Shown in pieces: positions 1 to 64,000 of a stretch of 64,000 nt of DNA. The position numbers and the translations under genes were made by a program. How positions within the stretch are numbered: position 1 is the stretch's first letter; every line of letters begins with the position of its first letter. Origin of the DNA: an uncultured Cryomorphaceae bacterium (lineage in GTDB: Bacteria; Bacteroidota; Bacteroidia; Flavobacteriales; Schleiferiaceae). Below the pieces are notes generated by a model. That model ran no database searches. It saw nothing but the letters and a program-made list of their open reading frames with translations, and was not told where the DNA came from. The stretch covers positions 248,001-312,000 of the forward strand of contig CAKZJV010000007.1 of NCBI GenBank assembly GCA_937120475.1. Reading direction: 5' to 3'.

Positions 1-1461
1 GATGAACACGGGTTTGCCCACAATATGATCGGCCGGAACATAGCCCCAGTAGCGGGAATCAAGCGAATTATGGCGATTGTCACCCATCATCCAATAATAG
101 CCCTGCTTAAAGGTGTAGGTTGAAGATTCGGCACCGTTGATGTAATACTTATCACCGCGTAGCTCTAAGGTGTTTCCTTCGTACACTTCAATAACCCTTC
201 TGAATTTCAGGTAATTTTCACGGTTCAGCTCTACCTGATCCCCTTCTTTGGGCATGTAGATAGGACCGTAGTTGTCGCGGGTCCATTGAAATTCGACACT
301 ATCGCCATGAGCCGGGTTGGGGAAAACACGCCCGGTAGCTAAAAGTTGATAGTTGTATAAATGGCGTACCAGGGCAGCCGGTGAATCGGCTGGAAAGTCT
401 TTTACATCGCGGTGGCTATTCAAACGGATTACCTGAACGATATTGGGCAACTTCTTAAAGTTATCCACCTGGTGGGAGGGAATGGTGATGATGTAGGCAT
501 AGGGGCGGAATTGCTCACGGGAATCGCCTGGCATAAAGCCATCTTTATTGATCAGGTAGTAGGCATCTGGATCAATATCGAAATCCTCCTTCAGCATACG
601 TGGACTAAAACCATTGCCCTTAAATTCAACGTAATAGCTGAATTGGGGCAGGGAGCGGTCGGGCATTTCCAATGGCCCGCCATTTACAAAAACCTTCCCG
701 TTTTTAATGGATAACGAATCACCGGGTATGGCCACACAACGCTTTACGTAATGCTCTCTTTTGTCCACCGGCTTTTCACTTTCCATGGGGTAGTTGAAAA
801 CCACGGGGTCCAGCCGCTGTACATCACTTATTTTAGGTAAACGCACGTAGGGTAGTTGCACCCAGTCCAGGTAAGAGGGGGTTTGGGTGCCCGGAATGCG
901 ATTGTGCACCAGGGGCAGGGAAAGGGGCGTTATGGGCAGGCGGCTGCCGTATTGTAACTTACTGACAAATAAAAAGTCACCCACCATCAACGACTTCTCC
1001 ATAGAAGGAGTGGGAATGGTAAAAGCCTCGAAGGTAAAAGTACGGATAATGGTAGCGGCCACTACGGCAAATATGAGGGAGGCAGCCAGTTCACTAACGT
1101 GTTTACGAATATTGATTTCATCGCGACCCACATACTCCAGCTTACCGGAATAATTGATGTAGCCCAGGTAAAAACCAGCGGTTAGTAAGGTGTAAATGGT
1201 GTGTTTTAGCTTACGATAGTTGAATACGTGAAGCAACTCGTACACGGCCACCACACCCATGATATTCCCTACAATGGGAATATAAAAGAGAATGACCCAC
1301 CAACCGGGCCTTTTAATCATTTTGGTAAGCAGGTAAGTATTGTAAATGGGAATAAATGCACCCCAGGCCGGGTGCCCGGCTTTTTGGTAAAATCTCCAGG
1401 AGATTAATCCCGCAAAAAATTCAACGGCCAGGCTAAAAATGATGGTTTCGAGTATGGTCAT
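1..1461 (-). CDS. lepB: Signal peptidase I (C-terminally truncated by window edge)
   Basis: Membrane-bound serine/lysine protease that removes signal peptides from Sec-exported proteins at the outer face of the inner membrane. From the ATG at 1461 the visible 487 codons begin with several hydrophobic segments (about residues 1-25, 53-75, 88-105, 125-145). Then comes the catalytic serine box TPSMEKSLMVGD (Ser about 153), and further on the general-base lysine box KREHYVKRCVAIPGDS. The last conserved box, GDNRHNSLDSRYWG, lies close to the left edge, so only the C-terminal tail is missing. The long insert between the serine and lysine boxes and the extra N-terminal membrane segments are typical of Bacteroidota enzymes (about 500 aa). 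It is the last visible gene of the parA-parB-DUF5683-dapB-lepB operon, starting 2 nt after dapB. Confidence 0.95.
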   Translation of the reverse strand, partial: MTILETIIFSLAVEFFAGLISWRFYQKAGHPAWGAFIPIYNTYLLTKMIKRPGWWVILFYIPIVGNIMGVVAVYELLHVFNYRKLKHTIYTLLTAGFYLGYINYSGKLEYVGRDEINIRKHVSELAASLIFAVVAATIIRTFTFEAFTIPTPSMEKSLMVGDFLFVSKLQYGSRLPITPLSLPLVHNRIPGTQTPSYLDWVQLPYVRLPKISDVQRLDPVVFNYPMESEKPVDKREHYVKRCVAIPGDSLSIKNGKVFVNGGPLEMPDRSLPQFSYYVEFKGNGFSPRMLKEDFDIDPDAYYLINKDGFMPGDSREQFRPYAYIITIPSHQVDNFKKLPNIVQVIRLNSHRDVKDFPADSPAALVRHLYNYQLLATGRVFPNPAHGDSVEFQWTRDNYGPIYMPKEGDQVELNRENYLKFRRVIEVYEGNTLELRGDKYYINGAESSTYTFKQGYYWMMGDNRHNSLDSRYWGYVPADHIVGKPVFI

Positions 1462-1463
1462 GT

Positions 1464-2171
1464 TCAGAGGTTGAGAACGTCTTTCATAGTAAACACCCCG
1501 TTTTTATCGTGAATAAACTCAGCGGCTAAAACGGCCCCGAGGGCAAAACCTTTGCGGCTGTGGGCGGTGTGCTGTATTTGAATAGTATCTATTTCGGAAA
1601 GATAACGAACTATATGAGTTCCTGGTACATCCGGTTCCCGCTTCGCAGCAATGGATATCTGCTCTTTAGAATGCTGCTCCTGCAGGGTCCAGCCTTCCTT
1701 GCGGTCCATTTCTTCTTCAATCTGCTCAGCCAGGCTAATGGCCGTACCGCTGGGAGCATCTTTCTTTTCGGTATGATGAATTTCTTCCAACTCTACTTCG
1801 TAGGCGGAGTAGGCATTCATAATTTGCGCCAACTGCCGGTTAAGCTCAAAAAAGAGATTTACACCCAAACTAAAGTTAGAAGCATAAAGAAAGCTCCCCT
1901 CGTTCTTTTCACAAATACGTACGGCCTCGTTATAACGCGCCAGCCAACCGGTGGTACCGGTTACCACCGGAACTCTATGGTTAAAGCATTGTACCAGGTT
2001 GTCAAAAGCTGCTTCCGGCTGAGTAAATTCAATGGCCACATCGGCTTTTTGCAGCTGGTCGGGTGCTATTCCCTCGCGCCCAAAACGGGCCACCACTTCA
2101 TGGCCTCTTTCATGGAGCACCTTTTCAATGGACTGCCCCATTTTTCCGTAGCCGATCAATGCTACCTTCAT
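1464..2171 (-). CDS. dapB: 4-hydroxy-tetrahydrodipicolinate reductase
   Basis: Reduces 4-hydroxy-tetrahydrodipicolinate with NAD(P)H in the diaminopimelate/lysine pathway, so it supplies meso-DAP for peptidoglycan. The 235-residue product starts with the dinucleotide-binding MKVALIGYGKMGQS. It carries GTTGW (about 72-76) and the family signature EIHHTEKKDAPSGTA with His132/His133, Lys136 and the PSGT substrate loop. The open frame extends 23 codons upstream, but that extension is unlike the family and overlaps the previous gene. The ATG at 2171 gives the canonical N-terminus and an ATGA overlap with the DUF5683 gene, implying translational coupling. Length is slightly short of the E. coli enzyme, as usual in Bacteroidota. 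Confidence 0.95.
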   Translation of the reverse strand: MKVALIGYGKMGQSIEKVLHERGHEVVARFGREGIAPDQLQKADVAIEFTQPEAAFDNLVQCFNHRVPVVTGTTGWLARYNEAVRICEKNEGSFLYASNFSLGVNLFFELNRQLAQIMNAYSAYEVELEEIHHTEKKDAPSGTAISLAEQIEEEMDRKEGWTLQEQHSKEQISIAAKREPDVPGTHIVRYLSEIDTIQIQHTAHSRKGFALGAVLAAEFIHDKNGVFTMKDVLNL

Positions 2172-2821
2172 TTCAATTCCAGTTTTAAGCTTAAACCCAT
2201 GGTCGGGTAACCGGGCCCTTGTATCAGGGTCGGGTTCCAACGCAAAGTAAGGTCTTCATCGATGTTATAATGATACAAATGAGCGTCAACGTGTGCATCG
2301 ATAATATTAAGGGCATAGGTAAGGCCCGCCAGGATAATGTTGAGGTCGCGCCACTTCCGGTAAATGTTCTGTAATTCAATCAATTGCCGCTCATCGTAAA
2401 ATCCAAGGAAAAGATCGTCCTCAGGTGTAGCCTGAATCTCGTAGAAACCGTTCAGAAAAAAGCGATAACTGTTATTATTCTCAACAATGAAATATACCGT
2501 AGTGCCCAGGGCAGCGTATATAATGGGCAACTTCCAGTACTTGCGATTGTAAATTTGCCCCAAACCGGGAAAAGCGACCGACAGCCAGGTAGCGGTAGCT
2601 ACGGAATGAGTTTTAGCCGTATCGGCCAATTTAGCTTTTTGGGCTTTTACCGCTTGTGACTGTGTGGTACTGTCATTGACCAACTGTTGTAGTATCGAGT
2701 CTTTTTCAGATACAGCCACGGTATCGGGTTGTTGGGCAAAAGCAAATTGCCCGCTAAAAAGGAGCAAGGCCATCCAAAGGGCATTGCTTATCAATTGATA
2801 TTTCAGGAGAATGCCATTCAA
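2168..2821 (-). CDS. DUF5683 domain protein, exported or membrane-anchored
   Basis: 217 residues. A hydrophobic N-terminus ending in FAFAQQ looks like a signal peptide. The conserved block is AFPGLGQIYNRKYWKLPIIYAALG (about residues 80-103), where the PGLGQ-x-YN-x-YWK pattern identifies DUF5683. A second hydrophobic stretch lies near 160-170 and the C-terminus is basic. Function unknown; the family is found in Bacteroidota and characteristically sits between parB and dapB, as here. The only start that gives a complete signal peptide with a positive residue is TTG at 2821, which overlaps the parB stop (TTGA). A later ATG would leave a signal peptide without an n-region. Presumed envelope role is inference. 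Confidence 0.85.
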   Translation of the reverse strand: MNGILLKYQLISNALWMALLLFSGQFAFAQQPDTVAVSEKDSILQQLVNDSTTQSQAVKAQKAKLADTAKTHSVATATWLSVAFPGLGQIYNRKYWKLPIIYAALGTTVYFIVENNNSYRFFLNGFYEIQATPEDDLFLGFYDERQLIELQNIYRKWRDLNIILAGLTYALNIIDAHVDAHLYHYNIDEDLTLRWNPTLIQGPGYPTMGLSLKLELK

Positions 2822-3714
2822 GGCGTAAGCAAGTCAAGGATTCTTTCAAAGTCGCTGTCGTTCTTGAAAGGGATTACAATTTTCCCTTTACCCCGGGATG
2901 AACGGTTGAGGGCTACTTGTGTATCAAAATGTTGAGAAAGCACATCTCTGATCTCGCCATATTTTTCAGGTAGTGGATTGGATTTTGCGGAAGTATCCGT
3001 GCTTTTCTGGCTTTTTTCCTTCAGCCTGCGTACCGCTTCTTCTACCTGGCGCACCGATAATTCCTTGGCAATGGTTTGCTCGTAAATTTCCAGTTGATCG
3101 TCTGCGTCCTCAACGTTTACGATGGCACGGGCATGCCCCATGCTAATCATTTTATCGCGTAAGCCGGCCTGGATAATAGGTTGCAGCTTAAGTAGTCGCA
3201 GGTAATTGGTAACGGTAGAACGTTTTTTTCCGACCCTCTCACTCATGGCCTCCTGGGTAAGGTCACATTCCTCAATCAGCCTTTGGTAGCTCAGCGCAAT
3301 CTCAATGGCATCCAGTTCTTCGCGCTGTATATTTTCCACCAGCGCCATCTCCAGCATACTCTGGTCGTCCGCCAGGCGTATATAGGCCGGAATGCTCTTT
3401 AGGCCAGCTAGTTTGCTAGCCCTGAACCTGCGTTCACCGCTGATTATCTGGAACTTACCCTCGGTCATTTTCCGTACGGTAATGGGTTGTATTACCCCCA
3501 GCTCACGAATGGAAATACTGAGCTCCTCGATAGCCTCCGGGTCAAAATTAGTACGGGGCTGGTAAGGATTTTCTACGATAAGGTCGGTTTCAATTTCCGC
3601 AATGGCACCTACCAGCTTTTCCGCATTTTGATCTTTAGCGGAATTTACATTCTCAGTTTCTTTCAGTAGGGCCGAAAGCCCACGTCCTAAAGCTTGTCTT
3701 TTGGGTGCTGCCAT
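2818..3714 (-). CDS. parB: Chromosome-partitioning protein ParB
   Basis: CTP-dependent DNA clamp that loads at parS sites and recruits ParA and SMC for origin segregation. 298 residues: N-terminal ParA-interacting peptide rich in Arg/Lys (KRQALGRGLSALL, 5-17), ParB/Srx nuclease-like fold with the CTP-binding GERRFR motif (93-98) and ENIQRE (127-132), helix-turn-helix around 151-175 (LTQEAMSERVGKKRSTVTN), and a C-terminal dimerisation domain. It lies 109 nt downstream of parA on the same strand and overlaps the next gene by 4 nt. I saw no convincing 16-bp parS palindrome inside this window. Confidence 0.97.
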   Translation of the reverse strand: MAAPKRQALGRGLSALLKETENVNSAKDQNAEKLVGAIAEIETDLIVENPYQPRTNFDPEAIEELSISIRELGVIQPITVRKMTEGKFQIISGERRFRASKLAGLKSIPAYIRLADDQSMLEMALVENIQREELDAIEIALSYQRLIEECDLTQEAMSERVGKKRSTVTNYLRLLKLQPIIQAGLRDKMISMGHARAIVNVEDADDQLEIYEQTIAKELSVRQVEEAVRRLKEKSQKSTDTSAKSNPLPEKYGEIRDVLSQHFDTQVALNRSSRGKGKIVIPFKNDSDFERILDLLTP

Positions 3715-3823
3715 TAAACTGGAGTCTTTTTAATTAGAAAATGCAAAGCCTACCGAACAAATTCGGAGCCAAAAATAATGAGATTAATCGAGCTTTATCC
3801 AAATACCGGGAATGAGAAACAGG

Positions 3824-4606
3824 CTAGGCCGTTTCTTCCACCGTTTCGTTCTTTTCGAGGAACTCACGGGCGAGATTGAGGTAGTTGGCTGCCCCATTAC
3901 TGGCTGCGTCATACATAATGATAGATTCACCGTAACTGGGTGCTTCACTTAAGCGTACGTTACGTTGTATGATGGTGCTGAATACCATTTTCTGGAAATG
4001 GGTTTTCACCTCTTCCACCACCTGGTTGGAAAGCCTTAGGCGTGAATCAAACATCGTGAGTAATAGTCCCTCTATATCGAGATTGGGATTGTGCAGGTTT
4101 TGAACGCTCTTAATGGTGTTGAGTAGTTTACCCAAGCCTTCCAGGGCAAAGTATTCACACTGAATAGGTACAATCACCGAATCGGCTGCCGTAAGGGCAT
4201 TAAGGGTTATCAAGCCTAAAGAGGGAGCACAATCTATAATAATGTAGTCGTAATCGTCCTTTATATCTACCAATGCTTTTTTTAGCATCTGCTCACGATT
4301 ATCCTTATCCACCAATTCGATCTCTACGGCTACCAGGTCAATTTGAGCGGGTAAAAGATCGAGGTTGGGAGATTTGGTTTTCAAAACCACTTCACGGGCT
4401 TTATTTTCATGTTCAATAACCTGGTAGGTACCCAGTGAAATATTGTCAGGATCAAAACCCAGGGCCGAGGTGGAATTGGCCTGTGGGTCAGCATCTACCA
4501 ATAAAACCTTCTTTTCCAATACGCCCAGGCAAGCCGCAAGATTTACCGAAGTAGTCGTTTTTCCAACACCTCCTTTTTGGTTGGCTATGGCCACCGTCTT
4601 TCCCAT
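3824..4606 (-). CDS. parA: Chromosome-partitioning ATPase ParA/Soj
   Basis: Walker-type ATPase that forms ATP-dependent dimers on the nucleoid and is stimulated by ParB to move origins apart. 260 residues. The deviant Walker A motif KGGVGKTTT is at residues 10-18, the Walker A' aspartate is in LLVDADPQANST (about 36-47), and Walker B is in YIIIDCAPSLG. Length matches chromosomal Soj proteins (about 255 aa), not plasmid ParA with an N-terminal HTH. It is the first gene of the operon that continues into parB, DUF5683, dapB and lepB. The upstream 180 nt gap to the divergent flavin reductase gene must hold its promoter, but I could not pick a clear TAnnTTTG box. Confidence 0.97.
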   Translation of the reverse strand: MGKTVAIANQKGGVGKTTTSVNLAACLGVLEKKVLLVDADPQANSTSALGFDPDNISLGTYQVIEHENKAREVVLKTKSPNLDLLPAQIDLVAVEIELVDKDNREQMLKKALVDIKDDYDYIIIDCAPSLGLITLNALTAADSVIVPIQCEYFALEGLGKLLNTIKSVQNLHNPNLDIEGLLLTMFDSRLRLSNQVVEEVKTHFQKMVFSTIIQRNVRLSEAPSYGESIIMYDAASNGAANYLNLAREFLEKNETVEETA

Positions 4607-4785
4607 AATTCTTCAGTTCTGTTTATTTGTAAGAAGATAAAAAAAATGCAAAAGGCTTTAATTATTTAGAAATCAAGGCCAACTTGCAGCGCGTCCTAAA
4701 AAACTAAAGCAGCCCTAAAATACAACATTCCTTTAGTTGAGGACGGGATAAGTCCATCCTGATAAATGGTTTTTTTAACAAGCTG

Positions 4786-5316
4786 ATGATAACTGTAATT
4801 TGTGCTACTCACCGTCCTCAAAATCAAACCTTAAGGGTGGTGGAGAGATACGTTGACCTGCTGCGCGAGCTGAAGCAGGAAGTAAAGGTGCTCCAAATGG
4901 CTGAGTTGCCGCAGGACTTTATGTATGAAGATAGCTTTGGCAACCGAACGGATACTTTTGAATCAATTATTCACGAAAAGATAGTGCCCGCCCAAGGTTT
5001 TGTAATTGTTGCACCGGAATACAACGGTAGTTTTCCGGGTATCTTCAAGGCATTTTTAGATGCAGTTAAACCGCACGTTTGGCGTGGAAAGGCGATAGCG
5101 CTGGTGGGCGTGGCTACGGGCCGGGCCGGGAATTTAAGGGGAATGGATCACCTTACCGATGTAATGCATCATTTGCGGGCGGAAGTTTATTCCAGGAAGG
5201 TTCCCATCTCAAAGCTATATGACCTGATTGAACCGGAAGACACCGGGTTTAATCATCCTGAAACTATAGCAATACTCAGGAAGCAGGCTGAAGGTTTCGT
5301 TAAATTTATGCCCTAA
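4786..5316 (+). CDS. NAD(P)H-dependent FMN reductase family protein
   Basis: Flavodoxin-like fold enzyme of the NADPH-dependent FMN reductase family; members reduce free flavin, quinones or azo compounds in the cytoplasm. 176 residues. The N-terminal strand and phosphate loop CATHRPQNQTLRVV (6-19) replaces the usual GS-x-R-x-x-S loop. The flavin-contacting APEYNGSFPGIFKAFLD (about 76-92) is the best-conserved family signature. The TG-R-x-GN-L-RG segment (GRAGNLRGMDHL) follows. Monocistronic: divergent from parA and convergent with the PUR-alpha-like gene. Specific substrate cannot be deduced. Confidence 0.85.
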   Translation: MITVICATHRPQNQTLRVVERYVDLLRELKQEVKVLQMAELPQDFMYEDSFGNRTDTFESIIHEKIVPAQGFVIVAPEYNGSFPGIFKAFLDAVKPHVWRGKAIALVGVATGRAGNLRGMDHLTDVMHHLRAEVYSRKVPISKLYDLIEPEDTGFNHPETIAILRKQAEGFVKFMP

Positions 5317-5338
5317 AAAAGCCGCTGATCAGCGGCTT
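5315..5338 (-). terminator. Rho-independent terminator of the PUR-alpha-like gene
   Basis: AAGCCGCTGATCAGCGGCTT at 5319-5338 is a perfect 20-nt palindrome. Read on the minus strand it is followed directly by six T residues (5320 down to 5315), the textbook arrangement for the gene ending at 5358. On the plus strand no T tract follows, so termination of the flavin reductase transcript here would be weaker. Confidence 0.75.
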
Positions 5339-5357
5339 AAAGGGGTAAATTATCTTT

Positions 5358-5747
5358 TTAGATGTCGTCAAAGTCAATATCGGTAAAAGAATTACCGGTT
5401 TCAACGCCCATGGGCTCCGGCTTTCTTTCATCCATACCATTGCTTTCGGGCTGAAAGTCAGGTTGGTGCGTGTCGGAAATTACCTCTTCACCTTTTTCGT
5501 TGATGATGTAGTCGGTTACTTCTCCTAACAAATCGCGGAAACGCTCAAAGTCTTCTTTATACAGGTAGATTTTGTGTTTTTTGTAAAAGCTGGTACCGTT
5601 CTCGTTGGTGTGCTTTTTACTTTCGGTAATAGTCAGGTAATAATCATCAGCCTTGGTTGCTCTTACGTCAAAAAAGTAAGTTCTTCTCCCGGCCCTCAGC
5701 ACTTTAGAATGAATTTCCTCTTTGCTATGGTTTTCGTTTGCACTCAT
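5358..5747 (-). CDS. PUR-alpha/DUF3276 family nucleic-acid-binding protein
   Basis: Small cytoplasmic protein of the bacterial PUR-alpha-like family (DUF3276), a Whirly-like fold shown in related proteins to bind single-stranded DNA and RNA. 129 residues. The conserved core is about 12-90: KVLRAGRRTYFFDVRATKADDYYLTITESKK, then YKKHKIYLYKEDFERFRDLL, followed by an acidic low-complexity tail (EEVISDTHQPDFQPES to DIDFDDI). It has its own promoter (5784-5812) and terminator (5315-5338), so it is a single-gene unit. The acidic tail resembles that of OB-fold ssDNA-binding proteins (inference). Confidence 0.85.
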   Translation of the reverse strand: MSANENHSKEEIHSKVLRAGRRTYFFDVRATKADDYYLTITESKKHTNENGTSFYKKHKIYLYKEDFERFRDLLGEVTDYIINEKGEEVISDTHQPDFQPESNGMDERKPEPMGVETGNSFTDIDFDDI

Positions 5748-5783
5748 TGTTCTTTTCTAATTTACAATAGCTTACTATGTGGA

Positions 5784-5812
5784 CAAATCTATAAAAATTC
5801 TCAAAAGACCAA
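5784..5812 (-). promoter_or_regulatory. Bacteroidota-type promoter for the PUR-alpha-like gene
   Basis: Minus-strand -7 box TAGATTTG (5791-5784) is preceded at 18 nt by TTG (5812-5810). This fits the Bacteroidota primary sigma consensus TTTG / TAnnTTTG. Predicted start near 5777 leaves a leader of about 30 nt. It is nested inside the terminator hairpin of the upstream ABC transporter gene. Confidence 0.6.
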
Positions 5813-5836
5813 CTATAATTTAGGCTTTTTGAGAAT
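5793..5836 (-). terminator. Possible terminator of the ABC transporter gene
   Basis: ATTCTCAAAA (5797-5806) and TTTTGAGAAT (5827-5836) form a 10-bp inverted repeat with a 20-nt loop. On the minus strand the hairpin begins at the ABC gene stop codon and is followed by TTTTTAT. The stem is AT-rich, so strength is uncertain, and it overlaps the next promoter. Confidence 0.45.
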
Positions 5837-7614
5837 TACACCGCTTTCCGCGAATCTTCCATCAATTGCTGTTCGTACATCTTTTTGTAGTAACCGTCCA
5901 CTTTCATTAACTGATCGTGGGTACCTCTCTGAGTGATTTTACCATTATCGAGAACCATAATTTCATCGGCATGCTTTACCGAGGATACACGGTGGCTGAT
6001 AATGAGTGTGGTACGCTTTTGAATAAGGCGTTTGAGATTGGCTAAAATGTTTTCTTCCGTTTCCGTATCTACGGCTGAAAGGCAGTCGTCAAAAATAAGA
6101 AAACGGGGCTCTTTGATTACGGCACGGGCTATGCTCACCCTCTGTTTTTGACCTCCCGATAAGGTAATACCGCGTTCACCTACCCGGGTTTCATAGCCTT
6201 TGGGGAATTCGGTGATGTTGGCGTGTACCTCGGCATTTTTAGCGGCTTCCTGGGTTTTTTCCAATGGAACGTTACCCACTCCAAAGGAAATGTTACGGGC
6301 TATGTTGTCCGAAAACAAAAAAGCTTCCTGGGGCACATAACCAATAGCTCTTCTCAAGTCGTAGAGATTCACATTCTTGATGTTCTGGTCATCAATCAAC
6401 ACTGAACCTTCCGTGGGGTCGTAGAGGCGGCCGATCAGGTTGGCCACGGTTGATTTTCCGGAACCGGTTTTGCCAATAATGGCCAGCGATTTACCCGCCT
6501 CAATGGTGAAGGAAACTTCATCCAGAGCTTTGATACCTGTATCAGGGTAAACAAAACTCACATTCCGGAACTCTACCTTCCCCTCCAGTTTAAAAGGCTC
6601 TTCGGTAGGGTTTTGAATTTCGGGGGTAACCTGCAGGAACTCGTTAATACGTTCCTGCGAAGCAGCCGCCCGCTGTACCAGTGAGGTTACCCAGCCAATG
6701 GAAGCAACGGGCCAGGTAAGCATATTTACATAAATAATGAACTCGGCAATGTTACCGGTGGTAATATTACCTCTTATTGCCTCCTGGCCGCCAATGTAAA
6801 CGGTGAGTATAGTGGAGAGCCCTATAAGCAATACCATCAGGGGAAAGAAGAGCGCATTGATACGGTACAGTTCTTCATTTTTGGAGAGGTAGATATTGGC
6901 TTCCCGGGTAAAGTCTTCCAAAGAGCGTTTTTCGCGCACGTAGGCCTTTAATACCCTGATGCCGGAAAAAGCCTCCTGAACATAGGTGCTGATATTACTC
7001 AATTGCCTTTGTACCTGCTCACTTTTGAGGTTAATCTTGCGGCTTATATAGTAAATAGCTATGGATAGCACCGGAAAGGGAATCAATACGTACAGGGTAA
7101 GCCGTACGTTAATGGTGAGCATAATGGCAATAATGATGATTAGTGAAATGCCTACGTTAATGGTGTACATTACTGCCGGGCCCAGGTACATACGTACGCG
7201 GCTTACATCTTCGCTAATGCGGTTCATCAGGTCACCGGTATTGTTGCGTTTATAAAAAGCCAGTGAAAGATTTTGATATTGATCGAATATCTCGTTCTTC
7301 ATATCGTACTCGATGTACCGGCTTACCACAATTATGGTTTGCCGCATAAAGAACATGAAAAGCCCTTTGAGTAACGAGGCTCCGATTATAATACCTCCGT
7401 ACAATAGCAATTGGTTTCTTAAACCCGGGTTAGCCTCGTTGCCACTACCGTTTTGGAAGCCCTGAATGGCTTTACTTACAATGTCAAAAGACTCCCTCAC
7501 GTAGATGGCGGGAAACACTCCGAAAATCACGGAAATAATAACGAAAGCTACGCCTATAAGTAAGCGGAATCGGTATTTGTAGAAGTATTTGTTAAGTACC
7601 CAAAGAGATTTCAT
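5836..7614 (-). CDS. ABC transporter, fused permease/ATPase (MsbA-like exporter)
   Basis: Half-transporter of the type IV ABC exporter fold, working as a homodimer in the inner membrane. Relatives flip lipid A/phospholipid or export drugs and peptides. 592 residues: six membrane segments in the first 320 residues (for example LLIGVAFVIISVIFGVFPAIYV and LLLYGGIIIGASLLKGLFMFF), then the nucleotide-binding domain with Walker A IGKTGSGKST, signature LSGGQKQRVSIARA, Walker B FLIFDDCLSAVD and the H-loop in TLIISHR. The Walker B is followed by Asp-Cys rather than Asp-Glu (DDCLSAVD). In the canonical motif this position is the catalytic glutamate (DEATSALD), so a degenerate site is possible. Substrate unknown. 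Confidence 0.9.
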   Translation of the reverse strand: MKSLWVLNKYFYKYRFRLLIGVAFVIISVIFGVFPAIYVRESFDIVSKAIQGFQNGSGNEANPGLRNQLLLYGGIIIGASLLKGLFMFFMRQTIIVVSRYIEYDMKNEIFDQYQNLSLAFYKRNNTGDLMNRISEDVSRVRMYLGPAVMYTINVGISLIIIIAIMLTINVRLTLYVLIPFPVLSIAIYYISRKINLKSEQVQRQLSNISTYVQEAFSGIRVLKAYVREKRSLEDFTREANIYLSKNEELYRINALFFPLMVLLIGLSTILTVYIGGQEAIRGNITTGNIAEFIIYVNMLTWPVASIGWVTSLVQRAAASQERINEFLQVTPEIQNPTEEPFKLEGKVEFRNVSFVYPDTGIKALDEVSFTIEAGKSLAIIGKTGSGKSTVANLIGRLYDPTEGSVLIDDQNIKNVNLYDLRRAIGYVPQEAFLFSDNIARNISFGVGNVPLEKTQEAAKNAEVHANITEFPKGYETRVGERGITLSGGQKQRVSIARAVIKEPRFLIFDDCLSAVDTETEENILANLKRLIQKRTTLIISHRVSSVKHADEIMVLDNGKITQRGTHDQLMKVDGYYKKMYEQQLMEDSRKAV

Positions 7615-7618
7615 TGGC

Positions 7619-7649
7619 TTGGAAGCTCCGGAAATTTAGTCTAGTTTTG
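7619..7649 (+). promoter_or_regulatory. Promoter for the leucine-dehydrogenase-like gene
   Basis: TTG (7619-7621), 20-nt spacer, then TAGTTTTG (7642-7649), a full match to TAnnTTTG. The start should fall near 7656, giving a leader of about 90 nt before the ATG at 7746, long enough to hold a regulatory structure, though I saw none. Confidence 0.6.
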
Positions 7650-7745
7650 CCACGCCTTACGGATGCGCGATAAGTCCTACAACTGAAGGCTTCAAAGGTA
7701 AGGTTATTATCTCTTTCAACAGACCCTTGATTATCAATAAAAACG

Positions 7746-8849
7746 ATGAGCGATCTTAAAATACTGAATGAAAAAAGCCTCGCGGGACCTGTATTTGGTT
7801 CGGAGGCTTATCGCCAACATGAACAACTCGTTTTTTGCCAGGACGAGGAAACCGGTTTAAAGGCCATAATTGGTATTCACAGTACCGTTTTAGGTCCGGC
7901 CCTGGGAGGCACCAGGATGTGGAATTACGAAAATGAGGCGGATGCTATTCGCGATGTTTTAAGACTGTCTCGCGGGATGACCTTCAAAGCTTCTATTTCA
8001 GGTTTGGACCTGGGCGGTGGTAAAGCCGTGATTATTGGTGATAGCCGTAAAGACAAAACGGATGCTTTGATGCGGAAATTCGGAAGTTTCGTTGATTCCC
8101 TTGGTGGCCGTTACATTACTGCCGAAGATGTGGGTATCAATACCCACGATATGGAAATGGTAAAACTGGAGACCGATCACGTCACCGGAATTCCGGAAAG
8201 TATGGGCGGCAGCGGTGACCCCTCACCGGTAACAGCTTACGGTGTGTTTATGGGTATGAAGGCCGCGGCATTACACCGTTGGGGAAGCGATAAACTGGCC
8301 GGTAAAAAGGTTATGGTGCAGGGCATAGGCCATGTAGGTGAAACTCTGGTGAGGCACCTTAGCGAGGCCGGAGCCCTGGTTACTATTAACGATATTCATG
8401 AAGATCGAGTAATGGAAATCAGCGAACGGTACCATACCCATGTTTTCCGTGGTCGCAATATTTTTGATGAGGAAATGGATATTTATGCCCCTTGTGCATT
8501 GGGAGCTACCTTGAATGATGCTACCATTCCAATGATGAAATGCGAAATAATTGCCGGTGCCGCCAATAACCAGTTGGCTGACGAAAACCGCCATGGTAAA
8601 ATGCTGAAGGAGGCGAATATTCTGTATGCTCCCGATTTTCTGATCAATGCAGGTGGTTTAATCAATGTATATTCAGAGATTGTACATTACGACCGTAATG
8701 AGTCCCTCCGCAGAACGGAGAACATTTACGATACTACGTTAGATATTTTCAAGGTATCCGATGCAGAAGGAATCACTACCCATGAAGCGGCATTGAAAAT
8801 TGCCATGAAGCGGGTAGAGGAGCGCAGAATGAAACCAGCCGGAGCCTAA
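7746..8849 (+). CDS. Leucine-type Glu/Leu/Phe/Val dehydrogenase
   Basis: NAD-dependent oxidative deaminase of branched-chain amino acids (leucine to 4-methyl-2-oxopentanoate) in the cytoplasm. This supplies keto acids for the branched-chain fatty acids abundant in Bacteroidota. 367 residues. The family signature MTFKASISGLDLGGGKAVI contains Lys81 and the catalytic Lys93. The hinge has DVGINTHDME, and the Rossmann domain carries GIGHVGETLVRHL (about 194-206). Length and the compact N-terminus fit leucine/valine dehydrogenase better than glutamate dehydrogenase (over 410 aa). nusB follows after 21 nt, so the two may be cotranscribed. Confidence 0.88.
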   Translation: MSDLKILNEKSLAGPVFGSEAYRQHEQLVFCQDEETGLKAIIGIHSTVLGPALGGTRMWNYENEADAIRDVLRLSRGMTFKASISGLDLGGGKAVIIGDSRKDKTDALMRKFGSFVDSLGGRYITAEDVGINTHDMEMVKLETDHVTGIPESMGGSGDPSPVTAYGVFMGMKAAALHRWGSDKLAGKKVMVQGIGHVGETLVRHLSEAGALVTINDIHEDRVMEISERYHTHVFRGRNIFDEEMDIYAPCALGATLNDATIPMMKCEIIAGAANNQLADENRHGKMLKEANILYAPDFLINAGGLINVYSEIVHYDRNESLRRTENIYDTTLDIFKVSDAEGITTHEAALKIAMKRVEERRMKPAGA

Positions 8850-8870
8850 ATCTTTTAAAACGGCCTTTAT

Positions 8871-9815
8871 ATGTTGAGCCGCAGACACATTCGCATTAAG
8901 GTACTCCAGGCTTTATACGAGTACTTTCAGGGAAAAGAATCCCGGGGAATCGCCTCGGGTGAAAAAAACCTGGTACAAAGTATTCACGGTATTTACAAGC
9001 TGTACCTCTATGAATTGAAAACCCTCATGGATATGCATCGTGCGGCTGAAGATGAAGTAGAACACAGGCGTAATAAAAAACTCCAAACGGAAGAAGATCG
9101 CAATCCCAACCTTCGTTTTGTAAATAACCGCTTTTTGGTTTGGCTGGGTAACAACCGTCAATTTTCCAAATTAGTGGAAAAGCACAAAGTAAGCTGGGGT
9201 GACGACCGTGAATTGATACGTAAGGTTTTCAAGGAATTCCAAAAATCAGAGGAATACCGGGAGTATATGAGTGCTGAGGAAAACTCCCTGGAAGCGGATA
9301 AACGTATTGTTAAAATACTGTACGGTAAATACGTAGTGCACAATGAAACCCTTCACCAACTTTATGAAGATCGTAATATGCACTGGGCGGATGACCTGGA
9401 TGCTGCACAAATGATGGTGACTAAAACCCTGAAGTCCTATAAGGAAGAGCATGATGAAGATTCAGACCTTCCGGATTTGCTGAAGGATGATTCGGATGTG
9501 GAGTTTGCCGAAACGCTGTACCGTACCAGCATTAAAAGAAGCGAGGAATACGGGAAAATGATCCATGAAAAGGCGAATAACTGGGAGATGGACCGTATAG
9601 CCCTGGTGGATATTATCCTCATGAAAATGGCTTTGGCCGAATTGGTGAGTTTCAATGAAATTCCGGTAAAGGTGAGCCTGAATGAATACATCGAACTAAG
9701 CAAGGAATACAGTACCCCTAAAAGTGGAAATTTTATAAATGGCATCCTGGATAAACTCAAAAATGAAATGACGGAAGCCGGGGAGATAAGAAAAATTGGC
9801 AGGGGATTGCTTTAG
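8871..9815 (+). CDS. nusB: Transcription antitermination factor NusB, extended form
   Basis: RNA-binding component of the NusB-S10 antitermination complex acting on rRNA leader boxA. 314 residues, about twice the classic 140-residue protein, as is normal in Bacteroidota. The N-terminal SRRHIRIKVLQALYEY (3-18) is the usual NusB helix. A long charged insertion follows. The conserved C-terminal half runs from NWEMDRIALVDIILMKMALAEL through EIPVKVSLNEYIELSKEYSTPKSGNFINGILDKL, the strongest family match. It lies in the conserved order nusB-DUF1573-yajC-ybbR-coaE. Confidence 0.93.
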   Translation: MLSRRHIRIKVLQALYEYFQGKESRGIASGEKNLVQSIHGIYKLYLYELKTLMDMHRAAEDEVEHRRNKKLQTEEDRNPNLRFVNNRFLVWLGNNRQFSKLVEKHKVSWGDDRELIRKVFKEFQKSEEYREYMSAEENSLEADKRIVKILYGKYVVHNETLHQLYEDRNMHWADDLDAAQMMVTKTLKSYKEEHDEDSDLPDLLKDDSDVEFAETLYRTSIKRSEEYGKMIHEKANNWEMDRIALVDIILMKMALAELVSFNEIPVKVSLNEYIELSKEYSTPKSGNFINGILDKLKNEMTEAGEIRKIGRGLL

Positions 9816-9872
9816 CATTATTTTTGCTGAAGCTGTTCAAGTTTCATGAAAAGAAAATCAATAACAATCAAG

Positions 9873-10349
9873 ATGAAAAAGTCAATCTTTACAGTTTTAA
9901 GTATTGCGGTACTGGGCTTAGGTGCCTGTAACAACGCAACTGACAAGATCAATTCCGATGATCAAAAGGTAAGTGTGGACAACGTGACCACCGAAGGTAC
10001 ACCGGCATTTGCATTTGTAGAAGAGTCTCATGATTTCGGTACCATCAACGAAGGTGATATTGTAGAGCACAATTTTGAATTCACCAATACCGGTGATGCA
10101 CCTTTAATTATCACCAGTGCTAACGGAAGTTGCGGGTGTACAGTGCCCAATCCTCCTAAAGACCCGATTGCTCCAGGCGAAACCGCTGAGATTCAGGTGA
10201 AATTCAATAGCGATGGAAAAACCGGAAATCAGCAAAAAACCGTTACTATAAACGCTAACACGGTTCCCCCGGTTAAAACCCTGCGTATCTCTGCCCAGGT
10301 AACTCCTAAAGCCGGAGAAGAAGCGGCAACCGAGAACACTGCAGAGTAA
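9873..10349 (+). CDS. DUF1573 lipoprotein
   Basis: 158-residue predicted lipoprotein: MKKSIFTVLSIAVLGLGAC ends in a lipobox with Cys19. The mature part has one immunoglobulin-like DUF1573 domain: FGTINEGDIVEHNFEFTNTG, then ITSANGSCGCTVPNPPKDPI. The SCGCT motif is the family hallmark, followed by PGETAEIQVKFNSDGKTG. Function unknown; probably in the periplasm or on the outer membrane. The frame is open from an ATG at 9846, but the ATG at 9873 places the lysines and hydrophobic core correctly for a signal peptide. Sits between nusB and yajC, a common Bacteroidota arrangement. Confidence 0.87.
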   Translation: MKKSIFTVLSIAVLGLGACNNATDKINSDDQKVSVDNVTTEGTPAFAFVEESHDFGTINEGDIVEHNFEFTNTGDAPLIITSANGSCGCTVPNPPKDPIAPGETAEIQVKFNSDGKTGNQQKTVTINANTVPPVKTLRISAQVTPKAGEEAATENTAE

Positions 10350-10372
10350 CTCTTTCAACAAAATACAACTAC

Positions 10373-10702
10373 ATGCTTAGTATATTTTTACAGGGAGGAG
10401 GTTCCCCATTGGGCGGTTTCCTTCCCCTGTTACTGGTTTTAGCCGTAATGTACTTTTTCTTTTTCCGACCGCAGATCAAGCGCCAGAAAGAGGAAAGAAA
10501 ATTCAGTAAAGAAGGCCTCACCAAGGGTATGCGCATTGTAACCAACAGTGGCATACATGGAAAAATCCTCGATTTACAGGATACTACTCTTACCATCGAA
10601 AGTGAGAATAGCCGCCTGAAGATCGAACGCAGTTCAGTTAGTCGTGAACTCAGCGCGGTATATGTGACCAAGGACAAGAAAGAAGAAAAAGAGAAAAAAT
10701 AA
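10373..10702 (+). CDS. yajC: Sec translocase accessory subunit YajC
   Basis: Small inner-membrane protein associated with SecDF and SecYEG. 109 residues: one membrane helix (LPLLLVLAVMYFFFFRPQ, about 18-35) followed at once by the conserved RPQIKRQKEERKF. The cytoplasmic domain contains KGMRIVTNSGIHGKI, matching the family pattern of G-x-x-V-x-T-x-G-I-x-G. The tail is highly charged (DKKEEKEKK). A strong terminator follows after 5 nt. Confidence 0.95.
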   Translation: MLSIFLQGGGSPLGGFLPLLLVLAVMYFFFFRPQIKRQKEERKFSKEGLTKGMRIVTNSGIHGKILDLQDTTLTIESENSRLKIERSSVSRELSAVYVTKDKKEEKEKK

Positions 10703-10707
10703 GAATC

Positions 10708-10732
10708 AAACGGGCCGCAAGGCCCGTTTTTT
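10708..10732 (+). terminator. Rho-independent terminator after yajC
   Basis: Stem ACGGGCC (10710-10716) / GGCCCGT (10721-10727), GCAA tetraloop, then six T (10727-10732). The hairpin ends only 2 nt before the ybbR start codon. Confidence 0.85.
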
Positions 10733-10734
10733 AT

Positions 10735-11733
10735 ATGAATACCTCAAAGGAAAAGACCAATGACAAGGACGGTTTTCTGCGGTTGATTACCGACCGTAGT
10801 AACCTGGTAAAATTGTTTTTTCTTTTGCTCTCGGTTTTTCTCTGGTTTCTCATTAAGCTTTCCAAAGAGGGTTATGATGCCGTGATCGAATTCCCGGTGG
10901 AATATGAAAATTTACCTTCTAACTCTTCATTCAGGGAAATGCCACCTGATAAAATAAGGGTGAACCTCAGGGCCTCGGGTTTCGATATCCTCAAATACCA
11001 GTTGCAAGGTTTCCGCTCTTTAAAAATTAACGTAAGCCGTCTGGATCGTGTGGATGCCACTGCCGAACGTTCCTACTGGCTAACCAACAACAACCTGGAT
11101 TTTATTGAGAGCCAATTGAACCCGGATGTTGAGGTAAGGTCCATTACCCCGGACACGGTTTATTTCGAATTCAGCAAGGTGATCACCAAAAAAATACCGG
11201 TGGATCTGAGGCTGAACAAGAATTATTCGCGTCTGATCAGTATTTACAAAGAGCCAAGCCTGTTTCCCGACTCAGTAACTGTAAACGGTCCGGAAAAAGA
11301 ACTGGCTGAGCTCAACCACATTCCAACCGAAGTTTTGGAACTGCGGGCAGAAGAAGAATCGCTTTCAACCCGGGTGCCTTTAATACTGCCTGATAATCCC
11401 GATTTGAAGTTTTCACATAGTAGCACGGAAGTGAGGGTGCGTTTTACCCAAATGACGCAGGGCAGCTTTGAAGTACCTATAGAAGTGCTTCAACTGCCGG
11501 AAAAGTATGATATCAAAATATTTCCTGAAACGGTAACCCTCAATTATCATGTGGCGGTGAAAGACTACAACAAGGTGACACCGCCTGATTTCAGGGTGTA
11601 TGCTAATTATGAAGATATTAAGGAAAAACCGGAAGCACGCTACCTTAACCTGGCCATTGAGTCCTACCCGGCTTTTGTAAATTATGTAAATTTTGAACCC
11701 AAACGGGTTGAATTTATCCTAACCGAAAAATGA
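10735..11733 (+). CDS. YbbR-like domain protein (CdaR-related), membrane anchored
   Basis: 332 residues: short cytoplasmic N-terminus, one membrane helix (about 27-46, LVKLFFLLLSVFLWFLIKLS), and an extracytoplasmic region with tandem YbbR-like domains of about 80-90 residues. In Firmicutes the YbbR protein CdaR regulates the diadenylate cyclase CdaA. No cdaA is visible here, so that link is only family knowledge. The ATG at 10735 is the only start before the membrane helix. It lies 2 nt downstream of the terminator T tract, so transcription must read through or start inside the hairpin region. It overlaps coaE by 4 nt (ATGA). Confidence 0.85.
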   Translation: MNTSKEKTNDKDGFLRLITDRSNLVKLFFLLLSVFLWFLIKLSKEGYDAVIEFPVEYENLPSNSSFREMPPDKIRVNLRASGFDILKYQLQGFRSLKINVSRLDRVDATAERSYWLTNNNLDFIESQLNPDVEVRSITPDTVYFEFSKVITKKIPVDLRLNKNYSRLISIYKEPSLFPDSVTVNGPEKELAELNHIPTEVLELRAEEESLSTRVPLILPDNPDLKFSHSSTEVRVRFTQMTQGSFEVPIEVLQLPEKYDIKIFPETVTLNYHVAVKDYNKVTPPDFRVYANYEDIKEKPEARYLNLAIESYPAFVNYVNFEPKRVEFILTEK

Positions 11734-12323
11734 TAGTTGGGTTAACAGGAGGTATTGGCAGCGGAAAAACCACGGTGGCTCGCATTTTCGCCCGGTTGGG
11801 GGTGCCGGTTTTTGAAGCAGATCAGGAGTCTAAAAAACTGCTCGACTCGGATGACGATCTAAAAAAAGCTTTGATCGCCCTTTTGGGGAGTTCACTTTAC
11901 AAGAATAACCGCTTGGATCGCGATTTTATGGCCTCTAAAATATTTGGGGACAAAGCCTTGTTGCAAAAAGTTAATCAACTCATTCACCCGGCCGTGGGCC
12001 AGGCTTTTAAGCGGTGGCATAAAAAGCAGCAAGCTCCTTACGTTATGCGGGAGGCCGCTATTTTATTTGAGAGTGGGAGCTACAAGGATTGCGATCATAT
12101 TATAATGGTAAGTGCCCCACTGGATATGCGTATTGAACGCGTAATGAAGCGCAGCGGACTATCGCATGCGCAGGTTATGGAAAGGGTAAATCAGCAGTGG
12201 CCCGAAGAACAAAAGCAGCAATTGTCCGATAGTATTATTTACAATGATCATAGAGAATCGGTAATTAAACAGGTATTGCGCATCCATGAAAATCTTATCC
12301 GCCAGGCAAATCCAGGAAGCTGA
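11730..12323 (+). CDS. coaE: Dephospho-CoA kinase
   Basis: Last step of coenzyme A synthesis: ATP-dependent 3'-phosphorylation of dephospho-CoA. 197 residues: P-loop GLTGGIGSGKTTVA (4-17), FEADQESKKLL corresponding to the family D-x-D/LID region, the HPAV motif (IHPAVGQAF), and AAILFESG for the conserved P-L-L-F-E strand. Start codon overlaps the ybbR stop. Its last 38 nt overlap the nnr gene, whose canonical N-terminus requires that overlap. Confidence 0.95.
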   Translation: MIVGLTGGIGSGKTTVARIFARLGVPVFEADQESKKLLDSDDDLKKALIALLGSSLYKNNRLDRDFMASKIFGDKALLQKVNQLIHPAVGQAFKRWHKKQQAPYVMREAAILFESGSYKDCDHIIMVSAPLDMRIERVMKRSGLSHAQVMERVNQQWPEEQKQQLSDSIIYNDHRESVIKQVLRIHENLIRQANPGS

Positions 12324-13779
12324 TCGATATACTATCGATCACGAGCCCATAACCTCCCTGCAACTCATGGAGAGGGCGGCCACTCAACTTACCAAAGCCC
12401 TTTTAGAGTACTATCCCAAGGGGGAGTTCCATATTTTTTGCGGTAAAGGAAACAATGGAGGTGATGGCCTGGCCGTGGCCCGAATGCTTTTTGAAAAAGA
12501 GGCACCGGTAAAACTTTACGTGGTAGAGCATACGGACAATGCTTCCGAAGATTTCAAGAGCAATTTGAAGGCGGCTAGCGAATTACAAATACCCCTGCAG
12601 TACATTTCTTCTGAAAGTGAAATTCCCACGGTAGAGGGAGTGATTGTAGATGCATTGTTGGGTTCCGGGCTTAACCGGCCATTGGAAGGGTTGTTAAAAA
12701 GTGTGGTAGCCGAATTGAACCAACAATCCGCCATACGGGTGGCAATTGATATACCTACGGGCTTGTTTGCCGACAGTAACCAGGAGAATGAGCTGAGTGC
12801 GGTTTACAAAGCCGATCGTACACTCAGTTTACAAATGCCTAAGGCCAGTTTTTTTCATAGGGATACGGCATTTCAGGTCGGTGATCTGGAAATACTGGAC
12901 ATTGGCTTGCATCCGGGTTTTTTGAAGGATGCCGAAACCCGGCTCTACTATTTTAACCGGGAAGAGGCTAGCCTGCTTTACCGGCCAAGACAAAAGCACT
13001 CTTATAAAGGTACTTATGGACACGCCTTGCTAATGGCCGGAAGTGAAGGAAAAAACGGGGCTGCACTACTATCCGCAAAAGCGGTAATGCGATCGGGAGC
13101 GGGCCTTTTAACTGTGCATACTTCAAAAAGTGGGGTGATACCTTTGCAGACCGGTTTACCTGAAGCTATGGTTTCGGCAGATGCTCATGACCGGTGGATT
13201 ACCGAATTGCCGGAAACAGTTCCATACTCCGCCATAGGCATAGGTCCCGGAATTGCCCAAATGGAAGAAACCGCAAATGTGCTTAAAAAACTGATCCAGG
13301 ACGCCAGCCAACCCTTGGTAATAGATGCGGATGGGTTGAATATTCTGGCAGAGAACCCTACCTGGCTGGCATTTTTACCCAAAGGCACCGTGCTTACCCC
13401 ACACATTGGTGAGGTCAGGCGTTTACTGGGTGTTCAAAAGCTGGAGCATGATTATTTGGAACAGCTCAGGGAACTGGCCTTTAAGAACGCCATCACCGTG
13501 GTTTTAAAAGATAGTTTTACAACCATAGCTTCGCCAAAAGGCGATTTGCATTTTATAAATTCAGGTAGCCCGGCTCTGGCCACGGCAGGTAGTGGCGATG
13601 TACTAACGGGAATCATTTTGGGTCTTTTAGCCCAGGGTTACCCGGGCCTGCAAGCCGCTCTTTTAGGCACATGGATGCATGGTAAGGCCGCCTCTTTATA
13701 CGCAGAGGAAGAAGGGGAAGAAAGTCTGCTGGCTTCTGATATTACGGAATATTCAGGCCGGGTGTTTAAGCTTCTCTAA
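12286..13779 (+). CDS. nnr: Bifunctional NAD(P)H-hydrate epimerase / ADP-dependent dehydratase
   Basis: Repairs hydrated NADH and NADPH (NADHX/NADPHX). 497 residues in two domains. The N-terminal YjeF_N epimerase (about 1-215) has GKGNNGGDGLAVAR (53-66) and VDALLGSGLNR. The C-terminal carbohydrate-kinase-like dehydratase (about 230-497) has GAALLSAKAVMRSGAGLL, IGPGIAQ, VIDADGLN and the nucleotide site ATAGSGDVLTGIILGLLAQG. The start MKILSARQIQEADR is canonical although it lies inside the coaE reading frame. The TAA stop overlaps the TAG stop of the convergent gene. Confidence 0.94.
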   Translation: MKILSARQIQEADRYTIDHEPITSLQLMERAATQLTKALLEYYPKGEFHIFCGKGNNGGDGLAVARMLFEKEAPVKLYVVEHTDNASEDFKSNLKAASELQIPLQYISSESEIPTVEGVIVDALLGSGLNRPLEGLLKSVVAELNQQSAIRVAIDIPTGLFADSNQENELSAVYKADRTLSLQMPKASFFHRDTAFQVGDLEILDIGLHPGFLKDAETRLYYFNREEASLLYRPRQKHSYKGTYGHALLMAGSEGKNGAALLSAKAVMRSGAGLLTVHTSKSGVIPLQTGLPEAMVSADAHDRWITELPETVPYSAIGIGPGIAQMEETANVLKKLIQDASQPLVIDADGLNILAENPTWLAFLPKGTVLTPHIGEVRRLLGVQKLEHDYLEQLRELAFKNAITVVLKDSFTTIASPKGDLHFINSGSPALATAGSGDVLTGIILGLLAQGYPGLQAALLGTWMHGKAASLYAEEEGEESLLASDITEYSGRVFKLL

Positions 13780-15161
13780 GGTTTCAGGGCCAGTACTGCA
13801 AATACATGACCACGTGGAGACTGCCAGGTTTGAATGGTATTCAGTCGTTCATCCCGCTGTAGTTGCTCCAGGGTGATTCCATAATGCCCGGTCACATAAT
13901 GACTATCATATAACAAGAGTGTATTACTTTTCACCTGGTCTAATGCCGGGTAAACGCTCCAACCTATACACTGCTCTTCGTTTTTAAAGTTCAAACCTTG
14001 TGAATAGGCCAGGTAGGGTTTACTGACTACGTAGAGATCCGCTTTTTCCAGGTTTTGAATGTAAGGCCCAACTTCTGATTTGATCATTTGATCTTCAGGG
14101 GAAAGAAGTAGCTGTCGCTTAATGTAGTCCTGGGAAGGAATCATAAATGCAGTGTACACCAACTGTAATAACAAAACCAGGTAGGGTAGGGGTTTCAGCC
14201 ACTTTTTAACCTTTGATAGATCTCTTAGCAACAACAAGCCATCCAGACATATCAACCATAGAAAAGGAAAAGCGGTGATCAAGGTTCTTTCCAGCCCCGC
14301 ACTGCCGTAAATACCTAAAAACCAAACCAAAGTATGAGCGGACAAAAGAGAAACAAATGGAGCGTGTACCAGCCAGGGTTCCTGTTTCCAGTTCAAGGTT
14401 CTGAGGTACCATCTCCGGAAGAAATCCACCAGTCCCAATACCAGCAAAAGGGTCATCGGTATGCCGATCATAATGGGTAAGCGATCCAGGTAGTGAAACC
14501 AGTTACCATCGCCATAAACCGAGCCTTTGGAATCATAAGGACTTCTAAATGCCCACAGGAAATCATCTACGATAAATCCACCAACCAATGAGTAGAGGAG
14601 ATAAGCCAAAAAGGGCAGGGGAATTTTTTTCCAATGGCCATTGAGTAAAGCGAAAACGATAAACAACGGTAAAAAGATTTGCGCCTCAGAACGGCAAAAG
14701 GGTAAAAACCCCGCTAATACCAGTCCTATACTAACTCGGCCGGATACGCAGAGCCAAACCGAAGTTACGGCAACGAGAGCCGCAAAGGGTTCGGTTAAAC
14801 CTGAAAAAAGGTGACTGAAAAAAGCCGGACCCACCAGGGCGATGAAAGGAATAAGAAAGTAGCCATCCTTTTTAAGCTCCTTGGCCAGTAAACAAGTAAC
14901 CAACGAAGCCAACACTCCACAAAGAGTATTGAAAAGCTTAATCCCGATAAAACCAAACTGGGCCCAGGGAGATGAAAATAAGGTAAAAAAAGGTTTACCC
15001 CATTGATCGAAAAAAAAGGCCGGCTGCTCCCAACTGAGCTCTGACATAAAATAGTGGGTGAGGGAATCACCTCCACCACCAACTCCATCCGTAAGCCAGG
15101 CGATGGCCCAGAGAACCAGGAGGATTACAATATGAATGAGAAATAAGCTCCGGTTGCTCAT
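13776..15161 (-). CDS. Polytopic membrane protein, GT-C glycosyltransferase-like
   Basis: 461 residues with about ten or more hydrophobic segments from the N-terminus (SLFLIHIVILLVLWAIAWL) to about 340. A soluble C-terminal part contains YVVSKPYLAYSQGLNF. Overall shape, with an acidic/aromatic first external loop (DGVGGGGDSLTHYFMSE) and many membrane helices, resembles GT-C-fold glycosyltransferases that use polyprenyl-phosphate sugars. The usual catalytic Asp/Glu pair is not clear, so this is a fold-level guess. It overlaps the YrdC-like gene by 4 nt (ATGA), suggesting translational coupling. Alternative: unrelated hypothetical membrane protein. Confidence 0.6.
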   Translation of the reverse strand: MSNRSLFLIHIVILLVLWAIAWLTDGVGGGGDSLTHYFMSELSWEQPAFFFDQWGKPFFTLFSSPWAQFGFIGIKLFNTLCGVLASLVTCLLAKELKKDGYFLIPFIALVGPAFFSHLFSGLTEPFAALVAVTSVWLCVSGRVSIGLVLAGFLPFCRSEAQIFLPLFIVFALLNGHWKKIPLPFLAYLLYSLVGGFIVDDFLWAFRSPYDSKGSVYGDGNWFHYLDRLPIMIGIPMTLLLVLGLVDFFRRWYLRTLNWKQEPWLVHAPFVSLLSAHTLVWFLGIYGSAGLERTLITAFPFLWLICLDGLLLLRDLSKVKKWLKPLPYLVLLLQLVYTAFMIPSQDYIKRQLLLSPEDQMIKSEVGPYIQNLEKADLYVVSKPYLAYSQGLNFKNEEQCIGWSVYPALDQVKSNTLLLYDSHYVTGHYGITLEQLQRDERLNTIQTWQSPRGHVFAVLALKP

Positions 15162-15784
15162 TCAACAATAATAGGGTCACCCTTGCCCGCCCTTATAATT
15201 TCACGTTTTCCTTCGGTAAGATCAATTACCGTTGAGGCCGAGTTGTCACCATAGCCCCCATCAATTACCAGGTCCACCACGTTTCCATATTTTTCAAGAA
15301 TAAGCTCCGGATCGGTAGTATATTCGATAATAGCATCTTCATCGTGTACAGAGGTAGCAATAATAGGGTTACCCAACTCCTGCACAATGGCCCTGGGTAT
15401 AGCATTATCCGGAATCCGGATACCGATGGTTTTTTTCTTGTTTTTAAAGATTTTCGGAACGGTATTGCTGGCTTCCAAAATAAAGGTATAAGGGCCGGGC
15501 AGTGCCTTTTTCAGGATTTTGTAGGTGGGGGTATCTACCTGTCGGGTATAATCTGAAAGATGGCTGAGGTCGTAAAATATGATGGAAAAATTGGCTTTTT
15601 CCAGTTTCACTTCTTTAATACGGGCTACTTGTTCCAGCCCCTTGTTTTTGGTTATGTCACAACCAAAGGAGTAAACGGTATCGGTAGGATAAATAATTAC
15701 CCCACCTTTTTTTAATACCTGTACCACCTTTTGAATGGCTTTGGGATTGGGGTTTTCGGGATAGATACGCAGAAGTTCAGCCAT
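15158..15784 (-). CDS. YrdC/Sua5 fold protein, YciO-like (annotated L-threonylcarbamoyladenylate synthase)
   Basis: 208 residues of the YrdC fold. Proteins of this fold make threonylcarbamoyl-AMP for the tRNA t6A modification. Visible motifs: GGVIIYPTDTVYSFGCDI (27-44), KEVKLEKANFSIIF (about 58-71), GPYTFILEA, KKTIGIRIPDNAIPRAIVQELGNPIIATSVH, and a basic C-terminus. The spacing of the basic motif, the DLSHLSDYT segment and the KKTIGIRIPDN block look closer to the YciO branch than to E. coli TsaC. If no other YrdC copy exists in the genome it must be the t6A enzyme. Cotranscribed with the membrane protein downstream. Confidence 0.8.
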   Translation of the reverse strand: MAELLRIYPENPNPKAIQKVVQVLKKGGVIIYPTDTVYSFGCDITKNKGLEQVARIKEVKLEKANFSIIFYDLSHLSDYTRQVDTPTYKILKKALPGPYTFILEASNTVPKIFKNKKKTIGIRIPDNAIPRAIVQELGNPIIATSVHDEDAIIEYTTDPELILEKYGNVVDLVIDGGYGDNSASTVIDLTEGKREIIRAGKGDPIIVE

Positions 15785-15810
15785 AGTGCAAAGGATTAAA
15801 ACCTAAAAAT

Positions 15811-15837
15811 AAAAAAAGCCCCGATTATACCGGGGCC
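15811..15837 (-). terminator. Terminator of the transaldolase-like gene
   Basis: GCCCCG (15818-15823) pairs with CGGGGC (15831-15836) around a 7-nt loop. On the minus strand the stem is followed by seven T (15817-15811). Located 21 nt past the end of the aldolase gene. Confidence 0.8.
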
Positions 15838-15857
15838 TGTAAGCGGAAGAAATACTT

Positions 15858-16514
15858 TTAAGAATTGCCTTTGCGGTAATCGGCCAGGAATTTTTCAAGA
15901 CCAATATCCGTAAGAGGGTGATTCAATAATCCAAGGATGGAGCTCAACGGGCCCGTCATTACATCCGCGCCTATTTCCGCACATTCAATTACGTGCATGG
16001 TATGACGGATGGAGGCGGCCAGAATTTGAGTTTCATAACCGTAGTTATCGTAAATGAGCCGGATTTTTTCGATAAGTGCCAGACCATCCGTTGAAACATC
16101 ATCCAAACGCCCGATAAAAGGACTCACATAGGTAGCTCCTGCTTTGGCAGCAAGAAGGGCTTGTCCGGCTGAAAATACCAGGGTACAATTGGTTTTAATA
16201 CCGTTGTCTGAAAAATATTTGAGAGCCTTGATACCGTCTTTGATCATAGGTATTTTAACCACAATCTGCGGGTGCAGGTCGGCCAAAGCCTCACCTTCCT
16301 TAACCATACCATCAAAGTCGGTGGAAATTACTTCGGCACTTACATCGCCCTCTACCAATTCGCAAATCTTTACGTAATGGTCTTTAATATTTTGCGCTCC
16401 GGTAATACCTTCCTTAGCCATTAACGAAGGGTTGGTAGTAACCCCATCCAAAACTCCGAGGTCCTGCGCTTCTTTAATTTGGTCCAGGTTAGCGGTATCA
16501 ATAAAAAATTTCAT
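15858..16514 (-). CDS. fsa: Transaldolase-like aldolase (TalC/FSA family)
   Basis: Small transaldolase/fructose-6-phosphate aldolase family enzyme of the pentose phosphate network, forming a Schiff base with a sugar phosphate in the cytoplasm. 218 residues from [16 protein letters not shown]. Motifs: [14 protein letters not shown] (23-36), the catalytic lysine in [11 protein letters not shown] (Lys about 85), [28 protein letters not shown] and ILAASIRH. The open frame has seven extra codons upstream, rejected because the family begins MKFFIDTA. It has its own promoter (16544-16551) and terminator. Whether it is a transaldolase or an FSA cannot be told from sequence alone. Confidence 0.9.
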
Positions 16515-16543
16515 AGTGTTTGCCAGATTTACCAATTATGGTG

Positions 16544-16551
16544 CAAAGGTA
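16544..16551 (-). promoter_or_regulatory. -7 box for the transaldolase-like gene
   Basis: Minus-strand TACCTTTG matches TAnnTTTG. It lies 29 nt upstream of the chosen ATG at 16514. No convincing TTG at the usual spacing. Confidence 0.45.
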
Positions 16552-16589
16552 GTAAGCCCAACTCATTAAGAGCACAATGACCTATGCTT

Positions 16590-18992
16590 TTATGCCTTTT
16601 CCAGGTTAAAATAAAAATCACTTCCTTCACCTTTCCGGGAGTTTACCAAAAGCCGGGAGCGGTGCAGCTTCAATAACTCGTGGCAAAGACTTAAGCCAAA
16701 ACCAGTGCCTTGCTCATTAGCCGTTCCGGGGGTGGATATACGGCCGGGAACATCGAAAAGCCGCAATTGATCATCATCGGAAATTCCCTGGCCATTATCT
16801 TTAATATGAACCTGGAAATGTTGGCCGTGGTCTTCCACAAATATCTCAATAATACCGGTCCGGCTAAAAGTGTACTTGATGGCGTTACTCAACAGGTTGC
16901 GCAATACCGTGCGTATCATTTCTTCATCAGCCTTCACCATAACTCTTTCCGGTAAACGATCTATCAGTTGTACGTCCTTTTTTTCCAGCTTGAGGCTCAT
17001 GCCTTCCAATACCTGGTTAGTCAGTGTTTTAAGGTCCGTGGTTTCCAATCGGGCCTTCATGCCGTGGCTTTGAGTTTTCACCCATTCCAGCAGGCCGGTT
17101 AGCAGGCTTTTGGTTTTCGTGAAATTGCGGTTGAGTAAAATGATATACTCAATGAGGTCTTCCCGTGAATGTTCCGCTTTGCGTTCGAGTACCAAATTGG
17201 TTAGTGAAGTGGCCGAAAAAATACTGTCCTTCAGGTCATGCGCTAAAATGGAGAGCATTCTTTCCTTAGCAATGTTTGCCTGGTGAAGGTCTTCTTTCTG
17301 ACGTTCGATTTCCAGGCTCTTTTTGCGGTTTTCGGTAATATCGGCACCCACCATTACCAGTGCCTGTAGGGTATCTTCCGAAGTAAGAGGTGAAAAGGAT
17401 TTTATGAGGTGCATGGCTTCGGCCTCACCCGGAAATTGCGAAACCTCCTGCCATATTTCGCCCTTGGAAGCCTTGTCCATGCGTTTTTCCCAGTCCTCCT
17501 GATCTACATCTCTTAGGTAAGCCAAGAAGTACTCGCCCTGTTTGTAGCGATGACCGGTCATATTTTGATAAAAGTCTGCACAGGCCTTATTGATCAGGAT
17601 AATTTCGCCCTGCGCGTTCAGAGAAAGTATAAAGTTGTCCGTATTATTTATGATGGCCATCACCTGTTGGTTACTTTCCCGTAATCGCTTTTCGGTACGT
17701 TTGATTTTACGGGATTGTAGATAAACCTCCAGCATTAAGCCCAAAAGAATGGTAATGACCAGTACTGAAGCAATAAGCCAGTCGTTTCTTTCCTTGATCT
17801 CAGCTTGCGACTCCTCGTTGATTTCCTCCAAATGTTGGTTTTGCTTTTTTTGATGGCTCAATTCATTTTGAGTACGAAGAATCTCGTATAAGGCACGATT
17901 TCGTGATATTTCCAGGGAATCGTTCAAACTGATAATGATACGCGCTGCATCTAAGGAGGCTTTCAGTTTTCCCTGATCTTCATATACCAGCAATAACTCC
18001 TCATAAAGATCCTGAGAGTTGATGTATTGCTCATATTGCCTGGCTCTTTGTATTCCCTCCAGCAAACGTTCTTCGGCCGCTTCATAATCTCCCATAAGCC
18101 TCTGTAACTGACCCCTTAGGAGGTATTCTTCCATTTCAAATTTGCGGTAAAACAAACCTGTGGTATTGGCATTGTTTTCAAGAATGTACAGAGCCTTTTT
18201 AAAGTTTCCCCGTTTTTTTTCCAGTTTGGCCGTTTCTATTATCGATTTATGCAGTAGATCCCATTCTTTATGTTGAAGAAAAAAACCGGTAGAATATTGC
18301 AACAGGCTGTCGGCCTTTTTTTCCTGGTTTAGCCTTTCATAGGCTTGTGCCAGGTAAATATTGGAGTGCGCCAGCAATAAGGGATTGTTTATTTTTTGGC
18401 GAAGAGTATAAGCTTTCTGAAAGTAGGAGAGGGCTACCTCCGGTTTTTTTAGTCGAAGCGCACAAAGGCCAATGTTGTTGTAGGCTACGGCTTTACCAAT
18501 ATCCATACTGTCAATCTCAAAGGATAGAATGGCATCAAAATAAAATTCACTGGCTTCGGAGTAATTCTGTAGTTTATACAACAGGTTACCGATGTTAATT
18601 TCCAGCCAGCCCAGTAAACCGGGGTCACGGGTTTCCTGCCGTAAAATCCGGAGTGCTTCCGATAAAAAGTGAAGGCTTCGTGAAAAGTCGTTATGATCCA
18701 ACAACAGGCGTCCGTAATTAACCATAATCCTCGCCTGCAGGTGATCATCCGAAATATTATCGGCAAACTTTAAAGCTTTCCGAAGGTGCCGGTCGGCCTT
18801 ATCCCATTTTTCCAGAACATAAATGGAAGCTAATGCCAGGCGTAGATTTACATAACCATTGGGGTCTTGAAGACTATCGAATTGATTTAACTGGTTTAAT
18901 AAGGAATCAGCCTGACTAGTAGGGTTAGCAGAACCCTCGGTAGGCAAATATAATAATACAGTAAATGCTAAGATGCTGATTAGCAACTTCAT
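16590..18992 (-). CDS. TPR-PAS sensor histidine kinase (orphan)
   Basis: Membrane sensor kinase, 800 residues. A signal peptide (about 1-22) is followed by an extracytoplasmic TPR array to about 350 (for example WLEINIGNLLYKLQNYSEASEFYFDAI and AYNNIGLCALRLKKPEVALSYFQKAY), then a coiled coil and a membrane helix (WLIASVLVITILLGLMLEVYL, about 405-425). A PAS domain (about 440-560) precedes HisKA with the phospho-acceptor in SILAHDLKDSIF. The HATPase has N-box LRNLLSNAIKYTF, G1 KDNGQGISDDD and G2 GTGFGLSLCHELL. There is no receiver domain and no response regulator gene in the window, so partner and signal are unknown. Promoter box at 19020-19027. Confidence 0.92.
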   Translation of the reverse strand: MKLLISILAFTVLLYLPTEGSANPTSQADSLLNQLNQFDSLQDPNGYVNLRLALASIYVLEKWDKADRHLRKALKFADNISDDHLQARIMVNYGRLLLDHNDFSRSLHFLSEALRILRQETRDPGLLGWLEINIGNLLYKLQNYSEASEFYFDAILSFEIDSMDIGKAVAYNNIGLCALRLKKPEVALSYFQKAYTLRQKINNPLLLAHSNIYLAQAYERLNQEKKADSLLQYSTGFFLQHKEWDLLHKSIIETAKLEKKRGNFKKALYILENNANTTGLFYRKFEMEEYLLRGQLQRLMGDYEAAEERLLEGIQRARQYEQYINSQDLYEELLLVYEDQGKLKASLDAARIIISLNDSLEISRNRALYEILRTQNELSHQKKQNQHLEEINEESQAEIKERNDWLIASVLVITILLGLMLEVYLQSRKIKRTEKRLRESNQQVMAIINNTDNFILSLNAQGEIILINKACADFYQNMTGHRYKQGEYFLAYLRDVDQEDWEKRMDKASKGEIWQEVSQFPGEAEAMHLIKSFSPLTSEDTLQALVMVGADITENRKKSLEIERQKEDLHQANIAKERMLSILAHDLKDSIFSATSLTNLVLERKAEHSREDLIEYIILLNRNFTKTKSLLTGLLEWVKTQSHGMKARLETTDLKTLTNQVLEGMSLKLEKKDVQLIDRLPERVMVKADEEMIRTVLRNLLSNAIKYTFSRTGIIEIFVEDHGQHFQVHIKDNGQGISDDDQLRLFDVPGRISTPGTANEQGTGFGLSLCHELLKLHRSRLLVNSRKGEGSDFYFNLEKA

Positions 18993-19019
18993 AAAGGTCA
19001 GCCACTTGGAAAATCAGCT

Positions 19020-19027
19020 CAAAGATA
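19020..19027 (-). promoter_or_regulatory. -7 box for the histidine kinase gene
   Basis: Minus-strand TATCTTTG is an exact TAnnTTTG match, 27 nt upstream of the ATG at 18992. It lies just past the U-rich end of the SRP RNA gene. Confidence 0.5.
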
Positions 19028-19059
19028 CACCTTAGTGTTATAACATGAGAGGAAAAAAG

Positions 19060-19159
19060 AAAGGCAAGCGATCCATATCACACCGCTACGACCGATTACC
19101 CTTGCTGCGTTCCCGCCCTGGGGGAGTTCATCAGGAGCTGGTTGTATGGGACTTGCCTT
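19060..19159 (-). ncRNA. ffs: Signal recognition particle RNA (4.5S type)
   Basis: On the minus strand the sequence contains the SRP domain IV core: CCAGGGCGGGAACGCAGCA followed by AGGGTAA. GCG-GGAA-CGC forms the conserved GNRA-type tetraloop hairpin, and the asymmetric internal loop that binds Ffh (CAGG / AGCA) flanks it. The ends close by 8 perfect base pairs: 19061-19068 (AAGGCAAG) with 19152-19159 (CTTGCCTT). A U-rich run (TTTCTTTTTT on the minus strand, down to 19052) follows as terminator. About 100 nt, the short Gram-negative form. With Ffh it targets membrane proteins to SecYEG. Confidence 0.93.
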
Positions 19160-19165
19160 AGTTGG

Positions 19166-19196
19166 CAAAATTACGTTAATCTATCCAATCACAAAA
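19166..19196 (-). promoter_or_regulatory. Promoter of the SRP RNA gene
   Basis: Minus strand: TTTTG (19196-19192), 18-nt spacer, TAATTTTG (19173-19166), an exact TAnnTTTG. The predicted RNA 5' end at 19159 is 7 nt beyond the box. This independently defined RNA end calibrates start-site predictions elsewhere in the window. Confidence 0.65.
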
Positions 19197-19230
19197 GGTT
19201 TCTGTTGCTTTTCCGAGAAGGCATTTTGGC

Positions 19231-19238
19231 TATCTTTG
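19231..19238 (+). promoter_or_regulatory. -7 box for the DUF4199/glycosyltransferase operon
   Basis: TATCTTTG, exact TAnnTTTG. By the spacing seen at the SRP RNA, transcription would start near 19245 and give a 17-nt leader before the ATG at 19262. It supports choosing that ATG over the longer open frame that runs back across the SRP RNA. Confidence 0.55.
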
Positions 19239-19261
19239 TCCGCAATCAATCCGAGCATCCT

Positions 19262-19807
19262 ATGAATGAGCACGTAAAATCTCAAGCTATACGTTTTGGA
19301 AGCATTGCAGGCGGTTTAGCCCTTGCTTATACTTTAATGGCCTATTTGGTGGACCTTACGCTAATGACCAACCCATGGGTAGGTATCCTGTTCTGGGTAG
19401 TTACCTTAATACTTCTCATTATCGCGGTTTCACGCGCCAAGGCTGCCATGGGGGGCTTTATTTCCTTTAAAGAGGCCTTTTCAACCTTTATTGTAGCCTA
19501 CGTTATTTATGCCCTGATCACCACTGCTTTTTCCATGTTGCTTTTCAACGTAGTTGATACGGCTGCGGCTGCGGAATTACAGGAAATGATTATCGAATCA
19601 TCGGTAGGCATGATGGAAAGTTTTGGTGCGGGCGAAGAGCAGATAGAACAGTCTGTAGAGGCTATGGAGTCACAAAATTCTTTCGGAGTAATGGGTTTGT
19701 TGCAATCGTTTTTCTGGGGAATAGTGGGGTATGCAGTAATAGGACTTATAGTTGCTGCGTTTATGAAAAAAAACAAACCAGATTTTCTGGAAGAAGAGGT
19801 TTCCTAG
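19262..19807 (+). CDS. DUF4199 family inner-membrane protein
   Basis: 181 residues with four predicted membrane helices: about 12-33 (FGSIAGGLALAYTLMAYLVDL), 40-57, 75-98 and 150-170. A conserved short motif GGFISFKEAFSTF (about 65-77) between helices 2 and 3 is the DUF4199 hallmark. The loop after helix 3 is acidic and alanine-rich. Function unknown. It is followed by a DPM1/GtrB-type glycosyltransferase after 3 nt, a frequent Bacteroidota pairing that suggests a shared lipid-sugar role (inference). The start was chosen from MNEHVKSQAIRFG and the promoter box just upstream. Confidence 0.85.
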   Translation: MNEHVKSQAIRFGSIAGGLALAYTLMAYLVDLTLMTNPWVGILFWVVTLILLIIAVSRAKAAMGGFISFKEAFSTFIVAYVIYALITTAFSMLLFNVVDTAAAAELQEMIIESSVGMMESFGAGEEQIEQSVEAMESQNSFGVMGLLQSFFWGIVGYAVIGLIVAAFMKKNKPDFLEEEVS

Positions 19808-19810
19808 CAC

Positions 19811-20770
19811 ATGAATATATCGGTAGTAATACCACTTTATAACGAAGAAGACTCATTAAAAGAATTATACGATTGGATTGTCCGCGTGATGGAGGCCAAT
19901 CGTTTTTCTTTTGAAGTGGTTTTTGTGGACGATGGCTCCACCGATCGAAGCTGGGAGGTGATTTGCGAACTGGCTAAGGAGGATGACCGCGCCAAGGCTA
20001 TTCACTTCAGGCGTAACCACGGAAAATCGGCCGGGCTCAACGTAGGTTTTGATGCTGCCGAAGGGGATGTGGTTATTACGATGGATGCTGACCTGCAGGA
20101 TAGTCCTGATGAAATACCCGGGCTTTACACCATGATTACCGAGGAAGGTTATGACCTGGTAAGCGGCTGGAAAAAGAAGCGCCATGACCCTCTGTCGAAA
20201 ACGATTCCCACCAAGTTCTACAATTGGGCTACCCGCAAGATTAGCAAGATTAAACTACACGATTTTAACTGTGGTTTGAAAGCCTATAAAAGGGAAGTGG
20301 TTAAAAACGTGGACGTTCACGGTGAGATGCACCGCTACATTCCTTTTCTGGCTAAAAATGCCGGTTTTGTAAAAATAGGAGAGAAGGTTGTACAACACCA
20401 GGCCCGGAAGTACGGGCACACCAAATTCGGACTCAACCGTTTTATCAACGGACCGCTGGATTTGCTCACGCTGGCCTTTATTTCGAAGTTTTCCAAAAGG
20501 CCTATGCACTTTTTTGGTCTTTACGGTACCCTGATGTTTATTATCGGTTTTCTGGTAACGGCTTATTTAGGTATTGACAAACTGGTGGCGATGAGCGTAG
20601 GCAATAAAGCTCGTTTGGTAGCTGAAAATCCCTGGTTTTACATTGCGTTAACTACCATGATACTGGGAACGCAACTGTTTTTGGCGGGCTTTCTGGCTGA
20701 AATAGTGGTGCGCACCAGCTCCAAACAAACCAGGTACACCGTTGATCAACGCCTGAATTTCAACCACTAA
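19811..20770 (+). CDS. Family 2 glycosyltransferase, GtrB/DPM1-like, membrane-anchored
   Basis: Transfers a sugar from a nucleotide donor to polyprenyl phosphate at the cytoplasmic face of the inner membrane (known role of the GtrB/DPM1 group). 319 residues: GT-A domain with VVIPLYNEEDSLKEL (4-18), FVDDGSTDRSW (38-48), the metal-binding MDADLQDSPDEI (about 94-105), and the acceptor loop HRYIPFLAKNAG. It ends in two membrane helices (FFGLYGTLMFIIGFLVTAYLGI and the stretch near 280-305). It lies between the DUF4199 gene and a second GT2. Confidence 0.9.
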   Translation: MNISVVIPLYNEEDSLKELYDWIVRVMEANRFSFEVVFVDDGSTDRSWEVICELAKEDDRAKAIHFRRNHGKSAGLNVGFDAAEGDVVITMDADLQDSPDEIPGLYTMITEEGYDLVSGWKKKRHDPLSKTIPTKFYNWATRKISKIKLHDFNCGLKAYKREVVKNVDVHGEMHRYIPFLAKNAGFVKIGEKVVQHQARKYGHTKFGLNRFINGPLDLLTLAFISKFSKRPMHFFGLYGTLMFIIGFLVTAYLGIDKLVAMSVGNKARLVAENPWFYIALTTMILGTQLFLAGFLAEIVVRTSSKQTRYTVDQRLNFNH

Positions 20771-20775
20771 GAGTT

Positions 20776-21771
20776 TTGAAGTTTACCCTCATTTCACCCA
20801 CCTTTGGCCGTCCGGAAGAAGTGAGTGAATTCCTGGAGAGTTTGCTGCAACAGGATTACACGGACTTTGAAGTAATACTAGGTGACGGTACCCCCGGAGA
20901 TACCCTTCGGCCGGTGTTGGAAAAATTTCAGGGAAACGCTAAATATCCTTTAACCATAGTTTATGAAGAGTACCTGCCGGTAAGTGATGCCCGAAACCGG
21001 GCGGCTGAATCGGCTCGTGGGGAGTATATTATTTTTCTGGATTCGGATTGTATTATTCCCACCGATTATCTCAAAAAGATTGAAAGGCACCTGGAGCGCA
21101 AACCTCTGGATGCTTTTGGCGGCCCGGATGCAGCCCACAAGAATTTTACTCCTTTGCAGAAGGCAATCTCCTTTAGTATGACTTCCTTATTAACTACGGG
21201 GGGAATAAGAGGTAAAAAAAGAAGCATTAGTACGTATCATCCCCGTGGTTTTAACATGGGGATGCGTAAATCGGTTTTTGAAGCGGTAAATGGCTATTCC
21301 GAGTTCAGGTGTGGTGAAGATATAGAATTGAGTATCCGGGTTTTGAAGGCCGGTTATAAGGTAGGGCTTATTCCTGAGGCTTATGTATATCACAAGCGCA
21401 GGACCAGTTTAAAGCAGTTTTTCAAGCAAGTGTTTCGCTTTGGAGCAGCGCGCATTAATATCTGGAAAAGGCATCGTGAAGAAATGAAATTAACGCACCT
21501 GTTCCCTTTGGCGTTTTCCGTTTTTGTACTGGTTACCGTACTGTTGAACCTTCTCTTTCCCGGAGCGGCCTGGGCTTTATTTATGCTGAGCGTACTGGGC
21601 GTTTACACCTTAGGGTTGCTCATTCTTTCGCTTCTGGAAAGTAAAAGTCCCGGTGTGGCCTTATTGGCGGTGATAACCTCCTATACCATGCTACTAGGCT
21701 ATGGTTGGGGTTTTTTCCGAAATTTTTGGGCCTATTTTGTACAGGGCCGGGAAAATGGCTTATCGCTCTGA
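20776..21771 (+). CDS. Family 2 glycosyltransferase with C-terminal membrane helices
   Basis: 331 residues: FTLISPTFGRPEEVSEFLESL (N-terminus), VILGDGTPGDTL in place of the usual DDGS loop, and IIFLDSDCIIPTDYL as the metal-binding D-S-D. FRCGEDIELSIRVLKAGY (the ED motif) and VYHKRRTSLKQFFKQVFRFG are typical of surface-polysaccharide transferases. Two or three membrane helices follow from about 235. The frame has no ATG near the conserved N-terminus, so TTG at 20776, 5 nt after the previous stop, is taken as start. Ends 4 nt before the convergent gmhA stop. Confidence 0.87.
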   Translation: MKFTLISPTFGRPEEVSEFLESLLQQDYTDFEVILGDGTPGDTLRPVLEKFQGNAKYPLTIVYEEYLPVSDARNRAAESARGEYIIFLDSDCIIPTDYLKKIERHLERKPLDAFGGPDAAHKNFTPLQKAISFSMTSLLTTGGIRGKKRSISTYHPRGFNMGMRKSVFEAVNGYSEFRCGEDIELSIRVLKAGYKVGLIPEAYVYHKRRTSLKQFFKQVFRFGAARINIWKRHREEMKLTHLFPLAFSVFVLVTVLLNLLFPGAAWALFMLSVLGVYTLGLLILSLLESKSPGVALLAVITSYTMLLGYGWGFFRNFWAYFVQGRENGLSL

Positions 21772-21775
21772 CTTT

Positions 21776-22384
21776 TTAAGATACGCGCGAATCATAAACT
21801 TTACCCATGCTGGGGTTGTCGCCCATTAAACGGACCTGCATTTCCTTTTTTATGATGTTGAAGATCACCATGTGTACATCTTCAGTAACTTCCATATCCT
21901 GAACATCGGCATGTACCCAATTATCGGCTATCTCGCTGATCTTTCCACCTTTAAAACCACTAAGCGCCAAGGTGTTGAGGCCGTTGGTTTTGGCATATTG
22001 CAGGGCCCGCACCACGTTTTCGGAGTTGCCACTACCACTGATACCCACGGCCAAATCGGTTTCCTTGGCGTAATTCTTCAGTTGCTCCACAAAAATGTCC
22101 TCATAACCAATGTCATTGGCTATGGCCATCATAGCCGCAATGTTGTCATTCAGGCAGATCATACGAAAGCGCTTATCCAGTCCATAACTGGCACCCTTTA
22201 AAAAGTCACCGGTTACATGAGAAGCAGTGGCACCACTGCCACCGTTTCCAAATACATAAATATTACCCCCTTGCTGGTAAGTATTGTAAAAAGCTTCTGC
22301 CGCCTGCTGGATTTGTTCATGGTCCAGCTTCATAAGGGTCTCCACCACCAGGGTGATGTATTCTTTTGCTTTATTCATTTCCAT
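21776..22384 (-). CDS. gmhA: Sedoheptulose-7-phosphate isomerase (SIS domain)
   Basis: Converts sedoheptulose 7-phosphate to D-glycero-D-manno-heptose 7-phosphate, first step of activated heptose synthesis. 202 residues, the usual GmhA size: VFGNGGSGATASHVTGDF (about 44-61) is the SIS phosphosugar loop, followed by VGISGSGNSENVVRAL and the C-terminal VTEDVHMVIFNII carrying the conserved Glu/His pair. It overlaps hddA by 14 nt (8 nt if translation begins at the second ATG, 22378). Last gene of the heptose operon. Confidence 0.9.
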   Translation of the reverse strand: MEMNKAKEYITLVVETLMKLDHEQIQQAAEAFYNTYQQGGNIYVFGNGGSGATASHVTGDFLKGASYGLDKRFRMICLNDNIAAMMAIANDIGYEDIFVEQLKNYAKETDLAVGISGSGNSENVVRALQYAKTNGLNTLALSGFKGGKISEIADNWVHADVQDMEVTEDVHMVIFNIIKKEMQVRLMGDNPSMGKVYDSRVS

Positions 22385-23354
22385 AGTAGATCAGTTGTGA
22401 TCCTTGTTTTTCAAATTTGAAGTCAAAGCGGTTTACCTGACTCAAGGCTGCGTCCAGTTTTTTTTGTGCGCTTTCCGGGCAATAAAACAACATAAAGCCA
22501 CCGCCACCGGCACCCAATAGTTTTCCACCGATGGCTCCGCTTTTCAGGGCCGTAGAGTATAACTCATTTATGAGGGGATTACTTATGCCGGATGCCAGTT
22601 TTTGTTTCATCATCCAGTTTTCGTGCAGTAGTTTACCAAATTCATCCAGGTTTTCCTGCATAAGCGCATCACGCAGCTCATACACCAGCTTAACCATTTC
22701 CTGTAGTGTTCTGAATTTTTCTTCCTGGCTGGTATTTTTTTTCTGTTCCGCTAATATAGAAGAAGCACTGCGTTGGTTGCCGATGTAATACAAGCAAAGG
22801 TTTTTTTGCAATTGCTGATAAACCTCGTCTTTAATATATACCGGGTTAACGTTAACACTGCCATCGCGGTTGAATTCGATCACATTTAACCCTCCGTAGG
22901 CAGCAGCATACTGATCTTGCTTACCGATGGGTTCCTTCAGCAGGTCAATCTCTATTTCACAGGCTCCGCTAGCCAGCATTTCCTTGGAGGCATACTGGTT
23001 GGTGTAGGCGTGCAGGTTATTCAAAACACCTACGGTAAAAGAAGAGGAAGAACCCATACCGGTACCGCTGGGAATGTCGGCAATGGAACTGATTTCCAGA
23101 CCACCATTTACCGAGAATTTTTTAAGGCATTCCTTCAGTATAGGGTGTTTGAGGTCATCTACCGAGCCCACGGTTTCGGTTTGGGAGTACTTGGTGCGAA
23201 TCTTATCCCTCTCAAAAAAGCGGTGGGATGAGATGTACATATACTTATTGATGGAAGTGCTCAACACCGCCCCCTGACTTTGGGAATAAAAAGCCTCCAG
23301 ATCCGATCCGCCTCCTACAAAGCTGATGCGAAAAGGTGTTTTGGTAATAATCAT
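22371..23354 (-). CDS. hddA: GHMP kinase, D-glycero-alpha-D-manno-heptose-7-phosphate kinase
   Basis: Phosphorylates heptose 7-phosphate at C1 to give the alpha-1,7-bisphosphate, the step committing to the GDP-heptose route rather than ADP-heptose. 327 residues: RISFVGGGSDLEAFYS (9-24) is characteristic of HddA-type GHMP kinases. IPSGTGMGSSSSFTVGVLNNL (about 94-114) is the ATP loop and LLGAGGGGFMLFYC (about 280-293) the third GHMP motif. Lies between the three-domain fusion gene (35 nt upstream) and gmhA. Identification is strengthened by these neighbours. Confidence 0.9.
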   Translation of the reverse strand: MIITKTPFRISFVGGGSDLEAFYSQSQGAVLSTSINKYMYISSHRFFERDKIRTKYSQTETVGSVDDLKHPILKECLKKFSVNGGLEISSIADIPSGTGMGSSSSFTVGVLNNLHAYTNQYASKEMLASGACEIEIDLLKEPIGKQDQYAAAYGGLNVIEFNRDGSVNVNPVYIKDEVYQQLQKNLCLYYIGNQRSASSILAEQKKNTSQEEKFRTLQEMVKLVYELRDALMQENLDEFGKLLHENWMMKQKLASGISNPLINELYSTALKSGAIGGKLLGAGGGGFMLFYCPESAQKKLDAALSQVNRFDFKFEKQGSQLIYYGNE

Positions 23355-23389
23355 GGGTTAGTATTTAGGCAAATATCCAAACATTCTTC

Positions 23390-25246
23390 CTAAATAACGA
23401 TATCAGCCCGCTGTTTATCCCTTTCAATAATGTCAAATTCAATCCTTTTTCGCAGCTCCCAAAGCTTGCTTATTTCCTCGTCCTCATAGCCCTTCCAGCG
23501 GTAAAAGTTTAAAAAGCGGTTTTTGCGTTGCCCTTCATCCACACTTTTATAAATGCAAATAGAACTTTGCTCCCTTATATAATCTGAACTGAGAGCAACA
23601 ACCCCTTCTATGATCAATACATCGTAATCTATAGGCTTATAGGTCACGGGTTCCGAAGGCCAGGAGGGGTGAACCCGGTAACCCGGTGCCTTTATGGTAT
23701 TACCGGCAAAAAAGTTTTTCAGGTCCTTTTCCAGCACGGGCATCTGAAAATTGTGAAATACATCTTTTTCCGCTACCCTTTTTTCTTTGGGTAAAATCCA
23801 GTCGTCCAGTTGAATTCTTTGCACCTCTAACCCTTCTTTTTCCAGTTCTTTTTGAAGGTAAGTGGCCAGTACAGATTTGCCACTTCTGCTTTGGCCACCG
23901 ACACTGATTATGGTAGGCCGGGTAGTATTACGATCAATTTTTTCCAATACAGCACGGAATGGCTCGTCAACAACAAAGTCCACTGCCTCTGCAAGATTTT
24001 CAAAAATGTAGTCCGGTTGTACTTTGCTTTTTTTAAGAGCGTGGCCGGTTCGTACGCCAATAGTAGTGCAGCCGGCTCTTTTCCCGGCTTCAATATCTCG
24101 TTCGGAATCACCCACCATGTAAGAAGATTGCAGATCGATATTGAACTTTTCAGCCGCCTGTAAAAGCATTCCTGGTTTGGGCTTACGGCATTCGCAATCA
24201 ATTTTGTAAACCGGGTTTTCCTCCGGGAAACCTTTATCAGGGTGGTGCGGACAAAAATAAATGCCATCCAGTTTGGCTCCATCATTTCCCAGTTCGGTTT
24301 CCATTTTTTTGTGGATATCACCCAAACCTTCAATAGTGGTGAGGTTGCGGGCTACTACACTTTGATTAGTGGTAACAACGGCTAAAAAATCGGTGGCATT
24401 TATTTGTTTAAGGGCACTGGCCGTAAAGGGATAAAGTTCCAGGTCTTCCGGTTTATGAATCAGGGCCGTATCGTAATTAAGGACCCCATCACGGTCCAGA
24501 AAAATGGCCTTTTGTTTTTGACTGAGGCTTCTTCGTTGCACCTTTCCCTTCACCAGGTCGGCTTCCACTTGCTGCAGGCGATCGGGAGTACCCATGTCTT
24601 TTAAATACTCCGGTGTGTTATAGCCGAACATTTTCAACTGCTTTACGATCTTCGGAAAAATGTCTTTTCCGAAGTCGGCCTTTACGCCTTTATCCAAGTA
24701 CTTGAAAATTTGCGGTGAAAAAACATAGGCTGCGGCATTGACCATGTTGTGGTAGCGAAAACCTTCAGGGTGGGGTTTGGGGTGTATGGCGGTTATGCGA
24801 TCTTCATCATCCATTTCCACCAGGTCGCTATCAAAAGGGTGGTCGTTAGGATGTACCACCAATGTGGCTTCACTTTGTTTTTCGGTATGGAAGCGAAACA
24901 GGCGTTGCAGGTCCATTTCCATCATCACGTCACCGTAAAGCACCAGAAAGTCCGAATCTAATTGTGCCTCTATTTCTTTAATACCACCTACGGTGCCCAA
25001 GGGTTGAGGCTCTTCGAAGTAATTGATTTTTATGCCGTGGTGCTCCCCATTTTTAAAATGGTTGATGATGGGTTCTTTAAGATGGTTTACCAATAATATG
25101 ACTTCAGCCAAGCCATACCGGGCACAGAGCTCCACCTGGTATTCCAGTAGGGGCTTTCCGTTTACGGGAATCATGGGTTTGGGAATATCCCTGGTTAAAG
25201 ACCCCAGGCGGGTTCCTTTTCCACCGGCCAGAATTACGGCTTTCAT
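23390..25246 (-). CDS. Three-domain fusion: heptose-1-P guanylyltransferase (HddC-like), HAD phosphatase (GmhB-like), P-loop kinase
   Basis: 618 residues. Domain 1 (about 1-232) is a nucleotidyltransferase: MKAVILAGGKGTRLGSLT, KPMIPVNGKPLLEYQ, LVLYGDVMM. Domain 2 (about 245-415) is a HAD-IIIA phosphatase of GmhB type: FLDRDGVLN, the CPHH...CEC zinc-loop residues, KPKPGML, MVGDSERDIEAGKRAG. Domain 3 (about 440-618) is a uridine-kinase-like P-loop domain: ISVGGQSRSGKSVLATYL, IQLDDWILP, and LIIEGVVAL as Walker B. Domains 1 and 2 complete GDP-D-glycero-alpha-D-manno-heptose synthesis with hddA and gmhA downstream. The role of domain 3 is unknown. The gene is first in the operon. No stop or frameshift interrupts the joints. 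Confidence 0.87.
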   Translation of the reverse strand: MKAVILAGGKGTRLGSLTRDIPKPMIPVNGKPLLEYQVELCARYGLAEVILLVNHLKEPIINHFKNGEHHGIKINYFEEPQPLGTVGGIKEIEAQLDSDFLVLYGDVMMEMDLQRLFRFHTEKQSEATLVVHPNDHPFDSDLVEMDDEDRITAIHPKPHPEGFRYHNMVNAAAYVFSPQIFKYLDKGVKADFGKDIFPKIVKQLKMFGYNTPEYLKDMGTPDRLQQVEADLVKGKVQRRSLSQKQKAIFLDRDGVLNYDTALIHKPEDLELYPFTASALKQINATDFLAVVTTNQSVVARNLTTIEGLGDIHKKMETELGNDGAKLDGIYFCPHHPDKGFPEENPVYKIDCECRKPKPGMLLQAAEKFNIDLQSSYMVGDSERDIEAGKRAGCTTIGVRTGHALKKSKVQPDYIFENLAEAVDFVVDEPFRAVLEKIDRNTTRPTIISVGGQSRSGKSVLATYLQKELEKEGLEVQRIQLDDWILPKEKRVAEKDVFHNFQMPVLEKDLKNFFAGNTIKAPGYRVHPSWPSEPVTYKPIDYDVLIIEGVVALSSDYIREQSSICIYKSVDEGQRKNRFLNFYRWKGYEDEEISKLWELRKRIEFDIIERDKQRADIVI

Positions 25247-25328
25247 TGGTTAGATTTTGGTGTTAAAATTGCAAAATAACTCAATGATACTATAGTTAAT
25301 CTCGAAGAATCCTAAATCATAATACTCG

Positions 25329-25336
25329 TATTTTTG
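25329..25336 (+). promoter_or_regulatory. -7 box very close to the YwqK-like gene start
   Basis: TATTTTTG, exact TAnnTTTG, ends 5 nt before the ATG at 25342. With the 7-nt spacing seen at the SRP RNA the transcript would begin at or within 2 nt of the start codon, implying a leaderless or nearly leaderless mRNA. No -33 TTG at the usual distance. Confidence 0.5.
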
Positions 25337-25341
25337 CGCTT

Positions 25342-26091
25342 ATGAAGTTGTTGCTTACCTCATTCCTTTGTTTTTCAATCCTTTCAATTTCGGCCCAGGT
25401 TAATCAAAAAGACGCTCAAGGGCGCAGGCACGGAAAATGGGAAAAGTACCACGATAATGGGAATCTGCGTTACCGAGGCCAGTTTAAACACGGTAAAGAA
25501 GTGGGTACCTTTTACTTTTATTTTGAAGAAGGTAATGTAAAAGCCATTAATCACTTCAGGGGTGAAAGCGGAGTATGTTACTCCTATCAGTTTGGTGCTG
25601 ATAGTATTGTAGCGGCCGAGGGCAAGTATAAAAACTCCAAACGGGATAGTGTATGGACGTTTTACGATGTTGATGGGAACATTATTGCCCGTGAAGCCTA
25701 TTCCAATGGTCAAAAGGCCGGTAGCTCCGAAACTTATTTTGACAATGGAAAGTTGGCGGAGATATTTCATTACGAGAACAACCGCAAAGAGGGCGAATGG
25801 AAACAGTTTTATGAAAACGGCAAGCTGAAAGCCAAGGGAAATTATAAGGAAGGCAGCTTACAGGGTGAAGCAGTGTATTATCACCCTTCGGGAAAGCCCA
25901 GGATGAAAGGGCAATACCTAAAGGGTTTGATGCACGGCAACTGGTATTTCTTTAACGAGAATATGGAAACCGAAAAAAAGCAGGTTTGGAAATACGGCAC
26001 ATTATTAAGCCAGGAACCACCGGCTGTAGAGGAAGAAGACCAAACGGGAATAAAACCCATTGATGAAGGAGTAAAAGGATGGCGAGAGTAG
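25342..26091 (+). CDS. YwqK-like MORN-repeat protein, exported
   Basis: 249 residues: signal peptide [19 protein letters not shown], then seven or so repeats of a 22-25-residue unit with pattern G-x-W-x-x-Y-x-x-N-G-x-L (for example [54 protein letters not shown]). This is the MORN_2 repeat of the YwqK family. In Bacillus, YwqK neighbours a toxin locus and the name antitoxin is attached to the family. Here no toxin gene is adjacent and the protein is exported, so that function is not supported. It overlaps mnmA by 13 nt. Confidence 0.82.
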
Positions 26092-27260
26092 TAGTAGGAT
26101 TGAGCGGTGGGGTAGATAGCAGTGTCGCTGCCCACCTGATGTTGCAACAAGGGCATGAAGTGATTGGGTTGTTTATGCGCAACTGGCATGATGAAACCGT
26201 TACCCTTCACGATGAATGTCCCTGGGTTGAAGATAGTAATGATGCCCTGATGGTAGCTGAAAAGCTAGGCATTCCTTTCCAGGTTATTGACCTTAGTGCG
26301 GAGTATAAAGAGCGTATTGTAGATTATATGTTTGCGGAATATCAGGCCGGGCGAACTCCCAACCCCGATGTGCTTTGTAACCGTGAAATAAAGTTCGATA
26401 CCTTTTTGGAAACGGCTTTACGCCTGGGTGCCGATTATGTAGCTACCGGTCATTATTGTCGAAAGGAAACCATTGAAAAAAATGGGAAAAGCATTCATCG
26501 GTTGCTGGCCGGTAAGGATGAGACTAAGGACCAAAGCTATTTTTTATGTCAGCTCAACCAGGAACAACTCAGCCGGGCTCTTTTTCCGATTGGTCACCTT
26601 CAAAAATCCGAAGTACGCCAAATAGCCAAGGAATTAGATTTGGTTACGGCTGAGAAAAAGGATTCGCAAGGCCTTTGTTTTATAGGCAAGGTTCGCCTTC
26701 CGGATTTTCTGCAAAAAAAGTTACAGCCCAAAAAAGGAGCCATCATTGAAATAGCTCCTGGTTTTAATCCGCGTACTACGGCAAATTCTAAGGAAGCGAA
26801 TGAACTGGAAGCATCGGTTCGGCCTTATCTATACACACCAGAAGACGGTAAAGTGGTGGGTGAGCATAACGGAGCGCATTATTTCACCATCGGCCAAAGA
26901 AAGGGTTTAGCCGTAGGAGGTACACCTGAGCCCCTTTTTGTACTGGCCACTGATGTAGAACGTAACCTGATCTATACCGGGCAGGGTGATAGCCATCCTG
27001 GACTTAGTAAGCAGGGTCTTTTTATTAAACCAGGTGATGTTCATTGGATTCGTGAGGACCGTGCGTTAAAAGTGGGAGAGAGCCAAAGCTTTATGTTACG
27101 GATACGGTACCGGCAAAAATTGGTAGGAGGCACCCTCTACTGCGAGCCAAATGGTTTGTACGTTATATTTGAAGAACCTCAAAAAGCCATTACACCCGGT
27201 CAGTTTGCTGCGTGGTATGAGGATGATGAATTAATAGGCTCAGGGGTAATTGATTATTAA
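26079..27260 (+). CDS. mnmA: tRNA-specific 2-thiouridylase MnmA
   Basis: Adds sulfur to U34 of Lys, Glu and Gln tRNAs, using persulfide sulfur and ATP. 393 residues: PP-loop [17 protein letters not shown] (4-20), first catalytic cysteine in [14 protein letters not shown] (about 94-107), tRNA-contact ATGHYCR, second catalytic cysteine in [12 protein letters not shown], and the C-terminal [13 protein letters not shown]. It has a longer central insertion (about 220-250, [19 protein letters not shown]) than the E. coli enzyme (368 aa). Start overlaps the YwqK-like gene, implying coupled translation. Confidence 0.95.
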
Positions 27261-27264
27261 ACTT

Positions 27265-28845
27265 ATGAAGAAGAAGATAATATTATTGATTGTATTTGTC
27301 CTGATTCAGTCGGGCATAGTACGTGCCCAGCATTTGAGGGTTTATTTTAAAGATAAGGGCAGTACCACCATGCAAATAACTCCCGAAAATGTAGCCTTGA
27401 GCACAAAGGCCGTGGAGAGGAGACAACGTATGGGTATTTCTTTGGACCAGAGAGATTTACCGGTTAACCCGGAATATGTAGATCTGCTGCGTCAGAATAA
27501 TGGTGTGATTAAGGCCAAAAGCCGCTGGTTCAATTATGTGGTAGTAGATGGATTGGATGAAGCGGTACTAAGAAACTTTTCCTTCGTAAAACACATAGAG
27601 AAACCTAAAACCTACCAGGCCGTTTTTGCGTCCACCCAAAATTGCAGCCAGGTTCAAAATATTGATTATGGCTTGGCTCAGGGGCAGATTGAGATGTTGC
27701 GGGGCGAGAAGCTTCACGAATTGGGGTATCTCGGCCAGGGAATGACTATTGCGGTACTGGATGGTGGCTTTGTGGGCACTCAAAGTGCCCCGGAGTTTGA
27801 TAGCCTTCGAACCAATAACCGCATTTTAGGCACGTATAATTTTGTGAACAGCAGCACTGATATTTATACCGATGGCAGTCACGGTTCCAAGGTGTTCTCC
27901 GTTTTAGGAGGGTATTTGCCAAACCAACTGGTGGGCTCAGCACCACGAGCCAATTACTGGTTGCTTAAAAGTGAGGAAGAAGCGGATGAAACACCAGTGG
28001 AGATGGACTACTGGATGATGGCAGCCGAATTTGCCGATAGCGTAGGGGCGGATATTATCAGTTCATCCCTGGGTTATAACGAATTCCGGACGGGCCAGAA
28101 TCATGTGTACGCGGACATGGATGGCAATACCACCATTGTGACTAAAGCTGCGGATATGGCCGCTCAAAAAGGACTGTTGGTTATTGTGAGTGCCGGAAAC
28201 GAGGGGAATGACCCCTGGACATTTATTACCGCACCTGCCGATGGAGATAGCGTTTTGGCGGTAGGAGCTGTGAACAGTTCGGAAAGCCGGGCATCTTTCA
28301 GTAGTAAGGGCCCAACGGCCGACAACCGGATAAAGCCTGATGTAATGGCTTTAGGTAGCTCTACGGCCTTTGCCTCTAACGGAAGGGCCTTGCTGGGTAA
28401 CGGTACCTCTTTTGCCTGTCCGATTGTGGCGGGTTTGGCGGCCTGCTTATGGCAAGTTAACCCCACCAAAAGTAACATGGATATTTTCAACGAGATCAGG
28501 CAGTCCGGTAACCGCAGTTTTAACCCGGACAATGAATACGGATACGGCATTCCCAACTTTGAGTACGCCTTTTACCAGATTGGTTTGGATGAAATAATGG
28601 AAGACCTCGAGGTGAATATATTCCCCAATCCGGTGGAGGACGAGCTGCATATAAACCTGGATGCCTATAGCCTCATCCAAAAGGTAAAGGTGGAATTGTA
28701 CGATATGCTGGGCAATCAGGTTTATTCAGGCCAACTGCAACTCAATGAAGGTAATGCCAGTATCAAGTTTCCATATTCCAGCGGATTATATATTCTTAAT
28801 CTAACTATCGAAGATCAACTCGTTAGCAAACGAATTCTTAAATAA
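27265..28845 (+). CDS. Secreted subtilisin-like serine protease (S8) with T9SS type A sorting domain
   Basis: 526 residues. A signal peptide (MKKKIILLIVFVLIQSGIVRAQ) is followed by an inhibitor-like prodomain (about 25-130). The peptidase domain has catalytic Asp in TIAVLDGGFVG, His in TDGSHGSKVFSVLGG, oxyanion Asn in VSAGNEGND and Ser in NGTSFACPIVAGLAA. The last 75 residues (IFPNPVEDELHINL ... YSSGLYILNLTIEDQLVSKRILK) form the Por-secretion-system type A domain that directs export across the outer membrane. The frame begins 5 codons earlier, but the ATG at 27265 gives the better signal peptide. Confidence 0.93.
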   Translation: MKKKIILLIVFVLIQSGIVRAQHLRVYFKDKGSTTMQITPENVALSTKAVERRQRMGISLDQRDLPVNPEYVDLLRQNNGVIKAKSRWFNYVVVDGLDEAVLRNFSFVKHIEKPKTYQAVFASTQNCSQVQNIDYGLAQGQIEMLRGEKLHELGYLGQGMTIAVLDGGFVGTQSAPEFDSLRTNNRILGTYNFVNSSTDIYTDGSHGSKVFSVLGGYLPNQLVGSAPRANYWLLKSEEEADETPVEMDYWMMAAEFADSVGADIISSSLGYNEFRTGQNHVYADMDGNTTIVTKAADMAAQKGLLVIVSAGNEGNDPWTFITAPADGDSVLAVGAVNSSESRASFSSKGPTADNRIKPDVMALGSSTAFASNGRALLGNGTSFACPIVAGLAACLWQVNPTKSNMDIFNEIRQSGNRSFNPDNEYGYGIPNFEYAFYQIGLDEIMEDLEVNIFPNPVEDELHINLDAYSLIQKVKVELYDMLGNQVYSGQLQLNEGNASIKFPYSSGLYILNLTIEDQLVSKRILK

Positions 28846-28847
28846 CT

Positions 28848-29798
28848 ATGAAAAACCGGGTGTGCAGGCTGTTCGGGATAGAACACCCTGTTATTCAGGC
28901 TGGTATGATATGGTGTAGCGGATGGGAACTCGCCTCTGCCGTAAGTAATGCGGGCGGGCTGGGAATCATCGGTTCCGGAAGCATGTATCCTGAAATACTT
29001 CGAACACATATCCAAAAGTGTAAAAAGGCCACCTCCAAACCATTTGCTGTGAATGTTCCCATGCTCTATCCCCAAATCGAGGAGATCATGGACATTATAG
29101 TACAAGAGGAAGTACCGATTGTATTCACCTCGGCTGGTAACCCGAAAACCTGGACGTCCTGGTTGAAGGAAAAAGGTATTATCGTTGTGCACGTAGTAAG
29201 CAGCGTAAAGTTTGCCCGTAAAGCCGAGGAGGCCGGGGTAGATGCCGTGGTAGCTGAAGGCTTTGAGGCAGGTGGCCATAACGGACGTGATGAAACCACC
29301 ACTTTTTGCCTGATACCTATGGTAAGAGAAGCTATTTCTATACCGCTCATTGCAGCCGGAGGCATAGGAAGCGGTCGCCAGATGCTGGCGGCTGAGGTGT
29401 TGGGGGCGGAAGGTTTCCAGGTAGGCTCCCGCTTTGTGGCGAGTGAAGAAAGCTCTGCCCACCTTTACTTTAAACAAAGGGTAGTGGAGGCCGGTGAAGG
29501 AGATACGATTCTTACCTTAAAAGAGCTGGCACCGGTCAGGCTTATTAAAAACAAGTTTTACAATGACATTGAACAAGCTTATCAAAGCCACGCCACGGTA
29601 GATGAGCTTAAAACCCTGTTAGGGCGAGCGCGTGCCAAAAAGGGTATGTTTGAAGGCGATATGGATGAAGGTGAACTAGAAATAGGTCAGGTAAGCGGTA
29701 TGATTCACGATATTTTACCCGCTGCCGATATCCTTCAAATGATGCTGGATGAGTATCAAAGTGTAAAAACCACGCTTATTTCAGCAGGCGGAAAATAA
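28848..29798 (+). CDS. Nitronate monooxygenase family FMN enzyme
   Basis: TIM-barrel flavoprotein of the NMO/2-nitropropane dioxygenase family, which also includes the enoyl-ACP reductase FabK. 316 residues: VIQAGMIWCSGWELASAVSNAGGLGIIGSGSM (N-terminal FMN region), VAEGFEAGGHNGRD with the conserved HNGRD, AAGGIGSGRQMLAAEVLGAEGFQVGSRF for FMN phosphate binding. Begins 2 nt after the protease stop. It could act on nitronates or as a FabK-type reductase; the motifs do not decide. Known family members are cytoplasmic. Confidence 0.85.
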   Translation: MKNRVCRLFGIEHPVIQAGMIWCSGWELASAVSNAGGLGIIGSGSMYPEILRTHIQKCKKATSKPFAVNVPMLYPQIEEIMDIIVQEEVPIVFTSAGNPKTWTSWLKEKGIIVVHVVSSVKFARKAEEAGVDAVVAEGFEAGGHNGRDETTTFCLIPMVREAISIPLIAAGGIGSGRQMLAAEVLGAEGFQVGSRFVASEESSAHLYFKQRVVEAGEGDTILTLKELAPVRLIKNKFYNDIEQAYQSHATVDELKTLLGRARAKKGMFEGDMDEGELEIGQVSGMIHDILPAADILQMMLDEYQSVKTTLISAGGK

Positions 29799-29913
29799 AA
29801 TGCTATTTTTACCATTTAAGCGGTTTTTGACACTGATTTAAAGGAAGGACGTTCTAAAGAGGGCCATTTAGGGCTTGTTCACTCAGGGAAATACATTACT
29901 AACTAAGTGAGCG

Positions 29914-29944
29914 TTGATGTAAGACTTATATAAATATACTTTTA
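29914..29944 (+). promoter_or_regulatory. Possible promoter for the large surface protein
   Basis: TTG (29914-29916), 20-nt spacer, TACTTTTA (29937-29944), one mismatch to TAnnTTTG. Start near 29951, leader about 11 nt. Confidence 0.4.
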
Positions 29945-29961
29945 GGGAAAATTTACAGAGG

Positions 29962-32900
29962 ATGAAATTTATCTACAAATCACTTTTCGCTCTAGCATTG
30001 TTCTTTTTATGGACAGATGCATCTGCTACTCACCTGTCAGGGGGAGAGTTAACCTGGCGATGCCAACCCAATGGTCAGTACACCTTCATACTAAAGGTTT
30101 ATCGTGACTGCGGCTCAGGTACTGCTCCTATTAACGCGAACACGGCCACCATAAATTACCCGAATGGTACTTTTACCCTAAATCGAACTTCAATAACGGA
30201 TATTTCTCCCAGTTGTTGGAATTCAGCCATTACTTGTGGTTCGGTACCTGATGGAAAAGGTGCTATGGAAGAACATATTTATATGTCTTCCAATATTGCT
30301 TTGTCAGGAACTCCTCCCGCAGCAGGGTGGACATTCACCTGGGATTTGTGCTGCCGTCCCGGTTCAGTAAAGAATTTAAATAATGCAGGTGGAATAGGCT
30401 ACGGTGTAAGAGCGGTAATGTACCCTTATGTTCCTTTTGGAAATCCTCCCGGCCAGGCCAGAACCGTAAATAACTGTTATGATAGTAGCCCGGAGTTTAC
30501 CGAATCGGCTGCTGTTACCCAATGTGCGGGAAGCCCTTTTGAATATAATCACCTTGCCTCTGATAGTGACCTGGACTCTTTGTATTACAAATGGGCTGAT
30601 CCATGGGATGATAATCCTTTAGGTCCTATCAACGCATCACAATGGGCTCCCGGTTATTCTAAAACACAACCTTTTCCCAATCCGGCCACCAATCCATCCA
30701 ATGGTCCCGTAATTTTAGATGGTACCACTGGTCAAATCAGAATGTCTCCTATCAACGCAGCTGAAGGTACTTATGCCAGTTGTTTTGCTATTGAATCATG
30801 GAGATGTGGGCAAGGACCGGTTGTTGGAACTTACCAGTATCAATTAATTGCGGAAGTTTTCCGTGATGTAGCCTTGGTGTTCCGTACCAGTGGCTGTGCA
30901 GCCGGTAATAACGCACCAGGTGCTATTATTGATACCAGCCAGTACCGGAGAATCGAAAGAATTGGAAACGTGTATCGTACCCGTGTGTACCCTGGCGATT
31001 CGGTGAACTTCGTAGTAAGTGCCAATGACCCTGATTTTCTTTCTACGGGTGCACCTCAATCGGTAACCTTTACCGCTGAGGGTCTCCAAATGGGTAAACC
31101 ATTGAATTCTCAATCAGGCTGTTTAGGAACGTTCCCCTGTGCTACCGTTACCCCGGTGGCTCCACAAACCAGTTATGTTGCACCTCAAAATAACGTAGTT
31201 GAATTTAACTGGGCACCGGATTGCTCCAACCTGAGTTTTAACAACCAGGGTTGCGGTGGTGTCAACAAATTCTCATTCTCCCTTAGGATGCAGGATAATG
31301 CCTGCGATGCTCCGGAAATATCATTATCGACATTGATTATCGAAGTTTCTCCTGGTGATCCAGGCCCCCCAATCCTGAAGTGTGTTTCTTATGAGGAAGG
31401 TTTGAACGGTGCACCTAACTCGGTACGTCTTGACTGGGGACAACCACCCCAGGATAGTGCCCTTGATTTTAACTACTATTACGTGTACGGTGCTTTAACT
31501 AAAAACGGGCCCTACATTAAATACGACAGTATATCGGATTATGACCAACTGTCTTATACCCTTCTGCAGAATACAGGTCTCCGCCACTTCTACATGAATA
31601 AGAGTACTGGTAAGTGTAACTTCATATCCCGTAATAGTGATACTTTAAGTTTGATGACACTGAACATGACGGCTCTACCTTCTTTCAGCAGTAACAAGGC
31701 TGACTTGAGGTGGAACCCGCTTATTCCCAATTCATCACTCTTACCTTTCGATTCCAGGGGTGTTTACGAGATTTGGATGGAAAGGCCTGCGCACAGTGGC
31801 CGGTGGTTCAATGTTGGTGAAACTTCCACCAGCGGAACCATCACTTATATAGATGACCGTCCCTTGTGTGATGACACACTTAGGTATCAAATTAGGGTGA
31901 CCGACACATTACACGGTTGTCAATCCAAATCCACCATTCAAAAAGGTTACTTCAGTGATCAATTGAACCTGGATGTTATTCAACTGGATAGTGTTAGTGT
32001 GAATGCCGATGGTAATGCCATATTAAGTTGGCAGAACACCCAGTATGGTGACGTAGTAAAATATCATATTCTGTTCAATGATCCGGCTAGTGGCTGGAGA
32101 ATTGCAGAAACGGTTCCTACCGGCACTGCTATGCCTTTTGAGTGGACCAGCAGCCGCGCAGACGAAAGACCTGAGCAATTTAAAATTGTGTCGGTGGATA
32201 GTTGTGACAATCAGAGTGATGAGCTATTGGTTTCTTCGCATAAAACCATCTTCCTCAAAGGGTCTATAAATCGTTGCGATGCTTTTGCCAGGCTAAGCTG
32301 GCAGCTGTACGGTGGTGACCTTAATGGAACAGATCCCGTGGAATACCGGGTAGTGGCTAATATTACCGAAAACGGTATTAGTTCAGGCCCTACGGTACTT
32401 TTCTCAGGAACCGGTGAAGACTCGGTATTTATTCAAAGATCGCTTAAGAAGGATGCGGAATACTGTTATTATGTACAGGCTTTGGATGCCTCCGGTGCAG
32501 TAACGTCCTCTTCAAACCGCGTTTGCCTTGATGCTTCGGTACCTCAAAAATCAAGAGTACTGTACGTGGCCCAGGTTACTAACAATGAAGATCGCGGCTC
32601 GGTTGATATTAAAGCTTTTGTTGATGGAGAAGCAGATGTAGCCGGTTTTGAAATTGAAAAATCAATTGAGAAATACGGTATATATGATAAGATCGGTAGT
32701 GTGGATATGCCCGCAAGCCCTCCTTACGTGATCTATTTCAGCGATTATTCTGCTGATCCTACCACAACTTATTTTTATCGCGTATCAGCACGACCCAGTT
32801 GCGGAGAGGCTAAAAGAGATACGGTAAGTAACATTGGTAGAAACCTTGTTTTGAAGGTTGAACCCAATGCCAACCTGACCAACTCTTTAAGCTGGAACCC

Positions 32901-33438
32901 TTATGAAAAATGGGGTGGCGAAGTAGGTCAATATGAAATTTATCGTAGCCTGAATACAAACGACAAGTTTACACTTGTAGGAACCACCAATGGTGATGAT
33001 TCCACCTATGTGGATGCTATTAAAGACTTCGGTAACGAGTCTGGTAGGTTCTGTTACTACGTAGTAGCGGTGGAAGCCAATAATCCATTAGGCTTCGTAA
33101 ACGATAACGGAGCACCTTTCACCAGCTTATCCAATAAAGTTTGTATTAACCAGAGTGCCCGTGTTTTTGTGCCTACTGCATTCAGGCCCGGCAGCGATGT
33201 GGAAGTTAATCAAACCTTCGGACCAAGTATGCGCTTCGAAGAGGTAGCCGAATATGACTTTTATATTCTTAACCGTTGGGGTAAGGTAGTATTCCAAACC
33301 AGCGAGCCCGGTGAAGAATGGGATGGTAAAGTAGAAGGTGAGGTAGCTCCTACCGGAGTATATGTTTATTACCTGAAATATTCCACTCTCGAAGATGTTC
33401 CCCGTGAAGAACGAGGAACCTTCACTCTCATTAATTAA
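29962..33438 (+). CDS. Large secreted surface protein with T9SS type B (gliding-motility CHU_C) sorting domain
   Basis: 1158 residues. Signal peptide MKFIYKSLFALALFFLWTDASA. The first 450 residues contain HLSGGELTWRC and paired cysteines (WDLCCRPG, GCAAGNN, WRCGQGP). From about 470 there are four or five fibronectin-III-like modules (SVRLDWGQPPQDSALDFNYYYVYG, ADLRWNPL..., SLSWNPYEKWGGEVGQYEIYRS). The last 90 residues (VFVPTAFRPGSDVEVNQTF ... FYILNRWGKVVF ... EEWDGKVEGEVAPTGVYVYYLKY) are the CHU_C domain that marks T9SS type B cargo. Likely exposed on the surface or released; an adhesin or matrix role is inference. Single-gene unit with a strong terminator. Confidence 0.93.
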   Translation: MKFIYKSLFALALFFLWTDASATHLSGGELTWRCQPNGQYTFILKVYRDCGSGTAPINANTATINYPNGTFTLNRTSITDISPSCWNSAITCGSVPDGKGAMEEHIYMSSNIALSGTPPAAGWTFTWDLCCRPGSVKNLNNAGGIGYGVRAVMYPYVPFGNPPGQARTVNNCYDSSPEFTESAAVTQCAGSPFEYNHLASDSDLDSLYYKWADPWDDNPLGPINASQWAPGYSKTQPFPNPATNPSNGPVILDGTTGQIRMSPINAAEGTYASCFAIESWRCGQGPVVGTYQYQLIAEVFRDVALVFRTSGCAAGNNAPGAIIDTSQYRRIERIGNVYRTRVYPGDSVNFVVSANDPDFLSTGAPQSVTFTAEGLQMGKPLNSQSGCLGTFPCATVTPVAPQTSYVAPQNNVVEFNWAPDCSNLSFNNQGCGGVNKFSFSLRMQDNACDAPEISLSTLIIEVSPGDPGPPILKCVSYEEGLNGAPNSVRLDWGQPPQDSALDFNYYYVYGALTKNGPYIKYDSISDYDQLSYTLLQNTGLRHFYMNKSTGKCNFISRNSDTLSLMTLNMTALPSFSSNKADLRWNPLIPNSSLLPFDSRGVYEIWMERPAHSGRWFNVGETSTSGTITYIDDRPLCDDTLRYQIRVTDTLHGCQSKSTIQKGYFSDQLNLDVIQLDSVSVNADGNAILSWQNTQYGDVVKYHILFNDPASGWRIAETVPTGTAMPFEWTSSRADERPEQFKIVSVDSCDNQSDELLVSSHKTIFLKGSINRCDAFARLSWQLYGGDLNGTDPVEYRVVANITENGISSGPTVLFSGTGEDSVFIQRSLKKDAEYCYYVQALDASGAVTSSSNRVCLDASVPQKSRVLYVAQVTNNEDRGSVDIKAFVDGEADVAGFEIEKSIEKYGIYDKIGSVDMPASPPYVIYFSDYSADPTTTYFYRVSARPSCGEAKRDTVSNIGRNLVLKVEPNANLTNSLSWNPYEKWGGEVGQYEIYRSLNTNDKFTLVGTTNGDDSTYVDAIKDFGNESGRFCYYVVAVEANNPLGFVNDNGAPFTSLSNKVCINQSARVFVPTAFRPGSDVEVNQTFGPSMRFEEVAEYDFYILNRWGKVVFQTSEPGEEWDGKVEGEVAPTGVYVYYLKYSTLEDVPREERGTFTLIN

Positions 33439-33460
33439 GAACTATATTATATCACCATAT

Positions 33461-33485
33461 AAAGCCCCGGAACTTCCGGGGCTTT
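33461..33485 (+). terminator. Terminator of the surface-protein gene
   Basis: AAAGCCCCGGAA (33461-33472) and TTCCGGGGCTTT (33474-33485) are a perfect 12-bp inverted repeat, with further T at 33488-33490. The symmetric A/T flanks allow function in both directions. Confidence 0.85.
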
Positions 33486-33526
33486 GCTTTATACGGCACT
33501 ATGCTGCTATACTCAGATAATCTTAG

Positions 33527-33534
33527 TATTTTTG
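33527..33534 (+). promoter_or_regulatory. -7 box for guaB
   Basis: TATTTTTG, exact TAnnTTTG, followed by GCG. Start near 33541, leader about 26 nt to the ATG at 33567. Confidence 0.5.
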
Positions 33535-33566
33535 CGTGCAATTTTTAAACAAAATTGCTTTCTCCT

Positions 33567-35042
33567 ATGCCATTGAGTTCTGATAAAGTATTGGGTGAAG
33601 CACTCACCTACGATGATGTGCTTCTCGTACCTGCCTATTCTGAAGTTTTACCACGTGATGTGGACCTTACCACTCAATTTACCAGAAATATCAGCCTGAA
33701 ATCACCAATAGTTTCGGCTGCTATGGACACCGTTACCGAATCAGGGCTAGCCATTGCCATTGCCCAGGATGGGGGAATAGGTGTTTTACATAAAAACATG
33801 AGTATTGAGCAGCAAGCCGTTGAAGTGAGAAACGTAAAGAGGGCGGAAAGTGGAATGATACTGGACCCCGTAACCTTGCCGGAAAATGCTTTGGTGGCCG
33901 ATGCCAAAAAGATGATGGCTGATTTTAAAATCGGAGGAATTCCCATAGTAAATGGAGATAAAAAACTGATTGGTATCATCACCAACCGTGATCTTCGGTT
34001 TGAGAAAAACGATGACCGTCCCTTAAGTGAAATAATGACTAAAGAGGGTCTTATCACCACGCACCCCAATACTTCACTTCAGGAAGCAGAAGTAATTCTT
34101 CAAAATCATAAGATTGAAAAGTTACCGGTGGTAACCAAAGGCAATGAGTTGATCGGTTTAATCACCTATCGCGATATTACCAAACTGAAGATAAAACCCA
34201 ATGCTTGTAAGGACTCTTATGGAAGGCTGCGGGTAGCTGCTGCCGTAGGGGTAACCGGAGATATTCTGGAACGGGTAACCGCCCTGGTTGAATCCAATGT
34301 GGATGCCATTATAATAGATACAGCCCATGGGCACACCAGGGGAGTGGTAGATGCCCTAAAAAGGGTAAAAGGTAAATTTCCTGAACTGGATGTGGTAGTG
34401 GGCAATATTGCCACTGCCGAAGCCGGTAAGTACTTGGCTGATGCAGGTGCCGATGCGGTGAAAGTAGGTATCGGACCCGGTTCTATTTGTACTACCCGTG
34501 TGGTAGCCGGTGTAGGCGTACCACAGCTTTCGGCAATTATGGAAGTGGCCAAGGGCATAGAAGGTTCTGGAGTACCCTTGGTTGCCGATGGAGGCATTCG
34601 GTTTACGGGTGACATTGTAAAGGCCATCGCAGCCGGAGCAGATAGTGTGATGCTGGGGTCATTATTAGCCGGAACCAGGGAAGCGCCCGGTGAAACCATT
34701 ATTTATGAGGGACGTAAGTATAAGACCTATCGTGGAATGGGCTCCATAGAAGCCATGCAAAGCGGTTCCAAAGATCGTTACTTCCAGGATGTTGAAGATG
34801 ATATTAAAAAGCTCGTTCCGGAAGGTATTGTGGGACGGGTAGCCTATAAAGGGGAGGTAAGTGAAGTGATGTACCAGTTTATAGGAGGCCTAAGAGCCGG
34901 AATGGGTTATTGCGGTGCTCCTGATATCAAATCTCTGCAGAAAAATGCTAAGTTTACCCGCATTACTGCGGCCGGTGTACACGAGAGCCACCCTCATGAC
35001 GTTCACATTACCCGGGAAGCTCCCAACTACAGTCGCCAGTAA
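33567..35042 (+). CDS. guaB: Inosine-5'-monophosphate dehydrogenase
   Basis: Oxidises IMP to XMP, the committed step of GMP synthesis. 491 residues: [20 protein letters not shown] at the N-terminus, two CBS domains (about 95-210, with [17 protein letters not shown] and [16 protein letters not shown]), then the catalytic barrel with [23 protein letters not shown] (catalytic Cys about 306), the IMP phosphate loop [19 protein letters not shown], and the flap region [14 protein letters not shown] 4 codons upstream keeps the frame open but the ATG at 33567 gives the standard start and sits properly behind the promoter. Confidence 0.97.
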
Positions 35043-35101
35043 TTTTGACCCTATAACAAGTTTGAAATAATTTCAAAAAACCTGAAAAACAAAGCTTTGG
35101 A

Positions 35102-37099
35102 ATGCGTAATCTTAAACTAATACTTCTTTCGTTTTGTGCTTTTCAATTAACAGCACAAGAGTCGGTTGATCTGAACTCTACCAATTCCGAATTAAACGAT
35201 AAGGTACTCTTTTCAGTAGAAGGCGATGTGGTAACGGCCGGGGAGTACATAGCGGTTTACAACAAAAATCGAAACCTGGGAGAGGATATAGACCCTAAAA
35301 CCCCTCGGGAATACCTCGATTTGTATGTGAATTTTAAACTGAAGGTTCACGATGCCAAAGAAAAAGGTATGGATACCAATGAAGCGTTTTTGCAGGAGTA
35401 CAACTCCTATCGTGCGCAGTTGGCCAAACCCTACCTTTCTGATCGTGATGTTACTGAAGAGTTGATACAGGAAGCCTATAGCCGCATGCAGTACGATGTA
35501 AGGGCCTCCCATATTATGAAATCGGTGTCGCCCGAGGCCGATGAAGAAGAGATCGAGGCGGCCCGGAAGGAAGTATTGGACATCCGCAAAAAGATTGTAA
35601 CCCAGGGAGCGGACTTTGCTTCCATGGCGGAAAAGCACTCTGACGATACCTATTCAGCCCAGAGAGGTGGAGACCTGGGCTATTTTACCGCTTTCAGTAT
35701 GGTTTATCCCTTCGAGTCAGCCGTGTATCAACTTAAAGAGGGTGAAATATCAGAGCCCGTTCGTACCAAGTTCGGTTGGCACATTGTAATGAAAACCGAT
35801 CAGCGTCCCGCACGTGGTACCATCAGGGTAGCCCACATTATGATTGTTGACAATGAACAAACCGCCCTGAAAGAAAGAGAAAGTGCCGAAAAAAAGATCA
35901 ACGAAATTTACGGACAATTACAAGCGGGAGCTGATTTTGCTGAAATGGCACGCATTTACAGCGATGATAAAAATACTTCAGGCCGGGGCGGTGAGTTACA
36001 GGAATTCGGAATCAATAAAATGTTTCCGGTATTTGAAGAAAAGGCCTTTGCGCTCGAAAATGCAGGAGAATATACGGAGCCCTTTAAAACACCCATTGGA
36101 TGGCACATTGTAAAATTGATAGAGAAAAACGGAGTGCCCCCGTTTTCGGAAATCAATAACCAGGTAAAAGCCAGCGTAGAACGCGATTCGCGTTCTCAAC
36201 AGAGTTATGAGAGCATCATCAAACGATTAAAATTGGAATATAACTATAAGGAATATCCTAAGGTGCGCAAAATGGCTTTCGATCAGGTGGATGAGTCTTT
36301 TCTTAACCGCAAATATTCGGCTGCTCAAGTGAATAATGAGGACAAGGTACTCCTTGAATTTGCTGATGTACAATATACGGTGGGTGATTTTTTGACTTAC
36401 CTGGAGAATAATCAACCTCGTAATGCCAATAATTCCAAACTCATCATTCAATTGAGGAAATCGTACGAACAGTTCAGTGAGTCAAGACTTATCGATTATG
36501 AAAAAGAGCATTTAGAGGAAAAATACCCGGAATTCCGCATGCTGGCCCGTGAATATTACGAAGGCATCTTACTTTTTGACCTCACTGAAAAAAAGGTTTG
36601 GAAAAAATCTGTTTCTGACACAAGTGGCCTCAAAGCTTTCTATGAGGAAAACAAATCGAACTACCGCTGGGATACACGTTATGATGTGGTAATGGTAGAT
36701 GCGGCTTCTGAAAAGCAGGCGAAAAAGGCCGGAAAAATGTTGAAAAAAGGCAAGAGCATTGAGGAAGTGGAGCAGGAACTCAATGCTGATTCTAAGCTAA
36801 ACCTGCAAATAGAGAAAGGGTTGTTTGAAAAAGGCAGAAAGGAAGAACTGAAGAACGCAGAGTTGAAGAAAGGGCTTAATGATATTGTGGAAAAAGGAGA
36901 TCGCTACCATTTCGTGTATGTTCGGGAAATTCAACCACCCCGCCCTAAAACCCTTGAGGAAGCCCGTGGTGTAGTAATCAGTGATTACCAAAATTACCTG
37001 GAGAAGCAATGGATCGAGGATTTGAAAAAACAGTATTCTGTAAAAATGAACCCTGAGGTTTTAACTCGGGTAATAGAGGTTCTTGAGGAAGAAGGATAA
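35102..37099 (+). CDS. Periplasmic parvulin-type peptidyl-prolyl isomerase, two rotamase domains
   Basis: 665 residues. Signal peptide MRNLKLILLSFCAFQLTAQ, an N-terminal chaperone-like helical part (20-120), then two parvulin domains: about 125-235 (VRASHIMKSV ... DFASMAEKHSDDTYSAQRGGDLGYF ... FGWHIVMKTD) and 238-345 (IRVAHIMIVD ... DFAEMARIYSDDKNTSGRGGEL ... IGWHIVKLIE). The C-terminal 300 residues are charged and helical. Likely chaperones outer-membrane or T9SS proteins in the periplasm. First of three folding-factor genes in a row (to 39309). Confidence 0.9.
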   Translation: MRNLKLILLSFCAFQLTAQESVDLNSTNSELNDKVLFSVEGDVVTAGEYIAVYNKNRNLGEDIDPKTPREYLDLYVNFKLKVHDAKEKGMDTNEAFLQEYNSYRAQLAKPYLSDRDVTEELIQEAYSRMQYDVRASHIMKSVSPEADEEEIEAARKEVLDIRKKIVTQGADFASMAEKHSDDTYSAQRGGDLGYFTAFSMVYPFESAVYQLKEGEISEPVRTKFGWHIVMKTDQRPARGTIRVAHIMIVDNEQTALKERESAEKKINEIYGQLQAGADFAEMARIYSDDKNTSGRGGELQEFGINKMFPVFEEKAFALENAGEYTEPFKTPIGWHIVKLIEKNGVPPFSEINNQVKASVERDSRSQQSYESIIKRLKLEYNYKEYPKVRKMAFDQVDESFLNRKYSAAQVNNEDKVLLEFADVQYTVGDFLTYLENNQPRNANNSKLIIQLRKSYEQFSESRLIDYEKEHLEEKYPEFRMLAREYYEGILLFDLTEKKVWKKSVSDTSGLKAFYEENKSNYRWDTRYDVVMVDAASEKQAKKAGKMLKKGKSIEEVEQELNADSKLNLQIEKGLFEKGRKEELKNAELKKGLNDIVEKGDRYHFVYVREIQPPRPKTLEEARGVVISDYQNYLEKQWIEDLKKQYSVKMNPEVLTRVIEVLEEEG

Positions 37100-37955
37100 A
37101 CTCATACGGCTTATTTGTGCAGGGTTCTGCAGCCTGGTTTTCATTACGGGTTGTGACTGGCTGGTTTCCAGTGAAACAGACCAGGGAAAGCCCATAGCCC
37201 GGGTATATGACCGTTATTTGTACGAGGAAGAGATCAGACAATTAATGCCCCCATCCCTTGATACGAATGATAGTCTTGCCTTTATCCAGAATTACATCAG
37301 CGTTTGGGCTAAAGATCAACTGATGCTGTACAAAGCCGAATTCAACCTTACCGAACAACAAAAAGATTTTGAGAAGCAGATTGAAGATTACCGGAAGGAC
37401 CTTTTGAAATTTGCCTACCAACAGGAGTACGTACGCCAAAACCTGGATACTAATATTTCCGATGCGGCTATTGAGGAATACTACGCTGAAAATGGCTCTA
37501 ACTTTGAGTTAAAGGAAAATATACTGAAAGCCCGGTATCTGATTATTCCCCGTGAGGCCCCTAAAATTAATAAGGCCAGGGAGTGGTTTCGCTCCGCCCA
37601 GTCGGATGACCGCAAAGAACTAAAGGAATACGCCCTTAAATACGCAACCGAATTTGCATTGGAAGATACCTCATGGGTAAGCTTTGATATTATGGCGGGT
37701 AAGTTTCCTATTGAAACCTACAATCAAAGTGAATTTTTAGCGGAAAATAAGTTTGTGGAGTTAAGCAGGGGCGACAAAGTATATTTGCTGGAGATAGTGA
37801 GCTATAAAATAAAAGAAGGGCGTTCTCCGCTTACCTACGTTAAGGAAGTGATACGTAATATTTTGATTAACCAGCGAAAGTTGGAGTTAATTTCAAACCT
37901 GGAGAAGAATTTGTTAGATAATGCCCTCGAAAAAAAGGAATTTGAAACCTATTGA
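37083..37955 (+). CDS. Lipoprotein related to SurA/PpiC chaperones, no obvious rotamase domain
   Basis: 290 residues. The N-terminus RKKDKLIRLICAGFCSLVFITGCDW is a lipoprotein signal with Cys about 24. The mature part has a SurA-like opening, ARVYDRYLYEEEIRQLMP, and long charged helices (DFEKQIEDYRKDLLKFAYQQEYV ... AIEEYYAENGSNFELKENILKARYLIIP). The region where parvulins have their catalytic domain is short and lacks the GG-D-L-G and G-W/Y-H-I-V motifs. The start is TTG at 37083, overlapping the previous stop by 17 nt; no ATG precedes the signal peptide. Position between two parvulin genes argues for a shared pathway (inference). Confidence 0.75.
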   Translation: MRKKDKLIRLICAGFCSLVFITGCDWLVSSETDQGKPIARVYDRYLYEEEIRQLMPPSLDTNDSLAFIQNYISVWAKDQLMLYKAEFNLTEQQKDFEKQIEDYRKDLLKFAYQQEYVRQNLDTNISDAAIEEYYAENGSNFELKENILKARYLIIPREAPKINKAREWFRSAQSDDRKELKEYALKYATEFALEDTSWVSFDIMAGKFPIETYNQSEFLAENKFVELSRGDKVYLLEIVSYKIKEGRSPLTYVKEVIRNILINQRKLELISNLEKNLLDNALEKKEFETY

Positions 37956-37956
37956 A

Positions 37957-39309
37957 ATGAAAAGAGCTTTAATAGCTGCTGGCCTGTTGATATTTGGTAC
38001 TGCCAAGGCTCAGCCACAATTAGTGGATGGAGTGGTGGCCGTGGTAGGAAAGAACATTGTTCTTAAATCCAATGTAGATAACCAGTTCAAGAGCTTACAG
38101 GAGAAGGGACTTACCGACAATTCAGCTGAAAGGTGCCGGATATTTGAAGACCTCTTGTTTGAGAAATTGCTGCTGCACCAGGCTGACATAGACAGTATCT
38201 TTGTATCCCCCGAGGAGGTGGACCTGGCCATTGACCGCAGGCTCAATAGCTTCATTCAGCAAATCGGCAGTAAGCAGCGACTGGAGCAATATTATAAAAA
38301 GTCAGTGGTGGAGATCAAAGAGGAGATGCAACCCTTTGTGGAAGACCAAATGATTGCACAAAAAATGCTGAGGGAGGTTACCAAAGACATTGAGATTACC
38401 CCAACCGAGGTTCGCAGTTTCTACAAGTCATTACCGGAAGACAGCTTACCATTGATTAATTCACAGGTGGAGTACGCTCAAATTATTAAATACCCCGAGG
38501 TAAGCCCGGAAGCCAAGCAGGAAGCCATTGATCGTTTGAACGACCTGCGCCAACGTATCGAGGATGGTTCCTCTTTCAGTACAATGGCCGTTCTTTATTC
38601 AGAAGATCCCGGTTCAGCAAAAAATGGAGGTGAATATACCGGCATTAAACGGGGGCAATTTGTAAAAGAGTTTGAAGCGGTAGCTTTTAACCTTAAAGTA
38701 GGAGAGATTTCAGAACCCTTTCGTACTGAATACGGCTACCATATAGTGCAACTGCAAAAGCGCAGGGGAGAAGAGTTGGATTTAAGGCACATACTCATCA
38801 AGCCCAAAATATCACAGGAAAATCTACAGAAAGCCCGTGAGTTTTTAGACAGCGTAAGAACACTGATTATTGACAAGAAGGTAAGCTTCATCGAAGCAGC
38901 CGAAAAGTTTTCGGAAGATGAAAACTCCAAGCTCAACGGTGGAATGGTGATGAACCCCCAAACCTCGGATACCCGCTGGGAAACCGGGCAACTGGATAAA
39001 GGAATTTTTTATACCGTGGATAAGCTGGAAGTAGGCAGGGTTTCTGAACCCAGTCTTTTCCGTACACCGGATGAGAAGGAAGGCTTCCGCCTTATTAAAC
39101 TACTCAACAAGACCGAGCCTCACCGTGCAGACCTTAAAACCGATTACCAGATTATACAAAATGTAGCCCGCCAGCAAAAAGAAAGTGATGCGATACAAAA
39201 GTGGATCGATGAAAAGCTGAAGACCACTTACGTACGGGTTAATAACGAATATTTCAATTGTGAGTTTCAGCGCAATTGGATCAAAAGATCTTCCCAATAT
39301 GTCGAATAA
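37957..39309 (+). CDS. surA: SurA-like periplasmic peptidyl-prolyl isomerase
   Basis: 450 residues. Signal peptide MKRALIAAGLLIFGTAKAQ, SurA N-domain (VDGVVAVVGKNIVLKSNVDNQF ... EDLLFEKLLLHQADID), then two parvulin domains: about 165-265 (VEYAQIIKYP ... LYSEDPGSAKNGGEYTGI ... YGYHIVQLQK) and 272-385 (LRHILIKPK ... FSEDENSKLNGGMV). Length and order match SurA (about 430 aa), the main outer-membrane-protein chaperone. The frame begins 12 codons upstream, but the ATG at 37957, 1 nt after the preceding stop, starts the signal peptide. Overlaps the MoxR gene by 11 nt. Confidence 0.92.
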   Translation: MKRALIAAGLLIFGTAKAQPQLVDGVVAVVGKNIVLKSNVDNQFKSLQEKGLTDNSAERCRIFEDLLFEKLLLHQADIDSIFVSPEEVDLAIDRRLNSFIQQIGSKQRLEQYYKKSVVEIKEEMQPFVEDQMIAQKMLREVTKDIEITPTEVRSFYKSLPEDSLPLINSQVEYAQIIKYPEVSPEAKQEAIDRLNDLRQRIEDGSSFSTMAVLYSEDPGSAKNGGEYTGIKRGQFVKEFEAVAFNLKVGEISEPFRTEYGYHIVQLQKRRGEELDLRHILIKPKISQENLQKAREFLDSVRTLIIDKKVSFIEAAEKFSEDENSKLNGGMVMNPQTSDTRWETGQLDKGIFYTVDKLEVGRVSEPSLFRTPDEKEGFRLIKLLNKTEPHRADLKTDYQIIQNVARQQKESDAIQKWIDEKLKTTYVRVNNEYFNCEFQRNWIKRSSQYVE

Positions 39310-40261
39310 TGACGATGTGCAGGCCATCAAAGACCTGGGTGATAAATACCGGATTCTCAAACAGGAAATCGGAAAAGTAATAGTAGGTCAGGAAAAAGTA
39401 GTGGATCTGCTGATTCTGTCTATTTTTTGTAAAGGTCACTCACTGTTGGTGGGAGTACCGGGCTTGGCCAAAACACTTTTGGTTAATACTACGGCAAAAG
39501 CGCTGGGATTAAGCTTTAACCGTATCCAGTTTACGCCCGACCTTATGCCTTCGGATATTATAGGTTCTGAAATTCTGGATGAAAGCCGCAATTTTAAATT
39601 TATAAAAGGTCCTCTCTTTGCCAACATTATTCTGGCGGATGAGATCAACCGTACCCCTCCCAAAACTCAATCGGCTCTATTGGAAGCCATGCAGGAAAAA
39701 TCGGTTACCGCAGCCGGTAACACCTACCGCATGCAGGAACCTTTCTTTGTATTGGCTACTCAAAACCCCATTGAACAAGAGGGAACCTATCCCTTGCCCG
39801 AAGCCCAGTTAGACCGCTTTATGTTCAATATTGAAGTAGGTTATCCCAGTTTTGAGGAAGAGCTGCAGATAGTAAAAAGTACCACCGGAAACTTTGAGGG
39901 AGAGATATCAAAGGTCCTAACCTCTGAGGAGATCATCGGTTTCCAGCAGTTGATTCGTAAAATCCCGGTGAGTGATACCGTATATGAATATGCCGTATCC
40001 CTGGCCAGTGCTACACGGCCGGAAAGCGACCGTGCCAAGAGCATCACCAAGGAATATATTGCCTGGGGAGCAGGCCCCCGGGCTTCGCAATACCTCATAC
40101 TCGGAGCAAAGGCCCACGCAGCACTGCGAGGTAAGTATTCGCCCGACAGTGAAGATGTTTTTGCCGTAGCGGAGCCTATACTTCGCCATCGTATTGTTAA
40201 AAACTACAAAGCCGAGGCTGAAGGAGTCAAAATAGAAGAGATTATCAAGGAGTTGGTTTAG
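39299..40261 (+). CDS. MoxR-family AAA+ ATPase
   Basis: 320 residues. Members act as chaperone-like ATPases, usually with VWA-domain proteins. Visible: the MoxR N-terminal helix GKVIVGQEKVVDLLILS, Walker A VGVPGLAKTLL, the LMPSDIIGSE loop, Walker B ILADEINRTPPKTQSALLEAMQE, sensor 1 FVLATQNPIEQEGTYPLPEAQLDRF, and the C-terminal GAGPRASQYLILGAKAHAAL. The ORF extends 13 codons upstream but the family start is MSNNDDVQAI. It overlaps surA by 11 nt. The usual partner genes (DUF58, VWA/BatA-E) are not adjacent; pyrG follows with its own promoter. Confidence 0.92.
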   Translation: MSNNDDVQAIKDLGDKYRILKQEIGKVIVGQEKVVDLLILSIFCKGHSLLVGVPGLAKTLLVNTTAKALGLSFNRIQFTPDLMPSDIIGSEILDESRNFKFIKGPLFANIILADEINRTPPKTQSALLEAMQEKSVTAAGNTYRMQEPFFVLATQNPIEQEGTYPLPEAQLDRFMFNIEVGYPSFEEELQIVKSTTGNFEGEISKVLTSEEIIGFQQLIRKIPVSDTVYEYAVSLASATRPESDRAKSITKEYIAWGAGPRASQYLILGAKAHAALRGKYSPDSEDVFAVAEPILRHRIVKNYKAEAEGVKIEEIIKELV

Positions 40262-41950
<1,689 letters not shown>

Positions 41951-41958
41951 ATCATTCT

Positions 41959-43782
41959 ATGAAAGACGGAAAAATAGATATCAACACCATCATTGGTTTT
42001 TTACTAATCGGTGGTATTCTGCTTTATTTTGGATATTTCAGTCAACCGGAAACCCCACCGCAGGAAGAAAACCCCAAGGCAGATTCCACCGAAGTGGTGG
42101 AGCAAACCCGGGAATTACAGGAGGTAGATACCGTAATTCCGGTTCTGGAAGAAGATAGCTTACAGCAACCCACATCTTACGGGCCTTTCGGTGAAGCTTC
42201 CAACCCCAAAGCCACCGAAAAGCGCTATACCATCGAAAATGAAATTTTGGAGGTAGTGATCTCCAGCCGCGGTGGGCAAGTGGTAGAAGCCCGTCTTAAA
42301 AACTATCAAACCTGGGATTCATTGCCGCTTTACCTTATCCGTGAGAATGCCAGTTTCAATTTCCTGCTACGAGGTACAGAAAAGGATTTTAACACGGCTG
42401 ATCTCAACTTTAGCGGAGTGCAGAAAAGCGATAGCGAGTTGAGCATGCGCATTCAAACCGAAAGCGGAGGTAGCCTGGAATATCAATATCGACTGGAGCC
42501 GGATAACTATATGTTGCAGTGGGATATTGTTTCTAAATCTATGGACAGCTACCTGGCAGATACCGAAGTATTGAGCTGGGACATGAAAACCCTGCGCCAT
42601 GAAAAAAACCTGGAGAACGAGCGCAACAGCACCCAAATGGAATACCGCTTTGCCAATGAGGATGATGTGGACGAACTTTCAGCTTCAGGAGAGGATTTGG
42701 AAGAAGAGCAGAACCTTAGTTGGGTAGCTTACAAACAACAGTTTTTTTCAACCATACTTTGGAATAAACAGGGGCAATTTGAAAAGGCTGAATTACGCTC
42801 GGTTTCGTTGGAAAATGAGGAGGATTATACCAAAGTTCTCTCCTCCCGTTTGAACTTTACCAAGGTGGGTGGCAATATAACCATGCCGCTGGGGCTTTAT
42901 TTAGGGCCCAATAAATACGAAGTACTCAAGGCTTACGATCAGGATTTCGATAAACTCATTCCGTTGGGATGGGGCATTCTCGGCTGGATCAACCGGGGCA
43001 TAGTGATCAATATTTTCAACTGGTTGGAGGATTATGGTTTGAATTACGGTTTGATCATTCTGATCATTGCGCTTATCATCAAACTCATCTTGTTCCCCCT
43101 CACTTATACTTCCTACCGCTCCATGGCCAAAATGCGGGTGCTGAAACCTGAGATTGACGAGCTCAATGAGAAGTATAAGGACAAGGACCCTATGAAAAAG
43201 CAGCAAGCCACCATGCAGCTGTACCAAAAAGCGGGGGTTAACCCGTTAGGGGGTTGCATACCGGTATTGCTGCAGTTTCCCATTTTAATTGCCCTGTTCC
43301 GTTTTTTCCCCTCTTCCATAGAGTTACGCCAGCAACCCTTTCTTTGGGCCAGTGACCTCTCTACTTACGATTCAGTATGGGACCTTCCCTTTAACATACC
43401 TTTTTATGGGGACCACGTAAGCCTGTTCACTCTTTTGATGACGGTATCTACGCTTATATATACCTATATGAACCAGCAGCTTACCGGCCAAAATCAACAA
43501 TATCCCCAGTTGAAGTACATGGTTTACCTGATGCCAGTTGTTTTCCTGGGAGTGTTCAATAACTACGCGGCCGGTTTGAGTTATTACTATTTTGTGGCCA
43601 ACATGATCACCTTTGGCCAGCAGTTTGCCATCCGCTCTTTTATTGATGAGGATAAAATTCATGCAAAGATGCAGGAGAAGAAAAAACAACCGACCAAGGA
43701 AAATCGTTTTATGCGCAGGATGCGTGAGTTACAGGAGCAGCAGGAACAACAAAGCCGTAAGAGCCGGAGAAACAATAAATAG
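41959..43782 (+). CDS. yidC: Membrane protein insertase YidC
   Basis: Inserts and folds inner-membrane proteins, alone or with SecYEG. 607 residues: N-terminal helix INTIIGFLLIGGILLYFGYF (8-27), large periplasmic domain (about 75-350), then the conserved 60KD core with five helices: YGLIILIIALIIKLILFPLTYTSYRSMAKM, a cytoplasmic hairpin with KDPMKKQQATMQLYQKAGVNPLGGCIPVLLQFPI, later MVYLMPVVFLGVFNNYAAGLSYYYF. The conserved arginine of the hydrophilic groove lies in TYTSYRSM. The C-terminal tail is very basic, as expected for ribosome contact. Confidence 0.96.
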   Translation: MKDGKIDINTIIGFLLIGGILLYFGYFSQPETPPQEENPKADSTEVVEQTRELQEVDTVIPVLEEDSLQQPTSYGPFGEASNPKATEKRYTIENEILEVVISSRGGQVVEARLKNYQTWDSLPLYLIRENASFNFLLRGTEKDFNTADLNFSGVQKSDSELSMRIQTESGGSLEYQYRLEPDNYMLQWDIVSKSMDSYLADTEVLSWDMKTLRHEKNLENERNSTQMEYRFANEDDVDELSASGEDLEEEQNLSWVAYKQQFFSTILWNKQGQFEKAELRSVSLENEEDYTKVLSSRLNFTKVGGNITMPLGLYLGPNKYEVLKAYDQDFDKLIPLGWGILGWINRGIVINIFNWLEDYGLNYGLIILIIALIIKLILFPLTYTSYRSMAKMRVLKPEIDELNEKYKDKDPMKKQQATMQLYQKAGVNPLGGCIPVLLQFPILIALFRFFPSSIELRQQPFLWASDLSTYDSVWDLPFNIPFYGDHVSLFTLLMTVSTLIYTYMNQQLTGQNQQYPQLKYMVYLMPVVFLGVFNNYAAGLSYYYFVANMITFGQQFAIRSFIDEDKIHAKMQEKKKQPTKENRFMRRMRELQEQQEQQSRKSRRNNK

Positions 43783-43783
43783 G

Positions 43784-44248
43784 ATGCGAAAGATTTTAAT
43801 AAGCTTTGGAGCTCTTACCTTAATGACTAGTTGTGGGGCTGGTCAAGGTGCTGCTGCGCTTAAAAAGAAGAGTACGGAGTTTACCTTCGAAGTATCCACT
43901 ACACCTTGTTTTGGTACTTGCCCGGTTTACGATCTCACCATTAAGGAGAGTGGTCTGGCCGTTTACAATGGCAAAAACTTTCCTAAAACCAATGGAGAAG
44001 TATTCAAAAATCTGCCGGATGCGGAAATGGACAGCCTTAGAGAAGTACTGGCTGCCAGTAACTTTTTTGAGCTGGACAGTGTGTATGACGAGCCCACTGT
44101 TACCGATTTACCATCAACTACTATGACTCTTACCATTAATGAGAGTTCTTCCAAAACGGTGATGGGGCGTTATGAAACCCCGGAGGAGTTTGATCGCGTT
44201 AAAGCATTTATAGAGCGTTTGCGGAGAAGGAACTTTGAAAAGAAGTGA
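43784..44248 (+). CDS. DUF6438 lipoprotein
   Basis: 154 residues: lipoprotein signal MRKILISFGALTLMTSCGAG (Cys17). The mature part contains FEVSTTPCFGTCPVYDLTIKESG, where the PCFG-x-CPVY pattern with two cysteines marks DUF6438, then FFELDSVYDEPTVTDLPSTTMTL and a basic end. Function unknown. The same frame is open back to 43613 inside yidC, but that extension has no signal peptide and duplicates coding sequence. The ATG at 43784 follows the yidC stop by 1 nt. Confidence 0.82.
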   Translation: MRKILISFGALTLMTSCGAGQGAAALKKKSTEFTFEVSTTPCFGTCPVYDLTIKESGLAVYNGKNFPKTNGEVFKNLPDAEMDSLREVLAASNFFELDSVYDEPTVTDLPSTTMTLTINESSSKTVMGRYETPEEFDRVKAFIERLRRRNFEKK

Positions 44249-44269
44249 TGGTTGTATGCAAACTCAAAT

Positions 44270-44308
44270 AACTAAAAAGCCCGGCTAATTTAGCCGGGCT
44301 TTTTAGTT
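44270..44308. terminator. Bidirectional terminator between convergent genes
   Basis: AACTAAAAAGCCCGGCTAA (44270-44288) and its exact complement at 44290-44308 form a 19-bp inverted repeat around one base. With A runs and T runs on both arms it serves the DUF6438 lipoprotein gene (plus) and the Omp28-like gene (minus). Confidence 0.9.
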
Positions 44309-44328
44309 TTAGAGAATAACTCCAGCAC

Positions 44329-45270
44329 TTAGTCATCATTCTCCTGATCGCTGTAGCTATTTACGTAAATGTAATTGTCTTCAAAAATATCGCGATACCA
44401 GATTACCGTCACAAAACGGGGTTCAAAATCATACGGCAGGGCCAGTATGTCCAGCTTAGGTTTGGTAAAATAATGACGGATGGGGGTAAAGCGCGTACCA
44501 TATACATCGCCTCTGAAGAACTCCGGCCCCAAAGGATTGAGTTCACTCAGGCGGGTACCAAAAGTGTTGGTAGAGTTAAAGTTACGCATCAACACATTGT
44601 TATGAACATAATCTTCATTTTGCTTGATAATAACCTTAGTGGTATCCAGGTTATCGAAGGGCCGCACCCAAAAGCTTCGTGCTGGAGATATTCCGATAAA
44701 GTCTTTTAACTCACCCATACGGAGATCCAGTTCTTCAACTATATAATTATAAGCCGGAACATCAGCCACCATATACGTTTCAACCAGGAAGTTGGTGGAT
44801 ACGGTATCTACATTAAAGCGAACTTTAACATCCACTACCCAAGCCGTATCGAATTCACTTACTTTATGTTTTAAATAAATTCCCGCTTTCTCCAGTTGGG
44901 TAAGTGCAATTTGATCATCCAGGTTGGTAAGCTCCTCTTCTGTTCCGTTAAGAATAAAAGTACCCAGATTGGGGTATCCATAATTAGCCGATAAAGAGTC
45001 AGCTGCCGGAGCATAAAGCGGATGACCCATGGCGGCTACTAGGCTAATGTGGTTCAGTCTGTCGCTGTGTTTGTCTTCCATCAGCTTTCGGTATAACTCA
45101 AAACCTACGGAGGCAGTGGTACCCGGTCCATACGGAAATATCAATAAGGCATTCTTACGCTCGTCCAGTACAAGATCATCGGTTGGGTAGGGTGCAGGAG
45201 AATCATCGGGTTCATCCTTACAGGAGAATAAACCGAAGGCAACCAGGACTAATAGGGTAATCTTTTTCAT
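44329..45270 (-). CDS. Lipoprotein, possibly Omp28-related but lacking the CxxC motif
   Basis: 313 residues from MKKITLLVLVAFGLFSCKDEPDD, a lipoprotein signal (Cys17). Downstream the layout recalls Omp28-family outer-membrane proteins. A thioredoxin-like first third (NALLIFPYGPGTTASVGFELYRKLM ... HISLVAAMGHPLYAPAADSLSANYGYPNLGTFILNG) is followed by a beta-rich part (WVVDVKVRFNVDTVSTNFLVETYMVAD) and the YVHNNVLMRNF segment that resembles the Y-H-x-H-V-L-R motif. The CxNCP cysteines of Omp28 are absent. This is a pattern-level guess; plain hypothetical lipoprotein is the safe call. Promoter at 45289-45296. Confidence 0.55.
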   Translation of the reverse strand: MKKITLLVLVAFGLFSCKDEPDDSPAPYPTDDLVLDERKNALLIFPYGPGTTASVGFELYRKLMEDKHSDRLNHISLVAAMGHPLYAPAADSLSANYGYPNLGTFILNGTEEELTNLDDQIALTQLEKAGIYLKHKVSEFDTAWVVDVKVRFNVDTVSTNFLVETYMVADVPAYNYIVEELDLRMGELKDFIGISPARSFWVRPFDNLDTTKVIIKQNEDYVHNNVLMRNFNSTNTFGTRLSELNPLGPEFFRGDVYGTRFTPIRHYFTKPKLDILALPYDFEPRFVTVIWYRDIFEDNYIYVNSYSDQENDD

Positions 45271-45288
45271 AGGGTCGCTAATTTGTGG

Positions 45289-45296
45289 CAAAAATA
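45289..45296 (-). promoter_or_regulatory. -7 box for the Omp28-like lipoprotein
   Basis: Minus-strand TATTTTTG, exact TAnnTTTG, 18 nt upstream of the ATG at 45270. Predicted leader about 12 nt. Confidence 0.5.
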
Positions 45297-45441
45297 CTTA
45301 AAAAACAACGTAGTCGAGAGTATTGTAGTATGATGGTGTTTAAAGCCAAAGGGTTGGTTGACCCAAACTTGCCCGTTTTTAATACAAGATTCTCTATAGT
45401 GTAATCGAAATAAGGCTGGTGAGGGTTGGGTGGTACCCCCT

Positions 45442-46461
45442 TTAATTATCCAACGTTATCAGGTCCACATAAACCGGCAAGTGATCGCTAAATCCCCCGT
45501 GATAGCGCATACCTATAAAAGTTCGGAAGGGCTTTTGACCCGGATATTTTTCATCCGTTTCCAGTAAAAAACCTTTTTCAGTCAGGTGGGCCTTGCTGTC
45601 TTCAATATGGAGGTGTGAACCATTTAATAAAGCTCCGCTCACAATTACCTGGTCCAGGTACGCCCATTGCCCGCGATAGCGGTGGCTACCCTGGTTGGGA
45701 TTCATGGTAGCCATCAGGTTGTAAAGCCCATCGCTAGGGGGGGTGCCCTCAAAGGGACGGGCTTCAAGATGCTTTAAAAGGCTTTCATTATTCCATTCGT
45801 CATTAAAATCACCGGCTACAACAATATACTGATTCGGGTTTTTTGAAAACAGGGAATCCGTTAATTTTTTGACGGTAAGAGCCGCCTGAATACGTTTAGG
45901 TTCACTTTGTTGTTGCCCACCGTATCGGCTGGGCCAGTGACAATAGATAAGGTGTAGTGTATCGCCTGAGCGAAGTAATCCCTTTAGGTATAATAAATCA
46001 CGGGTAGCAAAACCTGGATCATCAGGCATTTGAACCGGAATATTCCGGCTTTGAATTACCGTAAAGAGATCAGCCCGGTAAATAGCACCTACATCGATGC
46101 CTCTACGATCGGGTGACTCATAGTGAATTACCCGGTAATTGAATTTTCGGAGTACCGGTGATGCAACCAGGTCTTCCAGTACTTGCCGGTTTTCCACTTC
46201 CGCCAGACCCACAATTTCCGGAGGTTCCCAGTCTCCGATGGCCAGCAGGGCCTTAGCCATACGGTTTAATTTTTCGCGGTAACGGTAATAACTCCAGTAG
46301 CGGGTTCCATCGGGGGTAAATTCCTCATCCCTCTTCAGGCTGTCGTCATCAGGATGAAAAAGGTTTTCCAGATTGTAAAAGGCAACCCGGGTTCCGTTTC
46401 GTTCCTGTGCTGCCAGGGTTATACCCCACAATAAACTTAAACAGATAAGGATAAACCTCAT
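45442..46461 (-). CDS. Secreted endonuclease/exonuclease/phosphatase family protein
   Basis: 339 residues: signal peptide MRFILICLSLLWGITLAAQ, then an EEP (DNase I-like) fold with VAFYNLENLFHPDD (metal-site Asn), IVGLAEVENRQVLEDL (catalytic Glu), LIYCHWPSRYGGQQQSE (catalytic His), VVAGDFNDEWNNESLL (Asp/Asn pair), and GGFSDHLPVYVDL (Ser-Asp-His). All metal and catalytic residues are present, so it should be active on DNA, RNA or a phosphoester. Its start overlaps the cheB stop by 4 nt, an unexpected partner. Confidence 0.9.
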   Translation of the reverse strand: MRFILICLSLLWGITLAAQERNGTRVAFYNLENLFHPDDDSLKRDEEFTPDGTRYWSYYRYREKLNRMAKALLAIGDWEPPEIVGLAEVENRQVLEDLVASPVLRKFNYRVIHYESPDRRGIDVGAIYRADLFTVIQSRNIPVQMPDDPGFATRDLLYLKGLLRSGDTLHLIYCHWPSRYGGQQQSEPKRIQAALTVKKLTDSLFSKNPNQYIVVAGDFNDEWNNESLLKHLEARPFEGTPPSDGLYNLMATMNPNQGSHRYRGQWAYLDQVIVSGALLNGSHLHIEDSKAHLTEKGFLLETDEKYPGQKPFRTFIGMRYHGGFSDHLPVYVDLITLDN

Positions 46462-47036
46462 AGCTCATTTAAAAATTGGCTGATGGCCCTCAGGCTTAGC
46501 TTTTGAGCACCGGGAACCGCTTTCAGGGCTTCCAGTGGCATGGTGTTTACTTGTGCTTCTTCGGGTAATTGCACCACGGTAACCCCTCCATTTTCGTGGA
46601 TGCTTTGTAGGCCGTAAGCACCGTCAGCATTGGCCCCGGTAAGGATTATACCAATGGCCTTTTCCTTGTAAACCTCACTGGCACTTACCAGTGTGATATC
46701 AATGGATGGGCGGCTGAAATTCACCAGCTCATCTACACTCAGGGAAAAGGAACCGTCTTCTTCTATTAACAGGTGATAATTGGCGGGTGCTATGTAAATA
46801 TTACCCCGCTGTATTTTTTCTTTTTCTTCCGCCTCTTTAATGGGTACTGAAGTAGAGGCTTGTAACACGCTCTCCATATGGCTCTTTACATTCTTAAGGC
46901 GATGAATAACGATAACCACCGGAATATTAAAATCCCGGTTTATACCTTCGAGAATGATTTTAAGCGCATGGATGCCTCCGGCACTAGTGCCGATAACTAC
47001 CAACCGGTCAGATTTTTTGATAAATCTTGCTTTCAA
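46458..47036 (-). CDS. cheB: CheB-type protein-glutamate methylesterase domain, stand-alone
   Basis: 192 residues comprising only the CheB esterase domain, with no N-terminal receiver. Catalytic triad visible: Ser in VIGTSAGGIHAL (Ser about 18), His in VVIVIHRLKNVKSHM (about 45), Asp in IILTGANADGAYGL (about 136). IYIAPANYHLLIEEDG is the substrate-binding segment. In chemotaxis it demethylates MCP glutamates; here no MCP, CheA or CheW is nearby. The start is TTG at 47036 (LKARFIKKSDRL), overlapping cheR by 29 nt. Confidence 0.9.
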   Translation of the reverse strand: MKARFIKKSDRLVVIGTSAGGIHALKIILEGINRDFNIPVVIVIHRLKNVKSHMESVLQASTSVPIKEAEEKEKIQRGNIYIAPANYHLLIEEDGSFSLSVDELVNFSRPSIDITLVSASEVYKEKAIGIILTGANADGAYGLQSIHENGGVTVVQLPEEAQVNTMPLEALKAVPGAQKLSLRAISQFLNEL

Positions 47037-47853
47037 GGTCTATTTCCTTAAAATGATTCTTCCCGTGGTAAAATATTATAGACTCCTTGGAACCTAAACC
47101 AAGAAAGCCCCCTGCTCTTAAAGCTTTATCCAGGTAAGCAATGACCCGGTTTTGCAGTGTACTTTTAAAGTAGATCAACACATTTCGGCACACGATGAGG
47201 TCAAAGCCTGGTTCCTCACCCAAAGGTTCCATAAGGTTGTGTTCCTTGAAACTGACATTCTCGTGAAGAAAGGCATGAAATATGGCGTTTTCACCGTGAG
47301 TGGTAAAATATTTTTCTAAACCGTAGCGACCACCGGCATAAAGGTAGGGTTTCATGTAGGTGGAAACGTGGCGGGTTTTATAAGTTCTGTTATTGGCCTC
47401 ATCCAGCATTTTAGAATTGAGATCAGTACCCAGGATGTGGCATTTATGGAGTAAATCCATTTCGTACAGCAAAATGCAAAGCGACAGTATTTCTTCACCG
47501 CTACTGCAGCCTGCCGCCCAAATGCGTATATTCTCCCTGGACTTCAGCACGGAAATTACTTTGTCTTCCAAGGCCTTGTAAAAATGGGGATCGCGAAACA
47601 TTTCCGTAACATTCACGGTAAACTTCTCGATAAAGAGCTGCTTACCGTCCGAGCGGCTCTGCAAAAACTCACACAGCTTTTCCACCCTGTCCAGCCCGAA
47701 TTCATTAAGCATTTTGGTAATTCTCCGCCTCACGGAGGCTTCAGAATACTCTTTAAGACTTAATTGATATTCCTGATCCAGGAAATCCAGCATAACCTCC
47801 TTTTGGGATATACTGATATAATGCTTTTCCAGCGAAGATTGAGATAAGGCCAT
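47008..47853 (-). CDS. cheR: CheR-type protein-glutamate O-methyltransferase
   Basis: 281 residues: N-terminal helical CheR_N (about 15-75, SEASVRRRITKMLNEFGLD), then the SAM-dependent methyltransferase domain with FTVNVTEMFRDPHFYKAL, IRIWAAGCSSGEEILSL (SAM loop, about 109-125), HILGTDLNSKMLDEANNRTY, and FDLIVCRNVLIYF. The N-V-T-E-M-F-R segment matches the family motif N-E-T-x-F-F-R with one change. First gene of the cheR-cheB-EEP operon. Substrate probably not a classic MCP because none is present in the window. Confidence 0.93.
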   Translation of the reverse strand: MALSQSSLEKHYISISQKEVMLDFLDQEYQLSLKEYSEASVRRRITKMLNEFGLDRVEKLCEFLQSRSDGKQLFIEKFTVNVTEMFRDPHFYKALEDKVISVLKSRENIRIWAAGCSSGEEILSLCILLYEMDLLHKCHILGTDLNSKMLDEANNRTYKTRHVSTYMKPYLYAGGRYGLEKYFTTHGENAIFHAFLHENVSFKEHNLMEPLGEEPGFDLIVCRNVLIYFKSTLQNRVIAYLDKALRAGGFLGLGSKESIIFYHGKNHFKEIDLESKIYQKI

Positions 47854-47934
47854 CTTACAGTAGAGAATGGACTAAATTAGTTAAGAATTTTCTGAATGAA
47901 AATTCCCAGGCTCATTAAAATAGACATTTCCCGA

Positions 47935-49140
47935 TTATTCCCTCCTTTGGGGTTTGTAATTATCCCGTTTAATGGGCTTACTCAGTTTAAAGGCGTGTGG
48001 TTTGTTATTTACCAGAATGTTAAGCACATAACCACCGGGGGTCCAACCAAAAGTATCGAGGGTAAACTCATGTTTACCGGCTTCAACCTTACCCAGTTTT
48101 CCGTAGTGTAATCTTTGCCCGGTGGTGCCGAAGGCTTCCCAAAGCAAGGAACTTTTGGTACTTACGTAAACGGATACGGAAATACTGTCCTGAAAATAAC
48201 GTGGGCTGGCATCTACATATATGCTATCGGCTTGCGAGGTATCCTCCGGTATTTCAGTATCCATTAACACCTCCGGTAGTTCAATGTAGTAGAGTTTACC
48301 GTCACGTTCACTGTTCTTTTCATCGGTGATCAAAACCTTGTTACCTTCATAAAAGCTAATGGCTTCTTTTTGGGTAAAGCTATTGAAGTACAGCACATTG
48401 TGTTTGCCGCTAAAAAAGCGGGTACCGTTAAAGTAGTAGAACATCCAAACCTTATCGTACCCTAAAAGGAGCAGGGTGCGTGGGTTTTCGCGAAAGGCGG
48501 CAGCCGCCACCCAATATGATTCTTTTACACCTTCACCGGTTTGAAAGCTATCCACCTTTTCGGCAATGTACTCACCAGCCACATCCGGTAGGCGATAACA
48601 ATAGGTATAACCGTTGAAAGGGGCCGTACGGTTTTTTGAGAACAGGTACAGGGAGTCACCGATGTGCACCATAGCTTCCATATCAAAGTTCCTCTTTTCC
48701 TGGTCAGGTGGAAACCCCCGCTGATCTTCATAGCTGAAATGGATTTCCTGGAGTTCAAAGTCATCCTGGCCCTTTAATACCTTATCCGCTTCTACCTTAT
48801 AAATGACCAAATCCTTTCTGCGATTGCGGTTATTGCCAAAGTCTCCAATATACAGGTACCCTTTATTATCGGTGGTCAGTTCTTCCCAATCGGTATTTAC
48901 TAGGCCGGGCAGACAATATTGCTGAGTGAGGTTTCCATCGAGGTCGGTGGAGATTATTTCAGGACGATTGCCGCTATCGTTAATGTAAACCACCTTTTGG
49001 CCGGGTTGGTGATAAATCATACCGCTACATTCTGCCAATTCAGGAGGCAATGGAGCGATGGTGTGTAAATCAGCCGATTGGCCGAAGCCCACCAGGTAGG
49101 AAAAGAAAAAATAGAGTTGATAAAGTAGATTTTTCAACAT
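47935..49140 (-). CDS. Secreted beta-propeller-like protein with a C-terminal sorting-like domain
   Basis: 401 residues: N-terminal signal-like segment MLKNLLYQLYFFFSYLVGFGQ, then repeated strand-rich motifs: AECSGMIYHQPGQKVVYINDSG, TDWEELTTDNKGYLYIGDFGNNRNRR, FDMEAMVHIGDSLYLFSKNR. The GDFGNN-x-x-x-R motif is shared with SdiA-regulated-like propellers of Bacteroidota. The last 80 residues (SVSVYVSTKSSLLWEAFGTTGQRLHYGKLGKVEAGKHEF ... GWTPGGYVLNILVNNKPHAFKLSKPI) resemble a T9SS type A domain but lack the opening NPN. It starts 2 nt after queA, so the two are cotranscribed. Confidence 0.72.
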   Translation of the reverse strand: MLKNLLYQLYFFFSYLVGFGQSADLHTIAPLPPELAECSGMIYHQPGQKVVYINDSGNRPEIISTDLDGNLTQQYCLPGLVNTDWEELTTDNKGYLYIGDFGNNRNRRKDLVIYKVEADKVLKGQDDFELQEIHFSYEDQRGFPPDQEKRNFDMEAMVHIGDSLYLFSKNRTAPFNGYTYCYRLPDVAGEYIAEKVDSFQTGEGVKESYWVAAAAFRENPRTLLLLGYDKVWMFYYFNGTRFFSGKHNVLYFNSFTQKEAISFYEGNKVLITDEKNSERDGKLYYIELPEVLMDTEIPEDTSQADSIYVDASPRYFQDSISVSVYVSTKSSLLWEAFGTTGQRLHYGKLGKVEAGKHEFTLDTFGWTPGGYVLNILVNNKPHAFKLSKPIKRDNYKPQRRE

Positions 49141-49142
49141 AG

Positions 49143-50363
49143 TTAAAGCAAGATTAGGCTTGCATCACCGTAACTCAAAAAACGGAACTCATGGTTTAAA
49201 GCGTAACGGTACATTTCTTTCCAGTTATCGCCTAACATAGAGGCTACCAGGAGCAATAGTGTGCTTTTAGGTTGGTGAAAGTTAGTCAATAATCCGCGAC
49301 AAATGTGATGATGATAGCCGGGAGCAATGATCAGGGCAGTTTTAAAATGCAGCGTGTCCAGGTGTTGATGTTGGAGGTACTGCAATAAGGCCTCAAAACT
49401 TTGTTCAGGGGTAACACCTTTTAAATCATCGCGATAGGGGATCCATTGGTCCAGTACGGGAATGCCTTGCTCCCCGGCTAACTTTCCTTTAAACAGGAGG
49501 GCCCCTAACCAATAAAGGCTTTCGAGCGCACGCATAGCGGTGGTGCCTACCGGTATAATTTTTTGATGCAGGCGTTGGTAAATATTCTCTACAAACCCTT
49601 TGGATATAAAAACCTCTTCGGCATGCATTTCATGCGCCCCGATTTTCTCACTTTCCACCGGTTTAAAGGTTCCGGCTCCTACGTGAAGGGTAAGCTTGCC
49701 ATGTTCGATGCCTTTTTGGGCCAGGCGCTTCAGCAATGGCCGGGTAAAATGCAGGCTGGCGGTAGGTGCGGCCACTGAGCCATCATTTTGTGCAAAAACC
49801 GTTTGGTAACGTTCGCGGTCCACCTCTTCAGCCGCTCTTTTAAGGTAGGGAGGTAAGGGTGTTTTTCCGGCCAGCTCCAATACTTCAGCAAAGGTATGCT
49901 CACCCGACCAGGAAAAGCCGATGCGAAAAGTGCCCTCCCGGCTTTCCCGTTTTTCAGCCTGTAATTGGCTTCCTCCCGGTAGGGAAATTTCCAGGCTGCC
50001 ACTTTTCCATTTGCGCGCACCGCCTACCAGGCATATATATTCAATGGATTGCCGGGTAGCCATGGCCTGTTGAATGTCAATTCCGGGCAGGGGTTCCAGG
50101 CAAAATACCTCGATAGTGGTAGTTTCATTTTTTGGAAAGAGCAGACGCGCCTGTACTACTTTGGTTTCATTAAAAACCAGGTAAGTGCTTTCCGGTAGAT
50201 ACCGGTCGATTTCCGAAAAAATGCTGTGTTGAAATCCTTCTCCGGGCCGGGCAATCAATAGTTTGGAAGCATCCCTTTCGGGCAATGGAAAACGGGCAAT
50301 CCTTTCTTCGGGCAAAGGATAGTCATAGTCCTCAATTCGTATTTTCTTTACATCTTCGCTCAA
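49143..50363 (-). CDS. queA: S-adenosylmethionine:tRNA ribosyltransferase-isomerase
   Basis: Transfers the ribosyl moiety of SAM to preQ1 in tRNA, giving epoxyqueuosine. 406 residues: IEDYDYPLPEERIARFPLPERDASKLLI (9-36), YLVFNETKVVQARLLF, APTASLHFTRPLLKRL (the A-P-T-A-x-L-H-F motif), LHVGAGTFKPV, and LLTNFHQPKSTLLLLVASMLG. Slightly longer than E. coli (356 aa) owing to inserts. The frame has no ATG before the conserved domain; TTG at 50363 is the only candidate. That places two divergent TTG starts 12 nt apart. Confidence 0.93.
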   Translation of the reverse strand: MSEDVKKIRIEDYDYPLPEERIARFPLPERDASKLLIARPGEGFQHSIFSEIDRYLPESTYLVFNETKVVQARLLFPKNETTTIEVFCLEPLPGIDIQQAMATRQSIEYICLVGGARKWKSGSLEISLPGGSQLQAEKRESREGTFRIGFSWSGEHTFAEVLELAGKTPLPPYLKRAAEEVDRERYQTVFAQNDGSVAAPTASLHFTRPLLKRLAQKGIEHGKLTLHVGAGTFKPVESEKIGAHEMHAEEVFISKGFVENIYQRLHQKIIPVGTTAMRALESLYWLGALLFKGKLAGEQGIPVLDQWIPYRDDLKGVTPEQSFEALLQYLQHQHLDTLHFKTALIIAPGYHHHICRGLLTNFHQPKSTLLLLVASMLGDNWKEMYRYALNHEFRFLSYGDASLILL

Positions 50364-50375
50364 AATCCAAAACGC

Positions 50376-51497
50376 TTGGCCGGCAAAAGTAACAAGAAGG
50401 TAGTAGTAAGCGTAACCAATGACCTGGTAACTGACCAGCGGGTGAAACGCAGTATAGAAGTGTTACTCGAACTGGGTTTTGAAGTAACCTTTATTGGCCG
50501 CCAACTACCTGAAAGTTTGCCAATAGAACGGCCGTATAAAACGGTGCGCTTCAAACTTTGGTTTCACAAGGGCTTTCTATTTTATGCTAACTACAACCTC
50601 CGGCTTTTCTGGTTTTTACTGTTCCGTGAATATGATGTGTACCTGAGTAATGACCTGGATACCTTGCTACCTAATTTTTTGGTGTCACGCCTACGCGCTA
50701 AACCCCTCATTTACGATTCACACGAGTATTTTACCGGGGTGCCCGAAATACAACACCGGCCATTGGTAAAGGGGGTATGGAGTTTTTTAGAGACCTGGCT
50801 TTTACCCCGGGCCAACGATTTTATTACCGTAAACCAGAGTATTGCCAATTTGTATTATGACGATTATGGGGTGGTAGCGGAGGTGGTGCGCAACATTGCG
50901 GATGCCCGTTTGCCGGGAAAAAGGAAGAGCCGGGCTGAATTAGGGTTGCCCGAGGACGCCTTTATCCTCATTAACCAGGGTTCAGGCATTAATACCGATA
51001 GAGGTATGGAAGAAGCCTTTGAGGCACTAAAGCAAATGGATAAGGTGGTGCTGGTGCTGGTGGGCAAGGGAGATGTTTTACCTGTTTTAAGGGAAAAAGC
51101 CCGGGATGAAGGGCTGGAAAACAAAGTAATCTTCATCTCTCCGCAACCCTACCTGGAAATGCTGCAATACACCCTGAATGCTGACTGTGGCCTGAGCCTG
51201 GATAAAAACACCAACTTGAATTATCGCTACAGTCTTCCCAATAAAATTTTCGACTATGTAAAGTGTGGCCTTCCGGTGCTGGTTTCCGATGTGGTAGAAG
51301 TAAGCTCCCTGGTGCGGAAATACAAGATGGGGGAGGTGGTAAGCGATCACCAACCGGAAACGATTGTGGCCGGGTTAAAGCAGATCCGTCAAAACGGAAA
51401 ATCCTTTTACGAAGGGGGTTTGCAAAAAGCAGCCCGCGAAAACCATTGGGAAGAGGAACGGAAAAAACTGGTGGAGGTTTTCAGGAAGTACTGCTGA
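50376..51497 (+). CDS. Family 4 (GT-B) glycosyltransferase
   Basis: 373 residues, cytoplasmic or peripheral. The N-terminal Rossmann half has VVVSVTNDLVTDQRVKRSIEVLLELGFEVTFIGR, a pattern typical of Bacteroidota surface-polysaccharide transferases, and IYDSHEYFTGVPEI. The C-terminal half has INQGSGINTDRGMEEAFEALKQ, VLVGKGDV, and the donor-site YSLPNKIFDYVKCGLPVLVSD with the E-x7-E region degenerate. Start is TTG at 50376, since no ATG lies before the conserved strand. Overlaps the convergent GT2 by 17 nt. Confidence 0.87.
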   Translation: MAGKSNKKVVVSVTNDLVTDQRVKRSIEVLLELGFEVTFIGRQLPESLPIERPYKTVRFKLWFHKGFLFYANYNLRLFWFLLFREYDVYLSNDLDTLLPNFLVSRLRAKPLIYDSHEYFTGVPEIQHRPLVKGVWSFLETWLLPRANDFITVNQSIANLYYDDYGVVAEVVRNIADARLPGKRKSRAELGLPEDAFILINQGSGINTDRGMEEAFEALKQMDKVVLVLVGKGDVLPVLREKARDEGLENKVIFISPQPYLEMLQYTLNADCGLSLDKNTNLNYRYSLPNKIFDYVKCGLPVLVSDVVEVSSLVRKYKMGEVVSDHQPETIVAGLKQIRQNGKSFYEGGLQKAARENHWEEERKKLVEVFRKYC

Positions 51498-52371
51498 TGA
51501 ATGATAGGTAACCCAAGCGGAACAAATCAAAAGTGTACAGTTGCGGATTAGGGCCGGTGAGTTTTTTCAACCAGGTTTTTTTACGGCTTTTGTAGAGACT
51601 ACGCATAATGCCCACCGTAGCGGTGCGCTCCAGCTTGATAAAACCTTGTAAAATACGCACTCCTTCCGCAAATTCAGGGTGTTGCTCCCGCAGCCACATC
51701 AGGTTTTTAAGCGCGTTTTTGGTTTTTTGAATAAACCGCTCGCTTTCTTCCAAACCATTGTGAACAAGCGTATTATCAATAGCCCGGAAAGGCACCTTCT
51801 GCGCTTTTAGCTGGTAGGCAAAAAAAGTATCTTCATGACCGTAGGTCTTCAGTTCTTCCTTGAAACGCACTTGTTGGAACACCGCGTGAGAACTGAAAAA
51901 ATTACTACTCCTGAAGGAGGTGTACGATTGTTCCTGGCGTTCAGCTGCCGTAGCAATTTCACGTTCGCGACCGTACATCCAATGCAACAGATATTGGTTC
52001 TCCGGTTTCTGCTCTTGGTAAGTATGACCTCCGCAAAGCACACCTTCACCGCGATTTTCCCAATACGTTTTTATAAAATCCGGTTTATCCATCAGCATAT
52101 CGCAATCCACAAAAAACAGATAATCACCGGCCGATTCATCCGCCATCAGGTTACGAATAGCGGCCCGCCCCAGGTTTTGGGGTAATTCACGGTACTGTAC
52201 TTCCGGTTCGTTTTTCAGGGAGCGGTTAGCGGTTAAAAAGTGCTCTTGTGAACCGTCATCGTAAAGGCGTACTTCAAAATGAAGATTGAGATCGCGGGCC
52301 TGTTTTAAAAGGCTTTGTACCAAACCGAAAACCTCTTCATTATAAACCGGTATGCACAGCGAAAGGTCCAT
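51481..52371 (-). CDS. Family 2 glycosyltransferase
   Basis: 296 residues, GT-A fold: LSLCIPVYNEEVFGLVQSLL (N-terminus), VRLYDDGSQEHFL (DDGS), NLGRAAIRNLMADESAGDYLFFVDCDMLMDKPDF (metal-binding D-C-D), and KTYGHEDTFFAYQLKAQ (the H-E-D catalytic-base region). No membrane helix, so likely cytoplasmic. Probably one operon with ftsE, whose stop is 5 nt upstream. Acceptor and donor sugars unknown. Confidence 0.87.
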   Translation of the reverse strand: MDLSLCIPVYNEEVFGLVQSLLKQARDLNLHFEVRLYDDGSQEHFLTANRSLKNEPEVQYRELPQNLGRAAIRNLMADESAGDYLFFVDCDMLMDKPDFIKTYWENRGEGVLCGGHTYQEQKPENQYLLHWMYGREREIATAAERQEQSYTSFRSSNFFSSHAVFQQVRFKEELKTYGHEDTFFAYQLKAQKVPFRAIDNTLVHNGLEESERFIQKTKNALKNLMWLREQHPEFAEGVRILQGFIKLERTATVGIMRSLYKSRKKTWLKKLTGPNPQLYTFDLFRLGYLSFISSTS

Positions 52372-52376
52372 AGTAA

Positions 52377-53063
52377 TTACAGGCTCTTCTGTACAGTGGA
52401 AAACACTTTTCCATCGTCACACTTAAGCGTTTCGTGCGGAAACTTTAGGATAATCGAATAATCATGGGTTGCCATTAAAATGGCTCTTTGGTTCCTGGAA
52501 ATTTCCTCCAACAGCATCATAATTTCTTCGGAGGTTCCGGGGTCGAGGTTACCGGTAGGTTCATCGGCCAGTATCAGCTCCGGATCGTTGAGCAGGGCGC
52601 GGGCAATGGCCACCCTTTGTTGTTCGCCACCGGAAAGTTGGTACGGCATTTTAAACCCTTTGGTAGCCATACCTACCTTTTCCAGTACCTCGTTAATTTT
52701 GGCCTCCATTTTCTTTTTGTCCTTCCAGCCGGTGGCTTTCAATACAAACAGGAGGTTGTCTGATACGCTACGGTCCGTAAGCAACTGAAAATCCTGGAAA
52801 ACAATGCCCATTTTCCTGCGTAAAAAAGGGATTTCCTTTTCCTTTAACTGATGCAGTTTAAAACCACATACCTCACCTTCGCCATTTTTGAGTGGAAGGT
52901 CACCGTACAGGGTTTTCAATAAACTGGTTTTTCCACTACCCGTAGCTCCGATAAGGTAACGGAAGTCACCGGAATTCAGGGTAAGGTCCACCTCGGAAAG
53001 GATAAGGTGGTCATTCTGGAAAATATTAGCGTCCTGTATATGTATAATAGGTGTACTGCTCAT
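52377..53063 (-). CDS. ftsE: FtsE-like ABC ATPase of the cell-division complex
   Basis: 228 residues. FtsE pairs with FtsX to control peptidoglycan hydrolases at the septum. Walker [17 protein letters not shown] (about 39-54), Q-loop [18 protein letters not shown] (the Q-D-F-x-L-L motif is typical of FtsE), signature [15 protein letters not shown], Walker [15 protein letters not shown]-loop ATHDY. ftsX is not adjacent, which is common in Bacteroidota. Alternative: LolD-type ATPase, less likely given the QDFQLL motif. Promoter box at 53089-53096. Confidence 0.85.
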
Positions 53064-53088
53064 GCCGGAAATAGCGGAAATTTTGCTT

Positions 53089-53096
53089 CAAATCTA
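53089..53096 (-). promoter_or_regulatory. -7 box for ftsE
   Basis: Minus-strand TAGATTTG, exact TAnnTTTG. Predicted start near 53082, leader about 19 nt before the ATG at 53063. Confidence 0.5.
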
Positions 53097-53243
53097 CGGG
53101 AATTATGAGATACCCCTTTCTTTAATTTTCTAAACCTTGCCCTCAATAATAATCAACAGTATCCGTTTGAAAAAACAATCGGGAAACGAAACCACCGCTG
53201 AGGGAAACCCCTACTTTTAAACATCTATTTGAAACTGAGAAGT

Positions 53244-56200
53244 ATGCCTGGCAAACGCTTGAGGCTGACGGCTTTATTAGCCACGGTCGGTCTGGTTTTT
53301 TCAATACACGCGCAACCTGAACAAGTTCTTACCGGAACGGAAGACCCCTACGAGGAAGGCTTAAACCTGTACAACAAGGGGCAGTACGGGCATTCCCAAA
53401 GGCTTTTGGATAAAGTGGCCGATGATATTTACAATCGCACCCGCGAAACCCGGGCCTCTGCAGAATATTATGCAGCCCTCTCGGCTATGAAGTTGTACAA
53501 TGGCGATGCACGTGAGCGGGTAGAGGCCTTTGCCGAAACTTATGAGCTGAGCCCTTTGCGCAATTCGCTTTTCCTGGCCTATGCCAATTACCGTTTTAGC
53601 ACTAAACAATATCGCGAGGCGGCTGCCTGGTATGATAAGGTGGATAAGTTTCGCCTCAGTGGTGATGCCCTGAATGAGTATCTATTTAAAAAAGGGTACG
53701 CTCACCTTAGCATGGAGGAAAACAAGGAAGCACAGAAAATATTCTTCGAATTGAAGGATAAAAACTCTTCCTATGCCAATTCCGCCAAATACTACTACGC
53801 ACACCTGCTGTATGCCGATAGTAATTATACCGAGGCCCTCACCAACTTTTTACCCCTGCAGAACGATGACTCTTTCGGGCCGTTGGTGCCGTATTACCTC
53901 GCCCATATTTATTACCGCCTGGGTGATTACGACAAACTGTTAGAGGTAGGTAAGGACCTGGTGGAAAAAGCCACGCCTACCCGTGCCCCTGAAATTGCCA
54001 AGCTTATGGCCGATGCCTTTTACAACAAAGGGCAGTACGAGGATGCCATCGAGTACCTGGAGTTGTATAAGGATAAAGGTGGCCGCATGCGTACGCAGGA
54101 TCATTTTCAGTTGGGGTACAGCTATTACCGCAACGGAAAATACCGTTTGGCCATTGAGTCGTTCAACAAAATTTCAGGCGGAGCGGAAGCCCTGCAACAG
54201 AGTGCTTATTACCATTTAGGAGATTGCTACCTGAAAGTGGGTGAAAAACAACAAGCCATTACCGCTTTTAAAGCCGCTTCTGAAATAAACGCTTCGCCTA
54301 CCGTGCAGGAAGATGCGTATTTCAATTATGGCAAACTGGTTTACGAGCTTTCCGATCCCTACCGCGATGCCATTTCGGTGTTGAACGATTTCCTGGAATA
54401 TTTCCCCGAATCGCCCCGCGTAAAGGAAGTGAACCGCTACCTGGCCAACCTTTACGTTACCACCAAGGATTATGACAAGGCCATGCTGGCGATTCAAAGA
54501 ACCGGCCTTAATACCCCTGAAATGCAGGAGGTGTATCAAAAAGTAGCTTTTTACCGCGCTACCGAAATCTTCAATTCACTAAAGTATCAACAGGCTATTG
54601 AAAAATACCGGGAATCACTGCAATACCCCATTAACAAACCCATTGTAGCCCTGAGCAGGTACTGGATTGCCGAAGCCCACTATCGCCTGGAAGAATACGA
54701 TGAAGCGCTACAGGGTTTTGAAGCCTTCCGCAACAGCACAGGAGCTTTTAATATGACGGAATACAACCGCTCCTTATACCAAACCGGTTACACCTATTAC
54801 AAACTTTTCGATTTTCAGAAAGCCGCTAACGCCTTTCGGAGTTTTACCCGTGATGCGAATGCCAAAGACGTACGTCTGCCCGATGCTTACCTGCGCCTGG
54901 GCGATTGCTACCTGTTAACCGGTGGTTACCTGGTAGCGTCTGACTTTTACAGCTCGGCCTTAAAAACCGGTACGCGCGAAGCTGATTATGCCAGCTTTCA
55001 GAGAGCGGAGTGCCTGGGGCTGGCCGGTAAAAAAGAACAAAAGGTGGCGGAGTTGCAAAACCTGTTGAAGAAATACCCCAACAGTATTTATGCGGAAGAG
55101 GCGCAGTACGAAATTGCCGTTACTCAATTGCAGATGGAGAATTACGATAAGGCTATTAACGGTTTTAACCGCTTTATTGCCGATCATCCACAATCTGAAA
55201 AGATACCGGCCGCCAAAATGCAGATTGGCCTGGTGTATAGCAATACCGATCGCAATGCCGAGGCACTTACGGCCTTTAAAGGCGTGGTGAAGGATTATCC
55301 CGGAACGGACGAATCTATTGAAGCCATTGGGCTGGCCAGGCTTATTTACGCCCGTCAAAATCGCATTAACGATTACCTGGATTGGGTGGATGGCCTCAAT
55401 TTTGTAAACTTTGAACGCTCCACTTTGGATAGTACCTCCTTTAACGCAGCCTTCGATGTATATTCAACCGGTGACTGCAATGAGGCGGTAAAAGCCCTGA
55501 GCAATTATTTAAACCGTTTTGAGAAGGGCATTTTTGCATTGCGAGCCAATTATTACCTGGCCGAATGCGCCAATAAAGTCAATAACCTAAGCCAGGCCCG
55601 CGAAGCTTACCAGGCTATACTGGAGTTTCCCCGGAATGAATATACGGCTGTGGCCCTTGAAAATGTGGCGGGCATGACCTATCGCGCCAAGGAGTACGCC
55701 AAGGCGCGCAATTACTACAAACAACTGGCCGATATGGCCCAGGAAAAAAGCAAACGGATACAGGCCCATACCGGCATTATGCGTAGCAGCTTTGCGCTGG
55801 GCGATTACAAGGAGGCCGCGATACACGCCAACCTGGTACTGGGTATGGAGGTACAGGAAGCGGCCCTGGTGCTGGAGGCACGTCAAATTGCAGCCGAATC
55901 CTACTACCAAAGCGGTGACCTCGATCAGGCACTGAGCCGTTACGAAGAGATCGCTAACACCTCCGAAGGGGAGGCCAAGGCCAAAGCCCTGTATTACCAG
56001 GCGGATATCCTCCATCAAAAGCAGCAGTATGAAAACTCTACTACTGTGGTATATAAGCTCATTGAAGATCTTCCTTCCTTCAAGGAATACAAGATGAAAG
56101 CCCTGCTCATACTGGCCAGAAATTTCTGGAAACAGGAAGACATCTTCCAGGCCAATTACACCCTCGATTTTGTGATCAGCAATGATTACAGTCTTGCTAT

Positions 56201-56387
56201 TACTGAGCAGGCGCGTAACCTTAAAGGGGAGATTAAACTTTCTGAAAAGCGGGCAGCCGAGCAACAGGCGGAGATCAATCGCAGCAAAAGTGATCCCATC
56301 ATACTCAATGAGGGCGAGGGGCTGATGCTCATCGATCAGGCGGAGGAAACCGTGGAACCCTTGGACACCAATTTAAGAAACGAATAA
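53244..56387 (+). CDS. Giant periplasmic TPR protein
   Basis: 1047 residues. Signal peptide MPGKRLRLTALLATVGLVFSIHAQ; the rest is a continuous superhelix of about 25 tetratricopeptide repeats (for example YYLAHIYYRLGDYDKLLEVGKDLV, AKLMADAFYNKGQYEDAIEYLELY, YEIAVTQLQMENYDKAINGFNRF). Repeats near 600-700 carry outer-membrane-assembly-like spacing (YPNSIYAEEAQYEIA and HPQSEKIPAAKMQIG), similar to BamD/YbgF-type TPRs. The frame is open 5 codons upstream from a TTG, rejected in favour of the ATG at 53244. The stop is 1 nt before the beta-barrel gene, so the two are coupled. Function unknown. Confidence 0.87.
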   Translation: MPGKRLRLTALLATVGLVFSIHAQPEQVLTGTEDPYEEGLNLYNKGQYGHSQRLLDKVADDIYNRTRETRASAEYYAALSAMKLYNGDARERVEAFAETYELSPLRNSLFLAYANYRFSTKQYREAAAWYDKVDKFRLSGDALNEYLFKKGYAHLSMEENKEAQKIFFELKDKNSSYANSAKYYYAHLLYADSNYTEALTNFLPLQNDDSFGPLVPYYLAHIYYRLGDYDKLLEVGKDLVEKATPTRAPEIAKLMADAFYNKGQYEDAIEYLELYKDKGGRMRTQDHFQLGYSYYRNGKYRLAIESFNKISGGAEALQQSAYYHLGDCYLKVGEKQQAITAFKAASEINASPTVQEDAYFNYGKLVYELSDPYRDAISVLNDFLEYFPESPRVKEVNRYLANLYVTTKDYDKAMLAIQRTGLNTPEMQEVYQKVAFYRATEIFNSLKYQQAIEKYRESLQYPINKPIVALSRYWIAEAHYRLEEYDEALQGFEAFRNSTGAFNMTEYNRSLYQTGYTYYKLFDFQKAANAFRSFTRDANAKDVRLPDAYLRLGDCYLLTGGYLVASDFYSSALKTGTREADYASFQRAECLGLAGKKEQKVAELQNLLKKYPNSIYAEEAQYEIAVTQLQMENYDKAINGFNRFIADHPQSEKIPAAKMQIGLVYSNTDRNAEALTAFKGVVKDYPGTDESIEAIGLARLIYARQNRINDYLDWVDGLNFVNFERSTLDSTSFNAAFDVYSTGDCNEAVKALSNYLNRFEKGIFALRANYYLAECANKVNNLSQAREAYQAILEFPRNEYTAVALENVAGMTYRAKEYAKARNYYKQLADMAQEKSKRIQAHTGIMRSSFALGDYKEAAIHANLVLGMEVQEAALVLEARQIAAESYYQSGDLDQALSRYEEIANTSEGEAKAKALYYQADILHQKQQYENSTTVVYKLIEDLPSFKEYKMKALLILARNFWKQEDIFQANYTLDFVISNDYSLAITEQARNLKGEIKLSEKRAAEQQAEINRSKSDPIILNEGEGLMLIDQAEETVEPLDTNLRNE

Positions 56388-56388
56388 A

Positions 56389-58086
56389 ATGAAATACTGG
56401 AGCGTAATAATTTTAGTTTGTGGATTGGGTACCGTTGCCCTGGCGCAGCCCGGTAACCTGGGGCAGTTGGAGCTGAAGGTGACCGATAAATACAAGGCCC
56501 GGGTAGCTGAGGCCAGCAAGGTGAGCGATTTCCCTGATTTTAAGGATACGACCACCAATAAAATACCGGTAAGCTACTCCATTGTAAGCCAGCCGATAGC
56601 GGTAAAGTTCAACCCCGACCCTATACAACCCGCACGAATTGCTAAAATTCCCGTAGAGGAGTTGTATAATGGTATGGTACGGGCCGGTGCCGGGCTGTAC
56701 AACAGCTTTTTAGGGGAGTTTTACTACAACAGTGGCCGCTCTTCCAAATACAGCTATGGGTTTTCCGGGGGGCACTTTTCCACCCAAGGCGGGGTTAAAA
56801 ACAATGTGTACGAAACCAATGGCATGAGCCGCAATTCCCTGGGTGCCTATTTCAACCGCTTTTACGATAAGCTTAGTTGGGAAACGCAGGCTTACAGCCG
56901 TTTTGACAAAGTGAGCTATTACGGTTTGGATGTGGTGGACCCTCTGCGCTTTGTGGGTGAGGAGGAAATACCGGAACCCGCAGCTAACTGGTACCGTCAG
57001 TTTGGGATACAGAGCAACCTGCTAAGCCCTGATGATAAGGCGATGGGGTGGACGCGCAAGTTGGGGATCGATTATTATTTTCTTGCCGATAATTACAATA
57101 CCACTGAAAATAATTTCAAGCTGCTGAGTTCCTACGCCATTCCGGCTAAAGACCAAACTATTGACTTGGATCTCAACCTGCAGTATTTCAATACGGTATA
57201 TGATTCGCTTTCGGATTTCGACCAGAGTTACTTTACCCTGCAGGCACGCCCCCATATTGAAACCTACGTGAAGGATTTCCTTTTCAAATTCGGACTGAAC
57301 CTTTACTACAACTCCTTATCCACCTCGCTGAACAACGAAGCCGATGGAGATATTTATTTCTTTCCCGAAGTAAAAGTGAGTTACCCGGTGGTAGAAGATG
57401 TGTTGAACATTTATACCGGTATTGAGGGGTATTTACAGCACAATACCGTGCGCTCATTGGTGGATGAAAACCCCTTTATAAACCCGGGAGAGTTTTTAAC
57501 GCCTACCCGAACCACCGATATTTACCTGGGAGTGAACGGTATTATAAGTTCCACCACCTCCTTTAACGTGAGCGGTGGTTTTAAAGATGCTAACGATATG
57601 GTACTGTACTACCGCAATCCTTTTTACGCTTTTGACAGTGTGGCTCCGGGCGTTTCAGTTCGGTACGATGATGCGGATATTTTTTACGCCAGCGGTGAAT
57701 TGGCGGTTAACTTAAAGGATAATCTGCAGCTCAACCTGGGAGGAACCTTGCAATCCTTTCAAATGAAAAATGAAAAGCGTGCGTGGCACCGCCCGGCCTT
57801 TACCGCTAAACTGGGAGCCGGATATACCATTAAGGAAAAGATACGTTTGCAAACCGATTTGATGTATGTAGGTCCCCGTACGGCCTTTAACCAGGATGAT
57901 AACCCTGAAATTGACAGCGATCTGCCGGGCTACCTCAATGCCAACCTGGGAGTGGAGTACCTTTACAACAGTAGGTTGTCGGCCTTTGTGAATGCCTACA
58001 ACCTACTGAACAATCCCTATGATTATTATTTAGGTTATACTGCACAAAGTATTAACGTGATGTTCGGCATCGGATACCAGTTTTAA
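56389..58086 (+). CDS. Outer-membrane beta-barrel protein, TonB-receptor-like without plug
   Basis: 565 residues. Signal peptide MKYWSVIILVCGLGTVALAQ, a soluble 85-residue linker, then strands alternating aromatic/hydrophobic and polar residues all the way to a C-terminal Phe (INVMFGIGYQF). Examples are LGEFYYNSGRSSKYSYGFSGGHF, TIDLDLNLQYFNTVY and DNLQLNLGGTLQSFQM. The end resembles TonB-dependent receptor barrels, but there is no plug domain, TonB box or carboxypeptidase-like domain. Directly follows the giant TPR gene (1-nt gap). A barrel-plus-TPR pair could form an envelope-spanning transport unit (inference). Confidence 0.82.
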   Translation: MKYWSVIILVCGLGTVALAQPGNLGQLELKVTDKYKARVAEASKVSDFPDFKDTTTNKIPVSYSIVSQPIAVKFNPDPIQPARIAKIPVEELYNGMVRAGAGLYNSFLGEFYYNSGRSSKYSYGFSGGHFSTQGGVKNNVYETNGMSRNSLGAYFNRFYDKLSWETQAYSRFDKVSYYGLDVVDPLRFVGEEEIPEPAANWYRQFGIQSNLLSPDDKAMGWTRKLGIDYYFLADNYNTTENNFKLLSSYAIPAKDQTIDLDLNLQYFNTVYDSLSDFDQSYFTLQARPHIETYVKDFLFKFGLNLYYNSLSTSLNNEADGDIYFFPEVKVSYPVVEDVLNIYTGIEGYLQHNTVRSLVDENPFINPGEFLTPTRTTDIYLGVNGIISSTTSFNVSGGFKDANDMVLYYRNPFYAFDSVAPGVSVRYDDADIFYASGELAVNLKDNLQLNLGGTLQSFQMKNEKRAWHRPAFTAKLGAGYTIKEKIRLQTDLMYVGPRTAFNQDDNPEIDSDLPGYLNANLGVEYLYNSRLSAFVNAYNLLNNPYDYYLGYTAQSINVMFGIGYQF

Positions 58087-58087
58087 G

Positions 58088-58501
58088 ATGAGTGAAACTT
58101 CTAAAATAGAATACGAGGGTGCCCTGCGCACCAAAGCGGTCCATTTGGGATCGGGGCGGGATTTAATTACCGATGCCCCGGTGGATAATAACGGTAAGGG
58201 AGAAGCTTTTTCGCCCACTGACCTGGTGGCAACCGCCCTGGGGAGCTGTATGCTTACCGTGATGGGTATTAAAGCGCGTTCCATGGGTTTTGACCTGGAA
58301 GAAGCCACCGTATCCATCACCAAAGTAATGGCGGCTGCACCCAGGCGCATTTCAGAAATTAAGGTGCATATTCGCCTGAAGCAGAATTGTGACGGGCCCA
58401 CCAGGCAGGTACTGGAAGAAACGGCCCGGCATTGCCCGGTAGCCAAAAGCCTGCATCCCGATTTGCAACAGAACCTCACCTTTGAATGGGTGACCGATTA
58501 A
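58088..58501 (+). CDS. OsmC family peroxiredoxin-like protein
   Basis: 137 residues, cytoplasmic thiol-dependent (hydro)peroxidase family. GEAFSPTDLVATALGSCMLTVMGIKARSMG (about 36-65) carries the first cysteine and HCPVAKSLHPDL (about 116-127) the second. These two cysteines are the redox pair of OsmC/Ohr enzymes. Glutamate and arginine of the active site are not all assignable. Gene follows the barrel gene by 1 nt, probably as a downstream passenger of the same transcript. Confidence 0.9.
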   Translation: MSETSKIEYEGALRTKAVHLGSGRDLITDAPVDNNGKGEAFSPTDLVATALGSCMLTVMGIKARSMGFDLEEATVSITKVMAAAPRRISEIKVHIRLKQNCDGPTRQVLEETARHCPVAKSLHPDLQQNLTFEWVTD

Positions 58502-58530
58502 TCTATCTTAGTCGCCAAATTTAGCGAGTC

Positions 58531-59373
58531 ATGTTCTCCAATAACGATATAGCGGAGTATTACGATACCACCCAAAACCATTATGAAAAATGGTGGGACT
58601 TAAAAAAACACCATTCCCTGCATTACGGTATTTGGGATGAAAAGGCCCGTAGCTTTGGCGAAGCCCTGGAGAATACCAACCTCCAGCTTTTACAGGCCGC
58701 GGGTATTACAGCTTCCGATGTAGTTTTAGATGCAGGTTGTGGAGTAGGAGGAGCGGCCCTTTTTGTTAATCGTACGGCAGGGGCCAGGGTTACCGGTATT
58801 TCACTGAGTGATAAGCAGGTAGAGCAGGCCAATGCCATAGCTGCTGAAAAGGGGGTATCGGAAAAAGTGCAATTCAAAACCATGGATTTTACCAGCACTT
58901 CTTTCCCCGATGAATCTTTTGATGTGGTTTGGGCTTGTGAAAGCGTGTGCCACGCCTCTGAAAAAGCTGATTTTATACGCGAAAGTTACCGGTTGCTGCG
59001 CAAGGGTGGGCGGTTGGTGTTGTTCGATTTCTTTTTGACGGAAAGAGGTGTGGAAGATCGTAACCGCTGGATTGACAAGTGGAAACGCACCTGGGCGGTA
59101 CCTGACTTTGTCACTAAGGAATACTTTATGGATAAGGTGCGCGAAAGTGGATTCAGCACCGTGGAAAACCGGGATTACACACCTAACATTCGCAAAAGTG
59201 CCAGGCGTATGTTATACGGCTCTATGCTGGGTGTTATTTTCTCAGAAGGTTACGCTTTGCTGCACCCTAATGTTTCGCGCTTTGCCCGCGATCACTACAA
59301 ATGTGGGTATTACCAGTACCGTGCCCTTCGGCAGGATTTATGGAGATATCAGCTTATTAAAGCGGTAAAATAA
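58531..59373 (+). CDS. SAM-dependent methyltransferase, UbiE/tocopherol-MT-like
   Basis: 280 residues, class I methyltransferase. Motif I VVLDAGCGVGGAALFVN (about 66-82), post-I VTGISLSDKQVEQANAIA, motif II region FDVVWACESVCHASEKADFI, motif III LLRKGGRLVLFDFFLTE. The N-terminal EYYDTTQNHYEKWWDLKKHHSLHYGIWD is characteristic of the gamma-tocopherol/sterol C-methyltransferase-like group, which act on lipids and isoprenoids. Natural substrate unknown. Followed after 7 nt by a small secreted protein. Confidence 0.85.
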   Translation: MFSNNDIAEYYDTTQNHYEKWWDLKKHHSLHYGIWDEKARSFGEALENTNLQLLQAAGITASDVVLDAGCGVGGAALFVNRTAGARVTGISLSDKQVEQANAIAAEKGVSEKVQFKTMDFTSTSFPDESFDVVWACESVCHASEKADFIRESYRLLRKGGRLVLFDFFLTERGVEDRNRWIDKWKRTWAVPDFVTKEYFMDKVRESGFSTVENRDYTPNIRKSARRMLYGSMLGVIFSEGYALLHPNVSRFARDHYKCGYYQYRALRQDLWRYQLIKAVK

Positions 59374-59380
59374 AAGACTC

Positions 59381-59896
59381 TTGAAACGATATATTTTTCT
59401 TTTTTTGCTGATGAGTGCTGTGGCGTATGCACAGGAAGAAACAGCGGCCGTTCCCCACGAGGAAAGTCTGATGAACTACGCTCGAAAATACGCTGAAGCT
59501 ACCGAAAAACGGGACTGGAATAAGGTGATCGATCAAACCTATGCACCCCTGGTAAAGCTGAACGGAGGTGCACCAACCCTTTTACGCCAGGCCAAACTTT
59601 CCGATCAAAACCTGGAACAGCAGGATTTTGAATTGCAGAAGGTAGAACTGTCGGCTCCCTTGCGGGAGTTGGAAGTGGGTGAGTATCTCCTGGCCATCAT
59701 ACCAATACGTCTCACTTTCAAGGGGCCTTTGGGCCGCTTGTTTTCAGAGTCCAGCATTTTAGGGGTTTCGGATAACGATGGTCAAAGCTGGAGTTTTATT
59801 TCCATGGCGCAAGCCGATATGAATCAATTGATCGAACTCTTCCCCGAATTGCCGAAAGACTTTGTGGTGCCGCGGAAGCGGGTGTATCAGGAGTAA
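59381..59896 (+). CDS. Small secreted protein, NTF2/SnoaL-like
   Basis: 171 residues: signal peptide KRYIFLFLLMSAVAYAQ from a TTG start at 59381, then a single domain (MNYARKYAEATEKRDWNKVIDQTYAPLVKLNGGAPTLLRQ ... YLLAIIPIRLTFKGPLGRLF ... SWSFISMAQADMNQLIELFPEL). The pattern of an N-terminal helical pair followed by curved strands resembles the NTF2-like fold, but I cannot confirm this by eye. The segment WSFISMAQADMNQLIELFPEL also occurs in Bacteroidota proteins of unknown role. The palindromic repeat at 59901 follows the stop by 4 nt and may act as terminator. Confidence 0.6.
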   Translation: MKRYIFLFLLMSAVAYAQEETAAVPHEESLMNYARKYAEATEKRDWNKVIDQTYAPLVKLNGGAPTLLRQAKLSDQNLEQQDFELQKVELSAPLRELEVGEYLLAIIPIRLTFKGPLGRLFSESSILGVSDNDGQSWSFISMAQADMNQLIELFPELPKDFVVPRKRVYQE

Positions 59897-59900
59897 GAGG

Positions 59901-59930
59901 GATAATAAAGCGTAGCGGATGCTACGCTTT
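59901..59930 (+). repeat. REP-like palindromic repeat, copy A
   Basis: Head GATAAT (59901-59906), then AAAGCGTAGC (59907-59916), loop GGAT, GCTACGCTTT (59921-59930): a perfect 10-bp stem. The first 27 nt match copy C (61563-61589) except two C/T changes, and copy B (60808-60834, minus) is the same unit inverted. It sits 4 nt after a stop codon and may double as a terminator for the gene ending at 59896. Confidence 0.8.
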
Positions 59931-60028
59931 GATGAGGGCTTGGTTTCTTTGTAAGATTCACTAACGTCTGAATAGCCAGACTATATATACCTAATAATCT
60001 TTAAAAGCTTTTCTTATAAAGTTGAATA

Positions 60029-60682
60029 TCACTTTAAGATAGTAACAGTAGTTGTATCGCCTCCCGTTATTTTTACTTGTCCACTTGAGTAATGGGGATC
60101 ACTGGCAAAATAAAAAGTGGAATTACTGGCCTCGTATAAATAAATACCAATTGCTAAATCATAATAATAACTAGTTTGCCCAGCATCCACAACAATTTGA
60201 TTATCTGAATCATAATTTAAATCGGATTGTTTCTTAATATGGAAGTACCTGGAATAACTTGCACTATTTACAACTTTTAGCACTCCAAAGGGACTAGAAT
60301 TATTATCAATGCCGTTTCCGAAACAATTTATTTCATTAACCCCATTGTCGTTATCTGCCTCTACAGTCAGCGAGCCATTATAATTCTTTTCAGAGGTTGG
60401 TGAGAATACAACAGTCACATCAACAGAATTTCCGGGTTTTATGGTTCCACCATAGCTGGAAGAAAACCCATTTGGATTGGTAATTCCTGAAACAGTGAGA
60501 TCGGATAATCCAATATTAGAAATTGTTAGAGTTCTTGTTGCTGACTGATTAACTTCTATATTTCCAAAATTGAGATCACCACTTAAAGAAATGGTTGATT
60601 CACTTAGAATTTCCTCAAAAAAATCATCTTCTGTACATGAAGAGATTAGGATTAGGATAGATAAAATAAAAGTCTTTTTCAT
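60029..60682 (-). CDS. AT-rich lipoprotein with choice-of-anchor/DUF1573-like Ig domain
   Basis: 217 residues: MKKTFILSILILISSCTEDD is a lipoprotein signal (Cys16). It is followed by an Ig-like ASPM/SPD-2/Hydin-type module (LNFGNIEVNQSATRTLTISNIGLSDLTVSGIT ... IKPGNSVDVTVVFSPTSEKNYNGSLTVEAD, about 38-115), as in choice-of-anchor D or DUF1573 proteins, and a C-terminal serine/tyrosine/asparagine-rich part with no recognised family. Codon use and base composition are clearly more AT-rich than neighbours, so recent transfer is likely. It lies between repeat copies A and B. Function unknown. Confidence 0.75.
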   Translation of the reverse strand: MKKTFILSILILISSCTEDDFFEEILSESTISLSGDLNFGNIEVNQSATRTLTISNIGLSDLTVSGITNPNGFSSSYGGTIKPGNSVDVTVVFSPTSEKNYNGSLTVEADNDNGVNEINCFGNGIDNNSSPFGVLKVVNSASYSRYFHIKKQSDLNYDSDNQIVVDAGQTSYYYDLAIGIYLYEASNSTFYFASDPHYSSGQVKITGGDTTTVTILK

Positions 60683-60739
60683 AGGTTTGAGTTTTGATAT
60701 TCTGTTTAGTTTAGAAACAATTACTTAATTGGTGAACAT

Positions 60740-60747
60740 CAAAAATA
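60740..60747 (-). promoter_or_regulatory. -7 box for the AT-rich lipoprotein
   Basis: Minus-strand TATTTTTG, exact TAnnTTTG. Start near 60733, leader about 50 nt to the ATG at 60682. In AT-rich DNA chance matches are more likely, so confidence is modest. Confidence 0.4.
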
Positions 60748-60807
60748 ACTAAAACAACTTAATGAAGTTATTAGGCTATATATTTTATCCGAAACAATCA
60801 CCACTAA

Positions 60808-60834
60808 GCGTAGCGTCCGCTACGCTTTCATATC
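60808..60834 (-). repeat. REP-like palindromic repeat, copy B (inverted)
   Basis: Read on the minus strand: GATATG head, AAAGCGTAGC, loop GGAC, GCTACGC. The stem extends to 9 bp (60806-60814 / 60819-60827). It is the same unit as copies A and C but opposite in direction. It lies 150 nt beyond the 3' end of the transposase gene. The rest of the 302-nt gap 60683-60984 shows the lipoprotein promoter box and nothing else I can support. Confidence 0.8.
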
Positions 60835-60984
60835 CTTGCTGTTTTACAGTTTTTCAGCGGCCTACTTTATTGTGTTGCCTCAATGTAGAACGGTAAACTT
60901 TGTACACAACAGTTTATTGGTTGCTTTTGAACACAGGGTAAAGCAATTCTTCACTCGCCATGCTTTCCTATCCCGGTGGGCTAT

Positions 60985-61530
60985 TTATATTTTCTCAATC
61001 GCCAACAGGCCCGGTAAGTCTGCATAATTACGGGCGCTGCTATATACATAGTCTATAGCTTCGTCCACCCAGCCGGCTTTAACCGGGTTTTCATGAATGT
61101 AATTTAAGCGGGAATCAAGCATTTCAGCATTGGTCAATTCCACAGCATGATTATTATGGGTCCAGAGTTGCTGGCTTGCAACGCGTTTATTAAACTTAGC
61201 ATGGTAATGAAATACCAGCTTCATCCAATCTTTCCGACTTTCCACCGGGTTGTTTTCTATTTCTTTTAGAATTTGTTGGGATGTAAAGCTCTTAAAATCC
61301 CGTATAGCATCTGATAAGTTACCAGTTGCACTCCTTACGATTAGGTGCATGTGATTGGTCATTAGTACATATGCATACACTAGCAAGCCCTTATTTTTTA
61401 TGCAATACTGTAAACTTTCAATAATCATATCGCGGTATGTTTTCCGGCTGAAAACGTCAACCCAGCCTACCACTTGGAAGGTAAGAAAGTAGGTAGCGTT
61501 TTGATCTTTGATTTGATAACTATTGCTCAT
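60985..61530 (-). CDS. REP-associated tyrosine transposase (Y1/HUH family, RAYT)
   Basis: 181 residues. The TnpA_REP family of single-strand-specific HUH endonucleases nicks at REP hairpins using one tyrosine. Visible: YFLTFQVVGWVDVFSRKTYRD (first strand), the metal-binding HMH in VLMTNHMHLIVRS (His60/His62), and YIHENPVKAGWVDEAIDYVYSSARNY at the C-terminus, where the Y-I-x-x-N-P-V-x-A-G block contains the likely nucleophile (about Tyr144). The length agrees with RAYTs (about 165-190), and the protein is intact. It is domesticated-like: no paired IS200-type ends and only one copy in the window. Flanked by copies B and C. Confidence 0.92.
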   Translation of the reverse strand: MSNSYQIKDQNATYFLTFQVVGWVDVFSRKTYRDMIIESLQYCIKNKGLLVYAYVLMTNHMHLIVRSATGNLSDAIRDFKSFTSQQILKEIENNPVESRKDWMKLVFHYHAKFNKRVASQQLWTHNNHAVELTNAEMLDSRLNYIHENPVKAGWVDEAIDYVYSSARNYADLPGLLAIEKI

Positions 61531-61538
61531 GCTTTGGC

Positions 61539-61570
61539 TAAAGATAGCGAAGCGAGGAGATTGATAACAA
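61539..61570 (-). promoter_or_regulatory. Predicted promoter of the RAYT gene, overlapping REP copy C
   Basis: Minus-strand TATCTTTA (61546-61539, one mismatch to TAnnTTTG) with TTG (61570-61568) at 21-nt spacing. The TTG lies within repeat copy C. The start would fall 1-5 nt before the ATG at 61530, again nearly leaderless. Confidence 0.45.
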
Positions 61571-61589
61571 AGCGTAGCGGACGCTACGC
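61563..61589 (+). repeat. REP-like palindromic repeat, copy C
   Basis: GATAAC head (61563-61568), AAAGCGTAGC, loop GGAC (61579-61582), GCTACGC. Stem 7 bp (61572-61578 / 61583-61589); the outer A-T pairs seen in copies A and B are lost. Same unit as copies A and B, inverted relative to B. Confidence 0.8.
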
Positions 61590-61682
61590 CTAGATTGGGT
61601 TTATTACAGGGGATATTAGGCGTAAGGTTAAGTTTTCGGTCTATTTAGGCTAGGGAATACTGCGGATAGATTCCAAACGCAC

Positions 61683-62462
61683 TTAGGCATATGGAATAAC
61701 TTTTAAAATATGATCGATAGCCGCAAGGCGTGCATCCGGTTTTTTATTGGCATCAATAATTTTCCAGGAGGCATGCGCGGTATCGGTTGCTTTAAACATC
61801 TTTTCTTTATAGGCCGTGTATTCATCCCATAGTTCCTGCGCTTTCTCATCTACCGCAGTCATTTTCCAGCGTTTTAGCGGACTGCTTTTAATATCTTCAA
61901 AGCGCCTGGCCTGCTCTGCTTTAGTAATGGAAAAATAAAACTTGATCAGGAAGGTATCCGACTGGGTAAGCATTCGCTCAAAATCATTGACCTGGCTCAT
62001 GAACCTTTCATATTCCTCCTGGGTACAAAATCCGTTTACCGGTTCTACTACGGCCCGGTTGTACCAACTGCGGTCAAAAAGTACGATCTCACCCGGTTTG
62101 GGAAGTTGTTTAATATAGCGCTGGAAAAACCACTGCCTGCGCTCGTCTGGGGTGGGAATATTCAGGGCAACAATCCGGTAGTGCCGGGGATTGATGTGTT
62201 CGGTTATCCGTCTTATAGCTCCTCCCTTGCCGGCAGCATCACGGCCTTCAAAAATTACCACCACCTTTTTATCCCCGGCAATTACCCATTCCTGCAGTTT
62301 GATAAGCTCTTCCTGTTTGGTCTTCAGTTCCCGGGCATAATGGGCCTCTTCAATAGCCCGGTTAAAGTTGAGCTTTTTATTGCTCAATAGGGTCTTCAAA
62401 CCCACTTTAGAATTGATCAGCTTCAGTTCTTCTTCTGAAAGAAAGGGTTCTTGATTTTGCAT
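61683..62462 (-). CDS. ppk2: Polyphosphate kinase 2 family protein (PPK2), copy 1
   Basis: Transfers phosphate between polyphosphate and nucleoside di- or monophosphates. 259 residues from the ATG at 62462: VVIFEGRDAAGKGGAIRRITEHINPRHYR (Walker A GRDAAGKGG), IVLFDRSWYNRAVVEPVNGFCTQEEYE (Walker B and lid), FLIKFYFSITKAEQARRFEDIKSSPLKRWKMTAVD. All are hallmark PPK2 motifs. A TTG 6 nt upstream is also in frame and would give a 4-nt overlap. It lies directly downstream of a second PPK2 gene. Confidence 0.93.
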   Translation of the reverse strand: MQNQEPFLSEEELKLINSKVGLKTLLSNKKLNFNRAIEEAHYARELKTKQEELIKLQEWVIAGDKKVVVIFEGRDAAGKGGAIRRITEHINPRHYRIVALNIPTPDERRQWFFQRYIKQLPKPGEIVLFDRSWYNRAVVEPVNGFCTQEEYERFMSQVNDFERMLTQSDTFLIKFYFSITKAEQARRFEDIKSSPLKRWKMTAVDEKAQELWDEYTAYKEKMFKATDTAHASWKIIDANKKPDARLAAIDHILKVIPYA

Positions 62463-62464
62463 TT

Positions 62465-63313
62465 TCAAATATCAATTTGCAGGGTGCTACGGTGGTAGCG
62501 CATTACTATGTTCGGATCGGGAAACAGGGAAATACCCGCATCTCCCTTGCCCGCATAATCAAACTGTGAAAGTACGTGCCGTATGCTTTCCAGCCGTGCC
62601 TCGTTTTTATCATTGGCTTTCACAATAGTCCACGGGCAAAAGTTAGTATGGGTTTTGCTGAACATCTGCTCCTTATAGTGGGTGTAGTCGCTCCATAGTT
62701 CCTGGCCTTTCTGATCTACAGAGCTGAACTTCCACTTTTTAAGCGGATTCCGCAGACGTGCATCGAAGCGTTTTTGCTGTTCTTGTTTGGAAATACTAAA
62801 CCAGAATTTTATGATCTTGAGATTGTCCTCATACAAAAGGTGTTCAAATTCAGGTACCTGCATCATAAATTTATCATACTGCTCCTTAGTACAAAAACCC
62901 ATCACCGGTTCCACCACCGCCCGGTTATACCAGCTACGGTCAAAAAACACGATCTCCCCGGGATTGGGCAACATCTTAAGGTAACGCCTGAAATACCATT
63001 GTCCGCGCTCTACCTCGGTGGGTTTGGTAAGTGCTACCACCCGTGATGTACGCGGGTTGAGGTGCTCCTTAAACCTTTTGATGCAACCCCCTTTACCGGC
63101 CGCATCACGCCCTTCAAAAAGGATGGCCACCCGCATTTTATTTTCAGATACCCATTTTTGAAAGCTTACAAACTCCGCCTGTAACTTCCTTAATTCAATT
63201 TCATATTTTATTTTCCTGAGTGCCTTTTCTATGGGAATATTTTCTTTTCTGGCCCGGGCGATTAATTCATCGCGGGTTTTTATATCACTCAGATGCTCAG
63301 CGGTAAAAGACAT
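62465..63313 (-). CDS. ppk2: Polyphosphate kinase 2 family protein (PPK2), copy 2
   Basis: 282 residues, clearly paralogous to the downstream gene: VAILFEGRDAAGKGGCIKRFKEHLNPRTSRVVALTKPTEVERGQWYFRRYLKMLPNPGEIVFFDRSWYNRAVVEPVMGFCTKEQYDKFM. It carries the same Walker A (GRDAAGKGG), Walker B and lid. Differences lie in the N-terminal region (IPIEKALRKIKYEIELRKLQAEFVSFQKWVSE) and at the C-terminus (AGKGDAGISLFPDPNIVMRYHRSTLQIDI). Preceded by an RDD gene at 8 nt. Which subclass (ADP-, GDP- or AMP-preferring) cannot be decided by eye. Confidence 0.93.
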   Translation of the reverse strand: MSFTAEHLSDIKTRDELIARARKENIPIEKALRKIKYEIELRKLQAEFVSFQKWVSENKMRVAILFEGRDAAGKGGCIKRFKEHLNPRTSRVVALTKPTEVERGQWYFRRYLKMLPNPGEIVFFDRSWYNRAVVEPVMGFCTKEQYDKFMMQVPEFEHLLYEDNLKIIKFWFSISKQEQQKRFDARLRNPLKKWKFSSVDQKGQELWSDYTHYKEQMFSKTHTNFCPWTIVKANDKNEARLESIRHVLSQFDYAGKGDAGISLFPDPNIVMRYHRSTLQIDI

Positions 63314-63321
63314 AATGTTTT

Positions 63322-63843
63322 TCAGCTAATTATTTTTTTGGCTGGCGCATAGCGAAATTCAACACGGGTACCCGCCAGGCGGTCGTAAAGGCTGCTTTGA
63401 CCTTTATATATCCATATACTTATCAAGTATCCCAATACGATGATTTGCGGCACGATTAAAGCCACCCAAACCCAAAGAGGTTGGGTTTCATCTATATTAG
63501 CGTAATAGACCTGCCAGTGCACTCCAATATGGGCTATTTCCCACGGCAGGAATTTGAGAATATTACGCTTAAGTATGGCCCGTTTGTTTGGAGTATCGCT
63601 ACGCACGGCAATGTTTAACACCCTTTTACCCAAGGTGGCCGCCCGGTTGCTCCGTTCTGTTGAATAGAAATAGAGGTACACCGGAAGGGTTAGGCTGAGA
63701 AAGCCCACAATTTGGCCCTCCAGGGGAGACAGGTGCTCAATGTCGAGAACAGTGGTTACGCCAAACAGCAGCAGGCCGTAGGCGATGATCAGAAGGTAAT
63801 CGATACTAAAAGCGAGAATTCTATATATACTTAGCTTACTCAT
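63322..63843 (-). CDS. RDD family inner-membrane protein
   Basis: 173 residues. RDD proteins are small membrane proteins named for conserved Arg-Asp-Asp residues, of mostly unknown function (some are ion antiporters). Here an arginine and aspartate occur in helix 1 (YRILAFSIDYLLIIAYGLLLF, Asp14) and the pattern RAATLGKRVLNIAVRSDT is the conserved cytoplasmic stretch G-K-x-x-x-x-I-x-V. Helices near 4-25, 43-63 and 120-140. Probably one transcript with the two ppk2 genes (8-nt gap). Confidence 0.85.
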   Translation of the reverse strand: MSKLSIYRILAFSIDYLLIIAYGLLLFGVTTVLDIEHLSPLEGQIVGFLSLTLPVYLYFYSTERSNRAATLGKRVLNIAVRSDTPNKRAILKRNILKFLPWEIAHIGVHWQVYYANIDETQPLWVWVALIVPQIIVLGYLISIWIYKGQSSLYDRLAGTRVEFRYAPAKKIIS

Positions 63844-63914
63844 GGATTTTAGACTTTCTTAAGTTTCTTCCAGGTTGTTAGGGAGTAGTTTTTCGGTAGC
63901 GAATTCATAGGAAT

Positions 63915-64000
63915 TCACGATATCGTTACTATCTGACGGTTGAATTTACTGTTCTCCGGGTTAGCGTACATGCTATTACCGTTGTTCACAAGCCACCTGA
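63915..64000 (-). CDS. Possible C-terminal end of a gene entering from the right edge
   Basis: The only minus-strand frame open to the window edge reads 27 codons (RWLVNNGNSMYANPENSKF then NRQIVTIS) to a TGA at 63915-63917. The composition looks protein-like but is too short to identify. A plus-strand frame is also open here, so this is a weak call. Confidence 0.3.
   Translation of the reverse strand, partial: RWLVNNGNSMYANPENSKFNRQIVTIS

Follow-up and report, generated by a model that had tools for sequence, protein, structure and literature searches.

The REP-associated tyrosine transposase (RAYT) of the window, i.e., the whole stretch of 64,000 nucleotides analysed here from an uncultured Cryomorphaceae bacterium, together with the hairpin repeats surrounding it, very probably constitutes a low-copy REPtron of TnpA-REP subclass 2.6, in which a tamed RAYT would bind its unit as a single-stranded hairpin and rarely copy units. 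A sequence-only reading of the window had proposed a REP/RAYT system with an intact RAYT lying between inverted copies of one repeat, and both points are borne out by the protein family scores and HuH/Tyr motifs, by the complementarity of the repeat arms and by the dispersal of a directional unit. The features of the locus are collected in Table 1.

Table 1. Features of the RAYT locus (window coordinates).
Feature	Position	Strand	Description
Upstream gene	59381-59896	+	171 aa; bounds the locus on the left in either species
REP unit 1	59900-59936	+	GGATAAT-A-AAGCGTAGC-GGAT-GCTACGCTT-TGATGAG; 49.4 bits (model R1)
Choice-of-anchor D / HYDIN-like Ig domain gene	60029-60682	-	217 aa; between units 1 and 2
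REP unit 2	60799-60835	-	52.8 bits; inverted with respect to units 1 and 3
RAYT gene	60985-61530	-	181 aa intact ORF, flanked by units 2 and 3
REP unit 3	61562-61598	+	50.5 bits; 5' of the RAYT start

Unit 1 begins 3 nt past the stop of the upstream gene, whose product matched nothing in Pfam (pN 0.200 and pS 0.72 against the sister species). The arm pairs 60804/61563 and 59900/60806 are inverted, 30-31 nt long and 90% complementary; the copy at 59900, previously described as a third and direct one, is indeed direct to that at 61562 but inverted to that at 60799. Allowing at most one mismatch, AAAGCGTAGC matched the window 11 times against 3.3 expected, a number attained by none of 100 shuffles, and when folded as single-stranded DNA the three units gave z values of -7.2, -3.9 and -2.8 (0, 0 and 1 of 200 shuffles equalled them). 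The search of positions 59300-62000 against Rfam returned zero matches. The choice-of-anchor D protein scored 58.2 bits with NCBIfam NF012200 and matched Pfam PF22544, while two adjacent genes adjoining unit 3 (61683-63313), 51% identical to each other, are presumably polyphosphate-kinase-2-like (PPK2).

The RAYT scored 99.4 bits with the NCBIfam model NF047646 REP_Tyr_transpos (cut-off 80) and 33.5 bits with Pfam Y1_Tnp (cut-off 23), and carries the HuH motif as NHMH and the tyrosine motif as YIHENP, H60/H62 and Y144 being invariant in an alignment of 12 sequences. The best solved relative of the profile made from these 12 sequences was E. coli TnpA-REP (4er8, E 4.3e-9), but where the E. coli protein contacts GTAG, the aligned residues of the RAYT are not conserved, in agreement with a unit that has no GTAG foot. 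With the IS200 equivalog NF033573 the protein reached 22 bits, far under the cut-off of 55. The genome of origin (G000; 3.65 Mb in 9 contigs) holds the gene as a single copy, besides one paralog at 42% identity, and the sister genome (G001) holds an ortholog at 77% identity in the same place. Between the two orthologs pN was 0.113 and pS 0.80, with synonymous sites saturated, and the neighbouring methyltransferase gave similar values (0.124 and 0.73). By this shared position and the pN/pS values, the RAYT is a tamed, vertically inherited gene under purifying selection, an old resident rather than a passing insertion sequence, and the self-contained element of the sequence-only reading, a term suggestive of a mobile IS-like unit, is not supported.

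The repeat is a directional unit of the form (G)ATA-NNN-stem-loop-stem-AG. A strict set of 35 copies, 13 from G000 and 22 from G001, was retained out of 43 model matches, leaving out two opposite-strand readings, three members of a related GTAGTT family and three weak or partial matches (L154 483, 1583 and 6968). The ATA head and the AG tail were each kept in 33 of the 35 copies; the first proportion is partly circular, as the model was trained on head-bearing units, and in the unbiased seed set of 20 units chosen by the stem alone ATA was found in 17 and GATA in 15, so that the conserved head is real, as is its spacer of three. Across the 35 copies the information content was 0.9 bits for the G and 1.6-1.8 bits for each of A, T and A, dropped to 0.12-0.27 bits in the three free spacer positions after ATA, and stayed mostly below 0.3 bits in the flanks (one column at 0.53). 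AG is followed by a G-rich tail. The stem showed compensatory changes at pair 9 (C-G to T-A in 7 copies), pair 2 (A-T to G-C in 3) and pair 3 (G-C to T-A in 1). The directional head outside the palindrome, already pointed out from the sequence, therefore stands, whereas its two-base spacer (GATANN) does not, three free bases separating GATA from the stem AAGCG, and the proposed loop GGAY holds with its 4 nt for the three local copies but not for most of the others, in which the loop has 5 nt. The foot of the unit is TCT/ACT on one strand and, on the opposite one, ATA-NNN, and in none of the 35 copies does GTAG stand at the hairpin foot on either side. A GTAG does occur inside the stem but, being paired, was discarded as a guide. 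GATA was set aside as a 5' guide of the GTAG kind, since three free bases separate it from the stem and the foot common to related loci is a CT on the other strand.

How many copies are found depends on the loop. A strict pattern with a 4-nt loop recovered the three local copies and two looser ones, and to conclude from that search that the unit occurs nowhere else would have been wrong: the pattern misses dispersed copies because their loop is mostly 5 nt long, and these were recovered by allowing loops of 2-7 nt and by a covariance model built from 20 units. The relaxed pattern was found at 5 places in G000 and 14 in G001 and at none in the remaining 86 of 88 genomes of the family; the covariance model (E <= 0.01) gave 13 distinct places in G000; in G001 it gave 25 rows, including two of the GTAGTT family. 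The G001 figure of at least 22 strict units is a minimum, given that this assembly is split into 40 contigs, the ends of which hold some of the units. In 12 other genomes the model returned nothing even at E <= 0.5, with 150 of the 471-1310 candidates per genome scored, so that these zeros are not absolute. With the genus represented by three genomes, the unit was found only in the two searched genomes with an orthologous RAYT (2 of 88 by exact pattern, 2 of 14 by model). The sequence-only reading had anticipated hundreds of intergenic copies, inverted pairs among them and absence from relatives without the RAYT: the unit is indeed dispersed and was not found in the searched relatives lacking an orthologous RAYT, but its copies in this genome stop at 13 places, and close inverted pairs are scarce (L161 8514/8569 is an example) and form the exception among dispersed copies. 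Neither of the two outcomes named in that reading as refuting it was observed.

The copies lie mostly near gene 3' ends and favour one orientation. Three of the 35 lie inside a mechanically called ORF of at least 85 aa. A gene 3' end is found no more than 200 nt away from 27 of them, which face it with the tail in 22 cases and with the head in 5, leaving 8 without one; outside the RAYT loci the tail faces the 3' end in 17 cases and the head in 2 (p 0.0007), and in five units the distance to a stop codon is exactly 5 nt. The adjoining genes encode, among others, KwaB-like, TPR, TraB/PrgY and beta-lactamase-family proteins. At L180:647-1597 of the sister genome, a unit lies 5 nt past the stop codon of a KwaB-like gene (Kiwa defence family). 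Such a preference for gene ends is what ordinary intrinsic terminators or look-alike 3'-end hairpins would show, and of three terminator-like sites in the region, two do overlap units, on the minus strand and with a weakly terminator-like character. Those three sites are nevertheless no excess over the 2.1 expected from shuffles, the copies have in common 38 nt of sequence in which a conserved ATA lies past a free spacer, a feature unnecessary for a terminator, and the units are missing from the searched relatives without the RAYT. We therefore regard terminators as a very unlikely explanation of the repeat, although the units may act secondarily as 3'-end hairpins. An autonomous insertion sequence of the IS200/IS605 type, with hairpin ends and moving as one element, is likewise very unlikely. 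A Y1 HuH transposase within inverted hairpins is what that family displays, but the equivalog score is low, there is one copy of the RAYT per genome, the gene is syntenic in the sister and under purifying selection, and the units are dispersed without it.

A third reading does not replace the spread of single units but adds to it an exchange of the DNA between inverted units, with unit-gene-unit cassettes gained and lost. Window positions 52024-59929 align to the sister genome at 76.7% and homology stops at 59929, inside unit 1; it restarts at 60803, inside unit 2, and the segment 60984-61594, with the RAYT and unit 3, aligns at 75.3% and has its end within unit 3, at 61594. The window gene enclosed by units 1 and 2 is the choice-of-anchor D gene, which has no ortholog in the sister genome (weak partial matches within other proteins of G001 and G002 were seen at E 4.5e-5 and 1.1e-6); in the same place the sister carries an unrelated RES-like gene (L157:11741-12586; 21.2 bits, under the Pfam cut-off of 23.2) that was absent from five other genomes in which it was sought. 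To the right of unit 3 the first PPK2 gene finds a match of only 33% in the sister, which has instead a 143-nt repeat of the end of the upstream gene with a unit, a GNAT gene and another unit. Away from the locus, an M23 peptidase gene beside a dispersed unit is unmatched in G001 and G002, and at the sister units L070 and L052 synteny is lost at or before the unit. The breaks were nonetheless counted only at comparable sites, the same picture would result from ordinary recombination between short repeats or from units inserting where the sequence already varied, and the upstream gene beside unit 1 is conserved. The comparison for an empty site yielded none with clean joints: G001 and G002 contain no relative of the chosen gene, and at L070 and L052 synteny is lost at or before the unit. 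Repeat-bounded gene turnover at the locus is thus suggested, not demonstrated, by these alignments, and an exchange of whole cassettes seems to us a rather unlikely addition to the low-copy REPtron. In the sister genome, similar ORF segments are repeated beside units at L155:6802-7853 and in L154, as if genes and units were copied jointly.

The main features of the window system recur beside related RAYTs in the phylum. Genome contigs were scanned with the RAYT alignment, taking the best 80 of 336 relatives plus 12 loci of the own family, 92 in all; judging by their titles, the best 80 are nearly all Bacteroidota, with one titled Aggregatibacter segnis. Inverted flanks above those of shuffles were found at 77 of the 92 loci, and 66 had a hairpin on both sides (L104 left out). 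We compared near-RAYT hairpins with a 10-bp arm and a 3-nt loop, read towards the RAYT from either side, with control hairpins of the same loci at distances above 1.5 kb. The loop started with T in 63 of 78 near-RAYT hairpins against 10 of 35 controls (p 1.5e-7), and a CT foot was present in 41 of 78 against 2 of 35 (p 6.6e-7), while the opposite strand of the same near-RAYT hairpins had a loop T in 24 and a CT foot in 9; a less strict comparison gave CT exactly at the foot in 46/139 vs. 33/466. Behind the stem TAT peaked at +3 (14 of 78; 1-4 at other offsets), which is suggestive only, the difference from the controls (2 of 35) being not significant (p 0.14). The strict layout (exact CT foot, 3-nt loop with T, arm of 8-12) occurred on at least one side of 29 of 91 loci and on both sides of 8, as compared to 4 control loci, and it is therefore a tendency of the class and not a rule. 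By eye, most copies of the closest relatives (L015, L081 and L074) read CT-10 bp-TGC-10 bp-NNN-TAT, and many related stems seem to have a G-T mismatch at the fourth pair. A simple rule of pairing between foot and TAT, comparable to the one proposed for GTAG and CT in PMC8266576, did not predict the base changes when these were compared by eye.

Units are specific to their RAYT. In 17 of 70 RAYT loci, 44 further copies of the own unit were present at distances above 700 nt, and none was found when units were sought in other loci, over 1.96 Mb (this control used one unit per locus and the test up to two). Similarity between units was weakly correlated with similarity between RAYTs (Spearman 0.11; 11 of 2000 permutations as high), and the three pairs of near-identical RAYTs (at least 80% identity) also have near-identical units. 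Five loci, mostly from Mucilaginibacter (L093, L096, L111, L116 and L148), show two successive hairpins, the block being repeated on both sides of the RAYT. The record titled Aggregatibacter segnis (L127) carries a RAYT of Bacteroidota type without inverted flanks, either a transfer or a mislabelled contig.

Low copy number recurs among the repeat families of these genomes. The second RAYT of G000 (C7:1629978-1630628, L002), the 42% paralog, is flanked by a different and perfect 29-nt inverted pair, and its unit occurs at 6 places in that genome, one of them 46 nt from a unit of the window type. The GTAGTT family was found at 6 places in the Algoriphagus genome G088, at 8 distinct places in G089 and at 6 in G001; G000 has 5 such places with 2-3 mismatches (C7:2729163-2732284 and 3000128) and no RAYT of the GTAGTT type, the cognate RAYT being found in the sister genome. 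These decayed copies are possibly relics left after the loss of their RAYT.

Concerning the mechanism of the low-copy REPtron, the substrate bound by RAYTs is a single-stranded hairpin whose foot is unpaired, cleavage taking place at an adjacent CT, and the IS608 and ISDra2 enzymes touch a T of the loop (PMC8266576, and general knowledge of Y1 HuH enzymes). Since CT foot and loop T stand on the same strand, complementary to the one given in the sequence-only reading, we infer that the strand CT-(10-bp stem)-T..-(10-bp stem)-NNN-TATC, folded into a single-stranded hairpin, is most likely the one to which the RAYT binds. The joining or cutting site would then be TATC (GATA on the complementary strand), three bases past the hairpin, and the enzyme would cut and rejoin the DNA next to the conserved ends. 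The RAYT would thereby be the agent spreading the copies, with single units seldom copied to new places and mostly right after stop codons; in that position they may have an additional effect on mRNA ends, and the system might be of benefit to the cell. A wider generalization, that Bacteroidota RAYTs use a code of CT foot and loop T on the bound strand, with a TATC joining site three free bases past the hairpin, in place of GTAG, and that inverted units bracket swapped genes in the genus, making the RAYT locus a small gene-swapping site, we put forward as a tentative and rather unlikely proposal. The resolved unit, with its two ends, free spacer and low copy number, could serve directly as substrate when cutting is first assayed in this class, and the CT foot, loop T and 10-bp stem, being common to many related loci, can be tested by mutation. 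Should units indeed bound genes that are exchanged, gene turnover would be a process in which a tamed transposase plays a visible part.

The groups into which RAYTs are divided were reportedly defined in a 2017 paper. Subclass 2.6 of TnpA-REP, which the table of PMC6006769 equates with Bertels group 5, comprises Bacteroidetes RAYTs of about 179 aa with a median HuH-Tyr distance of 82, the motifs NH[LIV]H, WQ and YIH[QN]NP, and atypical flanking structures that lack GT[AG]G and are also present as copies at other genomic places (PMC6006769). The window RAYT resembles it in length, HuH-Tyr distance (84), an SS motif in the tail and its Bacteroidota relatives, as do the flanking units without GTAG foot in having copies elsewhere, at 13 places in the genome. 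It departs slightly from the published consensus in three motifs, with NHMH, WT and YIHENP against NHLH/NHVH, WR/WQ and YIHQNP in the aligned relatives. The literature consulted describes Bacteroidota RAYT repeats only as "atypical", found by manual inspection, while the window unit is resolved in both ends, fixed free spacer, copy number and restriction. As to the suggestion that the cognate set may be undescribed, Bacteroidota RAYTs with odd flanks already form a subclass (PMC6006769); neither this unit nor the layout shared by related loci was found described in the literature searched, with the supplementary repeat table of PMC6006769 outside its scope. The system belongs to a known kind, and it may also offer a general description of the repeats of that kind.

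Canonical GTAG REPs have a hairpin whose 5' foot is an unpaired GT[AG]G and occur in more than 100 copies per genome (PMC2817692 for the copy number); the window unit is not one of them, differing in both foot and number. With the TnpA-REP/BIME system of E. coli (group 2; 4er8) it shares a related Y1 HuH protein and hairpin units that surround a single-copy gene and are dispersed mostly between genes, but it lacks the GTAG foot, its RAYT lacks the residues contacting GTAG, and it counts about a dozen copies against the hundreds that are reported for E. coli. Bacteroidetes are listed with CGTC, not GTAG, repeats in PMC3733652, which also describes TIRtrons (TIRYT); these resemble the window system in having a RAYT-like gene within non-GTAG inverted repeats and moderate repeat families, but have long terminal inverted repeats and belong to other phyla, whereas the window repeat is a short hairpin unit. 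Finally, Y1 HuH chemistry is expected, and hairpin recognition and a T in the loop recur, as in the IS200/IS605 elements IS608 and ISDra2, from which the window RAYT differs in having no autonomous copies and a gene fixed in its place.
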